A stretch of 64,000 bases of DNA from NCBI RefSeq assembly GCF_030385785.1, contig NZ_JAUEDK010000001.1, positions 1 through 64,000 on the forward strand, written 5' to 3'. Of this stretch, positions 1-64,000 are shown one piece after another (within the stretch, counting starts at the first letter, position 1; each line of letters starts with the position of its first letter). The notes below the pieces were generated by a model. That model saw only the letters and a list, made by a program, of their open reading frames with translations, was not told the DNA's origin and did no database searches. A program made the translations under genes and the position numbers. Source of the stretch: Crenobacter oryzisoli. GTDB lineage: Bacteria > Pseudomonadota > Gammaproteobacteria > Burkholderiales > Chromobacteriaceae.

Positions 1-577
1 CCGAATGAAGGTGTCGCCGCAAGCAAGGGAACACACTCCGGCCCTGCCATCCCACTGGGAAGCGCGGGCCATCGAAACGGTGTCTCGGCATGGGCGCCGG
101 CGCATCTTGTTGACCTCCTTGCTGGATGCCAAGGCGTGGCCGGCCAAGGAGATCGCGGCGCAATACCAGGAACGCTGGCACATCGAGACCAGCTACCGCG
201 AGCTGAAGCAGGACATGTTGGGGGACGAATTGACGTTACGCAGTGGCACTCCGGAGACCGTCCGACAGGAAGTGTGGGGGACGCTCTTGGCCTACAACCT
301 GGTCCGACTGGAGATGGCTGAGATCGCGCGGGAAGTGGGTGTTGCGCCGACCGATCTTAGCTTTACGACAGCGCTGCATTATTTGCGCTATGAGTGGAGC
401 TGGCTGGCGATCAGCAGCCCCGGCACCTTGCCGGCGTGCTTGCTGCGTCTGCGGGAACGCCTCGGGGAGTTGTTGCTACCGAAACAACGGCGGGGGCGTG
501 AATGCCCCCGCGTGGTGAAAAAGCTGCCGTCCCGTTACTCAATCAAACAGGTTCGATCCGTTAAGTGAACGGCATTA
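1..577 (+). mobile_element. IS4-type insertion sequence, 3' part only (runs in from the left edge)
   Basis: The window opens inside an insertion sequence of the IS4 type. The C-terminal part of its DDE transposase is present and is followed by a short tail ending near 577. The right terminal inverted repeat cannot be proven because the left end lies outside the window. The boundary at about 577 is inferred because the sequence to the right (578-599) looks like half of a terminator belonging to the neighbouring chromosome rather than to the element. Confidence 0.6.
2..568 (+). CDS. IS4-family transposase, C-terminal fragment (5' end outside window)
   Basis: The reading frame is open from the first complete codon to a TGA at 566-568, so the true start lies upstream of the window; a Met codon at 5 is internal. 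The visible 188 residues include YQERWHIETSYRELK, an exact Y-(2)-R-(3)-E-(6)-K signature of IS4-type DDE transposases that carries the third catalytic acidic residue. A hydrophobic and basic C-terminal region follows. The protein would cut and rejoin the ends of its own element. Whether the whole gene is intact cannot be judged here. Family assignment is firm; the subgroup is not. Confidence 0.85.
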   Translation, partial: RMKVSPQAREHTPALPSHWEARAIETVSRHGRRRILLTSLLDAKAWPAKEIAAQYQERWHIETSYRELKQDMLGDELTLRSGTPETVRQEVWGTLLAYNLVRLEMAEIAREVGVAPTDLSFTTALHYLRYEWSWLAISSPGTLPACLLRLRERLGELLLPKQRRGRECPRVVKKLPSRYSIKQVRSVK

Positions 578-599
578 GCCCTTCGGGGCGGCCTTTTTT
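578..599 (+). terminator. Truncated GC-rich hairpin with T-run, abutting the IS end
   Basis: GCCC-TTCG-GGGC (578-589) forms a UUCG-capped stem and is followed by GGCC and six Ts. The right side continues GGGCGGCC before the Ts, but the matching GGCCGCCC left arm is missing just where the IS ends. Read leftward, the A-run at 594-599 shows that this was probably a bidirectional terminator for the leftward Lrp gene, decapitated by the insertion. The hairpin is directly visible; the history is inferred. Confidence 0.5.
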
Positions 600-618
600 C
601 TTGGCGAAGAGCGGGAGC

Positions 619-1107
619 TTAGCTCAGCTGCATCTGAGCCAGCGGCATCGCGGTGGTGCGCTTGAGCTCCTTCAGCACGAAGCTCGATTTTACGTCCTCG
701 ATGCCCGGGTGCTGCAGCAGCGCGTCCATCACGAAGCGCGAGAAATGCTCCAGGTCTTCGAAGTACACCTGCAAGAGGTAGTCCATCTCGCCGGTCATCG
801 CGTAGCAGTTGATCACCTCGGGCCAGGTCTGCACCGCTTCGAGGAAGCTGGCGATCATCTGGCCCTGGCCGCGTTTTTCCAGGGTGACGCGCACGAAGGC
901 CTGCAGGCCCAGGCCGATCTTGGCCGGGTCGAGCAGCGCGACGTACTGGCGGATCACGCCCGATTCTTCCAGCTGTTTCAGGCGGCGCAGGCACGGCGAC
1001 GGCGACAGGGCGACCCGTTCTGCCAACTCGACGTTGGTCAGGCGGCCGTTGAGCTGCAATTCGGCGAGGATTTTGAGGTCGGTTTTGTCCAGGATCAGGT
1101 TTGGCAT
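619..1107 (-). CDS. Lrp/AsnC-family transcriptional regulator
   Basis: This 162-residue protein has the usual Lrp/AsnC length and layout. An N-terminal winged helix-turn-helix (DKTDLKILAELQLNGRLTN through SPSPCLRRLKQLEESGVI, about residues 7-54) is followed by a RAM/AsnC ligand-binding alpha-beta sandwich (about 68-150, with the characteristic GEMDYLLQV stretch). Such proteins form octamers that bind an amino acid and wrap DNA. It is transcribed divergently from phhA with about 200 bases between them, so it is probably the local activator of Phe/Tyr catabolism (inference from position). Its downstream terminator seems damaged by the IS at the left edge. Confidence 0.92.
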   Translation of the reverse strand: MPNLILDKTDLKILAELQLNGRLTNVELAERVALSPSPCLRRLKQLEESGVIRQYVALLDPAKIGLGLQAFVRVTLEKRGQGQMIASFLEAVQTWPEVINCYAMTGEMDYLLQVYFEDLEHFSRFVMDALLQHPGIEDVKSSFVLKELKRTTAMPLAQMQLS

Positions 1108-1200
1108 GATTTCTCGGTTGTTCTCTCGATTATTGGCATTTTGTTTTTAGATTTAGGTGGATTCTAGCAATGTTGCAAGGAAATTGCCGCAGCTCTCCCC

Positions 1201-1232
1201 TAGAATAAATTGCCTAAAACGACATTATTCTA
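1201..1232. promoter_or_regulatory. Perfect inverted repeat, candidate Lrp-type operator
   Basis: TAGAATAA (1201-1208) and TTATTCTA (1225-1232) form a perfect 8-bp inverted repeat with 16 bases between the arms. Arm centres are about 24 bp apart, or two helical turns. The site lies in the AT-rich gap between the Lrp-family gene and phhA, 77 bases before the phhA start. Position and symmetry fit a dimer-dimer site of the divergent regulator; binding is inference. Confidence 0.45.
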
Positions 1233-1308
1233 CACCTTGGCGACACTGCCGATGGAGATTGTCGACAACAAAATGCGCTAAACGCACGGCAACAGAGGAG
1301 AAGGCGCT

Positions 1309-2094
1309 ATGTACACAGCTGATCTTGCCGCAGTACGCGATGACATGAAGCTGGTCGGCCTGCCGGAGGAGTTGGACATTCATCGTGTTGCCGTGCCCCA
1401 TTACAGCGATATCGAACATCACACTTGGCAGACGCTGATCGGCAACCAGGAGGCGGTGCTGCCGGGGCGGGCGTGCCAGGAGTTCTTGGTCGGGCTCGAC
1501 CTGATCGACTTTCCGAGAGAGCACATCCCGCGTCTTGCCGACGTCGGCGATGCGATTGAGGCCTGTACCGGCTGGCAACTGGTGCGCGTCGACGGCATCG
1601 TGCCGGACAAGGAGTTCTTCTGGCTCTTGTCGCAGCGCATGTTTCCGTCCACCGACTTCATCCGCAAGCCAGAGGAGATTGGTTACACTCCGTCGCCGGA
1701 CATGTTTCACGACCTGCTCGGCCATGCGCCGCTGTTGACCAACCCTCGTTTCACCGCCTTCTTCGAGCGTTTCGGCCGCGCCGGCGTGCGCGCGTTCGAA
1801 CTGAACCACCCCGCCATCACCTGGCTGCCGCGTCTCTACTGGTTCACCGTCGAGTTCGGTCTGATTCGCAATCCCGAGGGACTGCGCATCTACGGTGCAG
1901 GCATCATGTCGTCGCCTAAGGAAGTGCTGTACAGCCTGTCCGATGCCACCGACAAGCGCCCGTTCGACCTCGCCACTGTTATCGACACCCCGTACGACAT
2001 CTGGCACATGCAGGACGTGCTGTTCGTGATCGACAGCTTCGACGCGCTCGAGGCCGATTTCGCGCGCTGGACCGCCGAGCAGGGCTTGGCCTGA
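1309..2094 (+). CDS. phhA: Phenylalanine 4-monooxygenase
   Basis: Cytoplasmic non-haem iron, tetrahydropterin-dependent enzyme that hydroxylates L-phenylalanine to L-tyrosine. The 261-residue single-domain form is typical of bacteria and lacks the regulatory and tetramerisation domains of animal enzymes. The iron triad is visible: His134 and His139 in FHDLLGH, and Glu182 in TVEFGL. The ATG at 1309 follows a good GAGGAG ribosome site. It is the first gene of a Phe/Tyr degradation cluster. No pterin carbinolamine dehydratase (phhB) gene is present in the 154-base gap to hppD, so cofactor recycling must be encoded elsewhere. Confidence 0.97.
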   Translation: MYTADLAAVRDDMKLVGLPEELDIHRVAVPHYSDIEHHTWQTLIGNQEAVLPGRACQEFLVGLDLIDFPREHIPRLADVGDAIEACTGWQLVRVDGIVPDKEFFWLLSQRMFPSTDFIRKPEEIGYTPSPDMFHDLLGHAPLLTNPRFTAFFERFGRAGVRAFELNHPAITWLPRLYWFTVEFGLIRNPEGLRIYGAGIMSSPKEVLYSLSDATDKRPFDLATVIDTPYDIWHMQDVLFVIDSFDALEADFARWTAEQGLA

Positions 2095-2201
2095 GCAGCG
2101 ACCCCTTCGACCAGGAGCCGCTCAAAACACGCCGCAAGGTGGCCTTGGCTAAAGCAGACAGCAAGGCCGTGCAGCAACGCCAGGACGGTGTTGCCAGCGG
2201 C

Positions 2202-2229
2202 GCCAAGCCGGGTGCTAGACCCGGCTGGC
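2202..2229 (+). terminator. Rho-independent terminator/attenuator between phhA and hppD
   Basis: GCCGGGT (2207-2213) and ACCCGGC (2219-2225) form a stem extended by GCCA/TGGC around a bulged A, followed by TTTT at 2230-2233. It lies only about 16 bases before the hppD start, so it could separate phhA from the rest or act as an attenuator in the hppD leader. Confidence 0.65.
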
Positions 2230-2248
2230 TTTTATCCGGGAGAAGCAG

Positions 2249-3328
2249 ATGACAATGGAAGCGCAGACTTACAATCCGCTCGCGACCGACGGCTTCGAAT
2301 TTGTCGAATACACTGCGCCGACCGAGCAGGGTCTGGCTGAGCTGGGGCGGCTGTTTGTCTCGCTCGGCTTCACCGAGGTGGCGCGCCACCGCCACAAGAA
2401 CGTCAGCCTGTTTCGCCAGGGCGACATCAATTTCATCGTCAACGGTGAGCATCGCGAACCGTTCACGAGCTTCGGCAAAAGGCATGGCCCATCCGCTTGT
2501 GCGATGGCTTGGCGCGTAAAGGATGCGGCCCAGGCGTACGAGTACGCCCTCGCGCACGGTGCCAAACCATACAGCCGGCCGATCGGCGCGATGGAGCTGA
2601 ACATTCCGGCGATCGAAGGGATAGGCGGTTCGGCGCTGTACTTCGTCGACCGCTACGGCGACCAGACCATCTACGATGTCGACTTCGTGCCGATCGCCGG
2701 CGCCGACCAGCACCCGGCTGGTGTCGGGCTGATCGAGGTCGATCACCTGACACACAATGTCGAACGTGGCCATATGGCGACCTGGGCGAAGTTCTACGAG
2801 GACATCGCCAATTTCCGCGAAATCCGCTACTTCGACATCGAGGGCAAGCTGACCGGTCTGGTGTCGAAGGCGATGACCAGCCCATGCGGCAAGATCCGCA
2901 TTCCGATCAACGAGTCGAGCGACGACAAGAGCCAGATCGAGGAATTCCTGCACCAATACCACGGCGAGGGCATCCAGCACATCGCACTCGCTACCCGCGA
3001 CATCTACCATACGGTGGAGACCTTGCGGACGGCTGGCGTGCACTTTCTCGATACCCCGGACACCTATTACGACAAGACCGATGCGCGCGTACCGGGCCAC
3101 GGCGAGGATCTCGCGCGGCTGCGTCGCAACCGCATCCTGATCGACGGCGCGCCGATGGAGGGAGCCGGCATCCTGCTGCAGATCTTCACCGAAACGGTGA
3201 TCGGGCCGATCTTCTTCGAGATCATCCAGCGCAAGGGCAACGAGGGATTCGGCGAAGGCAACTTCAAGGCCTTGTTCGAGTCGATCGAGGAAGACCAGAT
3301 CCGCCGCGGCGTGCTGAAGGCCGACTGA
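2249..3328 (+). CDS. hppD: 4-hydroxyphenylpyruvate dioxygenase
   Basis: Fe(II) enzyme converting 4-hydroxyphenylpyruvate to homogentisate with decarboxylation, the second committed step after PhhA and an aminotransferase. At 359 residues it has the usual bacterial length. It has two vicinal-oxygen-chelate halves, of which the second carries the metal ligands His166 (EVDHLTHN), His244 (IQHIAL) and Glu324 (FFEIIQRKG). The C-terminal lid helix is present. The ATG at 2249 sits behind GGGAGAAG; a second Met at codon 3 is too close to separate. It is followed by a perfect 11-bp inverted repeat before hmgA. Confidence 0.97.
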   Translation: MTMEAQTYNPLATDGFEFVEYTAPTEQGLAELGRLFVSLGFTEVARHRHKNVSLFRQGDINFIVNGEHREPFTSFGKRHGPSACAMAWRVKDAAQAYEYALAHGAKPYSRPIGAMELNIPAIEGIGGSALYFVDRYGDQTIYDVDFVPIAGADQHPAGVGLIEVDHLTHNVERGHMATWAKFYEDIANFREIRYFDIEGKLTGLVSKAMTSPCGKIRIPINESSDDKSQIEEFLHQYHGEGIQHIALATRDIYHTVETLRTAGVHFLDTPDTYYDKTDARVPGHGEDLARLRRNRILIDGAPMEGAGILLQIFTETVIGPIFFEIIQRKGNEGFGEGNFKALFESIEEDQIRRGVLKAD

Positions 3329-3364
3329 TAGACCGCTTCTTCGGGAGCATGTTGATCTCGCCTG

Positions 3365-3392
3365 TTCGGCCAACCTTGCCAGGTTGGCCGAA
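3365..3392. repeat. Perfect 11-bp inverted repeat built on GTTGGCCGAA
   Basis: TTCGGCCAACC (3365-3375) and GGTTGGCCGAA (3382-3392) are separated by six bases. It sits in the hppD-hmgA gap, 37 bases after the hppD stop and 20 before the hmgA start. There is no T-run, so it is not a standard intrinsic terminator. It belongs to a repeat family seen at five or more places in the window. Confidence 0.85.
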
Positions 3393-3412
3393 GGCATAGT
3401 TAGGGGACTGCC

Positions 3413-4546
3413 ATGCGCAAATGGATTTCCTATCCGCACAAGGCCGGCACCGTGTCGCGCCAGGCGCACGCCGACCTGCCCGAGGCCGCGCCCTACGAGC
3501 GCGAAGTCGGCCGCAGCGGCTTCTACGGCCCGGCCAGCCATCTGCACCACCAGCACCCGCCGACCGGCTGGAGCGACTGGCAGGGGCCGCTGCGCCCACG
3601 CGCCTACGACCTGAACGAGCTGCCCAAGTCCAGTGCGATGCCGTTCGACGCGGCGACCGTCCTCTCCAATGCGCACTGCCAGTTCCGCATCTGGACCGTC
3701 GACGCGGTGATGCCGGCGCTGTTTCGCAATGCCGACGGCGACGATCTGTTGTTCATCCACGAGGGCGCCGGTGAGTTCTATTGCGACTACGGCCATCTGA
3801 GCTACCGCGATGGCGATTACCTGCTGATCCCGCGCGGCACGATGTGGCGGATCGAGCCGGACGCGCCGACGACGATGCTGCTGATCGAGGCCACGGGCGG
3901 CGCCTACCAGTTGCCGGAGAAGGGCTTGGTCGGTCCGAACGCGATTTTCGACGAGGCGATGCTGGATGTGCCTCAGATCGACGCCGCGTTCCAGGCGCAG
4001 TACGGCGAGACCGAGACGAAGGTGATGATCAAGCGCCGCGGCGCGCTGTCGACGCAGACGTTCCCGTTTAACCCGCTCGACGCGATCGGCTGGCACGGCA
4101 ACCTGTCGGTGTGCCGGATCAATTGGCGCGACATCCGGCCGCTGATGTCGCACCGCTATCACTTGCCGCCGTCGGCGCACAGTACCTTCGTTGCCGAACG
4201 CTTCGTCGTGTGCACCTTCGTGCCGCGGCCGATCGAGTCCGACCCGGGCGCGCTGAAAGTACCGTTCTATCACAGCAACGACGACTACGATGAGGTGATC
4301 TTCTACCATGCCGGCGACTTCTTCAGCCGCGACAATATCAAGCCCGGCATGCTTACCCACCACCCGTGCGGCTTCGCGCACGGCCCGCATCCGAAGGCCT
4401 ACGCCAAATCGCTGGTCGAGCCGAAGACCTTCACCGACGAAGTGGCGGTGATGATCGACGCGCGCGACGCGCTCGACCCGAGCGAGGCCATGGCCGGTGC
4501 GGAGTGGGGCGGCTACGTCGATAGCTGGAAGCCGAAGCAGGTCTGA
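3413..4546 (+). CDS. hmgA: Homogentisate 1,2-dioxygenase
   Basis: Cupin-fold Fe(II) dioxygenase that opens the homogentisate ring to maleylacetoacetate. At 377 residues it is shorter than the classical 430-440 residue enzyme and matches a shorter bacterial class. The metal site is visible as His287 in PFYHSND, Glu294 in DYDEVIFYHAGDF and His326 in HGPHPK. Start at the ATG after TAGGGGACTGCC. It lies between hppD and fahA in pathway order. Loss of this gene in other bacteria gives pyomelanin through homogentisate accumulation (family knowledge). Confidence 0.93.
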   Translation: MRKWISYPHKAGTVSRQAHADLPEAAPYEREVGRSGFYGPASHLHHQHPPTGWSDWQGPLRPRAYDLNELPKSSAMPFDAATVLSNAHCQFRIWTVDAVMPALFRNADGDDLLFIHEGAGEFYCDYGHLSYRDGDYLLIPRGTMWRIEPDAPTTMLLIEATGGAYQLPEKGLVGPNAIFDEAMLDVPQIDAAFQAQYGETETKVMIKRRGALSTQTFPFNPLDAIGWHGNLSVCRINWRDIRPLMSHRYHLPPSAHSTFVAERFVVCTFVPRPIESDPGALKVPFYHSNDDYDEVIFYHAGDFFSRDNIKPGMLTHHPCGFAHGPHPKAYAKSLVEPKTFTDEVAVMIDARDALDPSEAMAGAEWGGYVDSWKPKQV

Positions 4547-4617
4547 TTTCCGACTGCGCCCCGGATCGCTCCCGGCGGCGTGGTGATGCAGTAAGCAGTA
4601 GAACAAAAAGGATCGCT

Positions 4618-5601
4618 ATGAAACTTGCAAGCTACAAGAACGGCACCCGTGACGGTGCACTGCACGTGGTCAGCCGCGACCTGACCCGCTGTGTGGTGGT
4701 GCCGGACATCGCCCGCACGCTGCAGGGCGCGCTCGACAACTGGCTGGAGGCTGCGCCGCGGCTGCAGGCCATCTACGCCCAGCTCAATACCGGTCACGTG
4801 TCCGGCGAGCTGGCGTTCGATCCCGCCCGCTGTCATTCGCCGCTGCCACGTGCCTACCAGTGGGCGGATGGCAGTGCCTATCTCACCCACGTCGAACTGG
4901 TGCGCAAGGCGCGCGGGGCCGAGGTGCCGGAGAGCTTCTACAGTGACCCGCTGATGTACCAGGGCGGTTCGGACGCCTTCCTCGCGCCGACCGCGGCGAT
5001 CCCGCTGCGCGATCCGGCCTGGGGGCTCGATTTCGAGGGGGAAGTGGCAGTGGTGACCGGCGACGTGCCGCTCGGCGCAGGCATCGAGCAGTGCGGCCAG
5101 GCGATCCGGCTGCTGATGCTGGTCAACGACGTGACGCTGCGCAACCTGATCCCGAACGAGCTGGCCAAGGGCTTCGGCTTCTTCCAGAGCAAGCCGGCCA
5201 CCAGCTTCTCGCCGGTGGCGGTGACCCCGGACGAACTGGGCGACGCCTGGCAGGACGGCAAGGTGCATCTGCCGCTCCTGGTCGACTACAACGGCACGCG
5301 TTTCGGTCAACCCAATGCCGGGGTCGAGATGCAGTTCTCGTTCCCACAGCTCATCGCCCATGTCGCGAAGACGCGCGAGCTTTCCGCCGGCAGCATCGTC
5401 GGCTCGGGCACCGTGTCGAACAGCGACCGCAAGGTCGGCTCCTGCTGCCTCGCCGAACAGCGCATGATCGAAACGATCGAGCAGGGCGCGCCGGTCACGC
5501 CGTTTATGAAGCTCGGCGACACGGTGAGGATAGCGATGCGCGATGCCGCAGGGGCATCGATCTTCGGTGCAATCGAACAGAAGGTGACCGCCCATGAGTA
5601 A
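4618..5601 (+). CDS. fahA: Fumarylacetoacetase (FAH family)
   Basis: Hydrolyses 4-fumarylacetoacetate to fumarate and acetoacetate, the last step of the homogentisate route. The 327-residue protein is the FAH catalytic fold with metal-binding acidic residues in GLDFEGEVAVV (about residue 140) and the conserved LRNLIPNELAKGFGFFQSK stretch. GSGTVSNSDRKVGSCC near residue 265 is part of the FAH core. The ATG at 4618 follows AAAAAGGATCGCT. The 3' end overlaps maiA by 8 bases, indicating translational coupling. Context excludes other FAH-fold activities such as hydratases or decarboxylases. Confidence 0.93.
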   Translation: MKLASYKNGTRDGALHVVSRDLTRCVVVPDIARTLQGALDNWLEAAPRLQAIYAQLNTGHVSGELAFDPARCHSPLPRAYQWADGSAYLTHVELVRKARGAEVPESFYSDPLMYQGGSDAFLAPTAAIPLRDPAWGLDFEGEVAVVTGDVPLGAGIEQCGQAIRLLMLVNDVTLRNLIPNELAKGFGFFQSKPATSFSPVAVTPDELGDAWQDGKVHLPLLVDYNGTRFGQPNAGVEMQFSFPQLIAHVAKTRELSAGSIVGSGTVSNSDRKVGSCCLAEQRMIETIEQGAPVTPFMKLGDTVRIAMRDAAGASIFGAIEQKVTAHE

Positions 5602-6286
5602 CGCACTGCACGATCTGCCATCTGGTCGCGACCACGAACACGCCAGCGGGCGCGTGCTCTATGGCTATTGGCGCTCCACCGCCGCCTACCGGGTGCGCAT
5701 CGCGCTGCACCACAAGGGGCTGGCATTCGACAATCATCCGGTCAGCCTGATCAAGGACGAGCAGCACAAGGCCGACTATCTTGCACTGAATCCGCAGGGT
5801 CTGGTGCCGGCACTGGTCGACAACGGTGTGCGGTTGACCCAGTCGCTGGCGATCTGCGAATACCTCGACGACGCGTACTGGGACACCCCGCGGCTCTTGC
5901 CGGCCGAACCGCTGGCGCGCGCACGCGTGCGTGCGCTGGCGCAGCTGATCGCCTGCGACACCCATCCGCTGAACAATCTGCGCGTGCTGCGCTATCTCGC
6001 CGCCGAGCTCGGCGCCGACGACGCGGCCAAGCAGCGCTGGATCCACCACTGGGTCGGCACGGGCCTTGCCGCGTTCGAGGCATTGTTGGCCGAATCGGCC
6101 GGCCACTACGCGGTCGGCGACACGATCAGCCTCGCCGACGTGTGCCTCGTGCCGCAGCTCTACAGCGCGCGCCGTTTCAACGTTCCTCTCGACGCTTATC
6201 CGCGCACGGTGGCGTTGGGAGACCGGCTTGAAGCGCTGCAGGCATTCAAGCTGGCCCACCCGGATCAGCAGCCCGACGCGAAGTGA
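5594..6286 (+). CDS. maiA: Maleylacetoacetate isomerase (zeta-class glutathione S-transferase)
   Basis: Glutathione-dependent cis-trans isomerisation of maleylacetoacetate to fumarylacetoacetate, feeding FahA. The 230-residue protein has an N-terminal thioredoxin-like GST domain beginning YGYWRSTAAYRVRIALHHKG (the zeta-class SSxxSWRVRIAL region, here with a changed first half) and an alpha-helical C-terminal domain. About 16 residues precede the GST fold, slightly longer than usual. It starts inside fahA with an 8-base overlap and ends the catabolic cluster just before a strong terminator. Confidence 0.93.
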   Translation: MSNALHDLPSGRDHEHASGRVLYGYWRSTAAYRVRIALHHKGLAFDNHPVSLIKDEQHKADYLALNPQGLVPALVDNGVRLTQSLAICEYLDDAYWDTPRLLPAEPLARARVRALAQLIACDTHPLNNLRVLRYLAAELGADDAAKQRWIHHWVGTGLAAFEALLAESAGHYAVGDTISLADVCLVPQLYSARRFNVPLDAYPRTVALGDRLEALQAFKLAHPDQQPDAK

Positions 6287-6305
6287 CTTTGGGTGAATGA
6301 TGAAG

Positions 6306-6336
6306 GATCCCGGCGACTCCGTCGGGATTTTTTTTT
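6306..6336 (+). terminator. Intrinsic terminator of the Phe/Tyr catabolic cluster
   Basis: ATCCCGGCG pairs with the CGTCGGGAT arm (one G-T pair, small loop) and is followed by about nine Ts. It lies 20 bases after the maiA stop. Confidence 0.85.
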
Positions 6337-6345
6337 GCAAAGCCC

Positions 6346-6374
6346 TTGACGGAAAATCGGCCGATTGGTTTAAT
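6346..6374 (+). promoter_or_regulatory. Sigma-70 type promoter for the tRNA-Phe pair
   Basis: TTGACG (6346-6351) and TTTAAT (6369-6374) are spaced by exactly 17 bases and end about 36 bases before the first tRNA. It matches the housekeeping consensus at most positions. Confidence 0.7.
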
Positions 6375-6409
6375 GCACCCCTCGATAACGCAACAGCGTT
6401 GTCGGATGT

Positions 6410-6485
6410 GGCCAGTTAGCTCAGTTGGTAGAGCAACGGATTGAAAATCCGTGTGTCCTTGGTTCGATTCCGAGACTGGCCACCA
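6410..6485 (+). tRNA. tRNA-Phe (GAA), copy 1
   Basis: 76 bases with CCA encoded. Acceptor GGCCAGU pairs with ACUGGCC, the D arm starts GCTC, and the anticodon stem ACGGA/TCCGT closes loop TTGAAAA with anticodon GAA. The T arm contains GGTTCGATTCC. All four stems pair. Confidence 0.97.
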
Positions 6486-6490
6486 AGATT

Positions 6491-6566
6491 GGCCAATTAG
6501 CTCAGTTGGTAGAGCAACGGATTGAAAATCCGTGTGTCCTTGGTTCGATTCCGAGATTGGCCACCA
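6491..6566 (+). tRNA. tRNA-Phe (GAA), copy 2
   Basis: Second 76-base copy only five bases after the first, identical except for a compensated acceptor pair (GGCCAAU with AUUGGCC, an A-U in place of G-C). Same GAA anticodon, CCA encoded. The two are clearly co-transcribed. Confidence 0.97.
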
Positions 6567-6573
6567 GAATATC

Positions 6574-6606
6574 AAAAAAGACCGCAGCATTTGCTGCGGT
6601 CTTTTT
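6574..6606. terminator. Bidirectional terminator between tRNA-Phe genes and bcsG
   Basis: AAAAAGACCGCAGC and GCTGCGGTCTTTTT form a long perfect stem with a tiny loop. The flanking A-run and T-run let it serve the tRNA operon rightward; on the leftward strand it follows bcsG after about 75 bases. Confidence 0.9.
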
Positions 6607-6681
6607 GCGTTTGCGCGCCCGTTTCGCTCTCCTTCGGATATGAAAAAACCGGCCCTGCGGGGCCGGTCGTTGGTCTGCGCC

Positions 6682-8298
6682 TTACTGGGCGATCGGGTAG
6701 GGCGTCCAGTTCGCGCCCTGCTGGCGCATCATGTAGCGCGCGCCGTCCTGCATCATCACCGTGCCCGCATTCTCGGCCACGTACGGCGTGGTCGGCAGCT
6801 GGTCCAGATAATGTTGAGGTGCGTAGTCGGCGCCGAACGGGCTCTTGTTCATCATTCGCGACAGGATGGTCGACACCGCCATATAGCTGACCGGCTGGTC
6901 GATCCTTACCGGATTCGCCTTGGCGGCGGTGCCGATCACCTTGATCGCCGCCGGCACAGTGGTGATCGCCGGGGTCGGGATCTCGCGCAGACCGGAGAAC
7001 TGTAGCTTGTCGCCACGCAGCGCTGCGCCGTGTTCCGGCACCATGATCAGGATGACCTTGCGGTGGCTCTGCTCCAGGCTGTCGATGAAGCGGTTCAGGC
7101 CGTTGAACAGGTTGTTGGCGCGCAGATGGTAACTATCCTGCGTGTTGAGGTTGCCGGCACCGACCACCCGGTTGCCGTCGTGCAGGCTGATGGTGTTGTA
7201 GTAGGCCGCCACGTGCTGGGCCGGGTCGTTCTTGCGCAGCTCCAGCCATCGGTTCAGCACCTCGTAGTCGTCGTACAGCGGCGAATCGTCGAAGGCATGC
7301 TGGCCGACCTTCAGGCCCTTCTGCGACATCAGCGGCTGGTTCAGGTGACCCTCGTTCTGCACCAGCTTCAGAAAGTCATCGAAGTGGCCGTCGTGGTTCA
7401 TCATCAGTTCGTTCTTGAAGCCGAGCTTGGCCAGGTTGTCGAACAGATAGCACTGCGACGAGGCGCTGTCATACAGCGCGGTATGGTTGGTCTGGCCGCA
7501 GGTGGCGCGTAGCACGCGGATGGCTGCCGGACCACTGTAGGCCGCCGCAGAGTTGAAATGGGTGAAGAGGAAGTCGAAGCGCGACAACAGCGGGTGGTTG
7601 TCGAGCTTGACGTCGCGCAGATCGTCCCAAGCCAGCGAACAGATATGGATCAGTAATATGTCGAAGCCGGGATCGGCCAGCGGTGGATTGAATGCGACCA
7701 TGCGCTGCTGTTCGTTCTTGTAGAAGGCTGCCAGCTTGTCGTCCAGCGACTGGGTGCCGCCCGCCGCCGTACTGCCGGTGCTACCCGTGGCGGCGACGGC
7801 GACGGCGACGGCGACGGCCGGGGCGGGGCGGTAGCTCGTCCACAGCTGCGAGCCGCAGACGCCGAGCAGCGCCATCATCACCAGCGTGCCGATACGCAGA
7901 TAGCGCGACAGCAGGGCATAGCCAACCGCCAGCACCACCAGGAGCAGCACGTCATCGGGTTTGGCGACCCGGCCGGCCAGTTCCAAGAGGTAGGTGAGGC
8001 TGAAGCCCTGGATCACCTTGAGCTGGCTCAGTGTCTGGGCAAACGAGGGAAGGAAAGAGTCATTGTAGAGCAACGCCGCGGCCGCGACCGTCGCCAGCGC
8101 GTTGCGCAGCCCGACCTTGAGCCGCCCTTCCACCGGCACCAGCAGCAGTAATGCAAAGGCGAGGTTTGGCAAGGGATGAAAGCCGAGCAGGCCCTGCCAG
8201 AACATCAACAGCTTGACGATGAAATACAGGCTCCAGGCGCCGAGCCCGGCGGTGCGGCTAGAGGCGAGAGGCGTATTGTGGGACGTGGTACTAGCCAT
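6682..8298 (-). CDS. bcsG: Cellulose phosphoethanolamine transferase BcsG
   Basis: Inner-membrane enzyme that transfers phosphoethanolamine from lipids to nascent cellulose in the periplasm. The 538-residue protein has about five N-terminal membrane segments (residues 15-165), a low-complexity Ala/Val linker, then an alkaline-phosphatase-like domain. Conserved sites match the E. coli enzyme: ICSLAW (zinc Cys), AAYSGPAAIRVLRATCGQ (Ser nucleophile), SLHDGN (His) and VPEHGA (Glu-His). The start is the ATG at 8298, whose ATGGCTAG overlaps the bcsF stop; a longer frame to 8331 is less likely. Its presence predicts pEtN-cellulose rather than plain cellulose. Confidence 0.95.
   Translation of the reverse strand: MASTTSHNTPLASSRTAGLGAWSLYFIVKLLMFWQGLLGFHPLPNLAFALLLLVPVEGRLKVGLRNALATVAAAALLYNDSFLPSFAQTLSQLKVIQGFSLTYLLELAGRVAKPDDVLLLVVLAVGYALLSRYLRIGTLVMMALLGVCGSQLWTSYRPAPAVAVAVAVAATGSTGSTAAGGTQSLDDKLAAFYKNEQQRMVAFNPPLADPGFDILLIHICSLAWDDLRDVKLDNHPLLSRFDFLFTHFNSAAAYSGPAAIRVLRATCGQTNHTALYDSASSQCYLFDNLAKLGFKNELMMNHDGHFDDFLKLVQNEGHLNQPLMSQKGLKVGQHAFDDSPLYDDYEVLNRWLELRKNDPAQHVAAYYNTISLHDGNRVVGAGNLNTQDSYHLRANNLFNGLNRFIDSLEQSHRKVILIMVPEHGAALRGDKLQFSGLREIPTPAITTVPAAIKVIGTAAKANPVRIDQPVSYMAVSTILSRMMNKSPFGADYAPQHYLDQLPTTPYVAENAGTVMMQDGARYMMRQQGANWTPYPIAQ
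7790..7818. repeat. Hexanucleotide microsatellite (GGCGAC)n inside bcsG
   Basis: About four and a half tandem copies of GGCGAC encode the alternating Val-Ala stretch (AVAVAVAVAA) in the linker between the membrane and catalytic domains of BcsG. A six-base unit changes linker length without breaking the frame. Confidence 0.8.
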
Positions 8299-8515
8299 GG
8301 TGGTGATCGTGATGAGGCGACGCTGTCTCATTGCGCGTCGCCAGTTGGTTCATGTAGGGATGGGGTTCGAAGTGGCGCAAGCCATTGCGCCGACGCTGTC
8401 GCCAGACCCTCAGCCAGGGTAGCAGGCGTGCGTGCAATTGGTAGCCGGCGAATAGGGCGACCAGCGCGGTGAGCAGCAACAGGAACTGCTGTGCGCTCAA
8501 TTCGGGATTGAACAT
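8291..8515 (-). CDS. bcsF: Cellulose biosynthesis protein BcsF
   Basis: Small 74-residue bitopic membrane protein: one hydrophobic segment (about residues 9-27) followed by a very basic cytoplasmic tail (RVWRQRRRNGLRHF) and a His-rich end. BcsF recruits BcsE, and through it c-di-GMP sensing, to the cellulose synthase membrane complex (family knowledge). It lies between bcsE, with 2 bases between, and bcsG, overlapping by 8 bases, exactly as in enterobacteria. Sequence identity to E. coli BcsF is low, so the call rests on position, size and topology. Confidence 0.8.
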   Translation of the reverse strand: MFNPELSAQQFLLLLTALVALFAGYQLHARLLPWLRVWRQRRRNGLRHFEPHPYMNQLATRNETASPHHDHHHG

Positions 8516-8517
8516 GA

Positions 8518-10206
8518 TCAGGCCTCTTGCGGCATGGGAGTGCGACGGACCAGCGGAGCCGGAATCGGCGCGGCTGTTCGCGGCTTGTCCTGGGGGGCGG
8601 CACGCTGCACCGTTGTCGCTGCCTGCTGCTTGGCGATCGCCTCGCTAAGGTCGGGTAGGCTGCTGAAGCCCTCCTGTTCCCGAAACTGTTCTAGCGCCAG
8701 GCGGATGCTGTCCAGATCGGGGCTGCGCACCTCGTCGGCGAACAGCTCGCTGACCGGCAAGCGGAACAAGTGACACAGCGCGGTGTCAACGTCGGCGTCG
8801 CGGCACGCGAACAGAAACAGGTAGACATGCTCGCGGTCGGCGGTGCACAGGTCGCCGGCACGCTTGAAACGGCACAGCCGCAACATGTCGAGCGGACTGG
8901 CGCCAGGCGCGGGGTGCAGGATGAGTAGGACGTTCTGGATGCCGATAAGCCGGCTGCGCTCGACCGTGGCGCTGACCGCTTTGGCGAAACGGGCCGGCGG
9001 CAGATAGCCGCGGTCGGACTCGGGACGACTGGCGGCCTCGAGTGTGTCGGTTTCACCACCGAGCCGGCCCTGGTAGACCGCTTGCTGTAGCGAACCGACC
9101 AGGCTGAGTACGCTGGTCAGGCTCAACTCGGCCGGCAGTATCGCATTGGCGCCGAGGTTGAGCAGCAGCTGCTCATCGCTGTGGCGCAAGCGGCTGTTGC
9201 CGATTTCGCGCACCAGGATTTTCAGCTGTTTGCCGCAGCGCTGGCGCAAACGGCTGATGGTCTCTGGCAAGTCGGCACTGTCGGCGGCATCGAACAGCAC
9301 GGTGGCCGCCACCGCGGTTTCAGCGGCCTCAAGCAGCTCGGCGCGGGTATCGAACAGCTGCCAGTTCTGAGAGGGGGCGGCGCTCTCGGGCAGGCTGGAG
9401 CGAGTGGCGAGCACGCGCTGCCGGTCGCTGGCGGCGCGCGGCGAGGCGTTCACGCCATCGGGCGTGGTGTCTACCTGCAACCGTCCGTCGTTGTCTAACG
9501 TCAGTGGGAACGGCGTCGGTATCGTCAACGCCCCGTCGCCCTGCCAGTGCTCGACCTGCCACGTGTAATGGCCCTGCCACGATTGTTGGCCGAAGGCGAG
9601 GCCGGCGCATTCGATCCCGAGCTGGCTGAGCAGTGCCAGTTGCGGCAGGTCAAGCCGTTGAGCGGAGAATACGAGTAAAAGGGTGTGGCCGGTTTCGGCG
9701 GCCCAGCGCCGACACTGGGCCAGGGAACGTTGGGCTGCCGAGCCGTGTTCGAGGGGCAGATGGGTCTCGGCCTCGTCGAGCACCAGCAGCATCGGTCCGC
9801 CAACCGGTTGTAGCCGGGCGCGGTAATGGGCCAGTTCGACCAGTTGCCGTTCCAGCGGCTCGGCCCGGCCGCGTTTTCGGGGCAGTGGCGTGAGCAGTGC
9901 CGCCGACCGGTCGCGTAGCCGTTCGTCGAGACAAGCGGTGTCCGGCAGCAGTGCAGGGTCGGCACTGCTGACACACAGCAAGGGGCGGTCGCTACCCTTC
10001 GGCAGGTTGCCGAACAGAAGGGCGCGGGCCAGCGGCGGCGTTTCGCTCGCCACCAGATAGACGGCCCCATGAGTCAGGCTGCCTGCGGCAGGGTCGAGTC
10101 CGGAGATACCGAGGGTTGGTCGTGTCAGCATATCGGTGGCGCCGTGCCGGTAGCACTGCGAGGGGATCCTTCCTGTCTCAATGGGTGGCAGATCGGCTTT
10201 GCCCAT
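8518..10206 (-). CDS. bcsE: Cellulose biosynthesis c-di-GMP receptor BcsE
   Basis: Cytosolic c-di-GMP-binding regulator of cellulose secretion, 562 residues. Regions recognisable against E. coli BcsE are NWQLFDTRAELLEAAETAVA (about 281-300), KILVRE...DEQLLLNLGANAILP (329-358) and the GIL domain with the RxGD ligand motif R449-A-G-D452 in CRFKRAGDLC. The N-terminal third is a degenerate P-loop-like domain. An internal Met at codon 26 (10131) is an alternative start that better matches the E. coli N terminus; neither start has a clear ribosome site. First gene of the leftward bcsEFG unit. Confidence 0.92.
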   Translation of the reverse strand: MGKADLPPIETGRIPSQCYRHGATDMLTRPTLGISGLDPAAGSLTHGAVYLVASETPPLARALLFGNLPKGSDRPLLCVSSADPALLPDTACLDERLRDRSAALLTPLPRKRGRAEPLERQLVELAHYRARLQPVGGPMLLVLDEAETHLPLEHGSAAQRSLAQCRRWAAETGHTLLLVFSAQRLDLPQLALLSQLGIECAGLAFGQQSWQGHYTWQVEHWQGDGALTIPTPFPLTLDNDGRLQVDTTPDGVNASPRAASDRQRVLATRSSLPESAAPSQNWQLFDTRAELLEAAETAVAATVLFDAADSADLPETISRLRQRCGKQLKILVREIGNSRLRHSDEQLLLNLGANAILPAELSLTSVLSLVGSLQQAVYQGRLGGETDTLEAASRPESDRGYLPPARFAKAVSATVERSRLIGIQNVLLILHPAPGASPLDMLRLCRFKRAGDLCTADREHVYLFLFACRDADVDTALCHLFRLPVSELFADEVRSPDLDSIRLALEQFREQEGFSSLPDLSEAIAKQQAATTVQRAAPQDKPRTAAPIPAPLVRRTPMPQEA

Positions 10207-10416
10207 GGAGGTGGTTATTCTTATGGAATATGTTTTTGTGCTGGTTTTATAAGTTTCGTGAAATAAGCAACAGGGTGATTTTCAATTGATGTTGATTTGA
10301 AATCAAGATGTTGCATACTACTTTCCCTTGCACCGTACCCACATGGTTAGTTGGCAATTTCATTAATCATTGGTCATTTTGTAGTAATATTGATTACAGT
10401 AACAACATTTTATTGA
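10207..10416. promoter_or_regulatory. AT-rich divergent control region between bcsE and bcsR
   Basis: This 210-base gap is far more AT-rich than its surroundings and must hold the promoters of both cellulose operons. It contains a perfect palindrome TTGATTT-G-AAATCAA (10292-10306) and a second symmetrical element GTAATattgATTAC (10384-10397), followed by no clear Shine-Dalgarno. Both are candidate operator sites; the regulator is unknown. Confidence 0.5.
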
Positions 10417-10626
10417 ATGGCCGGTTGCCGAGATGCAACGGGGCCGATTGAAACCATGCAAGAAGACATCGACCGTTTGTACCGCCATCTCAAACAGCCC
10501 GAGTTCCACTTCCAGGAATTGCGTTTCAGCGAGGAGGCCGAGAATGCCTGCCTGCGCTGGTCCTTGCTGCAATCGATTCGAGCCGCGGTAGCACCTGAGC
10601 GGCAAGAGTTAGAGCCGGCCCACTGA
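10417..10626 (+). CDS. bcsR: BcsR-like small cellulose regulator
   Basis: 69 residues, or 56 if translation starts at the second in-frame ATG (10456), where similarity to BcsR begins (MQEDIDRLYRHLKQPEFHFQ). The end RWSLLQSI corresponds to the RWPLLAEF end of E. coli BcsR. In enterobacteria BcsR pairs with BcsQ, stabilises it and contributes to c-di-GMP and nucleotide binding of the synthase complex. It stands immediately before bcsQ (19-base gap). No good ribosome site is seen for either start. Confidence 0.75.
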   Translation: MAGCRDATGPIETMQEDIDRLYRHLKQPEFHFQELRFSEEAENACLRWSLLQSIRAAVAPERQELEPAH

Positions 10627-10645
10627 TGCCTGCGGGAGAGCACGC

Positions 10646-11398
10646 TTGTCGATTCTCTCGGTAACCGGGGCGAAGGGGGGCGTCGGCTGCACGGCCGTGG
10701 TGGCTGGCTTGGCCGGCGCGTGGTCCCGTCAGAAAAAGGCGGTGCTGGCGTTCGATCTGTGCCGGCAGAATCTGTTGCGTCTGCACTTCGGCCTGGACTG
10801 GCATGAGCGCGACGGCTGGCATGCCCGGCTCGTGGCAGGGCGTGACTGGAGTGGTGCGGCATGGCGCACACCCGACGGGCTCAGCTTCGTTCCGCACGGT
10901 AGCCTCCGCGACGGCGCAGCGGCCGAGGTACTGAACAATCCCCATTGGTTGGCCGCTGAACTGGCCAGCCTCGCACTGCCCTCCGATTGCCGGCTGCTGC
11001 TCGACACGCCGCAGGCCGGTCGCGAGCGCGCCCAAGCGTTGGCTGCCGCTACCCACGTGCTGGTGGTTTTGCCGCCGGAGCCCTTGTCCTGCGGTCTGAT
11101 CGAGCCGCTCGAGGCCGAGCTTTCGGCCCATGGCGTGGCGCAGGAGAAGCTGCTGTATGTGCTGAACCGTTTCGATCCAACCCGACAGCTCGATCGCGAT
11201 GTCGAGTTGCTGCTGCGCGAGATGCTGGCCACACGACTGGCACCGCTGCCGGTGCATCGTGACGAGGCGGTGCGCGAAGCGCTGGCGATGCAGCAGCAGC
11301 TCGCCGACTATGCGGCGCACAGCCAGGCTTGCGACGACTTCAACCAGCTGGCGACCTGGTTGTCCATTCGTCTCAACGGTGGGGCGAAGGGACGATGA
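10646..11398 (+). CDS. bcsQ: BcsQ, ParA/MinD-like ATPase of the cellulose complex
   Basis: 250-residue SIMIBI-class P-loop protein that with BcsR forms a cytoplasmic complex on BcsA and helps localise cellulose secretion. The deviant Walker A reads GAKGGVGCT: the signature lysine before the Thr is replaced by Cys, comparable to the GVRGGVGTT of E. coli BcsQ. FDLCRQNLLRLHFGLDW and LLLDTPQA mark the A' and B regions. The start is TTG at 10646 behind GGGAGAG. The stop overlaps the bcsA ATG (ATGA). Confidence 0.92.
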   Translation: MSILSVTGAKGGVGCTAVVAGLAGAWSRQKKAVLAFDLCRQNLLRLHFGLDWHERDGWHARLVAGRDWSGAAWRTPDGLSFVPHGSLRDGAAAEVLNNPHWLAAELASLALPSDCRLLLDTPQAGRERAQALAAATHVLVVLPPEPLSCGLIEPLEAELSAHGVAQEKLLYVLNRFDPTRQLDRDVELLLREMLATRLAPLPVHRDEAVREALAMQQQLADYAAHSQACDDFNQLATWLSIRLNGGAKGR

Positions 11399-13995
11399 GC
11401 AGTCGTTGGACTCGCTGGCTGCTGGCGAGCGGCGCCGTACGTCATCCTGACGATGCCGCTTCGACCAGCACCGTGCTGCTCAGCCTGTTTCTGGTGGCGC
11501 CTCCCGAAGGGTGGCACGCATGGGGGAGACAGGCCCGGCGCTTCTTTCCGCATGTGGACTTCGACCGCCTGAGGCTAAGCGATGCGCTGCGCATCGTATT
11601 GCAATGCTTGTGGCTGCTGCTGGTGCGCAGGCCGGGCGAGGCTCGGCATGGCCTGGACCTGCGGCAAGTGCTGCCGCGAGAGCGGCGCCGCTGGAGCGAG
11701 CGCCGTCATCTACAGGGCGCATTACGGCTGTACTGGCTGCGCTTCAAGGCGTGGGCGGTGCGGCGTTTCCCGGCCCTGCTCGATCGTTCCCGGCTACGCG
11801 GTTCGGTCGAACATGCCGCCCTGCACCCGTTCTGGGATCACTGGCTGGCGAGTTATGCATGCTACGCGTTGGCGGTGCTGCTGGCTGTGGTATGCATCAC
11901 CACCCCGTTCGACATCGCTTCGCAGGCGCTGTTCGTGGTGCTGCTGCTGGCGATGGCGCTGTGGGTGCGCCGCGTGCCGGGGCCGGTGCCGACATTGATT
12001 CTGGTGGTGTTCTCGATCACGGTGTCGACCCGCTACATCTGGTGGCGAGCCACTTCGACGATCAACGACGACACGATGGCGAACCTGATCGCCGGCGTGG
12101 TACTGCTGTGCGCCGAACTCTACGCCTGGGTGGTGCTGCTACTGGGCTTCTTCCAGACTTCCTGGATGCTGCGTCGCAAGGTGGTCGCGCTGCCGGCCGA
12201 TCCCGGATTGTGGCCGAGCGTCGACGTTTTCATTCCGACCTACAACGAGCCGCTGCGTGTGCTCAAGCCGACCATCTACGCCGCCCAGGCGCTGGATTGG
12301 CCCAAGGACAAGCTCAACGTCTACATCCTCGACGATGGCAGCCGCGAGGAGGTGCGTCGCTTCGCAGAGGAGATCGGCGTCGGCTACCTCATCCGGGAAC
12401 AGCACAACCATGCGAAGGCGGGCAACATCAACCATGCGTTGACGCTGACCGATGGCGAGTTCGTGGCGATCTTCGACTGCGACCACATCCCGACGCGCTC
12501 CTTCCTGCAGGTGACGATGGGGGGCTTCCTGGGCGATGAGAAGCTGGCGCTGGTGCAGACGCCACACCATTTCTTCTCGCCCGACCCGTTCGAGCGCAAC
12601 CTGAATTCCTTCCGCAAGGTGCCCAACGAGAACGAGCTGTTCTACGGCCGGGTGCAGGATGGCAACGACCTGTGGAACGCGACATTCTTCTGCGGCAGCT
12701 GCGCAGTGCTGCGGCGCGGCCCGCTCGAGGAGATCGGCGGCATTGCGGTTGAAACGGTCACCGAAGATGCTCATACCTCGCTGAAGCTGCACCGGCGCGG
12801 CTACCGCTCGGCCTATCTGAACCTGGTGCAGGCGGCGGGTCTCGCCACCGAGAGCCTGTCGGCGCACATCGGCCAGCGCATCCGTTGGGCACGCGGCATG
12901 ACGCAGATCTTCCGCACCGACAACCCGCTGTTCGGCAAGGGGCTGTCGCTGGCGCAGCGTATTTGCTACAGCAATGCGATGCTGCACTTCCTGTACGGCA
13001 TCCCGCGTACGGTGTTCCTGACCGCTCCGCTGGCCTTCCTGCTGTTGCATGCCTACACCATCTACGCGCCGGCGATGGCGATCGTGCTATACGTGCTGCC
13101 GCACATGATATTTGCCACGATCACCAACTCGCGGATGCACGGACAGTTCCGCCGTTCCTACTGGGGTGAGATTTACGAGACGGTGCTGGCCTGGTACATC
13201 ACGCTGCCGACCACCATCGCACTGCTGTTTCCCAAGCTCGGCAAATTCAACGTCACCGCCAAGGGGGGGCTGGTCGAGGAGAGCTATTTCGACTGGAACA
13301 TCACCAAGCCCTATCTGGTGCTGCTGTCGCTGAACCTGCTCGGCCTGCTCGCCGGCGGCTACCGGCTGGTGACCGGGCCTAACGACGAGTTGGGCACCGT
13401 GTTGGTGAACATGGCGTGGACCGGCTACAACCTGTTCCTGCTCGGTGCGGCACTGGCGGTGGCCAAGGAGTCGCGACAAGTGCGAGTCACGCACCGCGTA
13501 CACGCCCGCCTGCCGCTGACGCTGCACCTGCCGGACGGCAAGTGCCTGCCATGCCATTCCAGCGACTATTCCGAGGGCGGGATGGCGATCGTGATGCCGC
13601 ACGCGGTGAAACTGGCACCGGACACCCCGCTGCATGTGTCGCTGCGGCGCAGCGGCCGCAGCTTCGCCTTCCCCTGCCTGACCGTGTTTACCAAGGGCAA
13701 CCGACTGAGCCTGCGTTTTTCGGCGTTGAGCCGACAGCAGGAGATGGACCTGGTGCAGTGCACCTTCGGTCGCGCCGATGCTTGGCTCAGGGACGAGGCG
13801 CGTGCCCATGAGGGCACCCCAATGCACGGCCTTCGCGACATTTTCAGACTCGGCAGGGACGGCTTCCACCTGCTGATAGTTCAAGCTCTCGATTATCTGG
13901 ATCCGCTGCCTTCGCGGTTGAAGGCACTGGCCCGCCGTCTTGCCACGCTGCTGCCGCGTCAACCGGCCCCCCATACGATACAAGGAAAAACATGA
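11395..13995 (+). CDS. bcsA: Cellulose synthase catalytic subunit (UDP-forming)
   Basis: Inner-membrane GT2 processive synthase that polymerises glucose from UDP-glucose and extrudes the chain; 866 residues. Transmembrane segments flank the GT domain, where D313 (DDGS), the DCD at 361-363, TED ending D458 and QRIRW (494-498) are all present. A C-terminal PilZ domain binds c-di-GMP through R697xxxR701 and D724-YSEGG. The start at 11395 overlaps the bcsQ stop; a further-upstream in-frame Met at 11329 lies inside bcsQ and is unlikely. The 3' end overlaps bcsB by four bases. Confidence 0.98.
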   Translation: MSSRWTRWLLASGAVRHPDDAASTSTVLLSLFLVAPPEGWHAWGRQARRFFPHVDFDRLRLSDALRIVLQCLWLLLVRRPGEARHGLDLRQVLPRERRRWSERRHLQGALRLYWLRFKAWAVRRFPALLDRSRLRGSVEHAALHPFWDHWLASYACYALAVLLAVVCITTPFDIASQALFVVLLLAMALWVRRVPGPVPTLILVVFSITVSTRYIWWRATSTINDDTMANLIAGVVLLCAELYAWVVLLLGFFQTSWMLRRKVVALPADPGLWPSVDVFIPTYNEPLRVLKPTIYAAQALDWPKDKLNVYILDDGSREEVRRFAEEIGVGYLIREQHNHAKAGNINHALTLTDGEFVAIFDCDHIPTRSFLQVTMGGFLGDEKLALVQTPHHFFSPDPFERNLNSFRKVPNENELFYGRVQDGNDLWNATFFCGSCAVLRRGPLEEIGGIAVETVTEDAHTSLKLHRRGYRSAYLNLVQAAGLATESLSAHIGQRIRWARGMTQIFRTDNPLFGKGLSLAQRICYSNAMLHFLYGIPRTVFLTAPLAFLLLHAYTIYAPAMAIVLYVLPHMIFATITNSRMHGQFRRSYWGEIYETVLAWYITLPTTIALLFPKLGKFNVTAKGGLVEESYFDWNITKPYLVLLSLNLLGLLAGGYRLVTGPNDELGTVLVNMAWTGYNLFLLGAALAVAKESRQVRVTHRVHARLPLTLHLPDGKCLPCHSSDYSEGGMAIVMPHAVKLAPDTPLHVSLRRSGRSFAFPCLTVFTKGNRLSLRFSALSRQQEMDLVQCTFGRADAWLRDEARAHEGTPMHGLRDIFRLGRDGFHLLIVQALDYLDPLPSRLKALARRLATLLPRQPAPHTIQGKT

Positions 13996-16268
13996 CCCGC
14001 CACGTGCTCATCTCCCTGCTGGCACTGACGTTGGCCGGGCCGATCGCCGTCGCTGCGCCACCCATCGCCTCGGCCGGTCCGGCCGAGCGCACGCCGCTTG
14101 CCGCGAGCGCCACGGTCACCCCGCTGATTACCTCCCGCACGCAGACCTTCCGCCAGCTTGGCGCGCAAGCGCCGCTCAACCTGCATGGCGGCAGCGGCGT
14201 TGCCGGGGTCAGCTTCGGCAGCCGCAGCGACGAAGTGATCACGCAGGCGAAGCTCAAGCTGCGTTACACCTATTCGCCGTCGATGCTGGCGGACCTGTCG
14301 CATATCAAGGTGATGCTCAACGACGAGATCGTCGCGGTGGTGCCGCTGCCCAAGGACAAGGGCAGTGAGACCCAGCAGCTCGAATTGCCGCTCGACTCGC
14401 GGCTGTTGACCGACTTCAATCGGCTGCAGTTTCGCCTGATTGGCCATTACACCAACCAGTGCGAAGACCCGGCGAACAGCAGCCTGTGGGCGCAGATCAG
14501 CAATACCAGCGAGTTGACGCTGACGGCGCAGTCGCTGTCGCTCGTCAACGATCTGGCGCATTTCCCCGAACCGTTCTTCGACCGGCGAGACTTCACGCGC
14601 CTGACGCTGCCCTTTGTGTTCGCCGGCCATCCCTCGATCGGCACGCTGCAGGCGGCCGGGGTGCTGTCGTCCTGGTTCGGCGCTGCCGCCGGCTGGCGTG
14701 GCGCTCGCTTCCCGACCCTGCTCGACAGTCTGCCGGCCAGTCAGCACGCGGTCGTGTTCGCCACCAACGACCAGCGCCCGGGCTTCCTCGCCAAATACCC
14801 GTCGGTGAAGGCGCCGACGGTGGCGATCATCACTAATCCGAACCAGCCGGCGCGCAAGCTGCTGATGGTGCTCGGCCGCGACGACAGTGACCTGAAGCAG
14901 GCCGCCGACGCATTGGTGCTCGGCCAGGCGGCGATGACCGGCCCGCAGGTGACAGTGGCCGGCATCAAGCTCGACGCGCCGCGCCAGGCTTACGACGCGC
15001 CGAACTGGGTGCGTATGGATAGGGCGACCAAGTTCGGCGAGCTGGTTGGCAGCCAGCAGGACCTGGAGGTGTCCGGCCAGCAACCCGACCAGATCCGCGT
15101 CAATCTGCGCGTGCCGGCCGACCTGTTCACCTGGCGCAGCCGCGGTATCCCGATTGCGCTGAAGTTCCGTTACACCGCGCCGGCCAAGCTCGACGGCTCG
15201 CGCATGGCGGTGGCGATCAACGACAACTTCGTGCAGAGCTTCAACCTGCGCCCGGCGGGGCAGGGCGGCGAGCAGTCGTCGCTACGCCTGCCGCTGCTGG
15301 ATGACGGGCTGTTCGCATCCGGCAACGAGGTGCTGCTGCCGGCCTTCCGCGTCGGCAGCCGCAACCAGCTGCAGTTCCAGTATTCGTTCGTGCTGCCGAA
15401 GGAGGGCAACTGCAGCAGCACCGGCAATGACAACTTCCGTGCGGCGATCGACCCGGACTCGCAGATCGACTTCAGCGGCTACCCGCACTTTGCCACGCTG
15501 CCCAATCTGGGCTTCTTCGCCAACTCGGGCTACCCGTTCACCAAGTACGCGGACCTGTCAGGCAGTGCACTGGTCGTGCCGGCCAAGCCGTCGTCCTCGG
15601 ATATCGAGGCGATGCTGACGCTCTTGGCGCACATGGGCGAGTCGACCGGCTACCCGGCGCTGCGCTACCGGCTGGTGACGCCGGCGCAGATCGACACGGT
15701 GAAGGACGACGACCTGCTGGTGATCGGCGCGGCGGCGCAGATGCCGCTATTAAAGCAGTGGCGCGACCGCTTGCCGACTTCGGTGGACGGCAGCGACCGT
15801 CGAGTCGCCGACAGCGCCTATTCGGCCAACTCGTCGTTCGGCTGGCTCAATGCGGCCAATGCCCAGCCGAACACGGCGATCCTGGGCCAGACGCAAATCC
15901 AGGCTCAGGGCAGGCTGGCGGCGCTGCTCGGCTTCGAGTCGCCGTACACTCCTGGCCGCAGCGTAGTGGTGGTGACCGGCTCCGAGCCGGGCGCGCTCGG
16001 CCAGGCGCTCGATGCGCTGGACGACGAAGGCAAGGTCGCCGCGATGCACGGCAGCGCGGTGCTGATCCGCGCCGACAACGTCGTGAGCCAGCTGGTCGGA
16101 CCGACCTACCAGGTCGGCAAGCTGCCGCTGTGGACCTGGGTGTGGTTCTTCTTGTCCGAGCGTCCGATCTTGCTGGCGGTCATGGCGGTACTGGCCGTCT
16201 GCACCTTCGCCTTCGCGATCCTGCGACTACTGAAGGCGGTGACCGCACGCCGTCTGGAGAACAAGTAA
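13992..16268 (+). CDS. bcsB: Cellulose synthase regulatory/periplasmic subunit BcsB
   Basis: 758 residues with an N-terminal signal peptide (cleavage near AVAAPP, about residue 22), a long periplasmic region of two carbohydrate-binding-like and two flavodoxin-like repeats, and one C-terminal membrane helix (about 722-745) followed by a basic tail. BcsB docks on BcsA, completes its activity and passes the glucan to the outer-membrane channel. ATGA overlap with bcsA and one-base overlap with bcsZ indicate one translational unit. Confidence 0.96.
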   Translation: MTRHVLISLLALTLAGPIAVAAPPIASAGPAERTPLAASATVTPLITSRTQTFRQLGAQAPLNLHGGSGVAGVSFGSRSDEVITQAKLKLRYTYSPSMLADLSHIKVMLNDEIVAVVPLPKDKGSETQQLELPLDSRLLTDFNRLQFRLIGHYTNQCEDPANSSLWAQISNTSELTLTAQSLSLVNDLAHFPEPFFDRRDFTRLTLPFVFAGHPSIGTLQAAGVLSSWFGAAAGWRGARFPTLLDSLPASQHAVVFATNDQRPGFLAKYPSVKAPTVAIITNPNQPARKLLMVLGRDDSDLKQAADALVLGQAAMTGPQVTVAGIKLDAPRQAYDAPNWVRMDRATKFGELVGSQQDLEVSGQQPDQIRVNLRVPADLFTWRSRGIPIALKFRYTAPAKLDGSRMAVAINDNFVQSFNLRPAGQGGEQSSLRLPLLDDGLFASGNEVLLPAFRVGSRNQLQFQYSFVLPKEGNCSSTGNDNFRAAIDPDSQIDFSGYPHFATLPNLGFFANSGYPFTKYADLSGSALVVPAKPSSSDIEAMLTLLAHMGESTGYPALRYRLVTPAQIDTVKDDDLLVIGAAAQMPLLKQWRDRLPTSVDGSDRRVADSAYSANSSFGWLNAANAQPNTAILGQTQIQAQGRLAALLGFESPYTPGRSVVVVTGSEPGALGQALDALDDEGKVAAMHGSAVLIRADNVVSQLVGPTYQVGKLPLWTWVWFFLSERPILLAVMAVLAVCTFAFAILRLLKAVTARRLENK

Positions 16269-17419
16269 TGCGCAGACCAATCAAGAGTTGGCTGGCTGCC
16301 GCGCTGCTGTGCCTGGCCGGCAGCGCACAGGCGGCGCCCTGTGGCGACTGGCCGGACTGGACGGTGTTCAAGCAGCGCTTCCTGTCCGATGGCGGCCGGG
16401 TGATAGACCGCAGCATGGCAAACATGCAGACGACCTCGGAGGGGCAGTCGTATGCGCTGTTCTTCGCGCTGGTGGCCAACGACCGCGCCACGTTCGATAA
16501 GGTGCTGGCCTGGACCCGTGACAACCTGGCGGGGGGGGACCTGACCGCGCGGCTGCCGGCCTGGCAGTGGGGCAAGCGCGACGACGGCAGCTGGGATGTG
16601 ATCGATGCCAACAGTGCGTCCGATGCCGACTTGTGGATTGCCTACAGTCTGATCGAGGCCGGCCGCCTGTGGCAGGAACCTCGTTACACCGCGATGGGCA
16701 AGCTGATCGGGCAGCGCATGCTGCGCGAGGAGGCTGCCGACTTGCCTGGCCTCGGCCTGACGCTGCTGCCGGGGGCCAAGGGGTTCCAGCCCGAGCCGAC
16801 GCTGTGGCGGCTGAACCCGAGCTATGTGCCGCTGCAACTGGTCGAACGGATGGCGCGGGCCTTGCCCGACTCGGGCTGGCGCAAGCTGTTGGCCAGTTCG
16901 GAGCAACTGATCCTGAAGAGTGCGCCGAAGGGCTATGCGCCTGACTGGGTCGGCTATCGGGCCGGCAAGGGCTTCGTGCCGGATGCCAAGACGAAGGCGG
17001 TGGGCAGCTTCGATGCTATCCGCGTCTACACCTGGGCCGGCATGCTGTCCCCCGAGCTGCCGGGAAGAATGCGTCTGCTCAACTGGCTATCGCCGATGGG
17101 GACACTTGTCGCCAAGCGTGGCACGCCGCCGACGGAGATCGACACGGTCAGCGGGCAGGCCGGCGAGGCCGGGCCGGTCGGCTTCTCGGTGGCAATGCTG
17201 CCGTTCCTGATCGCATCGGGGCAGAAAAATGCCGCCGACGAGCAACTGACCCGCCTGGCGGCCAAGCCCTTGGCCGAACGGCCGCAGAATTACTATGAGC
17301 ATGTACTGTCGCTGTTCGGCCTTGGCTGGCAGCAGCAACGCTATGCCTTCAACCGGTACGGTGAAGTCCGGCCGCACTGGGAGACCGCATGTCCCGCATC
17401 ATCCCGCTCTTCGTCCTGA
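16268..17419 (+). CDS. bcsZ: Periplasmic endo-1,4-beta-glucanase (GH8) BcsZ
   Basis: 383-residue secreted glycoside hydrolase family 8 cellulase that trims or detangles nascent cellulose. The signal peptide ends near GSAQAAP (about residue 22). The catalytic acid Glu58 lies in SEGQSYALFF, and Asp119 in NSASDADLWIAYSL is the second conserved acidic site; FDAIRVYTWAGM carries the later Asp. The start ATG shares its first base with the bcsB stop. The C-terminal 31 bases overlap bcsC. Confidence 0.95.
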   Translation: MRRPIKSWLAAALLCLAGSAQAAPCGDWPDWTVFKQRFLSDGGRVIDRSMANMQTTSEGQSYALFFALVANDRATFDKVLAWTRDNLAGGDLTARLPAWQWGKRDDGSWDVIDANSASDADLWIAYSLIEAGRLWQEPRYTAMGKLIGQRMLREEAADLPGLGLTLLPGAKGFQPEPTLWRLNPSYVPLQLVERMARALPDSGWRKLLASSEQLILKSAPKGYAPDWVGYRAGKGFVPDAKTKAVGSFDAIRVYTWAGMLSPELPGRMRLLNWLSPMGTLVAKRGTPPTEIDTVSGQAGEAGPVGFSVAMLPFLIASGQKNAADEQLTRLAAKPLAERPQNYYEHVLSLFGLGWQQQRYAFNRYGEVRPHWETACPASSRSSS

Positions 17420-20400
17420 GCGCAGCGACCGCCGCCGTGCCGCCCGTTTTTGCCGCGCCGGCGCAGGTCGACCCGGTGCAGACGCTGCTTAATCAGGCGC
17501 GCATGTGGCAGGGGCTCAACCGCGACGACCTGGCCCAGCAGGCGCTCGACAAGCTGCAGCGCATCGCGCCGAACAACCCGGAGGGCTTGACCCTACTGGC
17601 GCAGCAGCAGCTGAAAAACCGGCAGGACAAAGCCGCCGCAGCGACGCTGGCAACACTGAAGCGGCTCTATCCCGGCTATGAAGGCATCGCCCGTATCGAG
17701 CAGCAGCAACGTCTGGCCGGCGCAGACCTGGACAAGCTGCTGGCCGCCCGCGCGCTGGCGCGCAGCGGCAAGGTCGACGCCGCGATTGCGGCTTTAGACG
17801 AGCTCTACAAGGGGCGTCCACCCGACGGCGAGCCAGCGGTCGAATACTGGCAGTTGGTGGCGCGCAGCCCCAACAACGGCTGGGCGCGTGCCAGAGCGGG
17901 CCTGACGGCGTTGGTGGCGGCCAATCCGGACAACCGCCGTTATCGGCTGACGCTGGCCGACCTGTACCTGAACAAGCCGCCCGCGCCGCCGCAGGTGATG
18001 GCCGAACTGAAGGCGCTCAGCGTCCATCAGGACAGTCGCAGCCAAGCGCTCGGCATCTGGCGCCGCGCGCTGTTGCAGGAGGACCTCGGTTCGGTGCAGC
18101 GCGACGCATTCATCGCCTATCTGCGTGAGGTGCCGGACGACGAGGCGGTGAAGGAGAAGCTCGCCGGCCTCGACGAGGCCGCTGCCAAGCAGCGTGCGCT
18201 GCTGGCCGACCCGGCGTACCAAGCCCGCTTGGCTGCGGGCAAGTCGCTCGACCAGAACCGCCTGGCCGATGCCGAGCGCCAGCTGCAGCTGGCGCGACAG
18301 CGCTTCGGCAACGAGGCCGACGTGCTCGGCAATCTCGGCCGCTTGCGCGAGAAGCAGGGCAGGTACGACGAGGCGATCGACTACTACCGCCAGGCCGAGG
18401 CAAAGGACACGGATAAGACTGGCTGGCAGCGTCACATCACCGATGCACGCTTTGCACAGCGCTTGGCCGAGGCCGAGCAGGCGGAAGCTTCCGGTCAGCT
18501 CGGCGCAGCCGAGGCGGCGCTTGCCGAGGCCGGCCGGCTCAAGCCCAAGTCGGCCGACCTGCGCGTGGCGCAGGGGCAGCTGTGGCTCAGGCAGGGCAAG
18601 CCGGACGCGGCGCGCGATGCCTACCAGGCGGCGCTGACGCTGGAGCCGGACAACGGCGCGGCGCTGTCCGGCCTGATCGACGTCTATGTCACTGCCGGCG
18701 ATCTGGGCGGTGCCAGCCGCTATCTGGACACGCTGGCCCCCGCGCGGCGTAAGGTGCTAGGCCGAGCCTACCCGGCCGCGGTGGCCAAGGTCGAGCGCGA
18801 GCGGGCCGACCGGTTGCTGGCGGCCGGGCGTAACGACGAGGCAATCGCCGCGTTGCAACGTGCGGTGGCGGCGACACCACAGGACCCGTGGAACCGCTTC
18901 GCGCTTGCCAACGCCTATGCGGCAGCCGGCCAGGCTGCGCGTGGCGAGCAGTTGCTGCGCCAGCTGGCCGATGCGCCGGCGCCGGACAGCGAAGTGTTGT
19001 ACGCCTATGCGCTGTTCCGCTCGCGCGCCGAGGACGACCTGGTCGCGCTGCAAGCCTTGCAGCGCATCCCGCCGGCGCAGCGCAGCGCCAGCATGCTGCA
19101 GCTGCAGCGCCGTTTGTGGCTGCGCGAGACCTTGCGTCTGGCCGATGCGGACATGGCTGCCGGCAGGCCGGATCGTGCCGAGCGGCGCCTGGCGCTGGCC
19201 GAGGGGCAGTTGGCGGGCGATCCGGAACGCCTTGCCGAGCTCGCCAAGGGCTGGCTGACGCTCGGCCAGCCCGAGCGTGGCCTGACGCTGATGCGGCGCG
19301 TCTATACCGAGCGGCCGACGCCGGCGGTGGCGCTGCTGTATGCAGACCTGCTGCTGGATGCCGAGCGCAGCGACGAGGCGCGTACTCTACTCGACAAGCT
19401 GCCTAGCGGCACGCTCGACAAAGGGCAGCAAGACAGCCTGCGCGCAGCGCGTTCGACCCTGGCGGTACGACTGGCCGATCGTGCCCGGGCCGACGGGCAT
19501 AACGGTCAGGCACGCGCATTGTTGACGACGGCGCTGGCGGCCGACCCGACCAGTTCGAGCCTGTTGCGCAACCTCGCGTCGCTCGACCTGACAGAGGGGC
19601 ATGTTGCGGAATCGCGCCAACGCCTTGAGGCGGTGTTGCAGCGCGACCCGAACGACGACGAGGCCCGGCTGCTGATGATCGACGCCGATCGCCTGTCGGG
19701 GCAGCGCGCCGCGGCGCTGGAAGGGACCGATCGTTTGCTGGCTGAGCCGCCCAAGCGTAGTGTCGATTTCCGGTTGCGCGTCATCGATCGGCTGATGGCG
19801 ATGGGCGAGCAGGCGCGTGCCGATCAGGCCGTGGACAAGTTGGTCGCCGAAGGCGAACTGACGCCGCGCCTATGGGGCTATACCGCACGACAAGCGCGTC
19901 GGGCCGACCAGCCCGATCCGGCCCTGTTGCGCTACCAGGCCGGCTTCGCGCCGGCGGGGCTGCGCCCGCACCTGACCGCGCTGATGGCGTCGCCGGACCC
20001 TGACCCCGCCCCGGTGTTGCAGGCGCCGCCACCAAGTACGGCATTGTCGCGGCTGATGCTCCCCGGGCAGGCCGCAGTCGCCGCAGAGGTGCCGGCGCTG
20101 CCCGGGGAGCTGGCGGGCGTCGCGCCATCGCAGCTGAGAAACCAGCCGCTGCTGCCCGTCGCGGCCGAGCCGGCCGGCAACGCCGATCTGCACGCAGAGT
20201 ACGCGGAGCTGATCGACAAGCGTACCGGCGACGTGCAGGCCGGGCTCGACGTGACGGCGCGCCATACCGGCACGGTCGGCCAGTCGCGGATGCTGTCGGT
20301 GCAGACGCCGCTGCTGGTGAATGTGCCGGGACCGCACGAGGGCAAGTTTTTCGTGCGCAGCGACCCGATTACGATGAGCGCAGGTTCGCTCGACCCGAAC

Positions 20401-21348
20401 GACAGTTACAACCGCGACCGCTTCGGTTCGATCTATCAGAAACCTGAAGCGGATCGGGCTGGCTACGGCCAACAAGCCGGCCGGCAGAGCGCCAGCGGCG
20501 TCGCGGTCGGCGTAGGCTACGAGAACGACGACTGGCGACTCGACATCGGTACCACGCCGATCGGTTTCCCCGTGCAGGACGTGGTCGGCGGGGTAAAGCA
20601 TTACGGAAAGATGGGTGAGCTCAACTACAACGTCGACGTGTCGCGCCGTCCGCTGACCAGCTCGGTGCTGACGTACGCCGGCACCAAGGACCCGGTCACC
20701 AAGCAGACCTGGGGCGGGGTGCGCGCGACCGGTGCCAGTGTCGGCATCGGTTACGATCAAGGTGGCGATTACGGGGTATGGTCGAACTTCGGCTACCACA
20801 CGCTGACCGGCGAAAACGTGCTCGACAACCGCCGTCTCACCGCGATGGGCGGGGTGTACTGGCGGGCGCAGCGCGAGGATACCCGGCGGATCACGCTGGG
20901 GCTCAACTCGATCAACTTCTGGTACAAGGAGAACCTCAGCCAGTTCACCTTCGGGCAGGGCGGCTATTACAGCCCACAGCGCTACAATTCGCTGTCGCTG
21001 CCGGTTAGCTACGCGGCCCGCAACGAGCGCTTGAGCTATCTGTTGCGCGCATCGGTCTCGGTGTCAAATTCGCGCGAGAAGGATGAGTTGTATTTTCCGT
21101 TGGAAGCGGCAGGAGCCAATAATCCTAGTTTCACCGCCAGTGAGGGGTGGGGGAGTGGCGCGTCGCTCAGCGGTGCGTTCGAGTACCAGCTGTCACCGCT
21201 GTGGGTGCTCGGCGGCAGCTTCGATCTTGAGTATTCGCAGTACTACCAGCCGAGCCGCGCCAGTCTGTACCTGCGCTACCTGTTCGCGCCATCGGGCAAA
21301 CCGCTGCCGTTCCCGCCCGAACCGCTGCAGCCGTATTCGAGTTTCTGA
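17389..21348 (+). CDS. bcsC: Cellulose export protein BcsC (TPR scaffold and outer-membrane porin)
   Basis: 1319 residues. A signal peptide (cleavage about PVFAAP, residue 24) is followed by some 900 residues of tetratricopeptide repeats (for example YDEAIDYYRQAEAKD and PDAARDAYQAALTLEPDN), a short Pro-rich linker near residue 880, then a C-terminal beta-barrel domain from about residue 960 ending with an aromatic C terminus (PYSSF). The periplasmic TPR solenoid meets BcsB/BcsZ and peptidoglycan, and the barrel passes cellulose through the outer membrane. The start lies within bcsZ. Confidence 0.96.
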   Translation: MSRIIPLFVLSAATAAVPPVFAAPAQVDPVQTLLNQARMWQGLNRDDLAQQALDKLQRIAPNNPEGLTLLAQQQLKNRQDKAAAATLATLKRLYPGYEGIARIEQQQRLAGADLDKLLAARALARSGKVDAAIAALDELYKGRPPDGEPAVEYWQLVARSPNNGWARARAGLTALVAANPDNRRYRLTLADLYLNKPPAPPQVMAELKALSVHQDSRSQALGIWRRALLQEDLGSVQRDAFIAYLREVPDDEAVKEKLAGLDEAAAKQRALLADPAYQARLAAGKSLDQNRLADAERQLQLARQRFGNEADVLGNLGRLREKQGRYDEAIDYYRQAEAKDTDKTGWQRHITDARFAQRLAEAEQAEASGQLGAAEAALAEAGRLKPKSADLRVAQGQLWLRQGKPDAARDAYQAALTLEPDNGAALSGLIDVYVTAGDLGGASRYLDTLAPARRKVLGRAYPAAVAKVERERADRLLAAGRNDEAIAALQRAVAATPQDPWNRFALANAYAAAGQAARGEQLLRQLADAPAPDSEVLYAYALFRSRAEDDLVALQALQRIPPAQRSASMLQLQRRLWLRETLRLADADMAAGRPDRAERRLALAEGQLAGDPERLAELAKGWLTLGQPERGLTLMRRVYTERPTPAVALLYADLLLDAERSDEARTLLDKLPSGTLDKGQQDSLRAARSTLAVRLADRARADGHNGQARALLTTALAADPTSSSLLRNLASLDLTEGHVAESRQRLEAVLQRDPNDDEARLLMIDADRLSGQRAAALEGTDRLLAEPPKRSVDFRLRVIDRLMAMGEQARADQAVDKLVAEGELTPRLWGYTARQARRADQPDPALLRYQAGFAPAGLRPHLTALMASPDPDPAPVLQAPPPSTALSRLMLPGQAAVAAEVPALPGELAGVAPSQLRNQPLLPVAAEPAGNADLHAEYAELIDKRTGDVQAGLDVTARHTGTVGQSRMLSVQTPLLVNVPGPHEGKFFVRSDPITMSAGSLDPNDSYNRDRFGSIYQKPEADRAGYGQQAGRQSASGVAVGVGYENDDWRLDIGTTPIGFPVQDVVGGVKHYGKMGELNYNVDVSRRPLTSSVLTYAGTKDPVTKQTWGGVRATGASVGIGYDQGGDYGVWSNFGYHTLTGENVLDNRRLTAMGGVYWRAQREDTRRITLGLNSINFWYKENLSQFTFGQGGYYSPQRYNSLSLPVSYAARNERLSYLLRASVSVSNSREKDELYFPLEAAGANNPSFTASEGWGSGASLSGAFEYQLSPLWVLGGSFDLEYSQYYQPSRASLYLRYLFAPSGKPLPFPPEPLQPYSSF

Positions 21349-21358
21349 GGAGCCGACG

Positions 21359-21769
21359 ATGCGATCATTCCCTTTCGTTCGGCCCACTTTGGTCCTGCTG
21401 CTCGCGCTGTCGGCGGCATCGCTCTATGCCGCCGACGCGTCGGCACCCGTTGCACTCGATCCGTTGGCAGTCGCCAGGGCGCAGTACTGGAAGAGTCCGT
21501 ACGACCCAGCGGCGATCAATGACCTGGCGCTGCGGCTGGTCGAGGCCGGCGACACGGAGTCGGCACGGGTGCTGCTGTATCGCGCCGTGCGGATTGCGCC
21601 GGATCGCCAGGACATCCGGGCAAACCTGCTCCGGCTGGAAGCGAGCTCTCGCCGGGTGGGGAGCGCCCCGGGCGGCGAGGCCAGCGCGCCGGCTATGGGG
21701 GCGGCCAAGCCGTCGGCGACCTCTCGTGTCGACGAGCTGCCACCACTCTGGCCCTTGCCGGCGCACTGA
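21359..21769 (+). CDS. Small secreted TPR-like protein at the end of the bcs operon
   Basis: 136 residues, ten bases after bcsC and with its own GAGGAG site before the ATG at 21359. A clear signal peptide (hydrophobic LVLLLALSAASLYAADA) is followed by one helix-turn-helix repeat resembling a TPR (NDLALRLVEAGDTESARVLL then AVRIAPDRQDIRANLL) and a low-complexity Pro/Ala tail. It is not a standard bcs gene that I recognise. As the last gene of the operon it may be a periplasmic partner of BcsC or BcsB. Function unknown. Confidence 0.75.
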   Translation: MRSFPFVRPTLVLLLALSAASLYAADASAPVALDPLAVARAQYWKSPYDPAAINDLALRLVEAGDTESARVLLYRAVRIAPDRQDIRANLLRLEASSRRVGSAPGGEASAPAMGAAKPSATSRVDELPPLWPLPAH

Positions 21770-21792
21770 AACCATCTCACGTCGTCAAGCGA

Positions 21793-21826
21793 ACGGTCCG
21801 CAATCCCTTCCGGAGGCGGGCCGTTT
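21793..21826 (+). terminator. Hairpin at the end of the bcs operon
   Basis: ACGG-t-CCGC pairs with GCGG-g-CCGT across a 13-base loop, followed by TTTCC. The T-run is short, so efficiency is uncertain, but the position 24 bases after the last gene fits a terminator. Confidence 0.5.
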
Positions 21827-21839
21827 CCGTTGCTTGGGG

Positions 21840-22534
21840 TCAGTGCGCTCCGACCTGCCGGTTGCGTCCGGCCAGTAGCGCGAACAGCAATGCCGCCATG
21901 CCGAACGTCTGGTAGACGACGAAAGCGCCGTGCCAGTTGCCGAGTAGGTCGTGGCTGAGTCCGACCAGGAAGGGGCCGGTCGAGGCCAGCAGGTAGCCGA
22001 CGCCCTGCGCCATCCCCGACAACTGCGACGCCAGCTGCGAGCTCGGCGCCCTGAGCACGATCAGCGTGAGCCCCATGCTGAACATGCCGCCCAGCCCCAA
22101 TCCCATCAGCGACGCCCACAGCCACAGAGAGCCGAGCGGCGCGTACAACGCACCGCTGAAGCCCGCCATCGACAGCGCCAGCATCGCCACGATCACCAGG
22201 CGCTGGTCGCGGCAGCGGCTGGCCAGCCACGGAGCGCCGAGCGAGCGGACCAGCTGGGTCAGCATCAGCAGCGACAGCGTCCAGCCGGCGGCGAGCGGGC
22301 TTAGGCCCCGGTCGACCATCATCGCCGGGAACCAACTGAACACGATGTACGCGTGGCTCGACCGCAGGCCCATGTAACCGATGACCTGCCAGGCGACCGA
22401 GTCGCGCCACAGTCCGCATGCCACTCCGTGGCGGCGTGCGCTCGCCTGAGCGTGACGTAGCTGCGGCCACCACAGCAACGCTGCCAGCAGCACTGGCAGT
22501 GCCCAGACGCCGAGGCCCACCTGCCAGCTGCCGG
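21840..22534 (-). pseudogene. MFS transporter (CynX/NimT type), N-terminal half deleted
   Basis: The frame encodes only the C-terminal half of a 12-helix major facilitator. After GSWQVGLGVWALPVLLAALL come six hydrophobic segments, including WFPAMMVDRGLSPLAAG and FSMGLTLIVLRAP, and it ends at 21840. About 226 residues are left where about 400 are expected. Just upstream the frame is closed by TGA and the sequence passes directly into a gntR fragment in another frame. This is best read as a deletion fusing the two leftward genes; no start or ribosome site serves the remnant. Confidence 0.8.
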
Positions 22535-22842
22535 GTCAGGCCGGTGAAACGGTACAGCTCAGGCAGCACCTGATGATTGCGCGCGCAGGCGACTACTTGG
22601 TGGTGGATGCGGATGTCGAGCTCGATACGCCGTTCGGCGTCGCCGAGCGGGTCGAGCACGCCGGCGAATGCCAGCACCCACACCGCCTCGCGCACGGTGT
22701 TGCGGCTCATGCCGAGCTGTTCGGCCAGCTCCGGTTCGGTGGGCAACCGCGCGCCGGGCTGCCTGTTGCCGGCGTTGATGTGCGCGCTTAATCGGTCGAC
22801 CGCCTGCTCGACCAGCAAGCGGTGCGGGTTGGGTGATGTCAT
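22535..22842 (-). pseudogene. GntR/FadR-family regulator remnant
   Basis: Begins with an intact-looking Met (22842) and a GntR winged helix (LVEQAVDRLSAHINAG, then LPTEPELAEQLGMSRNTVRE). At AFAGVLD it jumps directly to DIRIHHQVVACARNHQVL, which is from the middle of the FCD ligand-binding domain, so the wing and about 70-80 residues are missing. It ends at YRFTGLTR, where it runs into the MFS remnant. Two deletions are therefore implied and the regulator is very unlikely to work. It lies divergent to the aldolase gene it may once have controlled. Confidence 0.8.
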
Positions 22843-22980
22843 ATGGGAAATTACTCGATGAATTATGCCAATGACAATCTGCGTCGGCCATAGGCGAATC
22901 GCAAGGCCGCGGCGGTGACCGCCGGCCAAGCTTCATGCCATAATTCGGCAATGGAAACATTTTCCGAAGAAAGGGTGGCG

Positions 22981-23763
22981 ATGAGCCAGGACGGATTGCA
23001 ATTGCAGTTTGCCGCTGGGCGGCTGGCCGATACCGGCATCAGCGCCGCCGAATGGCAGGCGCGCCAGGATCTCGCCGCCTGTTACCGGCTGGTGGCATTG
23101 AACGGCTGGGATGACCTGATCTACACGCATGTGTCGCTGGCGGTGCCGGGCGAGCCGGGGCGCTTCCTGATCAACCCGTTCGGCCTCGCCTTCGATGAGG
23201 TGACCGCCAGCAATCTGGTGAAGATCGACATCGCCGGCAATATTGTCGGTGACAGCCCGCACCGGGTGAACAAGACCGGCTTCGTCATCCACGCCGCGGT
23301 GCATTCGGCCCGTGCGGACGCGCAGTGCGTGATGCATCTGCATAACGACGCCGGCATCGCCGTGGCGATGTTGGAGGAGGGGCTGCTGCCGCTGTCGCAG
23401 CACGCGCTGCGCTTCTATGGCGACATGGCTTATCACAACTACGAGGGGCTGGCGCTGACCGAAACGGAGAAGACCCGGCTGATCGCCAGCCTCGGTAGCA
23501 AGAACGTGATGCTGCTGCGCAACCACGGCACGCTGGTGTGTGGCCGCACTGTCGCCGAGGCGTACTGCCTGATGGACACGCTCGACAAGGCTTGTCGCAC
23601 GCAGCTGTCGGCGATGGCCGCTGGCAAGCTGGTGATGCCGCCGCCTGAGGTGTGCGAGCTGACCTACCGGCAGTTGCTGCCCGGCGATACGCCGGAGGGC
23701 GAGCTGGAGTGGCCGGCGCTGCTGCGCAAGCTCGACCGGCTGTCACCGGGCTATCGCGATTAA
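22981..23763 (+). CDS. Class II aldolase/adducin-family protein
   Basis: 260 residues from the ATG at 22981, which follows AAAGGGTGGCG; an earlier in-frame ATG at 22951 has no clear ribosome site. The zinc-binding set of class II aldolases is present: HLHNDAG with its two His, and LLRNHGTLVCG with the third. Relatives are fuculose-phosphate-type aldolases and a broad group of uncharacterised adducin-like proteins. The exact substrate cannot be told. It is divergent from the broken gntR gene, so regulation may have been lost. Confidence 0.85.
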   Translation: MSQDGLQLQFAAGRLADTGISAAEWQARQDLAACYRLVALNGWDDLIYTHVSLAVPGEPGRFLINPFGLAFDEVTASNLVKIDIAGNIVGDSPHRVNKTGFVIHAAVHSARADAQCVMHLHNDAGIAVAMLEEGLLPLSQHALRFYGDMAYHNYEGLALTETEKTRLIASLGSKNVMLLRNHGTLVCGRTVAEAYCLMDTLDKACRTQLSAMAAGKLVMPPPEVCELTYRQLLPGDTPEGELEWPALLRKLDRLSPGYRD

Positions 23764-23765
23764 GA

Positions 23766-23866
23766 GGCGCTGGCAAAACCCTCCCGACGTTGTTGTGCTG
23801 TCTTGCCGTACTCTTTGCACTATCTGAGGCGGCGCGCCTGGCCTGGATCGTTTTGCCGCGACTCTA
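23766..23866. repeat. Possible small mobile-element remnant with imperfect terminal inverted repeats
   Basis: Directly after the aldolase stop, GCGCTGGCAAAACC near 23768 is matched imperfectly in inverse orientation by GTTTTGCCGCGAC near 23852. The roughly 100 bases between encode nothing convincing. The rest of the gap to 24001 holds no other feature beyond a likely promoter region. Weak evidence: no second copy is in the window. Confidence 0.3.
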
Positions 23867-24001
23867 AGCGCTACCACAAAGTCCGTCTGCTGTTGCATTG
23901 CCCCTACCGGGACCGCTGTACAGAGCTTTGTGGGCGGCTCAGAAGTAGAGCCGATTGAACGTTAATTCTTTATTTTCTTTATTTCCACCCAGGAGCAAAC
24001 C

Positions 24002-24190
24002 ATGCCGACCATTACCGTCAAACTGTTCGAAGGCCGTCCGGTCGAGGTGAAGAAGGAGCTGGCCGAGGCGCTGACCCGCGAGTCCTGCCGTGTGCTCGGC
24101 TGTGAGCCGGGTGCAGTGGACATCCTGTTCGAGGACGTGAAGAAGAGCGACTGGGCCACCGGTGGAGTGCTGTGGTCCGAGCGCGACTAA
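24002..24190 (+). CDS. 4-oxalocrotonate tautomerase family protein
   Basis: 62 residues starting M-P-T-I-T-V. After Met removal, Pro1 becomes the catalytic base of the tautomerase superfamily. The rest (beta strand, helix EVKKELAEALTRESCRVLGC, then VDILFEDVKKSDWATGGVLW) matches the short 4-OT subunit that forms hexamers. A strong ribosome site (CAGGAGCAAACC) precedes the start. There is no aromatic meta-cleavage cluster beside it, so it is an orphan whose substrate is unknown. Confidence 0.9.
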   Translation: MPTITVKLFEGRPVEVKKELAEALTRESCRVLGCEPGAVDILFEDVKKSDWATGGVLWSERD

Positions 24191-24223
24191 GCGTCCGAGG
24201 CCTTTCGGCCTGCGTTACAATGA

Positions 24224-24252
24224 AAAAAACCGGAGCATTGCTCCGGTTTTTT
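24224..24252. terminator. Bidirectional terminator, tautomerase gene and DUF3426 gene
   Basis: AAAAAACCGGAGC and GCTCCGGTTTTTT, a perfect 13-bp stem with a 3-base loop, lie between the convergent tautomerase gene and the leftward DUF3426 gene. Confidence 0.92.
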
Positions 24253-24263
24253 GCTGGTGGGGC

Positions 24264-25346
24264 CTACGGGTAGAACCAGTGCAGGCTGTAACCGCTTGGA
24301 TGGACATTGCCGACGTCGAGGCGCAGGCTCAGCTTCACCTCGCTGTGTGGGTTGAAGCGGCCCAGTTGCACATCGTCGTTCTTCAAGTATTCGGCCGGTG
24401 TCAGTACCCGGCGTACCTGCACTTGGTCATCAGCATCCTTCAGCGACAACTCCAGCATCGGGTAGCCCTGCACGTAGCCCGCGTGATTCTTCAGCGTGGC
24501 ATTCAGCTGGATCAGGTTGGCATGCTCCGGCACAAACGCCATCTCCGACCATTCGGTACGGATGTACTGCACGTCGGTGGCAAGCGGCACGGTGCAGTGG
24601 AACGGCTTGCACGCGGCTTCCAGCATAGGGCGCCATTCCGGTGCCTGCGCGGCGATCTCTATCCGCTTCAGATAGACCACCTGGCCGGCCAGCACCAACA
24701 GGCCGAGCACGGCGAAGAGGCCGAACAGCACGCCGAGGCCGGAGCGCCGCGCCGGGCGGCGCTCCGGTCGCTCGGCGGCCTGCAGGCGTTCTTCCACTTC
24801 TTCCGGGCTCGGTTCGTAGCGGGTTCGGTCGGCAACGAACGGTTCCGGTTCGGGGGCCGGTGCAGCTTGCGGCTCGCTGGCCACCTCGTCGTAGAGAGAC
24901 AGGCGGCGTCGTGCCGGCGCGGCACCGCGCTCGGCGTCCGGCTCATGAGTCGGACGCAGCGCTTCGCTCAGCGCCTGGCTGAATTCATGATCGATAGGGG
25001 GCGCAGCCGGTTCGACCGGCGCGGGTGCCGGAACCGGCGTCGGCACTGGGGCCGGTGCGGGAGGTGCTTCGACGGCGGCCACGTCGGCCTGGACAGCAGT
25101 GGGGCTGCTGGCCGGGGCCTCTTTGGCCGGCTCGGGCGGCAGTTCCAGCCTGAAATCCTGCATCACACCGGCACGCGGTGCCGCTTCGGCCAGTAATGCA
25201 GCGTCGCGGCGCGCCTGCTCGATCTGCTCGCGCGCATTGAACACATGCGAACAGCGCCCGCAGCGGACTCGCCCGCCGGCCATCGACAATTGCTGATCGG
25301 TGACGTTGAAACGGGTCTGACAATTCGGGCACTGAGTGGTCTGCAT
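24264..25346 (-). CDS. Zinc-ribbon membrane protein (MJ0042 finger plus DUF3426)
   Basis: 360 residues. The N-terminal zinc ribbon TQCPNCQTRFNVTDQQL...RVRCGRCSHVF has two CxxC pairs. A long Pro/Ala-rich cytoplasmic linker (about 70-195) leads to one membrane helix (LGVLFGLFAVLGLLVLAG), and a periplasmic DUF3426 domain completes it. ATG at 25346 is preferred; a GTG two codons earlier touches the prmA stop. It is the last gene of the aroQ-accB-accC-prmA series, a conserved neighbourhood in beta-proteobacteria. Function unknown. Confidence 0.85.
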   Translation of the reverse strand: MQTTQCPNCQTRFNVTDQQLSMAGGRVRCGRCSHVFNAREQIEQARRDAALLAEAAPRAGVMQDFRLELPPEPAKEAPASSPTAVQADVAAVEAPPAPAPVPTPVPAPAPVEPAAPPIDHEFSQALSEALRPTHEPDAERGAAPARRRLSLYDEVASEPQAAPAPEPEPFVADRTRYEPSPEEVEERLQAAERPERRPARRSGLGVLFGLFAVLGLLVLAGQVVYLKRIEIAAQAPEWRPMLEAACKPFHCTVPLATDVQYIRTEWSEMAFVPEHANLIQLNATLKNHAGYVQGYPMLELSLKDADDQVQVRRVLTPAEYLKNDDVQLGRFNPHSEVKLSLRLDVGNVHPSGYSLHWFYP

Positions 25347-25351
25347 GGTCA

Positions 25352-26245
25352 CTAGATTGCGCGTTTGGTTCCGGTAAGACGGGTCCAGCCTTCATCGAAC
25401 ACCGGGGCGTCCATCTCGAACCACGTCGAGTAGATCGCCGAGAGCTCGTCGGCCTGTTCGGCAAGGATGCCGGAAAGCACGATCTTACCACCGGTTTTGA
25501 CGTGGCTTGCCAGTAATTCACCGAGCATGCGCAGCGGATTGGCGAGGATGTTCGCCACCACTACGTCGTGCTGGCCGGCCGGTAGTGCGGCCGGTAGGAA
25601 GAACTCGGCCGACACGCCGTTCTGCTGCGCGTTGTCGAGGCTGGCGCGGATCGCCTGCGGGTCGATGTCGGTGCCGACGGTCTTGCCAGCGCCGAGCTTC
25701 AGCGCGGCGATCGCCAGGATGCCGGAGCCGCAGCCGTAGTCGAGCACGGTCTCGCCGCCCTTGATGTGGGCGTCGAGCCACTGCAGGCACAGGCGGGTGG
25801 TCGGATGGCTGCCGGTGCCGAACGCGAGGCCCGGGTCGAGCTGCAGATTCACCGCCTTCGGGTCCGGCGACTCGTGCCAGGTCGGGGTGATCCACAGCCG
25901 GTCCGAAATGCGGATCGGGTCGAACTGGCTTTGCGTCAAGCGCACCCAGTCCTGCTCCTCGATGCGCTCGATGCTGTACGACGGCATTGGGACGCCGACC
26001 GCATTGGCGGCGGCGGCGACGATCAGCGCGACGTCGGCGGCCTCGTCGAACAGTACGACCAGGCGGCTATGCGCCCACAGCTGGTCGACCGGCTCGCCCG
26101 GCTCGCCGAAGATCGGCTGCTCGGCATCGGTGCCGGCCAGCGCGTCCTCGATTGCCGACGACAGGGCGCCGGCGTCCATCAGCGCGTCGGACAGCGCCTC
26201 GGCGTGGGTCGACGGGGTGTCGATGGTGGCCTGAAGCCAAGCCAT
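25352..26245 (-). CDS. prmA: Ribosomal protein L11 methyltransferase
   Basis: 297 residues. SAM-dependent trimethylation of ribosomal protein L11. The N-terminal ferredoxin-like substrate domain is followed by the methyltransferase domain with LDPGLAFGTGSHPTT, the SAM loop DYGCGSGILAIAA and the NILANPL motif (NxxxxP type). It begins three bases after the accC stop and is followed at once by the DUF3426 gene, so it is translated as part of the accBC operon. Confidence 0.96.
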   Translation of the reverse strand: MAWLQATIDTPSTHAEALSDALMDAGALSSAIEDALAGTDAEQPIFGEPGEPVDQLWAHSRLVVLFDEAADVALIVAAAANAVGVPMPSYSIERIEEQDWVRLTQSQFDPIRISDRLWITPTWHESPDPKAVNLQLDPGLAFGTGSHPTTRLCLQWLDAHIKGGETVLDYGCGSGILAIAALKLGAGKTVGTDIDPQAIRASLDNAQQNGVSAEFFLPAALPAGQHDVVVANILANPLRMLGELLASHVKTGGKIVLSGILAEQADELSAIYSTWFEMDAPVFDEGWTRLTGTKRAI

Positions 26246-26248
26246 GGT

Positions 26249-27601
26249 TTACCTGCCTTTCGTGCTTTCCAGCAACTCTTCCAGATAGTGGATGCTGGTG
26301 CCGCCGCGGATGAACAGGCTGTCGTTGAACAGTTCCTGGTGCAGCGGGATGTTGGTCTTGATGCCGCTGATCGCCATCTCGGACAGTGCCACGCGCATGC
26401 GGGCCATTGCCTGGTCGCGGGTGTCGCCGTACGAGATCAGCTTGCCGATCATCGAGTCGTAGTGCGGCGGAACGCTGTAGCCCTGATAAATGTGCGAGTC
26501 GATGCGGATGCCAGGACCGCCGGCCGGGTGGTAGCTCTCGATCTTGCCCGGGCTCGGCACGAAGGTGAACGGGTCTTCGGCGTTGATCCGGCATTCCATC
26601 GCGTGGCCGCGCAGCACGATGTCGCTCTGTTTGTAGCGCAGCTTCTCGCCGGCGGCGATGCGGATCTGTTCCTGCACGATGTCCACGCCGGTGATCATCT
26701 CGGTCACCGGGTGTTCCACCTGCACGCGGGTGTTCATCTCGATGAAGTAGAACTCGCCGTTCTCGAACAGGAATTCAAAGGTGCCGGCGCCGCGGTAGCC
26801 GATGCGGCTGCACGCTTCGGCGCAGGCGGTGCCGATCCTCTTGCGCTGTTCGTCGGTGATACCCGGCGCCGGCGCTTCCTCGATCACCTTCTGGTGGCGG
26901 CGCTGCATCGAGCAGTCGCGCTCGCCCAGGTAGATGGCGTTGCCGTACTCGTCGGCCAGCACCTGGATCTCGATGTGGCGAGGTTCCTGCAGGAATTTCT
27001 CCATGTACACGGTCGGGTTGCCGAACGCGGCACCGGCTTCGGTACGGGTCATCTCGACCGAGGTGAGCAGGTCTTCCTCGCGGTTCACCACGCGCATGCC
27101 GCGACCGCCGCCACCGCCGGCGGCCTTGATGATCACCGGGTAGCCGACCTGTTTGCCGATCTTGAGGATTTCTTTCGGGTCGTCCGGCAGCGCGCCGTCC
27201 GAACCGGGTACGGTCGGCACGCCGGCGGCGATCATCGCGTCCTTGGCCGACACCTTGTCGCCCATCAGGCGGATGGTGTCCGGGCGCGGACCGATGAACA
27301 CGAAGCCGGACTGTTCGACGCGCTCGGCGAAGTCGGCGTTCTCGGACAGAAAGCCGTAGCCCGGGTGAATGGCTTGGGCATTGGTGACCTCGGCGGCGGC
27401 GATCAGCGCCGGCACGTTCAGGTAGCTCTTCACCGACGGGGCCGGGCCGATGCACACCGATTCGTCAGCGAGCTTGACGTACTTGGCGTCGCGGTCGGCC
27501 TCGGAGTGCACCACCACGGTCTTGATACCGAGTTCGCGGCAGGCGCGCTGGATTCGCAGCGCGATTTCGCCGCGGTTGGCGATCAGGATCTTTTCAAACA
27601 T
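26249..27601 (-). CDS. accC: Acetyl-CoA carboxylase, biotin carboxylase subunit
   Basis: 450 residues, full length. ATP-grasp enzyme that carboxylates biotin on AccB, the first half of malonyl-CoA formation. [17 protein letters not shown] opens the N-terminal domain, the glycine-rich loop [13 protein letters not shown] is the mobile ATP-grasp lid, and [14 protein letters not shown] carries catalytic residues. It follows accB after a 93-base gap that contains a strong hairpin. Confidence 0.98.
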
Positions 27602-27620
27602 GATTTTTCCCGCAATAGGA

Positions 27621-27681
27621 AAAAGGGGAAGAGGGACGGGTTGTGCCGGGCCATCGGGCCGGTCTTCCCTCTCTCTTCCCC
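27621..27681 (-). terminator. Attenuator-like terminator in the accB-accC gap
   Basis: In the leftward transcript GGGGAAGAG pairs with CTCTTCCCC, the stem continuing through GGGA/TCCC, over an inner GC-rich loop that itself can fold (CCGGCCCGATGGCCCGG). The T-run of the transcript is at 27621-27624. It would let only part of the accB transcripts continue into accC. Confidence 0.65.
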
Positions 27682-27694
27682 GTTTTCGGGTGCA

Positions 27695-28150
27695 TTACTC
27701 GATGACGAACAGCGGCTCGCCGTATTCGACCGGTTGGCCGTCTTCGACCAGGATGGACTTGATCACGCCGGCGCGGTCGGCTTCGATCTCGTTCATCAGC
27801 TTCATCGCTTCGATAATGCACAGCGTATCGCCGACATTGACCGATTTGCCGACTTCGGCGAACGGCTTGGCGCCAGGGCTGGCGGAACGGTAGAAGGTGC
27901 CGACCATCGGCGACTTCACCGAGTTGGCGGTGTTGACCGCAGCCGGCGCGGCTTCGGCTGCAGCCGGAGCGGCTGCCGGGGCCGCAGCAGGAGCGGCTGC
28001 CGCAAACTGCATCGGCTGAGCATAGGTGACTTGAGCGTTGGCCGAAACTCGGGTGATGCGAACTTTCTCTTCGCCCTCGGTCACTTCGAGTTCGGCGATA
28101 CCCGACTCTTCGACGAGGTCGATCAGTTTCTTGAGCTTGCGCAAATCCAT
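27695..28150 (-). CDS. accB: Acetyl-CoA carboxylase biotin carboxyl carrier protein
   Basis: 151 residues. N-terminal region binding the carboxylase, an Ala/Pro-rich flexible linker ([19 protein letters not shown], about 52-70), then the biotinyl domain with the biotin lysine in EAMKLMNEI and the thumb region around [12 protein letters not shown]. First of the acc pair, 33 bases after aroQ. Confidence 0.97.
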
Positions 28151-28183
28151 TGCTAATCCTTCGGAAGGGATGTTTCGGTTCGA

Positions 28184-28636
28184 TCAGGCCGCTTTGGCGT
28201 CGAGGAGCCGGATGGCGTGGGCCATCGCCAGCTCGTAGCCGTGAGCGCCGAGCCCGCAGATCACGCCGACCGCCAAATCCGAGAAATACGAATGGTGGCG
28301 GAACGCTTCGCGGGCGTGCACATTGGAGAGGTGCACTTCGATAAACGGGAGTTGGACCCCGGCCAAGGCATCGCGCAGCGCGACGCTGGTATGAGTGAAG
28401 GCGGCCGGGTTGATCAGCACGAACTCGGTGCCGTCGGTGCGCGCGGCGTGCACGCGGTCGATCAGCACATGTTCGGCGTTGCTTTGCAGGGTGTCATAAC
28501 CGTAGCCTGCGGCCTGGGCCTGAGCGGCAAGACGCACATTGATCGTGTCGAGCGTGTCGCGACCGTAATGCTCGGGTTCGCGGGTGCCCAACAGGTTCAG
28601 ATTGGGGCCATTCAGAACCAGGATTTTCCGGGTCAT
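28184..28636 (-). CDS. aroQ: 3-dehydroquinate dehydratase, type II
   Basis: 150 residues. Shikimate-pathway enzyme of the dodecameric type II family. [18 protein letters not shown] carries the catalytic Tyr loop, [13 protein letters not shown] the substrate-binding Asn and His, and [18 protein letters not shown] the catalytic loop. Promoter-proximal gene of the leftward aroQ-accB-accC-prmA-DUF3426 operon. Confidence 0.97.
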
Positions 28637-28932
28637 TTAGGCTGTCCGGTATTTGTCATGGCGGCGAGTTTGCCGTAAATCGCAGCAAGATGTCTAGCGT
28701 TTGCCGCTATTGAGCAGAAATTTGCCAGGTACACCGGACGGGCAGGGGGATGCTTTCGAGTGAAAACACTAGTTGGTGCGTGATATTACACCGAGGCAGC
28801 GTTTTGCCAACAGTGTCGTGTGAATCCGCCCGGTCCGCCGTCAGCGTGGCGTGTCGCACGACACTCTCCCTGACCGGGGCGGGGCGCGCGGGGTATAATC
28901 CTGCGGTTTGAATCCGGTATTTGTTCTTGACC
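28637..28932. promoter_or_regulatory. Divergent intergenic region between aroQ and queA
   Basis: About 296 bases without a gene. It must contain the promoters of both operons; I see no convincing -35/-10 pair or operator symmetry. The sequence next to queA (GGGGTATAATCCTGC near 28890) holds a good TATAAT -10 element. Confidence 0.4.
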
Positions 28933-29967
28933 ATGCAGCTTTCCGACTTCGACTACGATCTGCCCGATCATCTGGTGGCGCAGCACCCGCCAGCCGAGCG
29001 CGGTGCCAGCCGGCTGCTGCACGTGGCAGGCAGCACGCTGACCGATACCCAGTTTTCTGAATTCATACATCATATAAATGCCGGCGATGTGATGGTGTTC
29101 AACGACACCCGGGTGATCAAGGCGCGGCTGTTCGGCGAGAAGGAGTCGGGCGGCAAGGTCGAGGCGCTGGTCGAGCGGGTGATCGACGCCCATACGGTAT
29201 GGGCGCACGTGCGAGCCAGCAAGTCGCCGAAGCCGGGCAACAAGATCACTTTCGCCGGCCGTTGGCAGGCCGAGATGGTCGAGCGCGACGATGCGCTGTT
29301 CAAGTTGCGCTTCCTCGACGCGGAAAACGTGTTCGACATCCTTGAGGCGTCCGGCAAGCTGCCGCTACCGCCGTATATCGAGCGCGACACCGACAGCGAC
29401 GACGACAGCCGCTACCAGACCGTGTACGCCCGCGAGCAGGGCGCGGTGGCCGCGCCGACCGCCGGCCTGCACTTCACCGAGGCCATGCTCGACGCCTTGC
29501 GCGCCAAGGGCGTGACGCTCGCCTATGTGACGCTGCACGTCGGCGCCGGCACCTTCCAGCCGGTGCGGGTCGAGAACATCGCCGACCACAAGATGCACAG
29601 CGAGATCTACGAGATCCCGCCGGCCACCGTTGACGCCATCGCCGCCGCGCACGCGTCCGGCCGCAAGGTGCTGGCGGTGGGCACTACCAGCATGCGCGCG
29701 CTCGAGTCGGCGGCGCAGAGTGGGGAGCTGGTTGCCGGGCGCGGCGAGACTGACATCTTCATCACGCCGGGCTACCAGTTCAAGGTGGTTGACCGGCTGT
29801 TGACCAATTTCCACCTGCCCAAGTCGACGCTGCTGATGCTGGTGTCGGCGTTTGCCGGCGTCGAGACGATTCGCAAGGCCTACCGCCACGCGGTCGAGCA
29901 CGAATACCGTTTCTTTAGCTACGGCGACGCGATGCTGCTGGAGCGTGCCGACCATGTGGGGAACTGA
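28933..29967 (+). CDS. queA: S-adenosylmethionine:tRNA ribosyltransferase-isomerase
   Basis: 344 residues from the ATG at 28933. Transfers and rearranges the ribosyl group of SAM onto preQ1-tRNA to give epoxyqueuosine. Family hallmarks are [19 protein letters not shown] at the start, [28 protein letters not shown] and [11 protein letters not shown]. Four codons of open frame upstream start with TTG and are disregarded. DUF971 begins three bases after the stop. Confidence 0.97.
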
Positions 29968-29970
29968 AAA

Positions 29971-30345
29971 ATGGCCGGACTGAACCCGAATACCCCCATC
30001 CCCAGCGAAGTGCGCCTGCTGACCGCCAGCCACACGCTGGAGCTAGCCTACGACGATGGCCAGCGCTTCTCGCTGCCGTGCGAATACCTGCGCGTCTACT
30101 CGCCGTCGGCCGAGGTGCGCGGTCACGGTCCGGGCCAGGAAGTGCTGCAGGTGGGCAAGAAAAACGTCGCGATCACCGCGATCGAACCGGTCGGCCACTA
30201 CGCGCTCAAGCTGGTGTTCGACGATGGTCACGACAGCGGCCTCTACAGCTGGGACTACCTCTACGAGCTGGGCCGCAACCAACAAACCTATTGGCAGGAT
30301 TATCTCAACCGCCTCGCCGCCGCCGGCGCGAGCAGGGAGTCGTAA
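29971..30345 (+). CDS. DUF971 protein (gamma-butyrobetaine hydroxylase-like N-terminal domain)
   Basis: 124 residues. Small beta-rich domain also found at the N terminus of gamma-butyrobetaine hydroxylases and in Fe-S-associated proteins. Typical motifs are LELAYDDGQRFSLPCEYLRV and YALKLVFDDGHDSGLYSWDYL. It lies between queA and ubiE with gaps of three bases each, an arrangement common in beta-proteobacteria. Its biochemical role is unknown; link to ubiquinone genes is by position only. Confidence 0.88.
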   Translation: MAGLNPNTPIPSEVRLLTASHTLELAYDDGQRFSLPCEYLRVYSPSAEVRGHGPGQEVLQVGKKNVAITAIEPVGHYALKLVFDDGHDSGLYSWDYLYELGRNQQTYWQDYLNRLAAAGASRES

Positions 30346-30348
30346 TAG

Positions 30349-31083
30349 ATGGACAAGCAGACCCATTTCGGTTTCAAGACGGTCGACGAGAGCGAGAAGG
30401 CCCATAAGGTCGCCGAGGTGTTCCACTCGGTGGCGCAGAAGTACGACGTGATGAACGACCTGATGTCGGGTGGCCTGCACCGCGTCTGGAAGCATTTCAC
30501 CTTGAACACCTCCGGCGTGAAGAGCGGCGACAAGGTACTCGACATCGCCGGTGGCACCGGCGACTTGGCGCGCGGCTGGGCCAAGCGCGTCGGCAAGACC
30601 GGCGAGGTGTGGCTGACCGACATCAATAGCTCGATGCTGACCGTCGGCCGCGACCGTCTGCTCGACGAGGGGCTGATCCTGCCGGTGTCGCTGGCCGACG
30701 CCGAGAAGCTGCCGTTCCCCGACAACTACTTCAATGCGGTGTCGGTGGCGTTCGGCCTGCGCAATATGACGCACAAGGATGCAGCGCTGAAGGAGATGTG
30801 CCGCGTGCTCAAGCCGGGCGGCAAGCTGATGGTGCTGGAATTCTCCAAGGTATGGAAACCGTTGTCGCCGTTCTACGACCTGTACTCGTTCAAGGCATTG
30901 CCGTTGATGGGCAAGCTGGTCGCCAACGACGCGGAGAGCTACCAGTACCTGGCAGAGTCGATCCGCATGCATCCGGACCAGGAGACGCTGAAGCAGATGA
31001 TGTTCGACGCGGGCTTCGGCAAGGTCGACTACCACAACCTCAGCGCCGGCGTGGTCGCGCTGCACAAGGGCTACAAGCTCTGA
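30349..31083 (+). CDS. ubiE: Ubiquinone/menaquinone C-methyltransferase
   Basis: 244 residues. SAM-dependent C-methylation of demethylmenaquinol or 2-methoxy-6-polyprenyl-benzoquinol. Class I methyltransferase with motif [30 protein letters not shown] near the N terminus and [14 protein letters not shown]. The stop overlaps the ubiJ start by one base (TGATG). Confidence 0.97.
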
Positions 31084-31661
31084 TGCTGTCGCTCGCGCTG
31101 ATCAATCACTTGCTCAACCAGCGCCCGGTAGCGCGCGAGGAACTCGCCCGCCACGCCGGCCGGCGCATCGCGTTCACGCTGCCACCGGTGACGGTGCGAG
31201 GCGTGCTTACCGAGCAGGGCTGGCTGGCCGACAGCGACGGCGAGGCCGAGGCGGGTGTCACCGTCAGTCACGGCGCGGTGCTGACGGCGCTGTCCGGCCG
31301 TGACCCCGACCTGACCGCGGTAAAGCTATCGGGCGACACCGAGCTTGCCACCACGGTGGCGCGGGTCTTTGGCCAGCTCAAGTGGGATGCAGGCGAAGAC
31401 TTGTCGCGCCTCGTCGGCGACGTTGCCGCCAACCGGGTCGAGCGCTTCGTGCGTAGCGCACTCGGCATCAAGGGCGAGATTGGCGGCCGGCTGCTTGAGA
31501 GTTGGATCGAGCACCTGCGCGAAGAGGCTCCGTTGTTGGCGCGCAAGCACGACGTGGCGCACTTCGTCGCCGACGTCGATGCACTGCGCGACGACGTCGA
31601 GCGCCTCGACAAGCGTCTGGAACGGCTTGCCGACGCGCTGGCGCGCCGTGCCGCATCCTGA
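31083..31661 (+). CDS. ubiJ: Ubiquinone biosynthesis accessory factor UbiJ (SCP2 domain)
   Basis: 192 residues. An SCP2-like lipid-binding fold (about residues 15-110, including VSHGAVLTALSGRD and VKLSGDTELATTVARVF) is followed by a C-terminal coiled coil (DVDALRDDVERLDKRLERLADAL). UbiJ with UbiK binds the hydrophobic intermediates of the Ubi metabolon in the cytosol. Position between ubiE and ubiB is diagnostic. Start ATG overlaps the ubiE stop. Confidence 0.92.
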   Translation: MLSLALINHLLNQRPVAREELARHAGRRIAFTLPPVTVRGVLTEQGWLADSDGEAEAGVTVSHGAVLTALSGRDPDLTAVKLSGDTELATTVARVFGQLKWDAGEDLSRLVGDVAANRVERFVRSALGIKGEIGGRLLESWIEHLREEAPLLARKHDVAHFVADVDALRDDVERLDKRLERLADALARRAAS

Positions 31662-31676
31662 GCGCTCCTTCGATTC

Positions 31677-31714
31677 TTCGGCCAACCTTGGGGCCAACCT
31701 CGGGGTTGGCCGAA
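31677..31714. repeat. Inverted repeat built on GTTGGCCGAA between ubiJ and ubiB
   Basis: TTCGGCCAACC (31677-31687) and GGTTGGCCGAA (31704-31714), perfect 11-bp arms around a 16-base spacer that contains another CCAACC. It sits 15 bases after the ubiJ stop and 17 before ubiB. No T-run follows. Confidence 0.85.
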
Positions 31715-31731
31715 TCACTTTGAACTGAAGC

Positions 31732-33255
31732 ATGCGGATTGCCCGTTTCTACAAGATCTTTTCGACCTTCCACCGCTACGGCCTGAGCGATTTCTTCGGC
31801 CTGCACCCGCGGCTGCGCTGGCTGCACCGTGCCAGCCGGCTGCTGCCGCGCTCGTCCGTCACCCGCGGCCAGCCGCTGCCGGTGCGGGTGCGCCTGGCGC
31901 TGGAGAGCCTTGGCCCGATCTTCGTCAAGTTCGGCCAGGTGCTGTCGACTCGCCGCGACCTATTGCCGCCTGAGTATGCCGACGAACTGGCGCTGCTGCA
32001 GGACCGGGTGCCGCCGTTTGACGGGAAGATCGCCCGCGACCAGATCGAGATCGCCTTTGGCAAGCCGATCAAGGAGCTCTATGCCGAGTTTGATCTCACT
32101 CCTGTCGCGAGTGCGTCGGTCGCTCAGGTGCACCGCGCCTGGCTGAAGAACGGCAATGATGAGCGCGGCCGCGAGGTGGCAGTGAAGGTGCTGCGCCCCG
32201 GCATCCTGTCGGTGATCGAGCAGGACCTGGCGCTGATGCGCGTGCTCGCCAGGTTGGCCGAACGGCTGCTGCCGGACGGCCGGCGCTTGAAGCCGCGCGA
32301 GGTGGTCGCCGAGTTCGACAAGTACCTGCACGACGAACTCGACCTGATGCACGAGGCGGCCAATGCCAGTCAGTTGCGCCGCAACTTCGTGGGCTCGGAC
32401 CAGCTGGTGGTGCCCGAGGTGTTCTTCGATCTGTGCGCGCGCAACGTGATGACGATGGAGTGGATGCACGGCACGCCGGTGTCGCAGACCGACAGGCTCA
32501 TCGAGCAGGGCGTCGATCTGAAGAAGCTCTCGCGCTTTGGCGTCGAGATCTTCTTTACCCAGGTGTTCCGCCACGGCTTCTTCCACGCCGACATGCACCC
32601 GGGCAACATCTTCGTCGCCGCCGACGGCCGCTACATCGCGCTCGACTTCGGCATCGTCGGCAGCCTGACCGAGTACGACAAGCGCTATCTTGCGATCAAC
32701 TTCCTGGCTTTCTTCAACCGCGACTACCACCGCGTCGCTACCGCCCACATCGAGTCAGGCTGGGTGCCGAAGGATACCCGTGCCGAGGAACTCGAAGCGG
32801 CGGTGCGCACCGTCTGCGAGCCGATCTTCGAGAAGCCGCTCAGCCAGATCTCGTTCGGCCTGGTGCTGCTGCGCTTGTTCGAGACCAGTCGCCGCTTCAA
32901 CGTCGAGATCCAACCGCAGCTAGTGCTATTGCAGAAGACCCTGCTCAATATCGAGGGCCTGGGACGCCAGCTCGACCCGGACCTTGACCTGTGGGCGACC
33001 GCCAAGCCGTTCCTCGTGAAATGGATGAACGAGCAGATCGGTTGGCGCGGACTGTTGCGTACTTTGAAAAACGAGGCGCCTGATTGGGCGACCACGTTGC
33101 CGGCGATTCCACGCAAACTCAACGAGGCGCTGTCGGCAGACCACACCGGTCTCTTGATCGAGGGCTATACGCAGCTGATGCGCGAGCAGAAGCGCCAGAA
33201 TTGGCTGCTGGCACTGATCGCGGTGTTGCTTGGGTTGTTGCTGTTCGCACGCTAA
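31732..33255 (+). CDS. ubiB: Ubiquinone biosynthesis ATPase/kinase-like protein UbiB
   Basis: 507 residues. Atypical kinase-like (ABC1/ADCK) protein needed for ubiquinone synthesis. The signature [21 protein letters not shown] is the KxGQ motif, ASVAQVH the Ala-rich loop that replaces the glycine loop, and [12 protein letters not shown] with LDFGIVG the catalytic and metal-binding loops. A hydrophobic C terminus ([17 protein letters not shown]) anchors it in the membrane. Third of ubiE-ubiJ-ubiB. Confidence 0.97.
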
Positions 33256-33280
33256 GTCGAATCGCTGCAAGGGATTACGG

Positions 33281-33314
33281 GGGCCGGGCTGCTTAGCCTG
33301 GCCCTCGGCGTTTT
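33281..33314 (+). terminator. Hairpin after ubiB
   Basis: GGGCCGGGCT (33281-33290) and AGCCTGGCCC (33295-33304) pair with one mismatch over a tetraloop, followed after a few bases by TTTT. It is the likely end of the queA-ubiB unit. The rest of the 270-base gap to ndh shows no other clear feature. Confidence 0.6.
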
Positions 33315-33525
33315 CGGAACATTAGGCCGGCAGCCCTCTCCCGACCGGACGGAGGAAGAAGGCATGGCTGAATGCCGCCGCCGATCGCTTGTCGACAGTT
33401 TGGCGGCTTCGATTGTTTTGGCTGGAATTAAGCGATTTTCCCTGCAAAATGATGGGGCTCTGATGCAGTTGTTGCGACGCGACACAGCAGGTAAGCTCGA
33501 CGCAAACCACTCATCAGGAGATGTC

Positions 33526-34842
33526 ATGCTCAGCCGCTCACAGGCTTTACCGCGCATCGTCATCGTCGGCGGCGGCGCTGGCGGTCTCGAACTCGCCACC
33601 CGGCTCGGCCGCAAGCTCGGTGCCAGTCACCAGGCCCAGGTCGTGCTGGTCGACGGCGCCGCCACCCACATTTGGAAGCCGCTGCTGCACGAGGTGGCGA
33701 CCGGAGCGCTCAACACCGGCGAGGACGAGGTCAATTACTTCGCGCACGGCTACCGCAACCACTACGAATTCGAGTTCGGCTACATGGAAGGGCTGGACCG
33801 CGCACACCGCACCATCCGGCTGTCGGCGATCCACGGTGCCGACGGCCAGCTGTTGAGCCCGGCTCGCGACATCGCCTACGACTACCTGGTGCTGGCGGTC
33901 GGCGCCGAGGCCAACGACTTCGGTACCCCGGGTGTCGCCGAGCATGCGATGTTCCTCAACACGCCGAACGACGCCGATGAGCTGCGCCGCCGCGTGCTGG
34001 AGCTGGCGTTCGCGGTCAGCAGCAGCAACGAGGCGGGACGCAAGCTCGGCATTGCCATCGTCGGCGGTGGTGCCACCGGCGTCGAATTGGCGGCCGAGTT
34101 GAACCATACCATGCGTGAATTGCACCAGTACGGCGCGCGCCTTGCGCCGGACCAAGTCGAGATCAGCGTGATCGAAGGCGCCGAGCGCATCCTATTGGCC
34201 GCGCCGCCGTCGCTGTCGGCCTATGCCGAAGAGCAGCTCGCCGCCAAGCAGATCCGCGTGCTGACCAGCAGTCGTGTCGCCGCGGTGCAACCGGACGGCG
34301 TCGAGCTGGCCGGCGGCGAGAAGGTGCGCGCCGACATCACCGTGTGGGCGGCCGGGGTGAAGGCGCCGGCCTGGCTCGCCAGTCTCGACGGTCTGACAGT
34401 GAACCGGGTCAACCAGCTACAGGTCGACGGCCGGTTGCGCTGCGTCGGCGCCGAGCGCATCTACGCGCTGGGCGACTGCGCGGCGGCGCCGGACGGCGAC
34501 TGCGGCCGTCCGCTGGCGGCGACTGCCCAGGTGGCACACCAGGAGGCAAAGTGGCTGGTCGGCGAGCTGAGCGCGCGCCTCGCCGGCAAGGAAGCGGCGC
34601 CGTTCGTGTTCAAACCGCAGGGCATGATGGTGTCGCTCGGCAAGCACAGCGCAGTCGGCAGCCTGGCCGCCGTGGTCGGCCCCAAGCGCGACTACTACGT
34701 GGAAGGGCGTGGCGCGAAGCTGATCTACGCCTCGCTGTACCGCATGCACCAGGCGGTGGTGCACGGCTGGCTGCTCACCGCGCTGCTCTATTGCGGCGAC
34801 AAGTTGCGCGGCGTGGCGCGTCCGTCGCTGAAACTGCACTAA
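33526..34842 (+). CDS. ndh: Type II NADH:quinone oxidoreductase
   Basis: 438 residues from the ATG at 33526, placed five bases after AGGAG; the open frame reaches 54 codons further upstream but without a credible start. Single-subunit, non-pumping flavoprotein passing electrons from NADH to ubiquinone. Two Rossmann motifs: IVIVGGGAGGLELATRLG for FAD and LGIAIVGGGATGVELAAEL for NADH. RIYALGDCAAAPDGD is the second FAD contact. An amphipathic C terminus binds the membrane. Confidence 0.95.
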   Translation: MLSRSQALPRIVIVGGGAGGLELATRLGRKLGASHQAQVVLVDGAATHIWKPLLHEVATGALNTGEDEVNYFAHGYRNHYEFEFGYMEGLDRAHRTIRLSAIHGADGQLLSPARDIAYDYLVLAVGAEANDFGTPGVAEHAMFLNTPNDADELRRRVLELAFAVSSSNEAGRKLGIAIVGGGATGVELAAELNHTMRELHQYGARLAPDQVEISVIEGAERILLAAPPSLSAYAEEQLAAKQIRVLTSSRVAAVQPDGVELAGGEKVRADITVWAAGVKAPAWLASLDGLTVNRVNQLQVDGRLRCVGAERIYALGDCAAAPDGDCGRPLAATAQVAHQEAKWLVGELSARLAGKEAAPFVFKPQGMMVSLGKHSAVGSLAAVVGPKRDYYVEGRGAKLIYASLYRMHQAVVHGWLLTALLYCGDKLRGVARPSLKLH

Positions 34843-34882
34843 GACGATGGCCGGAGGTGTAGGTAGGCGAGTATCCGCTTGG

Positions 34883-35248
34883 TTAGCCCAGCAACACTAC
34901 CAGTACCCGGCGGTCCTCGCCCAGCAGGATGTTGAAGGTGCGGCAGGCCGCCTGGCTATCCATCACCTCGACGCCGATGCGTGCGTTGGTCAGTACCGCG
35001 GTCAGGCGCGGGTGCGGGAAACGGATGTTTTTGCCGGTGCCGAACAGCACCACCTCGGGGCTGTAGTCGGTCAGCATCGCGAAGTGCTCCGGCGTCAGAG
35101 AGACGAAATCGGCCACCGGCCATGTTTCGATGCGATCGGCGGTGACGATCAGGCTACCATCGTGGCGCTCCTCGTTGATCAGGACGTAGCCGTCGCCGTA
35201 ACCGGTGAAGCGGTTCGAGCCCTCGCTCGTTTCTTGATTGAATTTCAT
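34883..35248 (-). CDS. MTH938/NDUFAF3-like (DUF498) protein
   Basis: 121 residues from the ATG at 35248 behind AAGGACTTCGGCG. The fold family is recognisable from GYVLINEERHDGSLIV, SPEVVLFGTGKN and MDSQAACRTFNILLGEDRRVLVVL. Mitochondrial relatives assist complex I assembly; the bacterial role is not established. The frame continues open far upstream through the neighbouring divergent gene, but that is antisense noise. Convergent with ndh. Confidence 0.88.
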   Translation of the reverse strand: MKFNQETSEGSNRFTGYGDGYVLINEERHDGSLIVTADRIETWPVADFVSLTPEHFAMLTDYSPEVVLFGTGKNIRFPHPRLTAVLTNARIGVEVMDSQAACRTFNILLGEDRRVLVVLLG

Positions 35249-35434
35249 CGCCGAAGTCCTTGGAAACACGCGTTTTGTGTCGGTGGCGCTGAGGGGCGCG
35301 CGTCCCTCGCAGCGCAGCAAAGTTTGGGATAGGATTATACCCTGACCCGCGCAGCGGTCGCCGCACTGCCGCCCGCGCGCCCTACAAGAGACAAAGAACC
35401 AGAGAGCCAGCACGCTCTGCAACCAAAGACCGCC

Positions 35435-36664
35435 ATGCAGCCCATCCATAAATCGCAGAAACTCGCCAACGTCTGCTACGACATCCGTGGCCCGGTGCTC
35501 GACCATGCCAAGCGGATGGAGGACGAAGGCCATCGCATCATCAAGCTCAATATCGGCAACCCGGCGCCGTTCGGCTTTTTCGCGCCGGACGAGATCATCG
35601 AGGACATGATCGCCAATCTGCAGAACGCGTCCGGTTACACCGATTCGAAGGGGCTGTTCGCGGCGCGCAAGGCGATCATGCACTACGGGCAAGAGAAGCA
35701 GCTGCCCACCGTCGGTATGGAGGACATCTATATCGGCAACGGCGTGTCCGAGCTGATCGTAATGGCGATGCAGGCATTGTTGGACAACGGCGACGAGGTG
35801 TTGGTGCCGGCGCCCGACTACCCGCTGTGGACCGCTGCGGTCAGTCTCGCCGGCGGCCGGGCGGTGCACTATCTGTGTGACGAGTCGGTAGGCTGGATGC
35901 CGGACATCGACGATATGCGTGCCAAGATCACCCCGAACACCAAGGCGATCGTGGTGATCAACCCGAACAACCCGACCGGCGCGGTCTACCCGGTACCTGT
36001 GCTGCAGGCGATCGTCGAGGTGGCGCGCGAGCACGGCCTGATCATCTACGCCGACGAGATCTACGACAAGGTGCTGTACGACGGCGTCACTCATACTTCG
36101 ATCGCCAGCCTCGCTCCCGACCTGCTGTGCGTGACCTTCAACGGGCTGTCGAAGAACTACCGTGCGTGCGGCTTTAGGGCAGGCTGGATGTGCGTGTCGG
36201 GCGAAAGGAAGCACGCGCGCGACTATATCGAGGGGCTGAACATGCTCGCGTCGATGCGCCTGTGCCCGAACGCGCCGGGCCAGTACGCGATCCAGACCGC
36301 GCTGGGCGGCTACCAGAGCATCGACGATCTGGTGCTGCCGGCCGGGCGCCTCGGCCGCCAGCGCGAGCTCGCCTACCAGCTCTTGACCGACATCCCGGGC
36401 GTGAGCTGCGTGAAGCCGCAGGGCGCGCTCTATATGTTCCCGCGCCTCGACCCGGCGGTGTACCCGATCAAGAACGACCAGCAGTTCATCCTCGACCTGC
36501 TGCTCGAGGAGAAGGTCTTGCTGGTGCAGGGCACCGGCTTCAACTGGATTGCGCCGGATCACTTCCGCGTGGTATTCCTGCCCAATACCGATGACTTGAC
36601 CGAGGCGCTGGGCCGGGTGGCCAATTTCCTCGGCAATTACCGAAAGCGCCACGGCACCGACTGA
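35435..36664 (+). CDS. alaA: PLP-dependent class I aminotransferase, AlaA type
   Basis: 409 residues. Fold-type I aminotransferase with the PLP lysine in FNGLSKNYRACGFRAGWM, the NPNNPTGAVYP loop and YADEIYDKVLYD. Closest to glutamate-pyruvate aminotransferase AlaA (IKLNIGNPAPFGFFAPDEI start). It supplies alanine and may also act on branched or aromatic keto acids. In beta- and gamma-proteobacteria this gene often stands before hom, as here. Confidence 0.92.
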   Translation: MQPIHKSQKLANVCYDIRGPVLDHAKRMEDEGHRIIKLNIGNPAPFGFFAPDEIIEDMIANLQNASGYTDSKGLFAARKAIMHYGQEKQLPTVGMEDIYIGNGVSELIVMAMQALLDNGDEVLVPAPDYPLWTAAVSLAGGRAVHYLCDESVGWMPDIDDMRAKITPNTKAIVVINPNNPTGAVYPVPVLQAIVEVAREHGLIIYADEIYDKVLYDGVTHTSIASLAPDLLCVTFNGLSKNYRACGFRAGWMCVSGERKHARDYIEGLNMLASMRLCPNAPGQYAIQTALGGYQSIDDLVLPAGRLGRQRELAYQLLTDIPGVSCVKPQGALYMFPRLDPAVYPIKNDQQFILDLLLEEKVLLVQGTGFNWIAPDHFRVVFLPNTDDLTEALGRVANFLGNYRKRHGTD

Positions 36665-36785
36665 GTTTCGGACCGCGACGCCCGAAACCGCTGGACACCG
36701 CAAACGGGGAGCCATCGGCTCCCCGTGTGTGCATGAATAGATGCCCACCGGGCACAAGAATGACCAGGACAAAGAAACAGGAGCA

Positions 36786-38099
36786 ATGATGAAGCCGATC
36801 AATATTGGCGTGATGGGGGTTGGAACGGTCGGTGGCGGTACCGCTCAGGTACTGCGTAACAATGCCGAGGAAATCAGCCGCCGCGCCGGCCGGGCGATCC
36901 GCCTGTTCATGGCCGCCAACCGCGACGTGGAGCGTGCCCGCGAGGTGTGTGGCGACGACGTCACCGTGGTCGATGACGCGTTCGCGATCGTCAACCATCC
37001 CGAGGTGGACATCGTCGTCGAGCTGATCGGCGGCGACACCATCGCCAAAGAACTGGTGCTCAAGGCGATCGAGAACGGCAAGCACGTGGTCACCGCGAAC
37101 AAGAAGCTGTTGGCGGTGCACGGCAACGAGATCTTCGCCCGCGCGCAGGAGAAGGGCGTGATGGTGGCGTTCGAGGCGGCGGTGGCGGGCGGCATCCCGA
37201 TCATCAAGGCGCTGCGCGAGGGCCTGTCGGCCAACCACATCGAGTGGATCGCCGGCATCATCAACGGCACCTCCAACTTCATCCTCACCGAGATGCGCGA
37301 GAAGGGCAGCAACTTTGCCGACGTGCTGGCCGAAGCGCAGCGCCTCGGCTACGCCGAAGCGGACCCGACCTTCGACGTGGAAGGCCATGACGCCGGCCAC
37401 AAGCTGACCATCATGGCGTCGATCGCGTTCGGCATCCCGATGCAGTTCGACAAGTGCTACCTGGAAGGCATCAGCCAGCTGACCGCTAAGGACATCAAGT
37501 ACGCCGAGGAGCTCGGCTACCGCGTCAAGCTGATCGGCTTGACCCGCCGCACCGACGCCGGCATCGAGCTGCGCGTGCACCCGACGCTGATCCCGGAGAA
37601 GCGGCTGATCGCCAATGTGAACGGCGTGATGAACGCGGTGCTCGCCAAGGGTGACGCGGTTGGTCCGACGCTGTACTACGGCGCGGGCGCCGGCGCCTTG
37701 CCGACTGCCTCGGCCGTGGTCGCCGACATCGTCGACGTGACCCGCCTGCTCACCTCCGACCCGGAGCACCGCGTGCCGCACCTGGCGTTCCAGCCGGACC
37801 AGCTCAAAGACCTGCGCATCCTGCCGATCGACGAGATCTACAGCAGCTACTACCTGCGTATCGGTGCGGTGGACCGCGCCGGCGTACTCGCCAACATCAC
37901 CAGCCTGTTGGCCGAGCAGGGCATCTCGATCGAGGCGGTGATCCAGAAGGGCTCGGTGTCCGACGGCTCGGCCGAGGTGGTGATCCTCACCCATCTGGTG
38001 CAGGAAAAGGCGGTCAACGCCGCGATCGCCGCGATCGAAGCGCTCGACAGCGTGGATGGCAAGGTCGTGCGCCTGCGCATGGAAGAACTCAATGGCTAA
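36786..38099 (+). CDS. hom: Homoserine dehydrogenase
   Basis: 437 residues. NAD(P)H-dependent reduction of aspartate semialdehyde to homoserine. The Rossmann loop INIGVMGVGTVGGGT is at the N terminus, VTANKKLLA in the NAD region, and GIINGTSNFILTEM with EADPTFDVEGHDAGHKL forms the catalytic domain. A C-terminal ACT domain (about 355-437, YYLRIGAVDRAGVLANI) should bind threonine for feedback. ATG at 36786 follows ACAGGAGCA; the next codon is also ATG and could be used instead. Confidence 0.97.
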   Translation: MMKPINIGVMGVGTVGGGTAQVLRNNAEEISRRAGRAIRLFMAANRDVERAREVCGDDVTVVDDAFAIVNHPEVDIVVELIGGDTIAKELVLKAIENGKHVVTANKKLLAVHGNEIFARAQEKGVMVAFEAAVAGGIPIIKALREGLSANHIEWIAGIINGTSNFILTEMREKGSNFADVLAEAQRLGYAEADPTFDVEGHDAGHKLTIMASIAFGIPMQFDKCYLEGISQLTAKDIKYAEELGYRVKLIGLTRRTDAGIELRVHPTLIPEKRLIANVNGVMNAVLAKGDAVGPTLYYGAGAGALPTASAVVADIVDVTRLLTSDPEHRVPHLAFQPDQLKDLRILPIDEIYSSYYLRIGAVDRAGVLANITSLLAEQGISIEAVIQKGSVSDGSAEVVILTHLVQEKAVNAAIAAIEALDSVDGKVVRLRMEELNG

Positions 38100-38427
38100 A
38101 CGGGTATTGTGGCTGGCCGGCATGCTGTTGTGCGCTACCAGCGCCATCGCCGGCGCTGGCGAGCAGCTGACCGGCCAGGGGCGTGAGATCACGCTGAAGG
38201 GCTTGTCGCTGTTGTGCATCAACAAGGCACAGGACTCGCCGGTCGGTGCCCTCTTGGCCGGCCCGAACCCGGAGCGGATGTGCACCTGCACCGCCGAGAA
38301 AGTTACTGCCTCGCTGTCCAAGGAGGACGTGATCGCCATCATCGGCGGCGAGGTCAAGGTCAAGGACGACCCGCGCCTGAAGGGCATGCTCGAGCAGGCC
38401 GCGCTCTCCTGCCTCAAACCACGGTAA
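38092..38427 (+). CDS. Small exported protein with CxC motif, between hom and thrC
   Basis: 111 residues starting inside the end of hom (8-base overlap) and ending seven bases before thrC. A signal peptide (KRVLWLAGMLLCATSAIAGAG) precedes a compact periplasmic domain with Cys residues in LSLLCINKAQDSP, ERMCTCTAEKV and ALSCLKP, suggesting two disulphides or metal binding. I do not recognise the family. Its translational coupling to hom and position before thrC suggest co-expression with threonine synthesis, not a known role in it. Confidence 0.7.
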   Translation: MAKRVLWLAGMLLCATSAIAGAGEQLTGQGREITLKGLSLLCINKAQDSPVGALLAGPNPERMCTCTAEKVTASLSKEDVIAIIGGEVKVKDDPRLKGMLEQAALSCLKPR

Positions 38428-38434
38428 AAGAATC

Positions 38435-39844
38435 ATGCGTTACATCAGTACCCGCGGCGGCCTTGCGCCCGCCGCCTTTTCCGACATCCTGTTGATGGGG
38501 CTGGCGCCGGACAGCGGCCTCGCGCTGCCGGAGGCCTATCCGCAGATCGACCGCGGCACGCTGGATGCTTGGCGCGGCCTGTCCTACCCGGAGCTCGCGT
38601 TCGAGGTCATCCGCCTATTCGCCGACGACATTCCCGAGGCGGATCTGAAGGACATCGTCAACCGTACCTACACCGCCGCCGCGTTCGGCTCGGCCGACAT
38701 CACGCCGGTGAAGCGCCTGAAGGACGGCCTGGCGATCCTCGAACTGTCCAACGGTCCGACGCTCGCGTTCAAGGACATGGCGATGCAGCTGTTGGGCAAC
38801 CTGTTCGAATACGTGCTCGAGAAGCGCGGCGAGACGCTGAACATTCTTGGCGCTACCTCCGGCGACACCGGCAGCGCCGCCGAATATGCAATGCGCGGCA
38901 AGCACGGCATCAACGTGTTCATGCTGTCGCCGTCCGGCAAGATGAGTGCGTTCCAGCGTGCGCAGATGTACAGCCTGCAGGACGCCAACATCCACAACAT
39001 CGCCATCGCCGGCCTGTTCGACGACTGCCAGGACATCGTCAAGGCGGTGTCGAATGACCACGACTTCAAGGCAACGCACAAGATCGGCACGGTCAACTCG
39101 ATCAACTGGGCGCGCGTGGTCGCGCAGGTCGTGTACTACTTCAAGGGTTACTTCAACGCCACCGCAAGCAACGACGAGAAGGTCAGCTTCTGCGTGCCGT
39201 CGGGCAACTTCGGCAACGTTTGCGCCGGCCATATCGCGCGCCAGATGGGGCTGCCGATCGAGCGGCTGATCGTTGCGACCAACGAGAACGACGTGCTCGA
39301 CGAGTTCTTCCGCACCGGCGTGTACCGCCCGCGCAGCAGCGCCGAGACACACATCACCTCCAGCCCGTCGATGGACATCTCCAAGGCATCCAACTTCGAG
39401 CGCTTCGTGTTCGATCTGGTCGGCCGCGATGGCGATGCGGTGCGCGCACTGTGGGCCAAGGTCGACAGCGGCGAAGGGTTCGATCTGTCGGCCAAGCTCG
39501 ATGAAGTGTGCGGGCGATTCGGTTTTGTGTCCGGCCAGAGCAGCCACGCCGACCGGATCGCGACGATCCGACAGGTCGATGCCGAGGATGGCGTGGTGGT
39601 CGACACGCATACCGCCGACGGCATCAAGGTGGCGCGCGAGCTGCGCCGTGCCGGCGAGACGGTGGTGTGTCTCGAGACCGCGCTGCCGGCCAAGTTCGCT
39701 GACACCATCGTCGAGGCGCTCGGCAAACAGCCGCCGCGTCCGGCCGGCTTCGAGGGCCTGGAAGCGCTGCCGCAGCGGGTGGTCGAGCTGCCGGCCGATG
39801 CCGCCCGTGTGAAGGCGCTGATCGTCTCCGAACTCGGCGAATAA
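38435..39844 (+). CDS. thrC: Threonine synthase
   Basis: 469 residues, long-type ThrC. PLP enzyme converting O-phosphohomoserine to threonine. N-terminal MRYISTRGGLAPAAFSDILL, PLP lysine in GPTLAFKDMAMQ, phosphate-binding ATSGDTGSAAEYAM and CVPSGNFGNVCAG. Completes the hom-thrC pair; the homoserine kinase gene is not in the window. Confidence 0.97.
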   Translation: MRYISTRGGLAPAAFSDILLMGLAPDSGLALPEAYPQIDRGTLDAWRGLSYPELAFEVIRLFADDIPEADLKDIVNRTYTAAAFGSADITPVKRLKDGLAILELSNGPTLAFKDMAMQLLGNLFEYVLEKRGETLNILGATSGDTGSAAEYAMRGKHGINVFMLSPSGKMSAFQRAQMYSLQDANIHNIAIAGLFDDCQDIVKAVSNDHDFKATHKIGTVNSINWARVVAQVVYYFKGYFNATASNDEKVSFCVPSGNFGNVCAGHIARQMGLPIERLIVATNENDVLDEFFRTGVYRPRSSAETHITSSPSMDISKASNFERFVFDLVGRDGDAVRALWAKVDSGEGFDLSAKLDEVCGRFGFVSGQSSHADRIATIRQVDAEDGVVVDTHTADGIKVARELRRAGETVVCLETALPAKFADTIVEALGKQPPRPAGFEGLEALPQRVVELPADAARVKALIVSELGE

Positions 39845-39868
39845 GCCGGTTTCAAACGCCGCCCAGCA

Positions 39869-39897
39869 AAAAGGCCAACCCAACGGGTTGGCCTTTT
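39869..39897. terminator. Bidirectional terminator between thrC and the autotransporter gene
   Basis: AAAAGGCCAACCC and GGGTTGGCCTTTT form a perfect 13-bp stem with loop AAC. The GGTTGGCC core is shared with the repeat family found elsewhere in the window. Confidence 0.92.
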
Positions 39898-39913
39898 CGT
39901 TGCCGAGTGTGAC

Positions 39914-42007
39914 TCAGAACGACGCGGCGAGTCCCAGCGTTACCGCATGCAGGTTGCCGGTGCTGCGCCCGCTGGTGGTCGCCAGTTCGCCGTAAGCGCT
40001 GACGGTCTTGGTGAGCTTCGCCGAGGCACCGAGCTTCCACTCCGCCCAGTTGCTGTCCGGCTTGCCGACCGTGGTGGTGAACAGGCCCGGCTGGGTATTG
40101 AGGCCGACCGCGACGCTGCGCGCGTCGTCCTTGAACTCGTGCACCCACGAGGCGTTGGCGTACGGGGTGAACTGGCCGAACGTGCCTTGCACCTGCCAGC
40201 CGACCTTGCTCAGGAAGGAACTGAGGTTCTGCTTGTCGAAGTTCATGCTGGTGCTGAGGTTGCCGTCCTCGGTGATACCACCGACCTTGACCTTGACATA
40301 GTCGAGACCGACAACCGGACCTGTCTGGACCGGGCCGATGTCGAACTGGTAGCCGCCGTTAACGCGCCAGCCGTACTGGTTGGTGCGGGTCGTGCCGTTC
40401 ATCGTGCGTACCATCGGGCCGAGCGTCACCTGACGGTGGGTGTCGATATGGCCATTGCCAAGGTGCAGATCGCCATCGGCCCAGTAGTGGTCCATCTGCC
40501 AGCTGGCAAGCAGTGCCATCAGCTGCTGGCGGCTGTCGAAATCGCCCTGGTTATCGACACTGTTGTCGCCCTTGCCGGCGGCAAACGCCATGCCCAGCGT
40601 CAGTGTGTCGGTCGCCTGGAAGTCGATGCCCAGCGTGAGGAGCTTGCCACGGGTCTTGCCACTCAGGGTGTCATCGTCGAGCGAGTCAGGCCGCCAGCCA
40701 CCGCTGGCGAAGCCGCTGACGGTGCCTGCCTTGCGTGGCGTTGCACGCAGTGCCTGGTAGCGGGAAGTCAGGGCGTCGCCGAGCTGGCGCGACGCGTTCA
40801 GGCCAGTTTCCGGCAGCGCGGCGGCGAAGGCCGGCGCGGCGAGCAGCGAGTAGATGTACTGGCCGAGTATCGCATCCGCCTGCGGTGTCGGATGGCGGTC
40901 GTCGGTGAACAGGTAGGCCATCCCGGCCACGAAGGCTGGGTTGGTTTGCGAGGCGACGGCCGAGCTACAGATGATCGCGCTGACGCCGACCGGGCAGGCG
41001 CTACCGGTGACGTTGGTGAAGCCGTACGCCGTTGGCGAGGCGATGATCTCGTTCAGCAGCGCGGCGATGTCCGGGCGCACGATGCCGACGCCCAGCCCGG
41101 ACAGGCCCAGGTTGGCCGCGGCGTTAAAGCCCTGCGACAACTGTTGCAGACCCGCCTTGGTAGCGGTGACCGCTGCGGTGACGGCCGCCACGGACTGACC
41201 GGAGGCGGCGGCGGCGGCGGCGATGGCCTGATTGAGCGCTGCCTGTTCGTCTGCCGCATTGCTGGTTTTCACCGTCGACAATACTTTCCATGCGGCGTAT
41301 GCACCGTTCACGAAATTCGGATTGCTGGTGTTGCCGCCGAACAACTGGCTCAGGCCTGCATAGAACGATGCCGGCGTGATCGAGAAATCCGGCAAGTTTG
41401 GCACGATGATGGTTCTGGCACCGAGCGCCTGTAGGGAGCCGACCTGGGTGGTGAGCGAGCCGGCCGAGGTGAGGATGTAGTTGGTCGCTGCCTGGCTACC
41501 CTGGATAGCGCCGATGGTCGCCGCAGCCGGTACGTCATTGCCGCCGGCCCAGATGAAATACGCGGCGTTCGGGTCGGCTCGGCCACCGGTGCGGGCGAGA
41601 TAGTCCTGCACCTGTTGCGGTACATCGCGGATAGTGATGCCCGGAGTACTCGGACCGGTGCTGGGTGGGGTGGCGGTCTGCGCCTGCGCGCCACCCTGGG
41701 CGAAGTTGTTGCCGTTCGGGTTCAGGCCATCGGTCGCGTTGGTGGCGGTGACGCCGAGACCGAGCTTGCCGGCTAGCACACTGGCAACGTTCGGGCCGTA
41801 ATCGAGCGTCCAGCGGGCATTGGCCGGCAGAGTGATGGTTTGGCCGCCTAGGGCAGGGGGCAGTTTAAAGGGCTGGCCGGCGAACGCGCCGGTATCGGTC
41901 AGGCTGTCGCCGAAGAAGTAGATATTACTGTAGCCCTGGGCCAGCGTAGCTGGGGCAGCCAACGCCAGGCTGATGGCGCAGCTCAAGGCAGCAAGACGCA
42001 GTTTCAT
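39914..42007 (-). CDS. GDSL-family esterase/lipase autotransporter (EstA type)
   Basis: 697 residues. A signal peptide (ISLALAAPATLAQG) is followed by a GDSL/SGNH passenger with the nucleophile Ser35 in FFGDSLTDTG, the WAGGNDV block and the catalytic pair in DDRHPTPQAD. From about residue 430 a C-terminal autotransporter beta-barrel (type V secretion) follows, ending in AASF with terminal Phe for Bam recognition. An Ala-rich run (about 270-285) lies in the passenger. The esterase should stay surface-anchored, as EstA of Pseudomonas does. Confidence 0.92.
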   Translation of the reverse strand: MKLRLAALSCAISLALAAPATLAQGYSNIYFFGDSLTDTGAFAGQPFKLPPALGGQTITLPANARWTLDYGPNVASVLAGKLGLGVTATNATDGLNPNGNNFAQGGAQAQTATPPSTGPSTPGITIRDVPQQVQDYLARTGGRADPNAAYFIWAGGNDVPAAATIGAIQGSQAATNYILTSAGSLTTQVGSLQALGARTIIVPNLPDFSITPASFYAGLSQLFGGNTSNPNFVNGAYAAWKVLSTVKTSNAADEQAALNQAIAAAAAASGQSVAAVTAAVTATKAGLQQLSQGFNAAANLGLSGLGVGIVRPDIAALLNEIIASPTAYGFTNVTGSACPVGVSAIICSSAVASQTNPAFVAGMAYLFTDDRHPTPQADAILGQYIYSLLAAPAFAAALPETGLNASRQLGDALTSRYQALRATPRKAGTVSGFASGGWRPDSLDDDTLSGKTRGKLLTLGIDFQATDTLTLGMAFAAGKGDNSVDNQGDFDSRQQLMALLASWQMDHYWADGDLHLGNGHIDTHRQVTLGPMVRTMNGTTRTNQYGWRVNGGYQFDIGPVQTGPVVGLDYVKVKVGGITEDGNLSTSMNFDKQNLSSFLSKVGWQVQGTFGQFTPYANASWVHEFKDDARSVAVGLNTQPGLFTTTVGKPDSNWAEWKLGASAKLTKTVSAYGELATTSGRSTGNLHAVTLGLAASF

Positions 42008-42159
42008 TAATAGTTTCCCCTCTTGTTATTAGCTAATTTTGTCAAACGTATGTATGGAGTCAGTGCTCTACTGTGTATGTTTATTGCATGTTCATTTCAT
42101 CTGTCAACCCATTTGAGGTTTTCACCGGATTCTGGGTTTTGCCGGATGGCAGAGGTACA

Positions 42160-42846
42160 ATGGCCCGCATGTCGAACAGAATTTTCGCGCTGCTCTTCTT
42201 CGTCCTGGCGGGACACGTCCTGGCGGCTGTACCGGCTGCGGCGCCGGTCGAGAGCGCGCTGCGCCGCTTCCTTGATGCCGAACTGCAGCACCGTAAGGCC
42301 AGCTATCAGATCGGGCCGCTCAGCTCATTCGACGGGCTGCAGCCCTGTCCGCAGCCGCCGCGGGTCAGCTGGCCGCCCGGTGCCCAGCCCGGCGGCAGCA
42401 CCCAGGTCAGCGTGGCCTGCCCCAGCATCGGTTGGGTTGTGAAGGTGCCGGTGACGATCCGCGAGACTCGCTACGGCATGGTGACGACGCGGGCGATCGG
42501 CGCGGGTGAAGTGCTGGCCGACACTGATGTGCAGCGGGTGGTGGTACCGAACCCGACGCTGGCGCGCAGCGTGCTGCAGGAGCCGGGCGAGGTGGTGGGT
42601 CAAAGTGCCAGGAGTGGCATCCCGGCTGGCAGCTGGCTGCGCGCCTTCATGCTGCGCCCCCCGCAGGTGGTGAAGGCCGGCCAGAAGGTGCAGGTGCACG
42701 CGGGAGGCGACGGCTTCGCGGTGCTCGCCGACGGCATCGCCAACCGCAGTGCGGCAGCGGGCGAGGTGGTGGCAGTACGGATGGGCTCCGGCCGCCTGGT
42801 ACAGGGAGTGGCACAGAAGGACGGTACCGTGCAGGTGCAGTACTGA
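42160..42846 (+). CDS. flgA: Flagellar basal-body P-ring formation protein FlgA
   Basis: 228 residues from the ATG at 42160, ten bases after AGAGG. Periplasmic chaperone for FlgI assembly. Signal peptide (ALLFFVLAGHVLAAVPA), then the SAF-like region with TTRAIGAGEVLADTDVQRVVV and the C-terminal VKAGQKVQVHAGGDGFAVLADGIA block. A Met three codons later is possible. First gene of flgA-flgM-flgN. Confidence 0.94.
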   Translation: MARMSNRIFALLFFVLAGHVLAAVPAAAPVESALRRFLDAELQHRKASYQIGPLSSFDGLQPCPQPPRVSWPPGAQPGGSTQVSVACPSIGWVVKVPVTIRETRYGMVTTRAIGAGEVLADTDVQRVVVPNPTLARSVLQEPGEVVGQSARSGIPAGSWLRAFMLRPPQVVKAGQKVQVHAGGDGFAVLADGIANRSAAAGEVVAVRMGSGRLVQGVAQKDGTVQVQY

Positions 42847-42932
42847 ATGCGGTCGGAAAAAAACCGTTAAAGATTGCAGACTTGTCGCCGATAATTGCAG
42901 TAATAATGCAATGCCGAGCGCAAGGATTTTTT

Positions 42933-43226
42933 ATGAAAGTCGAGACTAACCGCAGCCTGGCGGCTGCCTATGGCACACCGAGCCGGTCGACCCGCAAGGA
43001 CGACGAAGTGCAAAGTGGAACCACTGGCGCTACCGACAGTGTCGCGATCAACCCGCTGGCGAGCCAGATCAGCGCGGTCGAGCGCAGCGTCGCGTCGGAA
43101 CCTGCGTTTGATGCCGGCAAGGTCGAGGCGATCCGTTCCGCTATCGCCGCAGGCACCTTCGAGGTGAACCCGGGCGCGATTGCCGACGGGCTGATCGCCT
43201 CCGCGCGCGAACTGCTGGGGCGCTGA
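42933..43226 (+). CDS. flgM: Anti-sigma-28 factor FlgM
   Basis: 97 residues; largely disordered N terminus and C-terminal sigma-binding helices (DAGKVEAIRSAIAAGTFEVNP then IADGLIASARELLG), the classical FlgM signature. It blocks FliA until exported through the completed hook. ATG at 42933 follows AAGGATTTTTT. Confidence 0.94.
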   Translation: MKVETNRSLAAAYGTPSRSTRKDDEVQSGTTGATDSVAINPLASQISAVERSVASEPAFDAGKVEAIRSAIAAGTFEVNPGAIADGLIASARELLGR

Positions 43227-43266
43227 GCTGCGGGACGTCCGACCGTCCTGACAGAGAGAGTTGTGC

Positions 43267-43731
43267 ATGAGTGATATCACGCTGCGCTTTACTGCCGCCT
43301 GCGAAAGTGAGACCGCCCAGCTGAACCGGCTGGGCGAAGTGCTTAATGAGGAGCAGCGGGTGCTGATCAACGGCCTGACGCTGCACCTGGAGCCGGTAGC
43401 GCGCGCAAAGGCAGTGCTGCTCGAAGAGCTCGCCTCGCTGTCGGTGCTGCGCGAGCGGTGTCTGTTCGAGCTTGGCATCGACTCTCAGGCTGCGCTCAAT
43501 GGTTGGCTGGTCGACAAGCCGGCGGCGCTGGTTGCCTGGCAGGCGCTGCAGAGCGCGCTGCATAAGGTACAGGCCATCAACGACCTGAACGGTCAGTTCA
43601 TCAACGAGAAGATGACGCGTACCGATGAGGCGCTGAAGGTGCTGCGCGAGGCGGCGATCAGCACGCTCGGTTACGAGCGCAATGGCAGCCCGCCGTCACT
43701 AGGCGGTGGCCGCCGCTTCGGATCAGTCTGA
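43267..43731 (+). CDS. flgN: Flagellar export chaperone FlgN
   Basis: 154 residues, predominantly helical, starting at the ATG at 43267 after AGAGAGAG. Chaperone for hook-associated proteins FlgK and FlgL. Sequence conservation is low in this family; the call rests on the FlgN-like pattern (LLEELASLSVLRERCLFELG, then a C-terminal helix) and on its place directly after flgM. Confidence 0.88.
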   Translation: MSDITLRFTAACESETAQLNRLGEVLNEEQRVLINGLTLHLEPVARAKAVLLEELASLSVLRERCLFELGIDSQAALNGWLVDKPAALVAWQALQSALHKVQAINDLNGQFINEKMTRTDEALKVLREAAISTLGYERNGSPPSLGGGRRFGSV

Positions 43732-43819
43732 ATCCCTCCGCGACGCCCGCCACCGGTGGGCGTCGCGCTACCAACTGTGGTATCTTGACGCTGGGCCTGC
43801 GATCAACCACCCGATACCG

Positions 43820-44740
43820 ATGACCCTGTTATCCCTTATTTTGGCGCTCGCCCTAGAGCAGCTGCGCCCGCTCGGCAACCGCAACCGCGTCTGGTTGCTG
43901 TTCACCCGTTACGCCAACCAGCTGGAGCGCAACTTCAATGCCGGTTCCAACCGCCACGGCGTATTCGCTTGGCTGATGGCCATCGTCCCGCCGGTGCTGG
44001 TGGCTTGGGGCGTGTATGTGCTCTTCTTCCGGATCAGTCCGATCTTGGCACTGGCGTGGAACGTATTGGTGCTCTACCTGACAATGGGCTTCAGGCACTT
44101 CTCCGGCGCCTTCTCGGAGATGTCGAGGGCACTGAGCGAAGGGCGCGATCTCGATGCGCGCCAGGCGCTGCGCGACTGGACTGGCCAACCGACCGCCGAG
44201 TTGTCGACGGAGGAAATGGCGCGACTGGCGATCGAGCAAGGGGTGGTGGACAGCTACCGCCATGTGTTCGGCACGATGTTCTGGTTCGTGGTGCTGCCCG
44301 GCCCGGTCGGCGCGGTGCTGTACCGGATGGTGACGATGCTCGGCCAGAAATGGGGCGAGCGCAGCTTGGAAGACGACCAGTTCGGCCGTTTCGCCGCCAG
44401 TACCTCGGCCTGGCTCGATTGGTTGCCGGTTCGGTTGACTGCAGCGAGCTTCGCCGTAATGGGCGACTTCGAGGACGCGATCTACTGCTGGCGCTCGCAG
44501 GCGCGCACTTGGGGGAATTACGCTAACGGCATTCTGCTGGCAACTGCAGCCGGCGCGATCGGCGTGAAGCTGGGTGATCCGCTGCGCCAGGACTACACGG
44601 TGCGCTATCGCCCCGAGCTGGGGCTGGGCGATCCGGCCGATCCGAGCTTCCTGAAGAGCGCGGTCGGCTTGGTGTGGCGCTGCGTCCTGCTATGGCTGGC
44701 CGTGGTCCTGCTGCTGAGCGTTGCTCGTCTGCTCGGCTGA
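43820..44740 (+). CDS. CobD/AmpE-like integral membrane protein
   Basis: 306 residues from the ATG at 43820. Four or more hydrophobic segments (SLILALALEQL, WLMAIVPPVLVAWGVYVLFF, ILALAWNVLVLYLTMGF and a C-terminal LLWLAVVLLLSVARLLG). Matches the CobD/CbiB-AmpE superfamily (RHFSGAFSEMSRALSEGRDLDARQAL, then VFGTMFWFVVLPGPVGAVLYRM). There are no cobalamin genes nearby, so it is probably the AmpE-like non-cobalamin branch. True function unknown. Confidence 0.8.
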   Translation: MTLLSLILALALEQLRPLGNRNRVWLLFTRYANQLERNFNAGSNRHGVFAWLMAIVPPVLVAWGVYVLFFRISPILALAWNVLVLYLTMGFRHFSGAFSEMSRALSEGRDLDARQALRDWTGQPTAELSTEEMARLAIEQGVVDSYRHVFGTMFWFVVLPGPVGAVLYRMVTMLGQKWGERSLEDDQFGRFAASTSAWLDWLPVRLTAASFAVMGDFEDAIYCWRSQARTWGNYANGILLATAAGAIGVKLGDPLRQDYTVRYRPELGLGDPADPSFLKSAVGLVWRCVLLWLAVVLLLSVARLLG

Positions 44741-44757
44741 GTCGCCGCCATAGAGCA

Positions 44758-44794
44758 ACGCCGCCCCGACCGTGGAGGCGGCGTGCTTTTTTTT
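44758..44794 (+). terminator. Intrinsic terminator after the CobD/AmpE-like gene
   Basis: CGCCGCC (44759-44765) and GGCGGCG (44777-44783) pair over an 11-base loop, followed by TGC and eight Ts. Confidence 0.85.
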
Positions 44795-44838
44795 GGGCGC
44801 GGGCTCGATTGATAATAATTTGATGAACATACACGAAA

Positions 44839-44876
44839 GGGTTGGCCGATACCGCGGGGACGGGATCGGCCAGCCC
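44839..44876. repeat. GGGTTGGCCGAT inverted repeat in the rhlE leader
   Basis: GGGTTGGCCGAT (44839-44850) and ATCGGCCAGCCC (44865-44876) form a 12-bp stem with a single G-U pair and a 14-base loop. It ends 22 bases before the rhlE ATG. It is a one-base variant of the GTTGGCCGAA repeat family and could form in the rhlE mRNA leader. Confidence 0.7.
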
Positions 44877-44898
44877 TTCCTGTTGCAGGAGTAATGGA

Positions 44899-46287
44899 AT
44901 GTCCTTTGCAGAGCTGGGGCTGGCGCCCGAGATCCTGCGGGCGATCGACGAGCTGGGCTACAGCACGCCGACCCCGATCCAGGCGGCGGCGATCCCGAAG
45001 GTACTGAGCAGTCGCGACCTGTTGGCCGCCGCCCAGACCGGCACCGGCAAGACTGCCGCGTTCATGCTGCCGATTCTGGAACGCTTGAAGAAATTTGCGT
45101 CGAACAGCGCGTCGCCGGCGATGCACCCGGTGCGGGCGCTGATCCTGTCGCCGACCCGCGAGCTGGCCGACCAGATCGCGGTCAACGTCAAGGCGTATAC
45201 CAAGTATCTGCCGCTGCGTCACACCGTGGTGTTCGGCGGCGTGAACATGGACCCGCAGACCCAGGAACTGCGCCGCGGCGTGGAGATCGTGGTGGCGACG
45301 CCGGGCCGTCTGCTCGACCATGTCGGCCAGAAGACCATTCAGCTGAACAAGGTCGACATTCTGGTGCTGGACGAGGCCGACCGGATGCTCGACATGGGCT
45401 TCATCAACGATATCCGCAAGATTCTCGGCATGTTGCCGAAAGAACGCCAGACCCTGCTGTTCTCGGCGACTTTCGCGCCGGAGATCAAGAAGCTGGCCGA
45501 AGACTTCATGCGTAACCCGGAAATGATCGAAGTGGCACGTCAGAACGCCACCTCGGATCAGGTCGAGCAGCTGGTGTACGCTGCCGACGTCGGCCGCAAG
45601 CGCGGCCTGCTTGAGCATCTGATCAAGTCGCGCGACATGAGTCAGGTGATCGTGTTCTGTAAGACCAAACAGAGCGTCGATCAGGTGGCGCGCGATCTGA
45701 AGCGACGCGGCCTGTCGGTTGAGGCGATCCACGGCGACAAGGCGCAGGGAGCGCGACTGGAGACGCTGTCGATGTTCAAGTCGGGCGAGCTGCGCGTGCT
45801 GGTTGCTACCGACGTGGCGGCACGTGGCCTCGACGTGACCGAGCTGCCGTTCGTGATCAACTACGAGCTGCCCAATTCGCCGGAAGACTATGTGCACCGG
45901 ATCGGCCGCACTGGACGTGCAGGCGCCAAGGGCGTGGCGATCTCGCTGATGGCGGAGGATGAGCAGAAGCAGCTCGAGGCGATCGAGAAGCTGACCCGCC
46001 AGAAGCTGCCAGCCCAGCCTGTGGAAGGCTTCTGGCCGTCATGGATGGCGTCGCCGAAGGGCGAAGCAACCGGCATTGTGCCGAGCAGCACCCAGCCGCA
46101 GCGAGCGGCGGGTAACGCGCAGCGTTCGGCGCAGGGGCGCGGCAAGCCGGCGGCTGGCCGCGGCGAGCCGCCGGCCGATGCGGTTGAGTTCCCGTTGATT
46201 CCGGGGCGCTTGGTGCGCGGCAAGCGCAAGCGCGAGGTACCGGCGCTGCTGCTGCCGCCGCGCTATAAAGTCGAGCCGCTGCGCTGA
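44899..46287 (+). CDS. rhlE: DEAD-box ATP-dependent RNA helicase RhlE
   Basis: 462 residues. Q motif MSFAELGLAPEILRAIDELGYSTPTPIQ region, Walker A AQTGTGKT, DEAD in LVLDEADRMLDMGF, SAT in LFSATF and HRIGRTGRAG motif VI. The basic low-complexity C-terminal tail (about 375-462) binds RNA nonspecifically. ATG at 44899 is preceded by CAGGAGTAATGGA. A cold and ribosome-assembly helicase by family knowledge. Confidence 0.95.
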   Translation: MSFAELGLAPEILRAIDELGYSTPTPIQAAAIPKVLSSRDLLAAAQTGTGKTAAFMLPILERLKKFASNSASPAMHPVRALILSPTRELADQIAVNVKAYTKYLPLRHTVVFGGVNMDPQTQELRRGVEIVVATPGRLLDHVGQKTIQLNKVDILVLDEADRMLDMGFINDIRKILGMLPKERQTLLFSATFAPEIKKLAEDFMRNPEMIEVARQNATSDQVEQLVYAADVGRKRGLLEHLIKSRDMSQVIVFCKTKQSVDQVARDLKRRGLSVEAIHGDKAQGARLETLSMFKSGELRVLVATDVAARGLDVTELPFVINYELPNSPEDYVHRIGRTGRAGAKGVAISLMAEDEQKQLEAIEKLTRQKLPAQPVEGFWPSWMASPKGEATGIVPSSTQPQRAAGNAQRSAQGRGKPAAGRGEPPADAVEFPLIPGRLVRGKRKREVPALLLPPRYKVEPLR

Positions 46288-46300
46288 GAGCGCGGCCCGC

Positions 46301-46339
46301 AATAAAAAACGGAAGCCTTGTGGGCTTCCGTTTTTTATT
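46301..46339. terminator. Bidirectional terminator between rhlE and the DUF2322 gene
   Basis: A 17-bp perfect stem: AATAAAAAACGGAAGCC and GGCTTCCGTTTTTTATT around a five-base loop, with A-run and T-run at both sides of the GC core. Confidence 0.93.
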
Positions 46340-46356
46340 GGCCGACACGGTGGCTA

Positions 46357-46695
46357 TCAGCCGGCGACGTTGGCGAAGAGGCTGACTTGCAGTGCCGGGA
46401 CGCCTTGTTCTGCGATCGGGAACAGCCGGTCGATGTTCGGGTGCTTGCCCGGGTTGGCTTGCGCGTCGGCGACATGTTCGGCGTAGATTTCGAGCCCGCG
46501 CTGCGCGGCGGCCTGGTTGATTTCGCCGAATTCCTTCAGCAGGGCGTGGTAGACCCGTACCGAGCCGGCAGTGCCGGGGCGGTTTTCCAGCCGGGCAACA
46601 ACGGCGCCGGTGGAGCTGACGAGTTCCAGTGCGTCGATGGCATCGGTTGCCGGCAGGGTGGCCAAATTCGCCTGGAAGTTGCTGGTGATCGTCAT
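46357..46695 (-). CDS. DUF2322 family protein
   Basis: 112 residues from the ATG at 46695. Small soluble alpha/beta protein with the conserved RVYHALLKEFGEINQAAAQ and GLEIYAEHVADAQANPGKHPNIDRL stretches of DUF2322, a family mostly found in Neisseriales and other beta-proteobacteria. No known function. No strong ribosome site is seen (GGGAATCACTCG). Confidence 0.8.
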   Translation of the reverse strand: MTITSNFQANLATLPATDAIDALELVSSTGAVVARLENRPGTAGSVRVYHALLKEFGEINQAAAQRGLEIYAEHVADAQANPGKHPNIDRLFPIAEQGVPALQVSLFANVAG

Positions 46696-46811
46696 CGAGT
46701 GATTCCCAATTGGATAGATAGGAAGGACAGGATAGGGGGATCGTCGCAAAATTGCACCTGCTGCACGGCCAAGCGGTCGGCGACGGGCAGGGCGGATGAG
46801 GGGGAAGGGCA

Positions 46812-46838
46812 GGTTGGCCGAAATGTATTCGGCCAACC
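46812..46838. repeat. Perfect 11-bp inverted repeat GGTTGGCCGAA/TTCGGCCAACC
   Basis: Arms at 46812-46822 and 46828-46838 with a 5-base loop, nine bases downstream of the stop of the leftward isochorismatase-like gene. The stem could end its transcript, but there is no T-run. Confidence 0.88.
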
Positions 46839-46847
46839 CGGGGCGTG

Positions 46848-47402
46848 CTAAGCCGGCTGTTCGCCGACGAGATAACGCTTGCTGGCAGCCTTGAATTCGT
46901 CGGTGCCTGCCTGGTGCAGCAGCTCGAAAAGCACCATTTCGCGGGTGACCAACTGGGCGCCCGCGTCGCGCATCCGCGCAAGGCCCGCCAGGTGATCGGC
47001 CTCGCGTCGGCTCGATACCGCATCGCTGACTACATACACTTCCTTGTCCTCGTCGAGCAGGTCGATCACCGTCTGCAGCACGCACACATGCGTTTCCATG
47101 CCGCAGACGATCACCTGGTCGCGCTGCATCAGGCTGTCGGGCAGGCAGTCGCCGGCGACACAGGAGAAGTGCTGCTTCTCGACCGTGCGCGCAGTCGGCG
47201 CCGCATCGCGCAGTGCCGGCACGGTGTGGCCGAGCCCTTTCGGATACTGTTCCGAAAACACCACCGGCACGCCGGTATCACGCACCGCATCGACCAGCCA
47301 CTGCAAGCGGGCCATCAAGCCGTCGGCATCGTGCACCGCTGGGGCCAGTTTTTCCTGTACGTCCACCACCAGTAAGGTGGCGTGCTCGCGTTGCATCAAC
47401 AT
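46848..47402 (-). CDS. Isochorismatase-family cysteine hydrolase (YcaC-like)
   Basis: 184 residues from the ATG at 47402 behind AGAGGGAAACGACA; the frame stays open to 47501 without a better start. Catalytic triad of the isochorismatase-like fold: Asp in LLVVDVQEKL, Lys in VEKQHFS and Cys in GMETHVCVLQT. Members hydrolyse amides or isochorismate-type ethers; this small subgroup is of unknown substrate. It stands alone between hairpins. Confidence 0.88.
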   Translation of the reverse strand: MLMQREHATLLVVDVQEKLAPAVHDADGLMARLQWLVDAVRDTGVPVVFSEQYPKGLGHTVPALRDAAPTARTVEKQHFSCVAGDCLPDSLMQRDQVIVCGMETHVCVLQTVIDLLDEDKEVYVVSDAVSSRREADHLAGLARMRDAGAQLVTREMVLFELLHQAGTDEFKAASKRYLVGEQPA

Positions 47403-47487
47403 TGTCGTTTCCCTCTGTAGTCGTTGTTGCCGCCTCATTATATCCACGGCCACGCCCCGTGCCGCCAGGCAGAATCGGCAAGCGCAA

Positions 47488-47514
47488 CAAAAAACCCGCA
47501 CGGTATGTGCGGGT
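47488..47514 (-). terminator. Terminator of uraA, displaced from its gene
   Basis: In the leftward transcript ACCCGCAC pairs with GTGCGGGT (loop of five) followed by a T-run (A-run at 47488-47493). It lies 165 bases beyond the uraA stop; the interval is filled by the MITE-like element at 47533-47682. Confidence 0.8.
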
Positions 47515-47532
47515 CTGGTTGTCGGAGGGATG

Positions 47533-47682
47533 CTTAGAACCGGCTCTCAAAGTGTAGCGAGCGGGCGTCAGCTCGGGGCGGACGGAGCGCAGGAACCGGA
47601 ATGTACTGGAGTACATGAGGATTCCGAGCACCGCCCAACCCGAGATCACGTCTGCGTAGTAATTTTGAGGGTTGGTTCTTAG
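47533..47682. repeat. MITE-like element, copy 1 (150 bp)
   Basis: Ends CTTAGAACCGGCTCTCAAA (from 47533) and TTTTGAGGGTTGGTTCTTAG (to 47682) are imperfect terminal inverted repeats (about 15 of 19). The middle holds GGAATGTACTGGAGTACAT, itself nearly palindromic. A second, inverted relative lies at 58758-58949. The right end contains the TAA stop of uraA. No coding capacity. Confidence 0.75.
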
Positions 47683-48923
47683 ATGTCCTGGCCTTCGGGA
47701 ATCCCATCATGCCGATCCGGTGCCGTCGGCAGGATCAGGTTGAGCAGAATTGCCAGGATTGAGCACAGGCCGACGCCGACCAGGGTGAAGCTACCGATCT
47801 TCAGTTCCAGCGCGCCGATGCCGCAGGTCAGCACCACCGACACGATCACCAGGTTGCGCGGTGCCATCAGGTCGACCTTCGATTCGATCAGCGTCTTCAA
47901 GCCAATCGAGGCGATGGTGCCGAACAGCAGCACCATGATGCCGCCCATCACCGGCATCGGGATCGACAGCAGGAGAGCGTTGAACTTTCCGAAGAACGCC
48001 ATCGTGATCGCAAACAGCCCTGCCCAGGTCATGATCACCGGGTTGAAGTTCTTGGTGATCATCACAGCGCCGGTCACTTCGCCGTAGGTGGTCACCGGAG
48101 GACCGCCGATCAGGCCGGCCACGCATACGCCCAGGCCATCGCCGGCCAGCGTGCGGTGCAGGCCCGGGGTGCGGGTGTAGTCCTTGCCGGTTACGCCGCC
48201 GATCGCCATCACGCCGCCGATGTGCTCGATCGCCGGGGCGATCGCCACCGGCAGCATGAACAGCGCGGCGGCCCAGTTCACCTGGGGAGTAATGAAGTGC
48301 GGCGCCGCAAACCACGGTGCGGCGGCGAGCTTGCTGAAGTCGATCACGCCGAGCATCGCGGCGGTGGCGTAGCCGACGGTCACGCCGGCCAGGATCGGCA
48401 CCAGGCGGAAGATGCCGCGGCCGAAGATGGCCACGATCACCGTGGTGGTCAGCGAGACGCCGGCCAGGATCAGCGCGGTGTCGTAGGGGATAACCTGGTG
48501 GCCACCGGCGCGCCCCATCGCCATGTTCGAAGCGACGCCAGCCACTGACAGGCCGATGATCATGATTACGGGGCCAATCACCACTGGCGGCAGCAGGCGG
48601 TTGACTGCCTCGACGCCGCGCCAGCGCACCAGCGCCGCGAACACGAAGTACATGAAGCCGGCAGCGAACAGGCCGAACATCGTCGACGGCAGACCCCAGG
48701 TCTGCGTCGCGTAGATGATCGGTGCGATGAAGGCGAACGAGGAGCCGAGGAAAATCGGCACTTGGCGGCGGGTCAAGAGCTGGAACAAGAGGGTGCCGAT
48801 GCCGGCGCCCAAGAGCGCCATCGACGGGTTCAGGCCGGTCAACAGCGGCACCAGCACCATCGCGCCGAAGGCGACGAACAGGATCTGCGCCCCAGCAAGT
48901 GCCTGTTTTACGTGGTTGAACAT
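47679..48923 (-). CDS. uraA: Uracil/xanthine permease (UraA type)
   Basis: 414 residues, NCS2 transporter with about 14 hydrophobic segments. GVASNMAMGRAGGHQV, AIEHIGGVMAIGGVTGKDYTRTPGLHRTLAGDG and GGPPVTTYGEVTGAVMITKNFNP carry the substrate-binding Glu/Gly signatures of UraA. Takes up uracil for Upp, whose gene is just upstream on the same strand. The last codons and stop fall in the terminal repeat of a MITE-like element, so the original C terminus may have been changed. Confidence 0.94.
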   Translation of the reverse strand: MFNHVKQALAGAQILFVAFGAMVLVPLLTGLNPSMALLGAGIGTLLFQLLTRRQVPIFLGSSFAFIAPIIYATQTWGLPSTMFGLFAAGFMYFVFAALVRWRGVEAVNRLLPPVVIGPVIMIIGLSVAGVASNMAMGRAGGHQVIPYDTALILAGVSLTTTVIVAIFGRGIFRLVPILAGVTVGYATAAMLGVIDFSKLAAAPWFAAPHFITPQVNWAAALFMLPVAIAPAIEHIGGVMAIGGVTGKDYTRTPGLHRTLAGDGLGVCVAGLIGGPPVTTYGEVTGAVMITKNFNPVIMTWAGLFAITMAFFGKFNALLLSIPMPVMGGIMVLLFGTIASIGLKTLIESKVDLMAPRNLVIVSVVLTCGIGALELKIGSFTLVGVGLCSILAILLNLILPTAPDRHDGIPEGQDI

Positions 48924-48970
48924 GAAGCATTATCCTTGTGCGTGAAAGCGCAGCGGTTTTTACCGCTCTC

Positions 48971-49003
48971 AAAAAAACGCCGCCCGGTGACCGCGGCGGC
49001 GTT
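48971..49003 (-). terminator. Terminator between upp and uraA
   Basis: On the leftward strand AACGCCGCC pairs with GGCGGCGTT and runs into a T-run (A-run at 48971-48977). It lies about 20 bases after the upp stop, so uraA expression from the upp promoter would need read-through. Confidence 0.85.
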
Positions 49004-49023
49004 CTTGCAGAATGGCATCGGGA

Positions 49024-49656
49024 TCAGACGTGCTTGGTACCGAAGATCTTGTCGCCGGCGTCGCCCAGGCCCGGGATGATGTAGCCGTGCTCGTTGAGGT
49101 GCGAGTCAAGCGAGGCGGTGTAGATTTGCACGTCCGGGTGCGCCTCGTTGACGACTTTGACGCCTTCCGGCGCAGCGACCAGCACCACTGCCTTGATCTG
49201 CTTGCAGCCCTTGCGCTTCAACAGGTCGATGGTGGCGACCATCGAGCCACCGGTGGCGAGCATCGGGTCGATGATCAGTGCGATGCGCTCGTCGAGGCTG
49301 TCGACGAACTTGTCGAAGTAAGGCACCGGCTCGAGCGTTTCCTCGTTGCGGTACAGGCCGACCACGCTGATCTTGGCCGATGGGATCATGTCGAGCACGC
49401 CCTCGAGCATGCCGAGACCGGCGCGCAGGATAGGCACCACAGTGACCTTCTTGCCCTTGATCTGCTGCACTTCGACCGGGCCGCACCAGCCATCGATGGT
49501 GATGGTTTCCAGCTGAAAGTCGCGGGTGGCCTCGTAGGCCAATAGGCGCGCCAGCTCTTGGGTCAGCGTGCGGAATTTCGAAGTGCTGATCTCACCTTCG
49601 CGCATCAGTCCGAGCTTGTGCTGGACCAGCGGGTGATTGACTACGGAGATGTTCAT
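49024..49656 (-). CDS. upp: Uracil phosphoribosyltransferase
   Basis: 210 residues. Uracil plus PRPP to [22 protein letters not shown] at the start, the PRPP loop [11 protein letters not shown] and the [13 protein letters not shown]-terminal uracil-binding motif are all present. Full length. Upstream lies a 260-base leader with stable hairpins. Confidence 0.97.
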
Positions 49657-49677
49657 GTGAGCCCTTACCTTATGAGA

Positions 49678-49746
49678 AAGCTGCCTTTCACGGAGGGTAC
49701 GGTGAAAAACAGCTTCCGGTCGTTGCGTTCCGGCCGTGTAGGCCGG
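49678..49746 (-). promoter_or_regulatory. Structured leader of upp
   Basis: In the upp mRNA leader a perfect CCGGCC/GGCCGG hairpin (49730-49746) is followed by a second, two-part hairpin with AAGCTG/CAGCTT (49678-49683 with 49710-49715) enclosing TTTCAC/GTGAAA (49686-49691 with 49702-49707). The second ends 22 bases before the start codon. An attenuator or sensing role is possible; no known riboswitch is recognised. The remainder to 49860 shows no gene. Confidence 0.45.
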
Positions 49747-49865
49747 TAGATTGTATTCAAGGTATGGGACGCGATTTTAGCGTGGCTTACGCTGCGAAAT
49801 CCACGCCATACCTGATGTTTATGCACACGGATTGGCATTTCGTCCAGGCTTGTCTCTCTTTAGAC

Positions 49866-49896
49866 AAAAATAAAGCCATTCCGGAAGGAATGGCTT
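49866..49896 (-). terminator. Terminator of grxD
   Basis: AAGCCATTCC (49873-49882) and GGAATGGCTT (49887-49896), a perfect 10-bp stem with tetraloop GGAA. In the leftward transcript it is followed by TTATTTTTG. Confidence 0.92.
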
Positions 49897-49917
49897 GCTG
49901 GCTGATGCCTTAGACGC

Positions 49918-50241
49918 TTATTCGGCCGCGTTCAGGCCCTTGATCAGTTCCTGCAGTTCGCCCGACTGGTACATCTCGGTCATGATGTCCGAGCCGCCAA
50001 TGAACTCGCCGCTCACGTACAGCTGCGGGATGGTCGGCCAGTTCGAGTACTCCTTGATGCCCTGGCGCACAGCCGGGTCGGCCAGCACGTCGATGGCGGT
50101 GAAGCTCTCCAGGCCACAGGCCTGCAGAATCTGAACCGCACGGGCGGAGAAGCCGCACTGCGGGAATTTCGGCGAGCCCTTCATGAAGAGCACGACCGGG
50201 TGGGTGGTGACGGTGTGACGCAGCGCTTCTTGAATGTCCAT
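49918..50241 (-). CDS. grxD: Monothiol glutaredoxin (Grx4/GrxD)
   Basis: 107 residues. Class II glutaredoxin with the CGFS active site (GSPKFPQCGFSARAVQI), glutathione-binding WPTIPQLYVSGEFIGGSDI and no extra domains. Binds [2Fe-2S] clusters with glutathione and BolA and acts in iron homeostasis. Single gene with its own terminator. Confidence 0.97.
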   Translation of the reverse strand: MDIQEALRHTVTTHPVVLFMKGSPKFPQCGFSARAVQILQACGLESFTAIDVLADPAVRQGIKEYSNWPTIPQLYVSGEFIGGSDIMTEMYQSGELQELIKGLNAAE

Positions 50242-50382
50242 GCAGTCTATCCTTGCGAAATACCTGACTTATTAAGTTGGTTATTGTAGGTCGCTCGCGG
50301 CAGGCCGGTCAATTGGTGCCGCTATTCAACCTCTCTTAAGCATTGTTGCTCATTCTTGCCATACATCTCGTACAGTGCGACG

Positions 50383-50405
50383 AAAAAGCGGGTAGCTCTC
50401 GCTTT
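50383..50405 (-). terminator. Likely terminator after the CLC gene
   Basis: Leftward AAAGCG and CGCTTT pair over nine bases and continue into TTTTT. A second palindrome GAGCGCtaaGCGCTC lies directly after the CLC stop, near 50412-50426. Confidence 0.55.
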
Positions 50406-50428
50406 CTGTGGCAGAGCGCTTAGCGCTC

Positions 50429-51832
50429 TTAGTCGGGGTCGTGCTGCAGGGCTTCGCTCGCGGCTTTTACCGGCGTCGCCGGCTTGGGCAGCCGTGGGGC
50501 AGCGAGTTGCTTGAGCAGCAGGTGTGCCTGCCCATCGTACAGCGAGTGGCGCGACACGATCCGGGACACGCTGGAGGCGATCAGCGCGGCCGCCATCAGC
50601 GGGATGATCATTCCGTTCGAGTCGGTCATTTCCATCACGATCACGAAGCCGGTCATCGGTGCCCGGGTCATGCCGGCGAAGAACGCCACCATGCCCAGCA
50701 GCACCAGCGCGGTGTAAGGCAGGCCCGGCAACAGGTGCGACACGTTCAGGCCGAAGCCGGCGCCGACCGCCAGCGACGGTGCGAACATGCCGCCGGGCGC
50801 GCCGCTGATATAGCTGAGCAAGAGCGTGATCAGCTTCAGCACGCTGTAGCCTTCCAGCCCGGCGCTGTGGCCCTGGATGATGTCCTGGGCGCGGTAGTAA
50901 CCGGTGCCGAAGGTGCTGCCGTTGCTGGCGATGCCGATTGTGGCAATCACCACGCCGCAGCCGACGGCGAACAGGATGGGACGGCTGTTGCGCCAGTGGG
51001 CCAACGGGCCGGGCAACTGGTGGGAGAACGCCAGGATCAGCTTGGCGGTGAGACCGCCGACCACGCCGCCGAGCAGGCCGGTGACCGGAATCGCGTACCA
51101 GCCGGAGGCCAGCGGCAGGGTAGTGCTGGTGACGCCGAAATAGTTGTAGTTGCCGATCAGGGCGGTGGCGGTGAGACCGGCGAGGATTACCGACAGCAGG
51201 ATGGTCTTGCTTGAACGCTGGTCGAGTGTACGGCCCATTTCCTCGATGGCGAACACGATGCCGGCGAGCGGAGTGTTGAACGCGGCAGCGACGCCGGCTG
51301 CGGCGCCGGCCAGGATCAGTCCGCGCGCAGTGCCCTCGTTGGCAAGCGCTGCCTTGCGGTCGAACGAGTACTTGATCGCCGCGCCGACCTGGACGATGGG
51401 GCCTTCGTAACCGAAGGTCGCACCAGACGCGATGCCCAACAGTGTCAGCACCATCTTGCCGGTCACGACGCGCAGTGTCAGGAACTGCTCGCGGATTGCC
51501 ACCGCGCCCGGCTGCAGGCAGGCGATCGCCTGTGGGATGCCACCGCCGCCGGCGCCGGTGAAGTAGCGGTTGAGCAGCCAGACCGACAGCCCGAGGCCAC
51601 CTGGGGTGATCAGTAGCGCCCAGTACGGCGACGCATGGTAGGCGACATCGAACCAGCGGTGCAGCAGGTGGCTGCCGCTGGCAAGGGTGGTTGCCGCCAG
51701 GCCGACCAGGATCGCCGCCAGCCATATCGACGCCCGGCGGCGCCACAGTCCTACCGAGAGGTAGAAGTTGCGCAGTCGCCGGCTCGAGCGTGATTGGTAC
51801 GGCGCGAACGGGGGGAACCCGGGCTTGGACAT
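50429..51832 (-). CDS. CLC-family chloride transporter/channel
   Basis: 467 residues with the inverted-repeat CLC membrane fold. The three anion-path motifs are present in variant form: GGGGIPQA in place of GSGIP, GYEGPIVQVGA with the gating Glu in place of GREGP, and GGMFAPSLAVGAGFG for GxFxP. The gating Glu favours an H+/Cl- exchanger, but loss of the selectivity-filter Ser makes anion choice uncertain. No CBS domains. It stands alone, leftward, downstream of rsmB. Confidence 0.92.
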   Translation of the reverse strand: MSKPGFPPFAPYQSRSSRRLRNFYLSVGLWRRRASIWLAAILVGLAATTLASGSHLLHRWFDVAYHASPYWALLITPGGLGLSVWLLNRYFTGAGGGGIPQAIACLQPGAVAIREQFLTLRVVTGKMVLTLLGIASGATFGYEGPIVQVGAAIKYSFDRKAALANEGTARGLILAGAAAGVAAAFNTPLAGIVFAIEEMGRTLDQRSSKTILLSVILAGLTATALIGNYNYFGVTSTTLPLASGWYAIPVTGLLGGVVGGLTAKLILAFSHQLPGPLAHWRNSRPILFAVGCGVVIATIGIASNGSTFGTGYYRAQDIIQGHSAGLEGYSVLKLITLLLSYISGAPGGMFAPSLAVGAGFGLNVSHLLPGLPYTALVLLGMVAFFAGMTRAPMTGFVIVMEMTDSNGMIIPLMAAALIASSVSRIVSRHSLYDGQAHLLLKQLAAPRLPKPATPVKAASEALQHDPD

Positions 51833-51890
51833 GGCGGGCGCCTTTCAGACGCTATTTTGCTGTTTGCTAATATTGCAATATTACGGCTGA

Positions 51891-53141
51891 TCAGGCCTTT
51901 CTGACCAGTACCGCAGCGAAGAAGCCGTCGGTGTTGTGCAGGTGCGGCTGCAGTTCCAGGCAGTCGCCGGTGTCGAGCGCGATCTTCTGTTCGGCCAACA
52001 GCTGGTTGGCGGGCAGCAGTTCGAACTCGGGATGGGCGGCGAGGAAGGCGTCGACGATGGCGCGGTTCTCCTGCGGCAGCAGGCTGCAGGTGGCGTAGAC
52101 CAGCCGGCCGCCGGCCTTCACCAGCCGCGCGGCCGACGCGAGGATGCTCGCCTGGATATCGTTCAGCTCTGCGACGCTCTTCGCGCTCTGCCGGTATTTC
52201 AGGTCCGGGTTGCGGCGCAGGGTGCCCAGGCCCGAGCACGGCGCGTCGACCAGCACGCGGTCGATCTTGCCGGCTAGGCGCTTGATGCGGGTGTCGTTCT
52301 CGTTGGTGATCAGCTGTGGAGTGACGTTGGAGAGGCCCGAGCGCGCCAGCCGCGGTTTGAGATTGGAGAGGCGTTTCTCCGAGATGTCGAACGCGTACAG
52401 CCGGCCGCTGCTGGCCATCATCGCGCCGAGCAGCAACGTCTTGCCGCCGGCGCCGGCGCAGAAGTCCACCACCATTTCGCCACGGCGGGCGCCGACCAGG
52501 ATGCCGAGCAGTTGGCTGCCTTCGTCCTGCACTTCGATTGCCCCGTCGAGGAACAGCGGGTGCTTGTTCAGCGCCGGCTTGCCGGCCAGGCGGATGCCGA
52601 TCGGCGAGTACGGCGTCGGTTCGGCGGCGAGGCCCGAGTCGCGCAGCGCGGCAAGCGCGGCGTCGCGCTTCATCTTCAGGGTGTTGACGCGCAGGTCGAG
52701 CGGCGCCGGCTGCATCAGCCCGGCACCGAGCGCGCGCACCGCGTCAGGGCTGGGGTCGGCGAGGCGTTCGATCACCCAGTCGGGCAGTTCGGACTCGACG
52801 CTGAGCGTATCCGGCTGCGGTGCGGCGCGCACGCCGTCCAGCCACTGGCGCTCGTTGTCCTGCAGGAGGCGGTCGAGCACCTCCGGGTTGATGTCGCGTG
52901 CGCACGCCAGCGTCGCCAGCATCAGTCGGCGCGGCGTACGCTTGGGGGCGACCAGCGCCGACACGCGGCCGTAGTGGCGCAGGCAGGCGAAGGCGGTTTC
53001 GGCGATCTCGTGGCGGTCGTTGCTGCCGAGCTTCGGGTTTTCGCGGAAATAGCCGGACAGCACGGCGTCGGCCGGGCGGTCGAAACGGACGAGACGGCCG
53101 ATCACGGCCTCGATATGCGGGAGTTGGTGCTGAGTAATCAT
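51891..53141 (-). CDS. rsmB: RsmB/NOP-family 16S rRNA cytosine-C5 methyltransferase
   Basis: 416 residues. N-terminal NusB-like RNA-binding domain and C-terminal methyltransferase domain with SAM motif VDFCAGAGGKTLLLGAMM, the catalytic Cys of VYATCSLLPQEN and the release Cys of VDAPCSGLGTLRRNPD. Forms m5C in 16S rRNA, probably position 967 as in E. coli RsmB. The ATG lies immediately after the DUF3108 stop, so the two are translationally coupled. Confidence 0.92.
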   Translation of the reverse strand: MITQHQLPHIEAVIGRLVRFDRPADAVLSGYFRENPKLGSNDRHEIAETAFACLRHYGRVSALVAPKRTPRRLMLATLACARDINPEVLDRLLQDNERQWLDGVRAAPQPDTLSVESELPDWVIERLADPSPDAVRALGAGLMQPAPLDLRVNTLKMKRDAALAALRDSGLAAEPTPYSPIGIRLAGKPALNKHPLFLDGAIEVQDEGSQLLGILVGARRGEMVVDFCAGAGGKTLLLGAMMASSGRLYAFDISEKRLSNLKPRLARSGLSNVTPQLITNENDTRIKRLAGKIDRVLVDAPCSGLGTLRRNPDLKYRQSAKSVAELNDIQASILASAARLVKAGGRLVYATCSLLPQENRAIVDAFLAAHPEFELLPANQLLAEQKIALDTGDCLELQPHLHNTDGFFAAVLVRKA

Positions 53142-54353
53142 CTATTTTCCGGAGCTGCGGGTCGGCGACGTCGGAAGCGTCCACTCGTCCTGCTCATTGA
53201 TGTTGATCGCGGTAATGCGTAATTCCAGTTTCTTGTCCGGGTCGATCCAAATGACACGGATCGGCAGGTTGGCGTAGCCCGGGGCCAGCCAGAATTCGGC
53301 GCTATTCTCGTTGCTGGTGGCTCGGACCACGACGGCCCGCATCTTGCCTGCGCCGGTGTCGAACACCGTTTCGCCTGCGGGTTTCAGGGGGTAGCTGTAC
53401 ACCTTCTTGCCGGTGGTGATCTGCGTGAGGCCCAGCTGCGCGCCCTTCAGCGCCAGCTGCCATGTCTGGCTCAATAAGTCCTGCGCGCCCGGTTCGAGCT
53501 TTTCCTGCTTGCCGTCCGCGTAGTGCAGTATGCCGGCGGCCCAGTCGAACTCGGCGTGTTCGCGCGGCTGGTCGTTGCGGAATGCCTTGTAGCTGTCGGG
53601 CTTGAGGCTATTTCCGTCGAGGCTGCCGCGCGATTCGTAGCGCAGCCGTTGGCCGAGGCCGTTTGCTTTCAGGGTCAGCTGGTAGCTGCCGCTGCCGCGC
53701 TGCCAGGTGATCTGACCTATGCCTAGCAACAAGCGGCCGTAGAACACTTGGTAGCTTAGGCGGGCGGTGTTTGGGAAGCGCGTGAGCGGCTGGCTGGCGC
53801 GCAGCATGCCGTCGGGGCCGACGCCCTGGCCCGGCCAGCTCTTGCCCTCGGCGACGGCCCGGGCTTCGGCGGCGGCGGCGGACGCCTGTGCCCTGGAGAG
53901 CTTGGCCGAGGTCGGCTCGGAGGCGGCTTGGCGCTGCGCCTTCGGCGCCGAGCTGGCGGCGACGTGCTCGGTGGCAGCTGCGGACGCCGCGGCGGACTCT
54001 GCCATCGTCTCGGTGGCCGGCGCGCTCGCTTCGGCCAGCGGTGTCGATGCCTGCTTGACGGCTAACATGGGCTTCGGCGCGGCGGCGCGGTGCGGTTTCC
54101 TGCGCTTTGGCGGCCTGACCGGCAGGGTGTGGGGCGCCGGCAGCAGTGCGAGCGTCGCCGGTGGGGGCGGCTGCTGGACCGACGGAGCGGACGCGTCGAG
54201 CGACATCGCCTTCAACTGCACATCGAGCGGCTTGAGCTTGCCGTCATCGGGCAGCTCGAGCGTGGCCGGCGGGATGAAGTCGCCGGCCAGAAAGCCCAAA
54301 TGCACCAGTAATGACAGCAGCAGTGCCAATACGATGGCGAGACGTTTACGCAT
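53142..54353 (-). CDS. DUF3108 family protein
   Basis: 403 residues. N-terminal signal anchor (RLAIVLALLLSLLVHLGFLAG), a long Pro/Ala/Ser-rich periplasmic spacer (about 55-175), then the DUF3108 beta domain (LSYQVFYGRLLLGIGQITWQ to the end). The domain resembles lipoprotein-carrier-like beta folds. In beta-proteobacteria this gene regularly follows purN, as here (28-base gap). Function unknown, probably cell-envelope. Confidence 0.88.
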   Translation of the reverse strand: MRKRLAIVLALLLSLLVHLGFLAGDFIPPATLELPDDGKLKPLDVQLKAMSLDASAPSVQQPPPPATLALLPAPHTLPVRPPKRRKPHRAAAPKPMLAVKQASTPLAEASAPATETMAESAAASAAATEHVAASSAPKAQRQAASEPTSAKLSRAQASAAAAEARAVAEGKSWPGQGVGPDGMLRASQPLTRFPNTARLSYQVFYGRLLLGIGQITWQRGSGSYQLTLKANGLGQRLRYESRGSLDGNSLKPDSYKAFRNDQPREHAEFDWAAGILHYADGKQEKLEPGAQDLLSQTWQLALKGAQLGLTQITTGKKVYSYPLKPAGETVFDTGAGKMRAVVVRATSNENSAEFWLAPGYANLPIRVIWIDPDKKLELRITAININEQDEWTLPTSPTRSSGK

Positions 54354-54381
54354 TGCGCTCCAAAAGCCCGTTCGACGCTAC

Positions 54382-55017
54382 TCAGTCTAGCGGCACGGCC
54401 AGGCGGGCGTTGGTTGGCTTTTCGTCGGCGACCAGCACGCGCAGGCCGTCGAGGCTCAGACGGCCGGCGACGAACTGGGCGACCGCTTGCGGGTAGAGGC
54501 GGTGTTCCTGCTCGAGCACCCGGGCGGCCAGCGTTGCCTCGGTGTCGTTGTGGAACACCGGCACCGCGCCTTGCGCGACGATCGGACCGTGATCGAGCTC
54601 GGCGGTGACGAAGTGCACGGTGCAGCCGGCGATGCGGCAGCCGGCGTTGATCGCCTGCTGGTGGGTGTGCAGGCCTGGGAAGGACGGCAGCAGCGACGGA
54701 TGGATGTTGAGCATCCGGCCTGCGTAGTGGGCGGTGAAGCCCTGGGTGAGGATGCGCATGAAGCCGGCGAGCACCACCAGGTCCGGTTGGTAGCCGTCGA
54801 TCAGCTCGGCGAGCGCGGCGTCGAAGCTTTCGCGGTCGGCGAACTGCTTGTGATCGAGCACGGCGGTGGCGATGCCACGCTCGGCGGCCCAGGCGAGACC
54901 TGCGGCGTCCGGGCGGTTGCTGATCACTGCGGCGATGCGCGCGCCGGGAATCTTGGCGTCGACGATTGCCTGCATATTGGAGCCGCGGCCGGAAATCAGG
55001 ATGACGAGGTTTTTCAT
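54382..55017 (-). CDS. purN: Phosphoribosylglycinamide formyltransferase 1
   Basis: 211 residues from the ATG at 55017. 10-formyl-THF dependent formylation of GAR, third step of purine synthesis. N-terminal VILISGRGSNMQAIV phosphate loop, the formyl-transfer site LAGFMRIL...NIHPSLLPSFPG with its Asn-His pair, and HFVTAELDHGPIVAQ carrying the catalytic Asp. It is followed by DUF3108 and preceded by purM (87-base gap). Confidence 0.96.
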   Translation of the reverse strand: MKNLVILISGRGSNMQAIVDAKIPGARIAAVISNRPDAAGLAWAAERGIATAVLDHKQFADRESFDAALAELIDGYQPDLVVLAGFMRILTQGFTAHYAGRMLNIHPSLLPSFPGLHTHQQAINAGCRIAGCTVHFVTAELDHGPIVAQGAVPVFHNDTEATLAARVLEQEHRLYPQAVAQFVAGRLSLDGLRVLVADEKPTNARLAVPLD

Positions 55018-55104
55018 TCGGAGTCTTGTGCGAGTAGGGGGCCGAAACAAACCGGCGCTAGCGGGCGGGTGCCCGGTAGCGCCGTTGGTCATCAGAACGC
55101 CGGG

Positions 55105-56142
55105 TTACGCTACCTGGGTCTGGTGCTCGTCGCCCTGACGCGGACGGATGCTGCCGATGCGGTAGACGGTCTCGCCCTGTTCAGCCAACAGTGCGGCGGC
55201 CTTGTCGGCGTGTTCGGCGGCGACGATCACCACCATGCCGATGCCGCAGTTGAAGGTGCGGTACATTTCCTGCGCGTCCACCTGGCCCTGCTCCTGCAGC
55301 CACTGGAACAGCTTGGTCTGCGGCCAGCTCTTCGCATCGATCTGGGCGACGACATTGACCGGCAGCACGCGCGGGGTGTTCTCGGTGATGCCGCCGCCGG
55401 TGATGTGCGCCATGCCCTTGACCGGCAGGGTGTCGATCAGCTTGAGCAGCGGCTTCACGTAGATGCGGGTCGGGGCGATGATCGCCTCGCGCAGCGTCTT
55501 GCCGCCGTCGAACGGGGCGTCGAGGTCCGGCTGGGCACGGTCGACGATCTTGCGCACCAGGCTGTAGCCGTTCGAGTGCACGCCGTTGGAGGCGAGGCCC
55601 AGCACCACGTCGCCGGCGACGATGTCGCGGCCGGTGATGACGCGGCTCTTCTCGACCACGCCGACGGCGAAGCCGGCCAGGTCGTATTCGCCGACCGGGT
55701 ACATGCCCGGCATCTCGGCGGTTTCGCCGCCGATCAGCGCGCAGCCGGCTTGTTCGCAGCCGGCGGCGATGCCCTTGATCACCTCGGTGGCGCGTGGCAC
55801 ATCGAGTTTGCCGCAGGCGAAGTAGTCGAGGAAGAACAGCGGTTCGGCACCCTGTACCAGGATGTCGTTGACGCTCATTGCCACCAGGTCGATGCCGACG
55901 GTGTCATGGCGGTCCCAGTCGAAAGCCAGCTTGAGCTTGGTGCCCACGCCATCGGTCCCGGACACGAGGACCGGTTCCTTATACTTTTTGCTGATTTCTA
56001 CCAATGCGCCAAAGCCGCCAAGGCCGCCCAGCACTTCAGGACGCATGGTGCGCTTGGCAAACGGCTTAATGTTCTCGACGAGTGCGTCGCCCGCGTCGAT
56101 GTCGACGCCGGCATCACGGTAACTCAGGGAGGTGGTGTTCAA
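55105..56142 (-). CDS. purM: Phosphoribosylformylglycinamidine cyclo-ligase (AIR synthetase)
   Basis: 345 residues if translation begins at TTG 56142 ([20 protein letters not shown]), which matches the length and N terminus of E. coli PurM; another TTG at 56160 is less fitting, and there is no ATG in range. ATP-dependent ring closure of FGAM to [30 protein letters not shown] and [12 protein letters not shown] are family hallmarks. First gene of purM-purN-DUF3108-rsmB. Confidence 0.95.
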
Positions 56143-56407
56143 AGGAGTCTCTTTCTGCAAACGTAAGCGTAATCGGTGCTTCCGGGGGTCGCCAAAAGCG
56201 CCTGTATTTTAACCGATTTCCCCGTGGCTTTGGGCCTGATCTGCGGCACGCCGAGGCCGTTCGTCTGCCGCCTGCTGGTCGGCCGGTGCGGTGCAATGGT
56301 GGAAAATGCCGCCTTTTGGTGCCGTTTGATGCTGTTGGGGGCGACTGACGGGCACTTTGCACGTAAACTTGGGGTTCGATTTCAACTGTTCTTGATGACC
56401 GCAAGCC

Positions 56408-57082
56408 TTGGATCAGCTCGTCCTCGACCTTACGCCCGAGCCCGTCTCCGCGTTCGATACTTTCATCGCCGATCGCAACCGCGAATTGATCGCGGCGATT
56501 ACCGGCGAGACGCCAGAGCGCTTTGTCTATTTGTGGGGCGAAGCGGGCAGCGGCAAGACACATCTCTTGAAAGCGTGGATAGCCCACGCCGAATCGCTGG
56601 GGCGTGCATCGATCTACCTGGACGGTCAGACCGAGACGCTGCCCGATTTTGCCCGCGAGGCGAGCTTCATCGCGGTCGATCATGTCGATGCTCTCGACCC
56701 GGATAGCCAGATCACGCTGTTCTCGATCTACAACTCGCTGAAGGAGTCCGGCGAGGGCTATCTGTTGATGGCTGGACGCTGCCCGCCGATGCAGGCGCCG
56801 GTGCGCGATGACCTGCGCACCCGGCTGGGCTGGGGGCTGGTGTTCGAGGTGAAGGGGCTGTCCGACGAGGACAAGCTCGCGGCGCTGGCACACCATGCCG
56901 CGCAGCGCCAGCTGGCCATCCCCGAAGACGTGTACCGCTACCTGCTCAACCACTGGCGGCGCGACCTGGCGAGCCTGACGCAGATGATCGACATGCTCGA
57001 CCGCTATTCGCTGGCGATGCGCCGGCCGATCACCGTGCCGCTGGTGAAGAACATTCTGCAAACCACCGATAGCGAACCATGA
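56408..57082 (+). CDS. hda: DnaA regulatory inactivator Hda
   Basis: 224 residues, starting with TTG at 56408 (DQLVLDLTP), which places the beta-clamp binding motif QLVLDL at the very N terminus, as required for Hda. AAA+ features: Walker A GEAGSGKTHLLKAW and a Walker B-like IAVDHVDAL. With the clamp it promotes ATP hydrolysis on DnaA to limit initiation. Divergent from purM with a 265-base gap; overlaps the next gene by four bases. Confidence 0.92.
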   Translation: MDQLVLDLTPEPVSAFDTFIADRNRELIAAITGETPERFVYLWGEAGSGKTHLLKAWIAHAESLGRASIYLDGQTETLPDFAREASFIAVDHVDALDPDSQITLFSIYNSLKESGEGYLLMAGRCPPMQAPVRDDLRTRLGWGLVFEVKGLSDEDKLAALAHHAAQRQLAIPEDVYRYLLNHWRRDLASLTQMIDMLDRYSLAMRRPITVPLVKNILQTTDSEP

Positions 57083-57753
57083 ACCTAGCCCTGTTCGACC
57101 TGGATCACACTCTGATCGCCGGCGATTCCGACGTGGAATGGCCGAAGTTCCTGATAAAACGCGGCCTACTCGACGAGGCGTTCTACGCCCGCCGTAACGA
57201 CCATTTCTACGAGCAGTACAAGGCCGGCACGCTGGACATCTACGAGTTCCTCGACTTCCAGCTCGAGCCCTTGACCCGCTTCTCACGCGCCGAACTCGAC
57301 AGCCTGCACGCCGAATACATGCAGGAGCACATCCTGCCGATCATCCCGAAGAAGGCGCGCGAGCTCGTCGCCGCGCACCAGGCCGCCGGCGACACGGTGA
57401 TGATCATCACCGCGACCAACCGCTTCATCACTGGCCCGATCGCCCGCGAACTGGGTGTCGAGCTGTTGATCGCGGTCGAGCTCGAAGAGCACGACGACGG
57501 CCGCTTCACCGGCAAGCCGGCCGGTGTGCCGAGCTTCAAGGAGGGTAAGATCACTCGCCTGGAGCAATGGCTGGCGGAGCAGGGCAAGACGCTCGCCGAC
57601 TACGAGCAGAGCTTCTTCTACAGCGATTCGCGCAACGACATCCCGCTGCTGTCGCTGGTCAGCCACCCGGTGGCGGTCGACCCGGACGACACGCTGCGCA
57701 CCCATGCCGAGGTGCACGGCTGGCCGGTGATCTCGCTGCGCGATCCGGCGTGA
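57079..57753 (+). CDS. HAD-superfamily subfamily IB phosphatase
   Basis: 224 residues. Nucleophile motif FDLDHTLIAGDSD, motif II IITATNRF, lysine in SFKEGKITR and motif III FFYSDSRNDIPLL. SerB-like cap. Subfamily IB members act on phosphoserine, histidinol-phosphate and lysophosphatidate-type substrates; the precise one here is not determined. ATGA overlap with hda makes a small operon. Confidence 0.9.
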   Translation: MNLALFDLDHTLIAGDSDVEWPKFLIKRGLLDEAFYARRNDHFYEQYKAGTLDIYEFLDFQLEPLTRFSRAELDSLHAEYMQEHILPIIPKKARELVAAHQAAGDTVMIITATNRFITGPIARELGVELLIAVELEEHDDGRFTGKPAGVPSFKEGKITRLEQWLAEQGKTLADYEQSFFYSDSRNDIPLLSLVSHPVAVDPDDTLRTHAEVHGWPVISLRDPA

Positions 57754-57765
57754 CGCAACGGCAGT

Positions 57766-57800
57766 AAGCTTGGCCGAACCGTGGTTCGGCCAAGCTTTTG
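57766..57800 (+). terminator. 15-bp inverted-repeat terminator using TTGGCCGAA
   Basis: AAGCTTGGCCGAACC (57766-57780) and GGTTCGGCCAAGCTT (57783-57797) are perfect arms with a 2-base spacer, running into TTTTG. It follows the HAD gene by 12 bases and is the only clear family member with a terminator-like T-run. Confidence 0.88.
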
Positions 57801-57879
57801 TCCAGAACCACTAGCCAAACCGGGCCGGCCCCTGTTTGGCTAGTGGCTCTTTATAAGACATAAGACAAAGGGAAAACCG

Positions 57880-58752
57880 ATGGACCGTTTGGATGCCTTC
57901 CTGGGCCGTGCCGAAGCGCTGCTCGCCCGGCTCGAACCGCTGCTGCCGCCGGCCCGGCCGGAGCCGGACTGGAACGCCACCGCCTACCGCTGGCGCCGTG
58001 CCGGGCTTGCCGGCTGGCTCGAGGCGGTGCACGAGCCGCACAGCTTTCCGCTGTCGGCCCTGACGCATATCGACCGCCAGATCGGCGCGGTGGTGCGCAA
58101 CACCCGCCAGTTCGTCGAGCGCCGACCGGCCAACAACGTGCTGCTGACCGGTGCGCGTGGCACCGGCAAGTCGTCGCTGGTGAAGGCGCTGCTGACCGAG
58201 TTCGCCGGCCTGGGGCTGCGCGTGATCGAGGTCGACAAGTCGCAGCTGACTGACCTGCACGACATCATCGAGCTGATCGCGACGCGTCCCGAGCGCTTTA
58301 TCATCTTCTGCGACGACCTGTCGTTCGAGGAGGGCGACGACGCGTACAAGGCGCTGAAGACCGCGCTCGACGGTGGCCTGGCACGCCGCGCCGACAACGT
58401 GCTGGTGTACGCCACCTCGAACCGCCGCCACCTGATGCCGGAGCGGATGTCGGACAACCTGGCGCACCAGCGCAGCGACGACGGCGAGATCCACCCGGGT
58501 GAAACGGTGGAAGAGAAGGTGTCGCTGTCCGACCGCTTCGGCCTATGGCTGACCTTCTATCCGTTCGACCAGGACGCGTATCTGGCCGCCTGCGCAAGCT
58601 GGCTCGTCCACTACGGGCTGGCGCTCGACGACGAGGCGCGCCGCGCCGCGCTGCAGTGGTCGCTGACCCGCGGCAGCCGCTCCGGCCGGGTTGCCTGGCA
58701 GTTCGCCAGCGACTGGGCGGGGCGAGGCATTGACGAGCGCAAGGCCGACTGA
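57880..58752 (+). CDS. DUF815-family AAA ATPase
   Basis: 290 residues. The NNVLLTGARGTGKSSLVKAL Walker A, FIIFCDDLSFEEGD Walker B region and VYATSNRRHLMPERMSDN sensor stretch are typical of DUF815, a conserved bacterial ATPase family of unknown role. ATG at 57880 behind AAGGGAAAACCG. The downstream end abuts a repeat element after five bases. Confidence 0.88.
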   Translation: MDRLDAFLGRAEALLARLEPLLPPARPEPDWNATAYRWRRAGLAGWLEAVHEPHSFPLSALTHIDRQIGAVVRNTRQFVERRPANNVLLTGARGTGKSSLVKALLTEFAGLGLRVIEVDKSQLTDLHDIIELIATRPERFIIFCDDLSFEEGDDAYKALKTALDGGLARRADNVLVYATSNRRHLMPERMSDNLAHQRSDDGEIHPGETVEEKVSLSDRFGLWLTFYPFDQDAYLAACASWLVHYGLALDDEARRAALQWSLTRGSRSGRVAWQFASDWAGRGIDERKAD

Positions 58753-58757
58753 GAAGA

Positions 58758-58949
58758 GGCCCCCACCGTTGCTGCGCGGACGTGATCTCGGGTTGGGCAG
58801 TCGGCGTGCGAATCTATCGCTGGGCGTATCGCAGATAAGCATGCAGAGATTCGCTCAGCGGTCAGGAACCCTCAGGTACTCCAGTACATTCCTGTTCCTG
58901 CGCACTGTCCGCTTTTCGCTGGCGGCCGCTCGCGACACGATGAGAGCCT
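58758..58949. repeat. MITE-like element, copy 2 (inverted, with nested palindrome)
   Basis: In opposite orientation to copy 1. GGCCCCCACCGT at the left and ACGATGAGAGCC at the right are imperfect inverted ends. The core (58865-58903) matches 47587-47625 at about 35 of 39 bases on the other strand, and 58775-58798 matches the CCCAACCCGAGATCACGTC part. About 65 extra bases (58799-58863) contain an 8-bp palindrome GCGAATCT/AGATTCGC. This element fills most of the 305-base gap between the DUF815 and Nudix genes; nothing else is seen there. Confidence 0.7.
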
Positions 58950-59057
58950 TTTCTGCCCGGCCGCAGCCTTTACCCACTCACCGCCGCGATCGCACGGTGG
59001 GCCGATTGTTATCCCAGGGCCTCGCGGCCCTGAATGCATTGAATTGAATAGAGAGCG

Positions 59058-59990
59058 ATGAGCAAGATTGTCGAAGTGGTGGCTGGCGCGCTGATCGGCG
59101 CGGACGGCCGCTTCCTGCTCGGTAGCCGGCCGGAAGGCAAGCCGTATGCCGGTTACTGGGAATTCCCCGGTGGCAAGATCGAACCGGGCGAGACGCCGTA
59201 CGCGGCGCTGGCGCGCGAACTGCACGAGGAGATGGGCATCACGGTGCGTCATGCCACGCCGTGGATGACCAAGCATTTTGTCTACGAGCACGCCACCGTG
59301 TTCCTGCGTTTCTTCCGTGTTTGGGCGTGGGACGGCGAACTGCATGCGCGCGAGGGGCAGTCCTTCTCCTGGCAGACGCCGGGTGTGCTGTCAGTCGAGC
59401 CGATGCTGCCGGCCAACGGGCCGGTGCTGCGCGCGCTGGCGATCCCCGATCTGGTGTCGATCACCTGCGCGTACGAGATCGGTGCGGATGCGGTGCTCGA
59501 TGCGCTCGCGGCCAGCACCACCGCACGCTGGGTGATCGTGCGCGAGCCGCAGCTTGATCGCGATGCGCTCGCAGCCTTCGTCGAGCAGGTGGCGGCGCGC
59601 GTGCACCCGAAAGGCGGCAAAGTGATCGTCAACGGCGACCCGGCGTGGCTCGCTGGTCTGCCGGTCGATGGCGTGCACCTCACTGCGGCCAGGTTGGCCG
59701 AAGCCCGCGAGCGTCCGGCGTTCGACTGGGTTGGCGCGTCGGTGCACTCGGCGGCCGAGCTGGAACGCGCCGCCGAACTCGGCTGCGATTACGCGCTGCT
59801 CGGCCACGTGAAGCCGACGCCGACGCATCCGGACCGAGCACCGCTCGGCTGGAATGGTTTCGCCAGCCTGCTGGCCAATGGTACGCCGATCCCGGTGCTG
59901 GCGCTTGGCGGGCTCGGTGTCGATGATCTGCTCGAGGCACGGGTGCATGGCGCGCATGGTATAGCGCTGATGCGCGGGGCATGGCGATGA
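59058..59990 (+). CDS. Nudix hydrolase fused to a ThiE-like TIM barrel
   Basis: 310 residues with two domains. Residues 1-130 are a MutT-type Nudix hydrolase with a perfect Nudix box (G-x5-E-x7-RE-x2-EE-x-GI from GKIEPGE to EEMGI). Residues about 135-310 resemble thiamine-phosphate synthase (VNGDPAWLAGLPVDGVHL, YALLGHVKPTPTHPD, VLALGGLGVDDL). The fusion is known in beta- and gamma-proteobacteria and probably cleans oxidised nucleotides; whether the second domain is active is unknown. The stop overlaps the next ATG. Confidence 0.92.
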   Translation: MSKIVEVVAGALIGADGRFLLGSRPEGKPYAGYWEFPGGKIEPGETPYAALARELHEEMGITVRHATPWMTKHFVYEHATVFLRFFRVWAWDGELHAREGQSFSWQTPGVLSVEPMLPANGPVLRALAIPDLVSITCAYEIGADAVLDALAASTTARWVIVREPQLDRDALAAFVEQVAARVHPKGGKVIVNGDPAWLAGLPVDGVHLTAARLAEARERPAFDWVGASVHSAAELERAAELGCDYALLGHVKPTPTHPDRAPLGWNGFASLLANGTPIPVLALGGLGVDDLLEARVHGAHGIALMRGAWR

Positions 59991-60430
59991 ACGCGAAGCA
60001 GAAGAAGTGGCTGGTGATCGGCGTGCTGCTGGTGGTGCTCGGCGCGGTTAAGATCGGGCTGATCACCCACTATCTGCTCAACAAGTCGGCCCAGGCGGCA
60101 GAGTTGCCGCCGCAGACGCTGTCGTGCGGCGTGTTGACCGAGGGCTGTGCGCTGCCGGGCGGCGGTACGCTGCGCTTGGCGGCGGCGCCGAGCTATCGTA
60201 CCCCGTTCGAACTGCGGCTGGCCGGCGTCAGCGCAAAGCAGGCACCGAGTGTCGAATTCAGCATGGTCGGCATGGACATGGGGTTCAATCGCTACCGTCT
60301 GGTTGAGGACGGGCTGGGAGGCTGGCGGGCCAAGGTGACCCTGCCGGTGTGCGCCAGCGGTGGACATGACTGGCTGGCAACGCTGTCGGTCGACGGCAAG
60401 CGCTACAGACTGCCGCTGCGGGTGCAATAA
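59987..60430 (+). CDS. Membrane-anchored small protein, YtkA/FixH-like
   Basis: 147 residues starting at the ATGA overlap with the Nudix-ThiE gene (an ATG two codons earlier is also possible). One N-terminal membrane helix (KWLVIGVLLVVLGAVKIGLI) followed by a periplasmic beta domain. VEFSMVGMDMGFNRYRL resembles the Met-rich MPxMxMG strand of YtkA/FixH-like, copper-associated domains, but similarity is short. Cys pair in LSCGVLTEGCALPGG. Function uncertain. Confidence 0.65.
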   Translation: MNAKQKKWLVIGVLLVVLGAVKIGLITHYLLNKSAQAAELPPQTLSCGVLTEGCALPGGGTLRLAAAPSYRTPFELRLAGVSAKQAPSVEFSMVGMDMGFNRYRLVEDGLGGWRAKVTLPVCASGGHDWLATLSVDGKRYRLPLRVQ

Positions 60431-60539
60431 CCTGAGGCCAATAAACGATCGGATCTGAAGCGTATAGCCAAGGTCACCTCGCTGAGATTTGTTAGCGGCT
60501 CTTATTCACAAATCTCGGAACAGCTACATTGAAAGCTTG

Positions 60540-60569
60540 AAGCGCCGGCGGAGACGTTGGCGCTTTTTT
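60540..60569 (+). terminator. Intrinsic terminator after the Nudix-ThiE operon
   Basis: AAGCGCC (60540-60546) and GGCGCTT (60559-60565) with a 12-base loop and six Ts. A separate stem GAGATTTG/CAAATCTC (60484-60491 with 60509-60516) lies upstream of it in the same gap. Confidence 0.88.
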
Positions 60570-60668
60570 CGTTGAGCTTGAGTAGGGACTATATGCGGTA
60601 TGGACAATCCGGCGACGGGATTGCCCGCGCATCGCGTAGGAGAAACGCGGTGCCACGCCGACGGTCAG

Positions 60669-62369
60669 TCAGTCGACGCGATCGGGCCTTGGCATGCTCA
60701 GATAGCTTTCGACGGCATAGTTCAGATTGAAGAACATGCGTTCGTTGCCGAGCGTCGCCCCCAATGGTGAGCGCCTGACTATTTCGAGAACGCCTGGATT
60801 GAGACCGGCAAGCCATAGGTCAATGCCATCCTCACGAATTTTTTGTTCGGCTTCCGTCAACATTTTGAGTGCGGTGTATTCGAGATCGAAGACTCCGCTG
60901 AAGTCTATGACGATCACTGACGGGCGCTTTCCCACCCCCAAGGCTCGTATCTTCTGTCCGATACGTTCTGCATTGACAAAGAAAACACGCCCTTCCGTCC
61001 TTACTATCAAAAGGCCGGGAAAAGTCTCATCCTCGGGATGTTCGTCGGATACTGGGCGGAAGACGTCGGTGCCTGGCTTGCGCCGCAGTTCATAGACGGG
61101 GGGATTCGCATCCTGGTGCGCCAGGGCGAGCAGTGACACAACAATCGTGAGCAGGATGCCTTTCAGTGTGCCGAGCAGCACGACCCCCACGAGTGCGATC
61201 AGTGCCCACGTGAACTCGGTGAGTCGTATGGCGAGAATGGCACGGAATTCTGCAGGTTTAATCAAGGTAATCGAATAGACGATCACGACGGCCGCCAGTG
61301 TCGTATGCGGCATCAACCCGATGAGTGGTGCCAGGAACAGCATCGTGCCCAAGGTGATGCCGGCGGTGACGAACTCTGCCACTTGCGTGCGTGCTCCGAC
61401 GAGTCGATTCACCGCCGTCTGCGAGGTGCCCCCACCCGCCGGCATGGAGCCCAGTAGTGCACCGCCTATATTGGCCAGGCCTGTTGCCAGTAATTCCCGG
61501 TTCGGTTGTGGCGTCGGTTCGCTGCTCTCCGCGAAGGCCCGTCCCGAGGCGATCGACTCGGTAAAGCTCATCAGGGCAATGCCCACCGCCGGTGGCCATA
61601 GCTGTTCAACGAGCGACAGATCCGGTGTGGTGAAGGAAGGGAGGCCTGTGGGTACATGCCCCACCGCCTCAACTCCATGGGCGCTCAAGCCAAACAGGCT
61701 TTCTGCCGCTATCCCGCAAGCGACTGCGATCAAGGGGGCCGGAGCTCGTGGCCAAAGGTGTTCGATGACGACCAGGAGGATTATCGTCCCCACCCCCAGT
61801 GCGACAGTCGCTATCGAGGCATGGGGTATCCCTTGTACAAGGGCCAGTACATTATGGAAGAAAGTCCCTTTGGTGAAATGAATGCCCAGCAGCTTGGGGA
61901 GCTGATCCAGCACAATGATGACGGCGACCCCGGCCTTGAACCCGGTTAACACTGGGTCGGATATGAAGTTGGCGACAAATCCTAGCCGTAAAAGCCCTGC
62001 CAGGACGAGAATGCCCCCAACCAGCATGGTTAGCGTTGCACAGGCCGCCAAGAGCTGTGTCTCGCCACCGCCTCGAGCCACTTCCTCGAGGGCTGTGGCA
62101 GAGAGAATGGCGAGCGTTGCCGAGGTGGTGACGCTTAGCGGCCGGGATGTGCCGAGGACAGCGTAGATCAGCATCGGCAGAAATGCCGTGTACAGCCCAA
62201 CTTGAATCGGCAAGCCGGCAACAGTGGCATAGGCCAATGCTTTTGGAATAACAACGGCAGCGGCGGTCACACCCGCGACAATATCTGGCTTGAGCCAGTC
62301 TCGCTGGTAATCATGGAGCCAATCGAGGAATACGGCTTGGCCATCGTCCGCAGTATTCTTAGTGAACAT
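60669..62369 (-). CDS. SulP-family anion transporter with STAS domain
   Basis: 566 residues. About 11-12 membrane segments with the SulP signature region (DIVAGVTAAAVVIPKALAYATVAGLP) and GGTSQTAVNR, then a cytoplasmic STAS domain (about 440-550, VIVIDFSGVFDLEYTALKML). Substrates in this family are sulfate, bicarbonate or dicarboxylates; this member cannot be assigned. Base composition is lower in GC than in the core genes to the left. It lies 56 bases after ppk2 on the same strand. Confidence 0.92.
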   Translation of the reverse strand: MFTKNTADDGQAVFLDWLHDYQRDWLKPDIVAGVTAAAVVIPKALAYATVAGLPIQVGLYTAFLPMLIYAVLGTSRPLSVTTSATLAILSATALEEVARGGGETQLLAACATLTMLVGGILVLAGLLRLGFVANFISDPVLTGFKAGVAVIIVLDQLPKLLGIHFTKGTFFHNVLALVQGIPHASIATVALGVGTIILLVVIEHLWPRAPAPLIAVACGIAAESLFGLSAHGVEAVGHVPTGLPSFTTPDLSLVEQLWPPAVGIALMSFTESIASGRAFAESSEPTPQPNRELLATGLANIGGALLGSMPAGGGTSQTAVNRLVGARTQVAEFVTAGITLGTMLFLAPLIGLMPHTTLAAVVIVYSITLIKPAEFRAILAIRLTEFTWALIALVGVVLLGTLKGILLTIVVSLLALAHQDANPPVYELRRKPGTDVFRPVSDEHPEDETFPGLLIVRTEGRVFFVNAERIGQKIRALGVGKRPSVIVIDFSGVFDLEYTALKMLTEAEQKIREDGIDLWLAGLNPGVLEIVRRSPLGATLGNERMFFNLNYAVESYLSMPRPDRVD

Positions 62370-62425
62370 TTCAAGCTGTCACCATGATTGAGTGATGCCA
62401 TTTTTACCAAGAGGCCCAAGTCATA

Positions 62426-63259
62426 TCAGTATTTTTCTGGAACCATCTTGTAGGGATAATCTGGTTCGCGGTAGCCCTCCGCTTTCTGCCGTTTAGGCAG
62501 CACCACCTTATCCCGCGGCAGTTCTTTATAAGGAATCATGCTGAGCATGTGGCTGATGATGTTTAGCCGTGCACGTTTCTTGTCGTTGGAATTGACAACG
62601 AACCACGGCGCAAACTCGGTGTCCGTTGCTTTAAACATGTCGTCGCGAGCCCGGGAGTAATCATACCAACGGCTATAGGACGCAAGGTCCATCGGAGAAA
62701 GCTTCCAGACCTTACGTGGGTCATAGATACGAGCTTGCAGTCGCCGTGTTTGCTCCTCCGGGCTAACTTCCAGCCAATATTTCAGCAAGAGGATTCCCGA
62801 TTCGATGACCGCCTTTTCGACGAGGGGAGCTGCCTGGAGGAATTTTTCCACCTGCTCTTTTGTGCAGAAGCCCATGACTCGCTCAACCCCGGCACGGTTG
62901 TACCAGCTACGATCGAACAGTACGATCTCGCCGGCCGCCGGCATGTGTGGCAGATAGCGTTGGATATACATCTGCGTTTTTTCACGATCGGTTGGGGCAG
63001 GCAGTGCGATCACTCGAAAAATGCGGGGACTCACACGCTCGGTAATCGCCTTGATGGTCCCCCCTTTTCCTGCTCCGTCTCGACCTTCGAAAATCACGCA
63101 GATTTTGATCCCTTCCTTGACGACCCATTCCTGCAGCTTGACGAGTTCGGCGTGCAGCTTTTTCAGCTCTCGAAGATATTCCTTGTCTTTGAGTTTTCCA
63201 TTCCCATTGCGGTCGTTTTTGCCGGCATCCTGCTTGGCATTTTTCTTGGCGTTCTTCAT
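62426..63259 (-). CDS. ppk2: Polyphosphate kinase 2
   Basis: 277 residues. PPK2 class I-like nucleotide kinase using polyphosphate. Walker A GRDGAGKGG (59-67), DRSWYNRAGVE (Walker B with Asp116) and the lid residues in LQARIYDPRKVWKLSPMD. A Lys/Asn-rich N-terminal tail (MKNAKKNAKQDAGKN) precedes the domain. GC content is visibly lower than in the rest of the window. Paired with a SulP transporter. Confidence 0.94.
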   Translation of the reverse strand: MKNAKKNAKQDAGKNDRNGNGKLKDKEYLRELKKLHAELVKLQEWVVKEGIKICVIFEGRDGAGKGGTIKAITERVSPRIFRVIALPAPTDREKTQMYIQRYLPHMPAAGEIVLFDRSWYNRAGVERVMGFCTKEQVEKFLQAAPLVEKAVIESGILLLKYWLEVSPEEQTRRLQARIYDPRKVWKLSPMDLASYSRWYDYSRARDDMFKATDTEFAPWFVVNSNDKKRARLNIISHMLSMIPYKELPRDKVVLPKRQKAEGYREPDYPYKMVPEKY

Positions 63260-64000
63260 TGCGATACCTCATCAAGACGGTTTGGCCTTATCTTAAAAGG
63301 TAGGTTCGAAATCTGGCCGCTTCAAAACCACATCACAATTATGATAGAACAGCAAAGCAATTATTTTGGCATAAGTTTGCAATAGAGCAATGGTTAGTCA
63401 ATTTTCATAATTCATATTGAAGACAGAGAAACGATCGGTGATTAATCTCATTTGTGAAGCAACACGCCGGAACGTGCCATTTTATTTAACTTGATAGCTT
63501 GCTTAAAAATGCAGCTGGCTCTTTCATGAATTGCTAAATATTAGTGCGTAATTGTCATTTTTTTATAAAAACAAAATTACATATAAATATTTTTCTTGTG
63601 TGCAGACTAAGGTAATAAGGGAGAGTCAGAGCTGCCAATAGGTTTCTCATCAAACGAAGTCAAACTATTGGGCTAGGCGCTGTTCCCAATGGCTCATTGA
63701 CGCAGACCGCCATGTTCTGGACTGCAGGACATGAGGTAACGCTCGGCCGGCACACTCGCCGGGATGGAGGGTGTGCACCGATGGCTGTCTGTTCGAAGAG
63801 GAAATGTGGTGGATTACCGCTAGGGGCCCACGACATGGCTAGCCAGCTGCCTTGGACGAATGGCTGAAACGTGGCAGGGAGCGGCTCGTTCATGGATTCG
63901 ATCGTTGACCGGGCTCGGCAGCGGCTCTTACCTGTGCCTGTCTCCGGCTGCAGGGGCGCCTCCTGGCTGCTGCCTAATGCGTTGCCGCTTCCAAGATGCG
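63260..64000. other. AT-rich gap at the right edge, no supportable gene
   Basis: About 740 bases. 63260-63650 is strongly AT-rich and probably holds the ppk2 promoter; it has no long ORF. 63650-64000 returns to higher GC. Small frames there (a 77-codon leftward one at 63660-63893 and an open rightward frame from an ATG near 63893 to the edge) lack recognisable family features or a clear ribosome site. Nothing else is seen. Confidence 0.5.

Follow-up and report, generated by a model that had tools for sequence, protein, structure and literature searches.

The window, a 64,000-nt stretch of Crenobacter oryzisoli DNA, carries an E. coli-type (type II) bcs cluster plus one gene (Table 1). This gene is the last of a run that comprises a bcsR-like gene, bcsQ, bcsA, bcsB, bcsZ, and bcsC; bcsE and bcsG are divergent, and the small bcsF-like ORF between them found no match in a Pfam search. 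The top model for the bcsC product is NF008520, yet the score is 626 bits against a cut-off of 858. The initial annotation had placed an ORF right after bcsC, closing the bcs operon and outside the standard set of bcs genes, and this description stands: the ATG lies 10 nt past the bcsC stop codon (21346-21348), 136 intact codons lead to a TGA at 21767-21769, and in E. coli K-12 MG1655 it is pdeK, not this gene, that lies behind bcsC. Overlapping ORFs are present in other frames of the same region. The reading frame is under constraint, with differences from a congener (G001) at codon positions 1, 2, and 3 of 0.23, 0.22, and 0.45, dN of 0.25, dS of 0.87, and dN/dS of about 0.28 (NG86). The next gene-like ORF (21840-22520) runs in the opposite direction. 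Between the two lies a hairpin (z -2.4; 5 of 200 shuffles fold equally well), with a similar one behind the gene in a congener (z -2.2); the terminator scan of the window lists none behind the gene, so neither a terminator at the hairpin nor the end of the operon is established.

Table 1. The bcs cluster and the gene behind bcsC; positions are those of the window.
Feature	Position	Strand	Basis
bcsG, divergent	6682-8331	-	Model match
bcsF-like ORF, 74 aa, between bcsE and bcsG	8291-8515	-	Place and size
bcsE, divergent	8518-10206	-	Model match
bcsR-like, bcsQ, bcsA, bcsB, bcsZ (exact starts not settled)	10456-17419	+	Model matches, ORFs
bcsC, outer-membrane channel with TPR solenoid	17389-21348	+	PF05420 above cut-off
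GGAG, probable ribosome-binding site, abutting the bcsC stop	21349-21352	+	Read from the sequence
Gene for predicted exported TPR protein with P-x-[LP]-W tail, 136 aa	21359-21769	+	ORF and homologues
Probable signal peptide, residues 1-24	21359-21430	+	Hydrophobic stretch, cleavage site by eye, model helix 9-28
TPR core, residues 35-101	21461-21661	+	Pfam, AlphaFold2, PDB profile match, structure searches
Tail motif P128-P-L-W131	21740-21751	+	26/27 relatives
Hairpin 3' of the gene, possible operon end	21786-21837	+	Folding versus shuffles

The protein begins with a probable signal peptide and the TPR core, from which a variable Pro/Ala linker leads to a conserved tail; the signal peptide, the single TPR-like repeat, and the Pro-rich tail had all been named in the initial annotation, and all three were recovered here, the conserved signature within the tail being an addition. 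The N-terminal hydrophobic stretch (best 10-residue Kyte-Doolittle mean 2.78) ends at a plausible cleavage site, LYA/A, picked by eye, and this signal-like N terminus predicts export. General TPR models of Pfam hit the window protein only at scores under their cut-offs (TPR_19, 21.0 bits vs. a cut-off of 25; TPR_14, 20.2 vs. 23.5), and each of the two matches 13 of the 27 family members described below at E ≤0.001; no model specific to it exists in Pfam or NCBIfam, whose matches are to generic TPR models or to those of other TPR proteins. Built from 24 relatives, a profile retrieves designed TPRs and the TPR of OGT from the PDB (best E 1.9e-15). AlphaFold2, run with 24 sequences, returns a mean pLDDT of 81 and helices at residues 35-45, 50-62, 66-79, and 84-101, with blocks of 91-98 in the core and 57-79 in the linker and tail; together with the PDB matches, these helices bear out “one TPR-like repeat,” to which flanking helices are to be added. 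A distant relative is modeled with the same order of helices, the first being longer, and a tail pLDDT of 49-60. Leading rows in Foldseek and VIA-align are TPR and TPR-like chains. By predicted fold and sequence consensus the protein is a member of the TPR superfamily, a fold so common that structure matches are uninformative on function.

How widespread is this gene, and what does it travel with? Within the family to which the window belongs, 15 of 61 genomes match the protein. A BcsC barrel is present in 16 of the 61; the gene is found in 15 of these 16 and in none of the 45 without a barrel. The exception, G043, has a divergent BcsC (E 8.7e-45, vs. 1e-104 or better elsewhere). All 15 copies have the end of BcsC directly upstream, and nine loci have species names, including Crenobacter luteus, Chromobacterium vaccinii, C. 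subtsugae, C. sphagni, C. piscinae, and C. alticapitis; a passage in PMC4646962, citing a 2008 C. violaceum paper, names Chromobacterium among cellulose producers. Even draws of genomes were made from the order (399 genomes, BcsC in 37, 2 of them already counted) and the class (369 genomes, 18 BcsC matches, 1 already counted). The gene is present in 9 of the 35 further order genomes with BcsC and in 3 of the 17 further class genomes, which brings the total to 27 of 68 genomes with a BcsC match; the 41 without a copy include G603 and G713, in which the BcsC matches fall below the cut-off and the downstream DNA was uninspected. Absence of homologues near bcs loci in other genomes had been named at the outset as the result that would refute the initial reading, and that result was not obtained; all 27 copies, from different species, sit directly 3' of bcsC, although for four of them (G370, G521, G730, and G471) this position is biased, as they were found by reading downstream of BcsC, while the other 23 were found genome-wide regardless of place (15 in the family, 8 by profile).

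The most distinctive part of the protein is its end. The tail signature, P128-x-x-W131 in the window protein and P-x-[LP]-W in the family, occurs in 26 of the 27 copies, the remaining one being cut by its contig end; in shuffled tails the motif is expected in 1.9 copies on average, with a maximum of 7. Over the 27 copies, A57, A69, L72, R75, A76, P81, and P128 are invariant, and N54, I86, N89, L90, and W131 are at least 90% conserved. Is this tail simply a property of small TPR proteins? Profile A1 matches 77 of the 399 genomes of the order draw, and loci were read for 28 matches beyond G000 and G025, the remaining weaker matches lying outside this set. Eight of the 28 adjoin BcsC, and seven of these eight carry the motif, the eighth having its tail cut by a contig end; the motif is found in none of the 20 loci away from BcsC, many of whose frames run off the DNA stretch that was read. 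Eleven profile matches reach model position 120 or beyond: 8 are genes behind bcsC, and the other 3 (in G188, G429, and G066) lack the motif. A generic TPR match to the same profile occurs in G004, a family genome without BcsC. Profile A2, applied to 38 gene-less BcsC genomes, finds matches in 24, none of them extending past model position 113 of 127 or to the tail columns, and 45 of the 49 matches lie in frames of at least 250 aa. A divergent copy away from bcsC could have been missed. Plasmid records gave no match to the protein.

Two ideas about the tail were tried and left. Docking on the protein's own TPR was set aside, given the moderate confidence of the modeled tail in the window protein (blocks 69 and 79) and the low values in the distant relative. 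A BcsC that bears the motif in cis is left as a curiosity: in one class family (f60; L115, L116, L118, L128, and L131) the BcsC C terminus is LW or VW, unlike many other BcsC proteins, which end in a PY-x-x-F/Y type sequence.

Other genes can also follow bcsC. At L114 and L131 (G608 and G809, one class family), a different small exported-looking protein of 92-95 aa is encoded behind bcsC, overlapping its end by 7 nt and giving no match to the family profile of the window gene. At L071 (G402) and L080 (G234), the ORF behind bcsC is hydrolase- or acyltransferase-like and is accompanied by an exported ORF that, by eye, resembles AlgF of alginate acetylation, which suggests that these loci may make acetylated cellulose.

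Mapped onto a BcsC tree of 66 rows, 25 of them gene-positive, the presence of the gene requires at least 5 changes, vs. 20.4 for shuffled labels, and well-supported branches force 3 of them; G096 and G471, in which the gene is present, and G513, G603, G713, and G806, in which it is unseen or uninspected, are outside the tree. The distribution is clustered, with likely losses such as those in G228 and G415, two gene-negative genomes inside gene-positive clades, behind whose bcsC no remnant of the gene was found. These apparent losses, together with the 41 genomes without a copy, indicate that the gene is not needed for export in general.

Does the gene keep company with any particular bcs module? 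BcsE, BcsG, BcsQ, and BcsZ were sought, with the window's proteins as queries, in 49 loci and the window. BcsE and BcsG are found in the window and in 12 of 14 further family loci, the flank in the other two (G001 and G036) ending before the place of the window's bcsE and bcsG. Elsewhere the sets vary: E, Q, A, B, and Z but no G in G305; Q, A, and B but no E, G, or Z in G293 and G264; A, B, and Z in G471; and only A, B, and C detected in G521. In G134, G279, and G442, BcsA is divergent, BcsG and BcsZ matches lie on the opposite strand, and BcsB is undetectable with the window's BcsB as a query; the BcsA of these gene-positive loci (L132, L133, and L168) has 33-34% identity, and their polymer may not be ordinary cellulose. 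Since none of E, G, Q, and Z is detected at every gene-positive locus, a tie to any one accessory module was rejected, although some loci are truncated, at a contig end or at the limit of the stretch read, and absence there is weak. BcsC is constant by the selection of loci, and BcsA turns up at every locus for which the DNA read was long enough; because BcsA is as constant as BcsC, neighborhood alone does not single out BcsC as the partner.

What, then, might a one-repeat TPR protein do behind a channel with a TPR solenoid of its own? The reading we favor, at about an even chance, is that it is exported and serves the BcsC channel alone, as an accessory subunit. This reading draws on the pairing with the BcsC barrel within the family and the shared place of all copies 3' of bcsC, on the tail motif and the dN/dS, and on the variation of BcsE, BcsG, BcsQ, and BcsZ at loci where BcsC is always there; the gene follows BcsC through different operon types. 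The make-up would fit an adaptor, a TPR module joined to a docking-type peptide by a flexible linker. The protein would be made beside BcsC and exported to the periplasm, and lipid anchoring may keep it on the periplasmic face of the outer membrane in a few species. Two of its parts, the TPR module and the P-x-[LP]-W tail, would then serve as binding elements: one would dock on BcsC, and the other would hold the polymer, BcsB, BcsZ, or a different segment of BcsC. Location, BcsC binding, and the two-element mechanism are what we infer from this arrangement. In its most specific form, which is tentative and more likely wrong than right, the proposal is that of a Bcs subunit not described before, in which a TPR and a peptide form a detachable adaptor that would clip onto BcsC via its P-x-[LP]-W tail and tune the periplasmic passage of cellulose, and that has been kept with BcsC in several proteobacterial families independently of E, G, Q, and Z.

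The main rival, itself unlikely, holds that the protein is an assembly factor that would assist BcsC in its targeting to, or its folding in, the outer membrane but would have no place in the functioning exporter. The PilQ secretin has such assembly helpers (pilotins) in the TPR lipoproteins PilW/PilF and Tgl, and a protein that in some species may be lipid-anchored could by analogy do the same for BcsC. Such a factor would be expected to pair strictly with a single outer-membrane channel in operons of otherwise varying content, as this gene does with BcsC, and lipobox-like sites occur in 5 of the 27 copies under a loose pattern, convincing by eye in L005 and L013; yet the other 22 lack one. 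At E ≤0.001 the PilW model matches 4 of the 27 and the Tgl model 1, but this may be general TPR likeness: the commonest model matched is PrsT (14 of 27), which makes the PilW and Tgl matches unspecific. Moreover, E. coli and other BcsC systems manage without the gene.

Less probable again is a direct role in handling the polymer, in which the tail Trp would stack on the glucan and guide or hold periplasmic cellulose. W131 is nearly invariant while the rest of the tail varies, and a passage in PMC11379886 describes E. coli BcsC Trp766, near the pore, in contact with a putative cello-oligosaccharide. However, a lone Trp flanked by Pro-rich sequence is more suggestive of a docking motif, and no carbohydrate-binding fold is among the Foldseek and VIA-align matches. 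A further idea starts from the same source, in which TPR#1 of E. coli BcsC binds a single BcsB subunit, the last of the six that form a semicircle (PMC11379886): a stand-alone mimic of TPR#1 might occupy the further BcsB subunits at the inner membrane. By eye, the two proteins have an A-R-x-x-W-like helix in common. Yet in hhalign TPR#1 comes fourth, behind three internal repeats of BcsC (a few rows of the BcsC alignment were trimmed at the wrong repeat), and BcsB is undetected in three gene-positive loci; the hhalign ranking disfavors the mimic, which is improbable and was dropped as the main idea. That an unrelated periplasmic TPR gene ended up behind bcsC by chance or drift is barely credible: TPR proteins are common, as the profile A1 matches attest, but such a gene would not be expected to occupy the same position in all 27 copies, to carry a tail motif that the 20 non-BcsC loci read all lack, and to be absent from the family genomes without BcsC.

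The list of bcs parts has largely been built on E. coli and Komagataeibacter. If the protein is indeed a subunit dedicated to BcsC, many other proteobacteria run their cellulose exporter with one extra part, and the short conserved tail would offer a direct handle on channel docking or regulation. The literature search found no description of a TPR gene behind bcsC; an earlier name in Romling and Galperin 2015 is possible.

How does such an accessory subunit compare with known systems? It resembles BcsC (NF008520, PF05420), always encoded by the next gene upstream in one operon, in its predicted export and in its TPR fold. However, BcsC has many TPRs and a β-barrel, whereas the window protein has a single TPR, a P-x-[LP]-W tail, and no barrel: at 136 aa, with no PF05420 barrel match and an all-helical model, it is not a BcsC, and NF008520 matches only 2 of the 27 members. 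PilW/PilF and Tgl are likewise small TPR proteins that are exported and linked to a single outer-membrane channel, a likeness in how they may work; unlike these pilotins, only a minority of the family has a lipobox-like site, the window protein has none, and the partner is a polysaccharide channel. BcsK is, as is predicted for the window protein, a periplasmic TPR protein of a cellulose operon; passages in PMC11470070, PMC9012009, and PMC6559018 describe it as often carried by type III bcs operons in place of BcsC. By this description the two are set apart: BcsK replaces BcsC, whereas the window gene lies directly behind an intact bcsC and its relatives, in all cases found, occur together with BcsC. 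PelC of the Pel exporter PelBC is likewise, as a passage in PMC12141448 describes it, a small accessory of a TPR-barrel polysaccharide exporter; likened to it by description, the window protein differs in that PelC is a ring of twelve lipoproteins.
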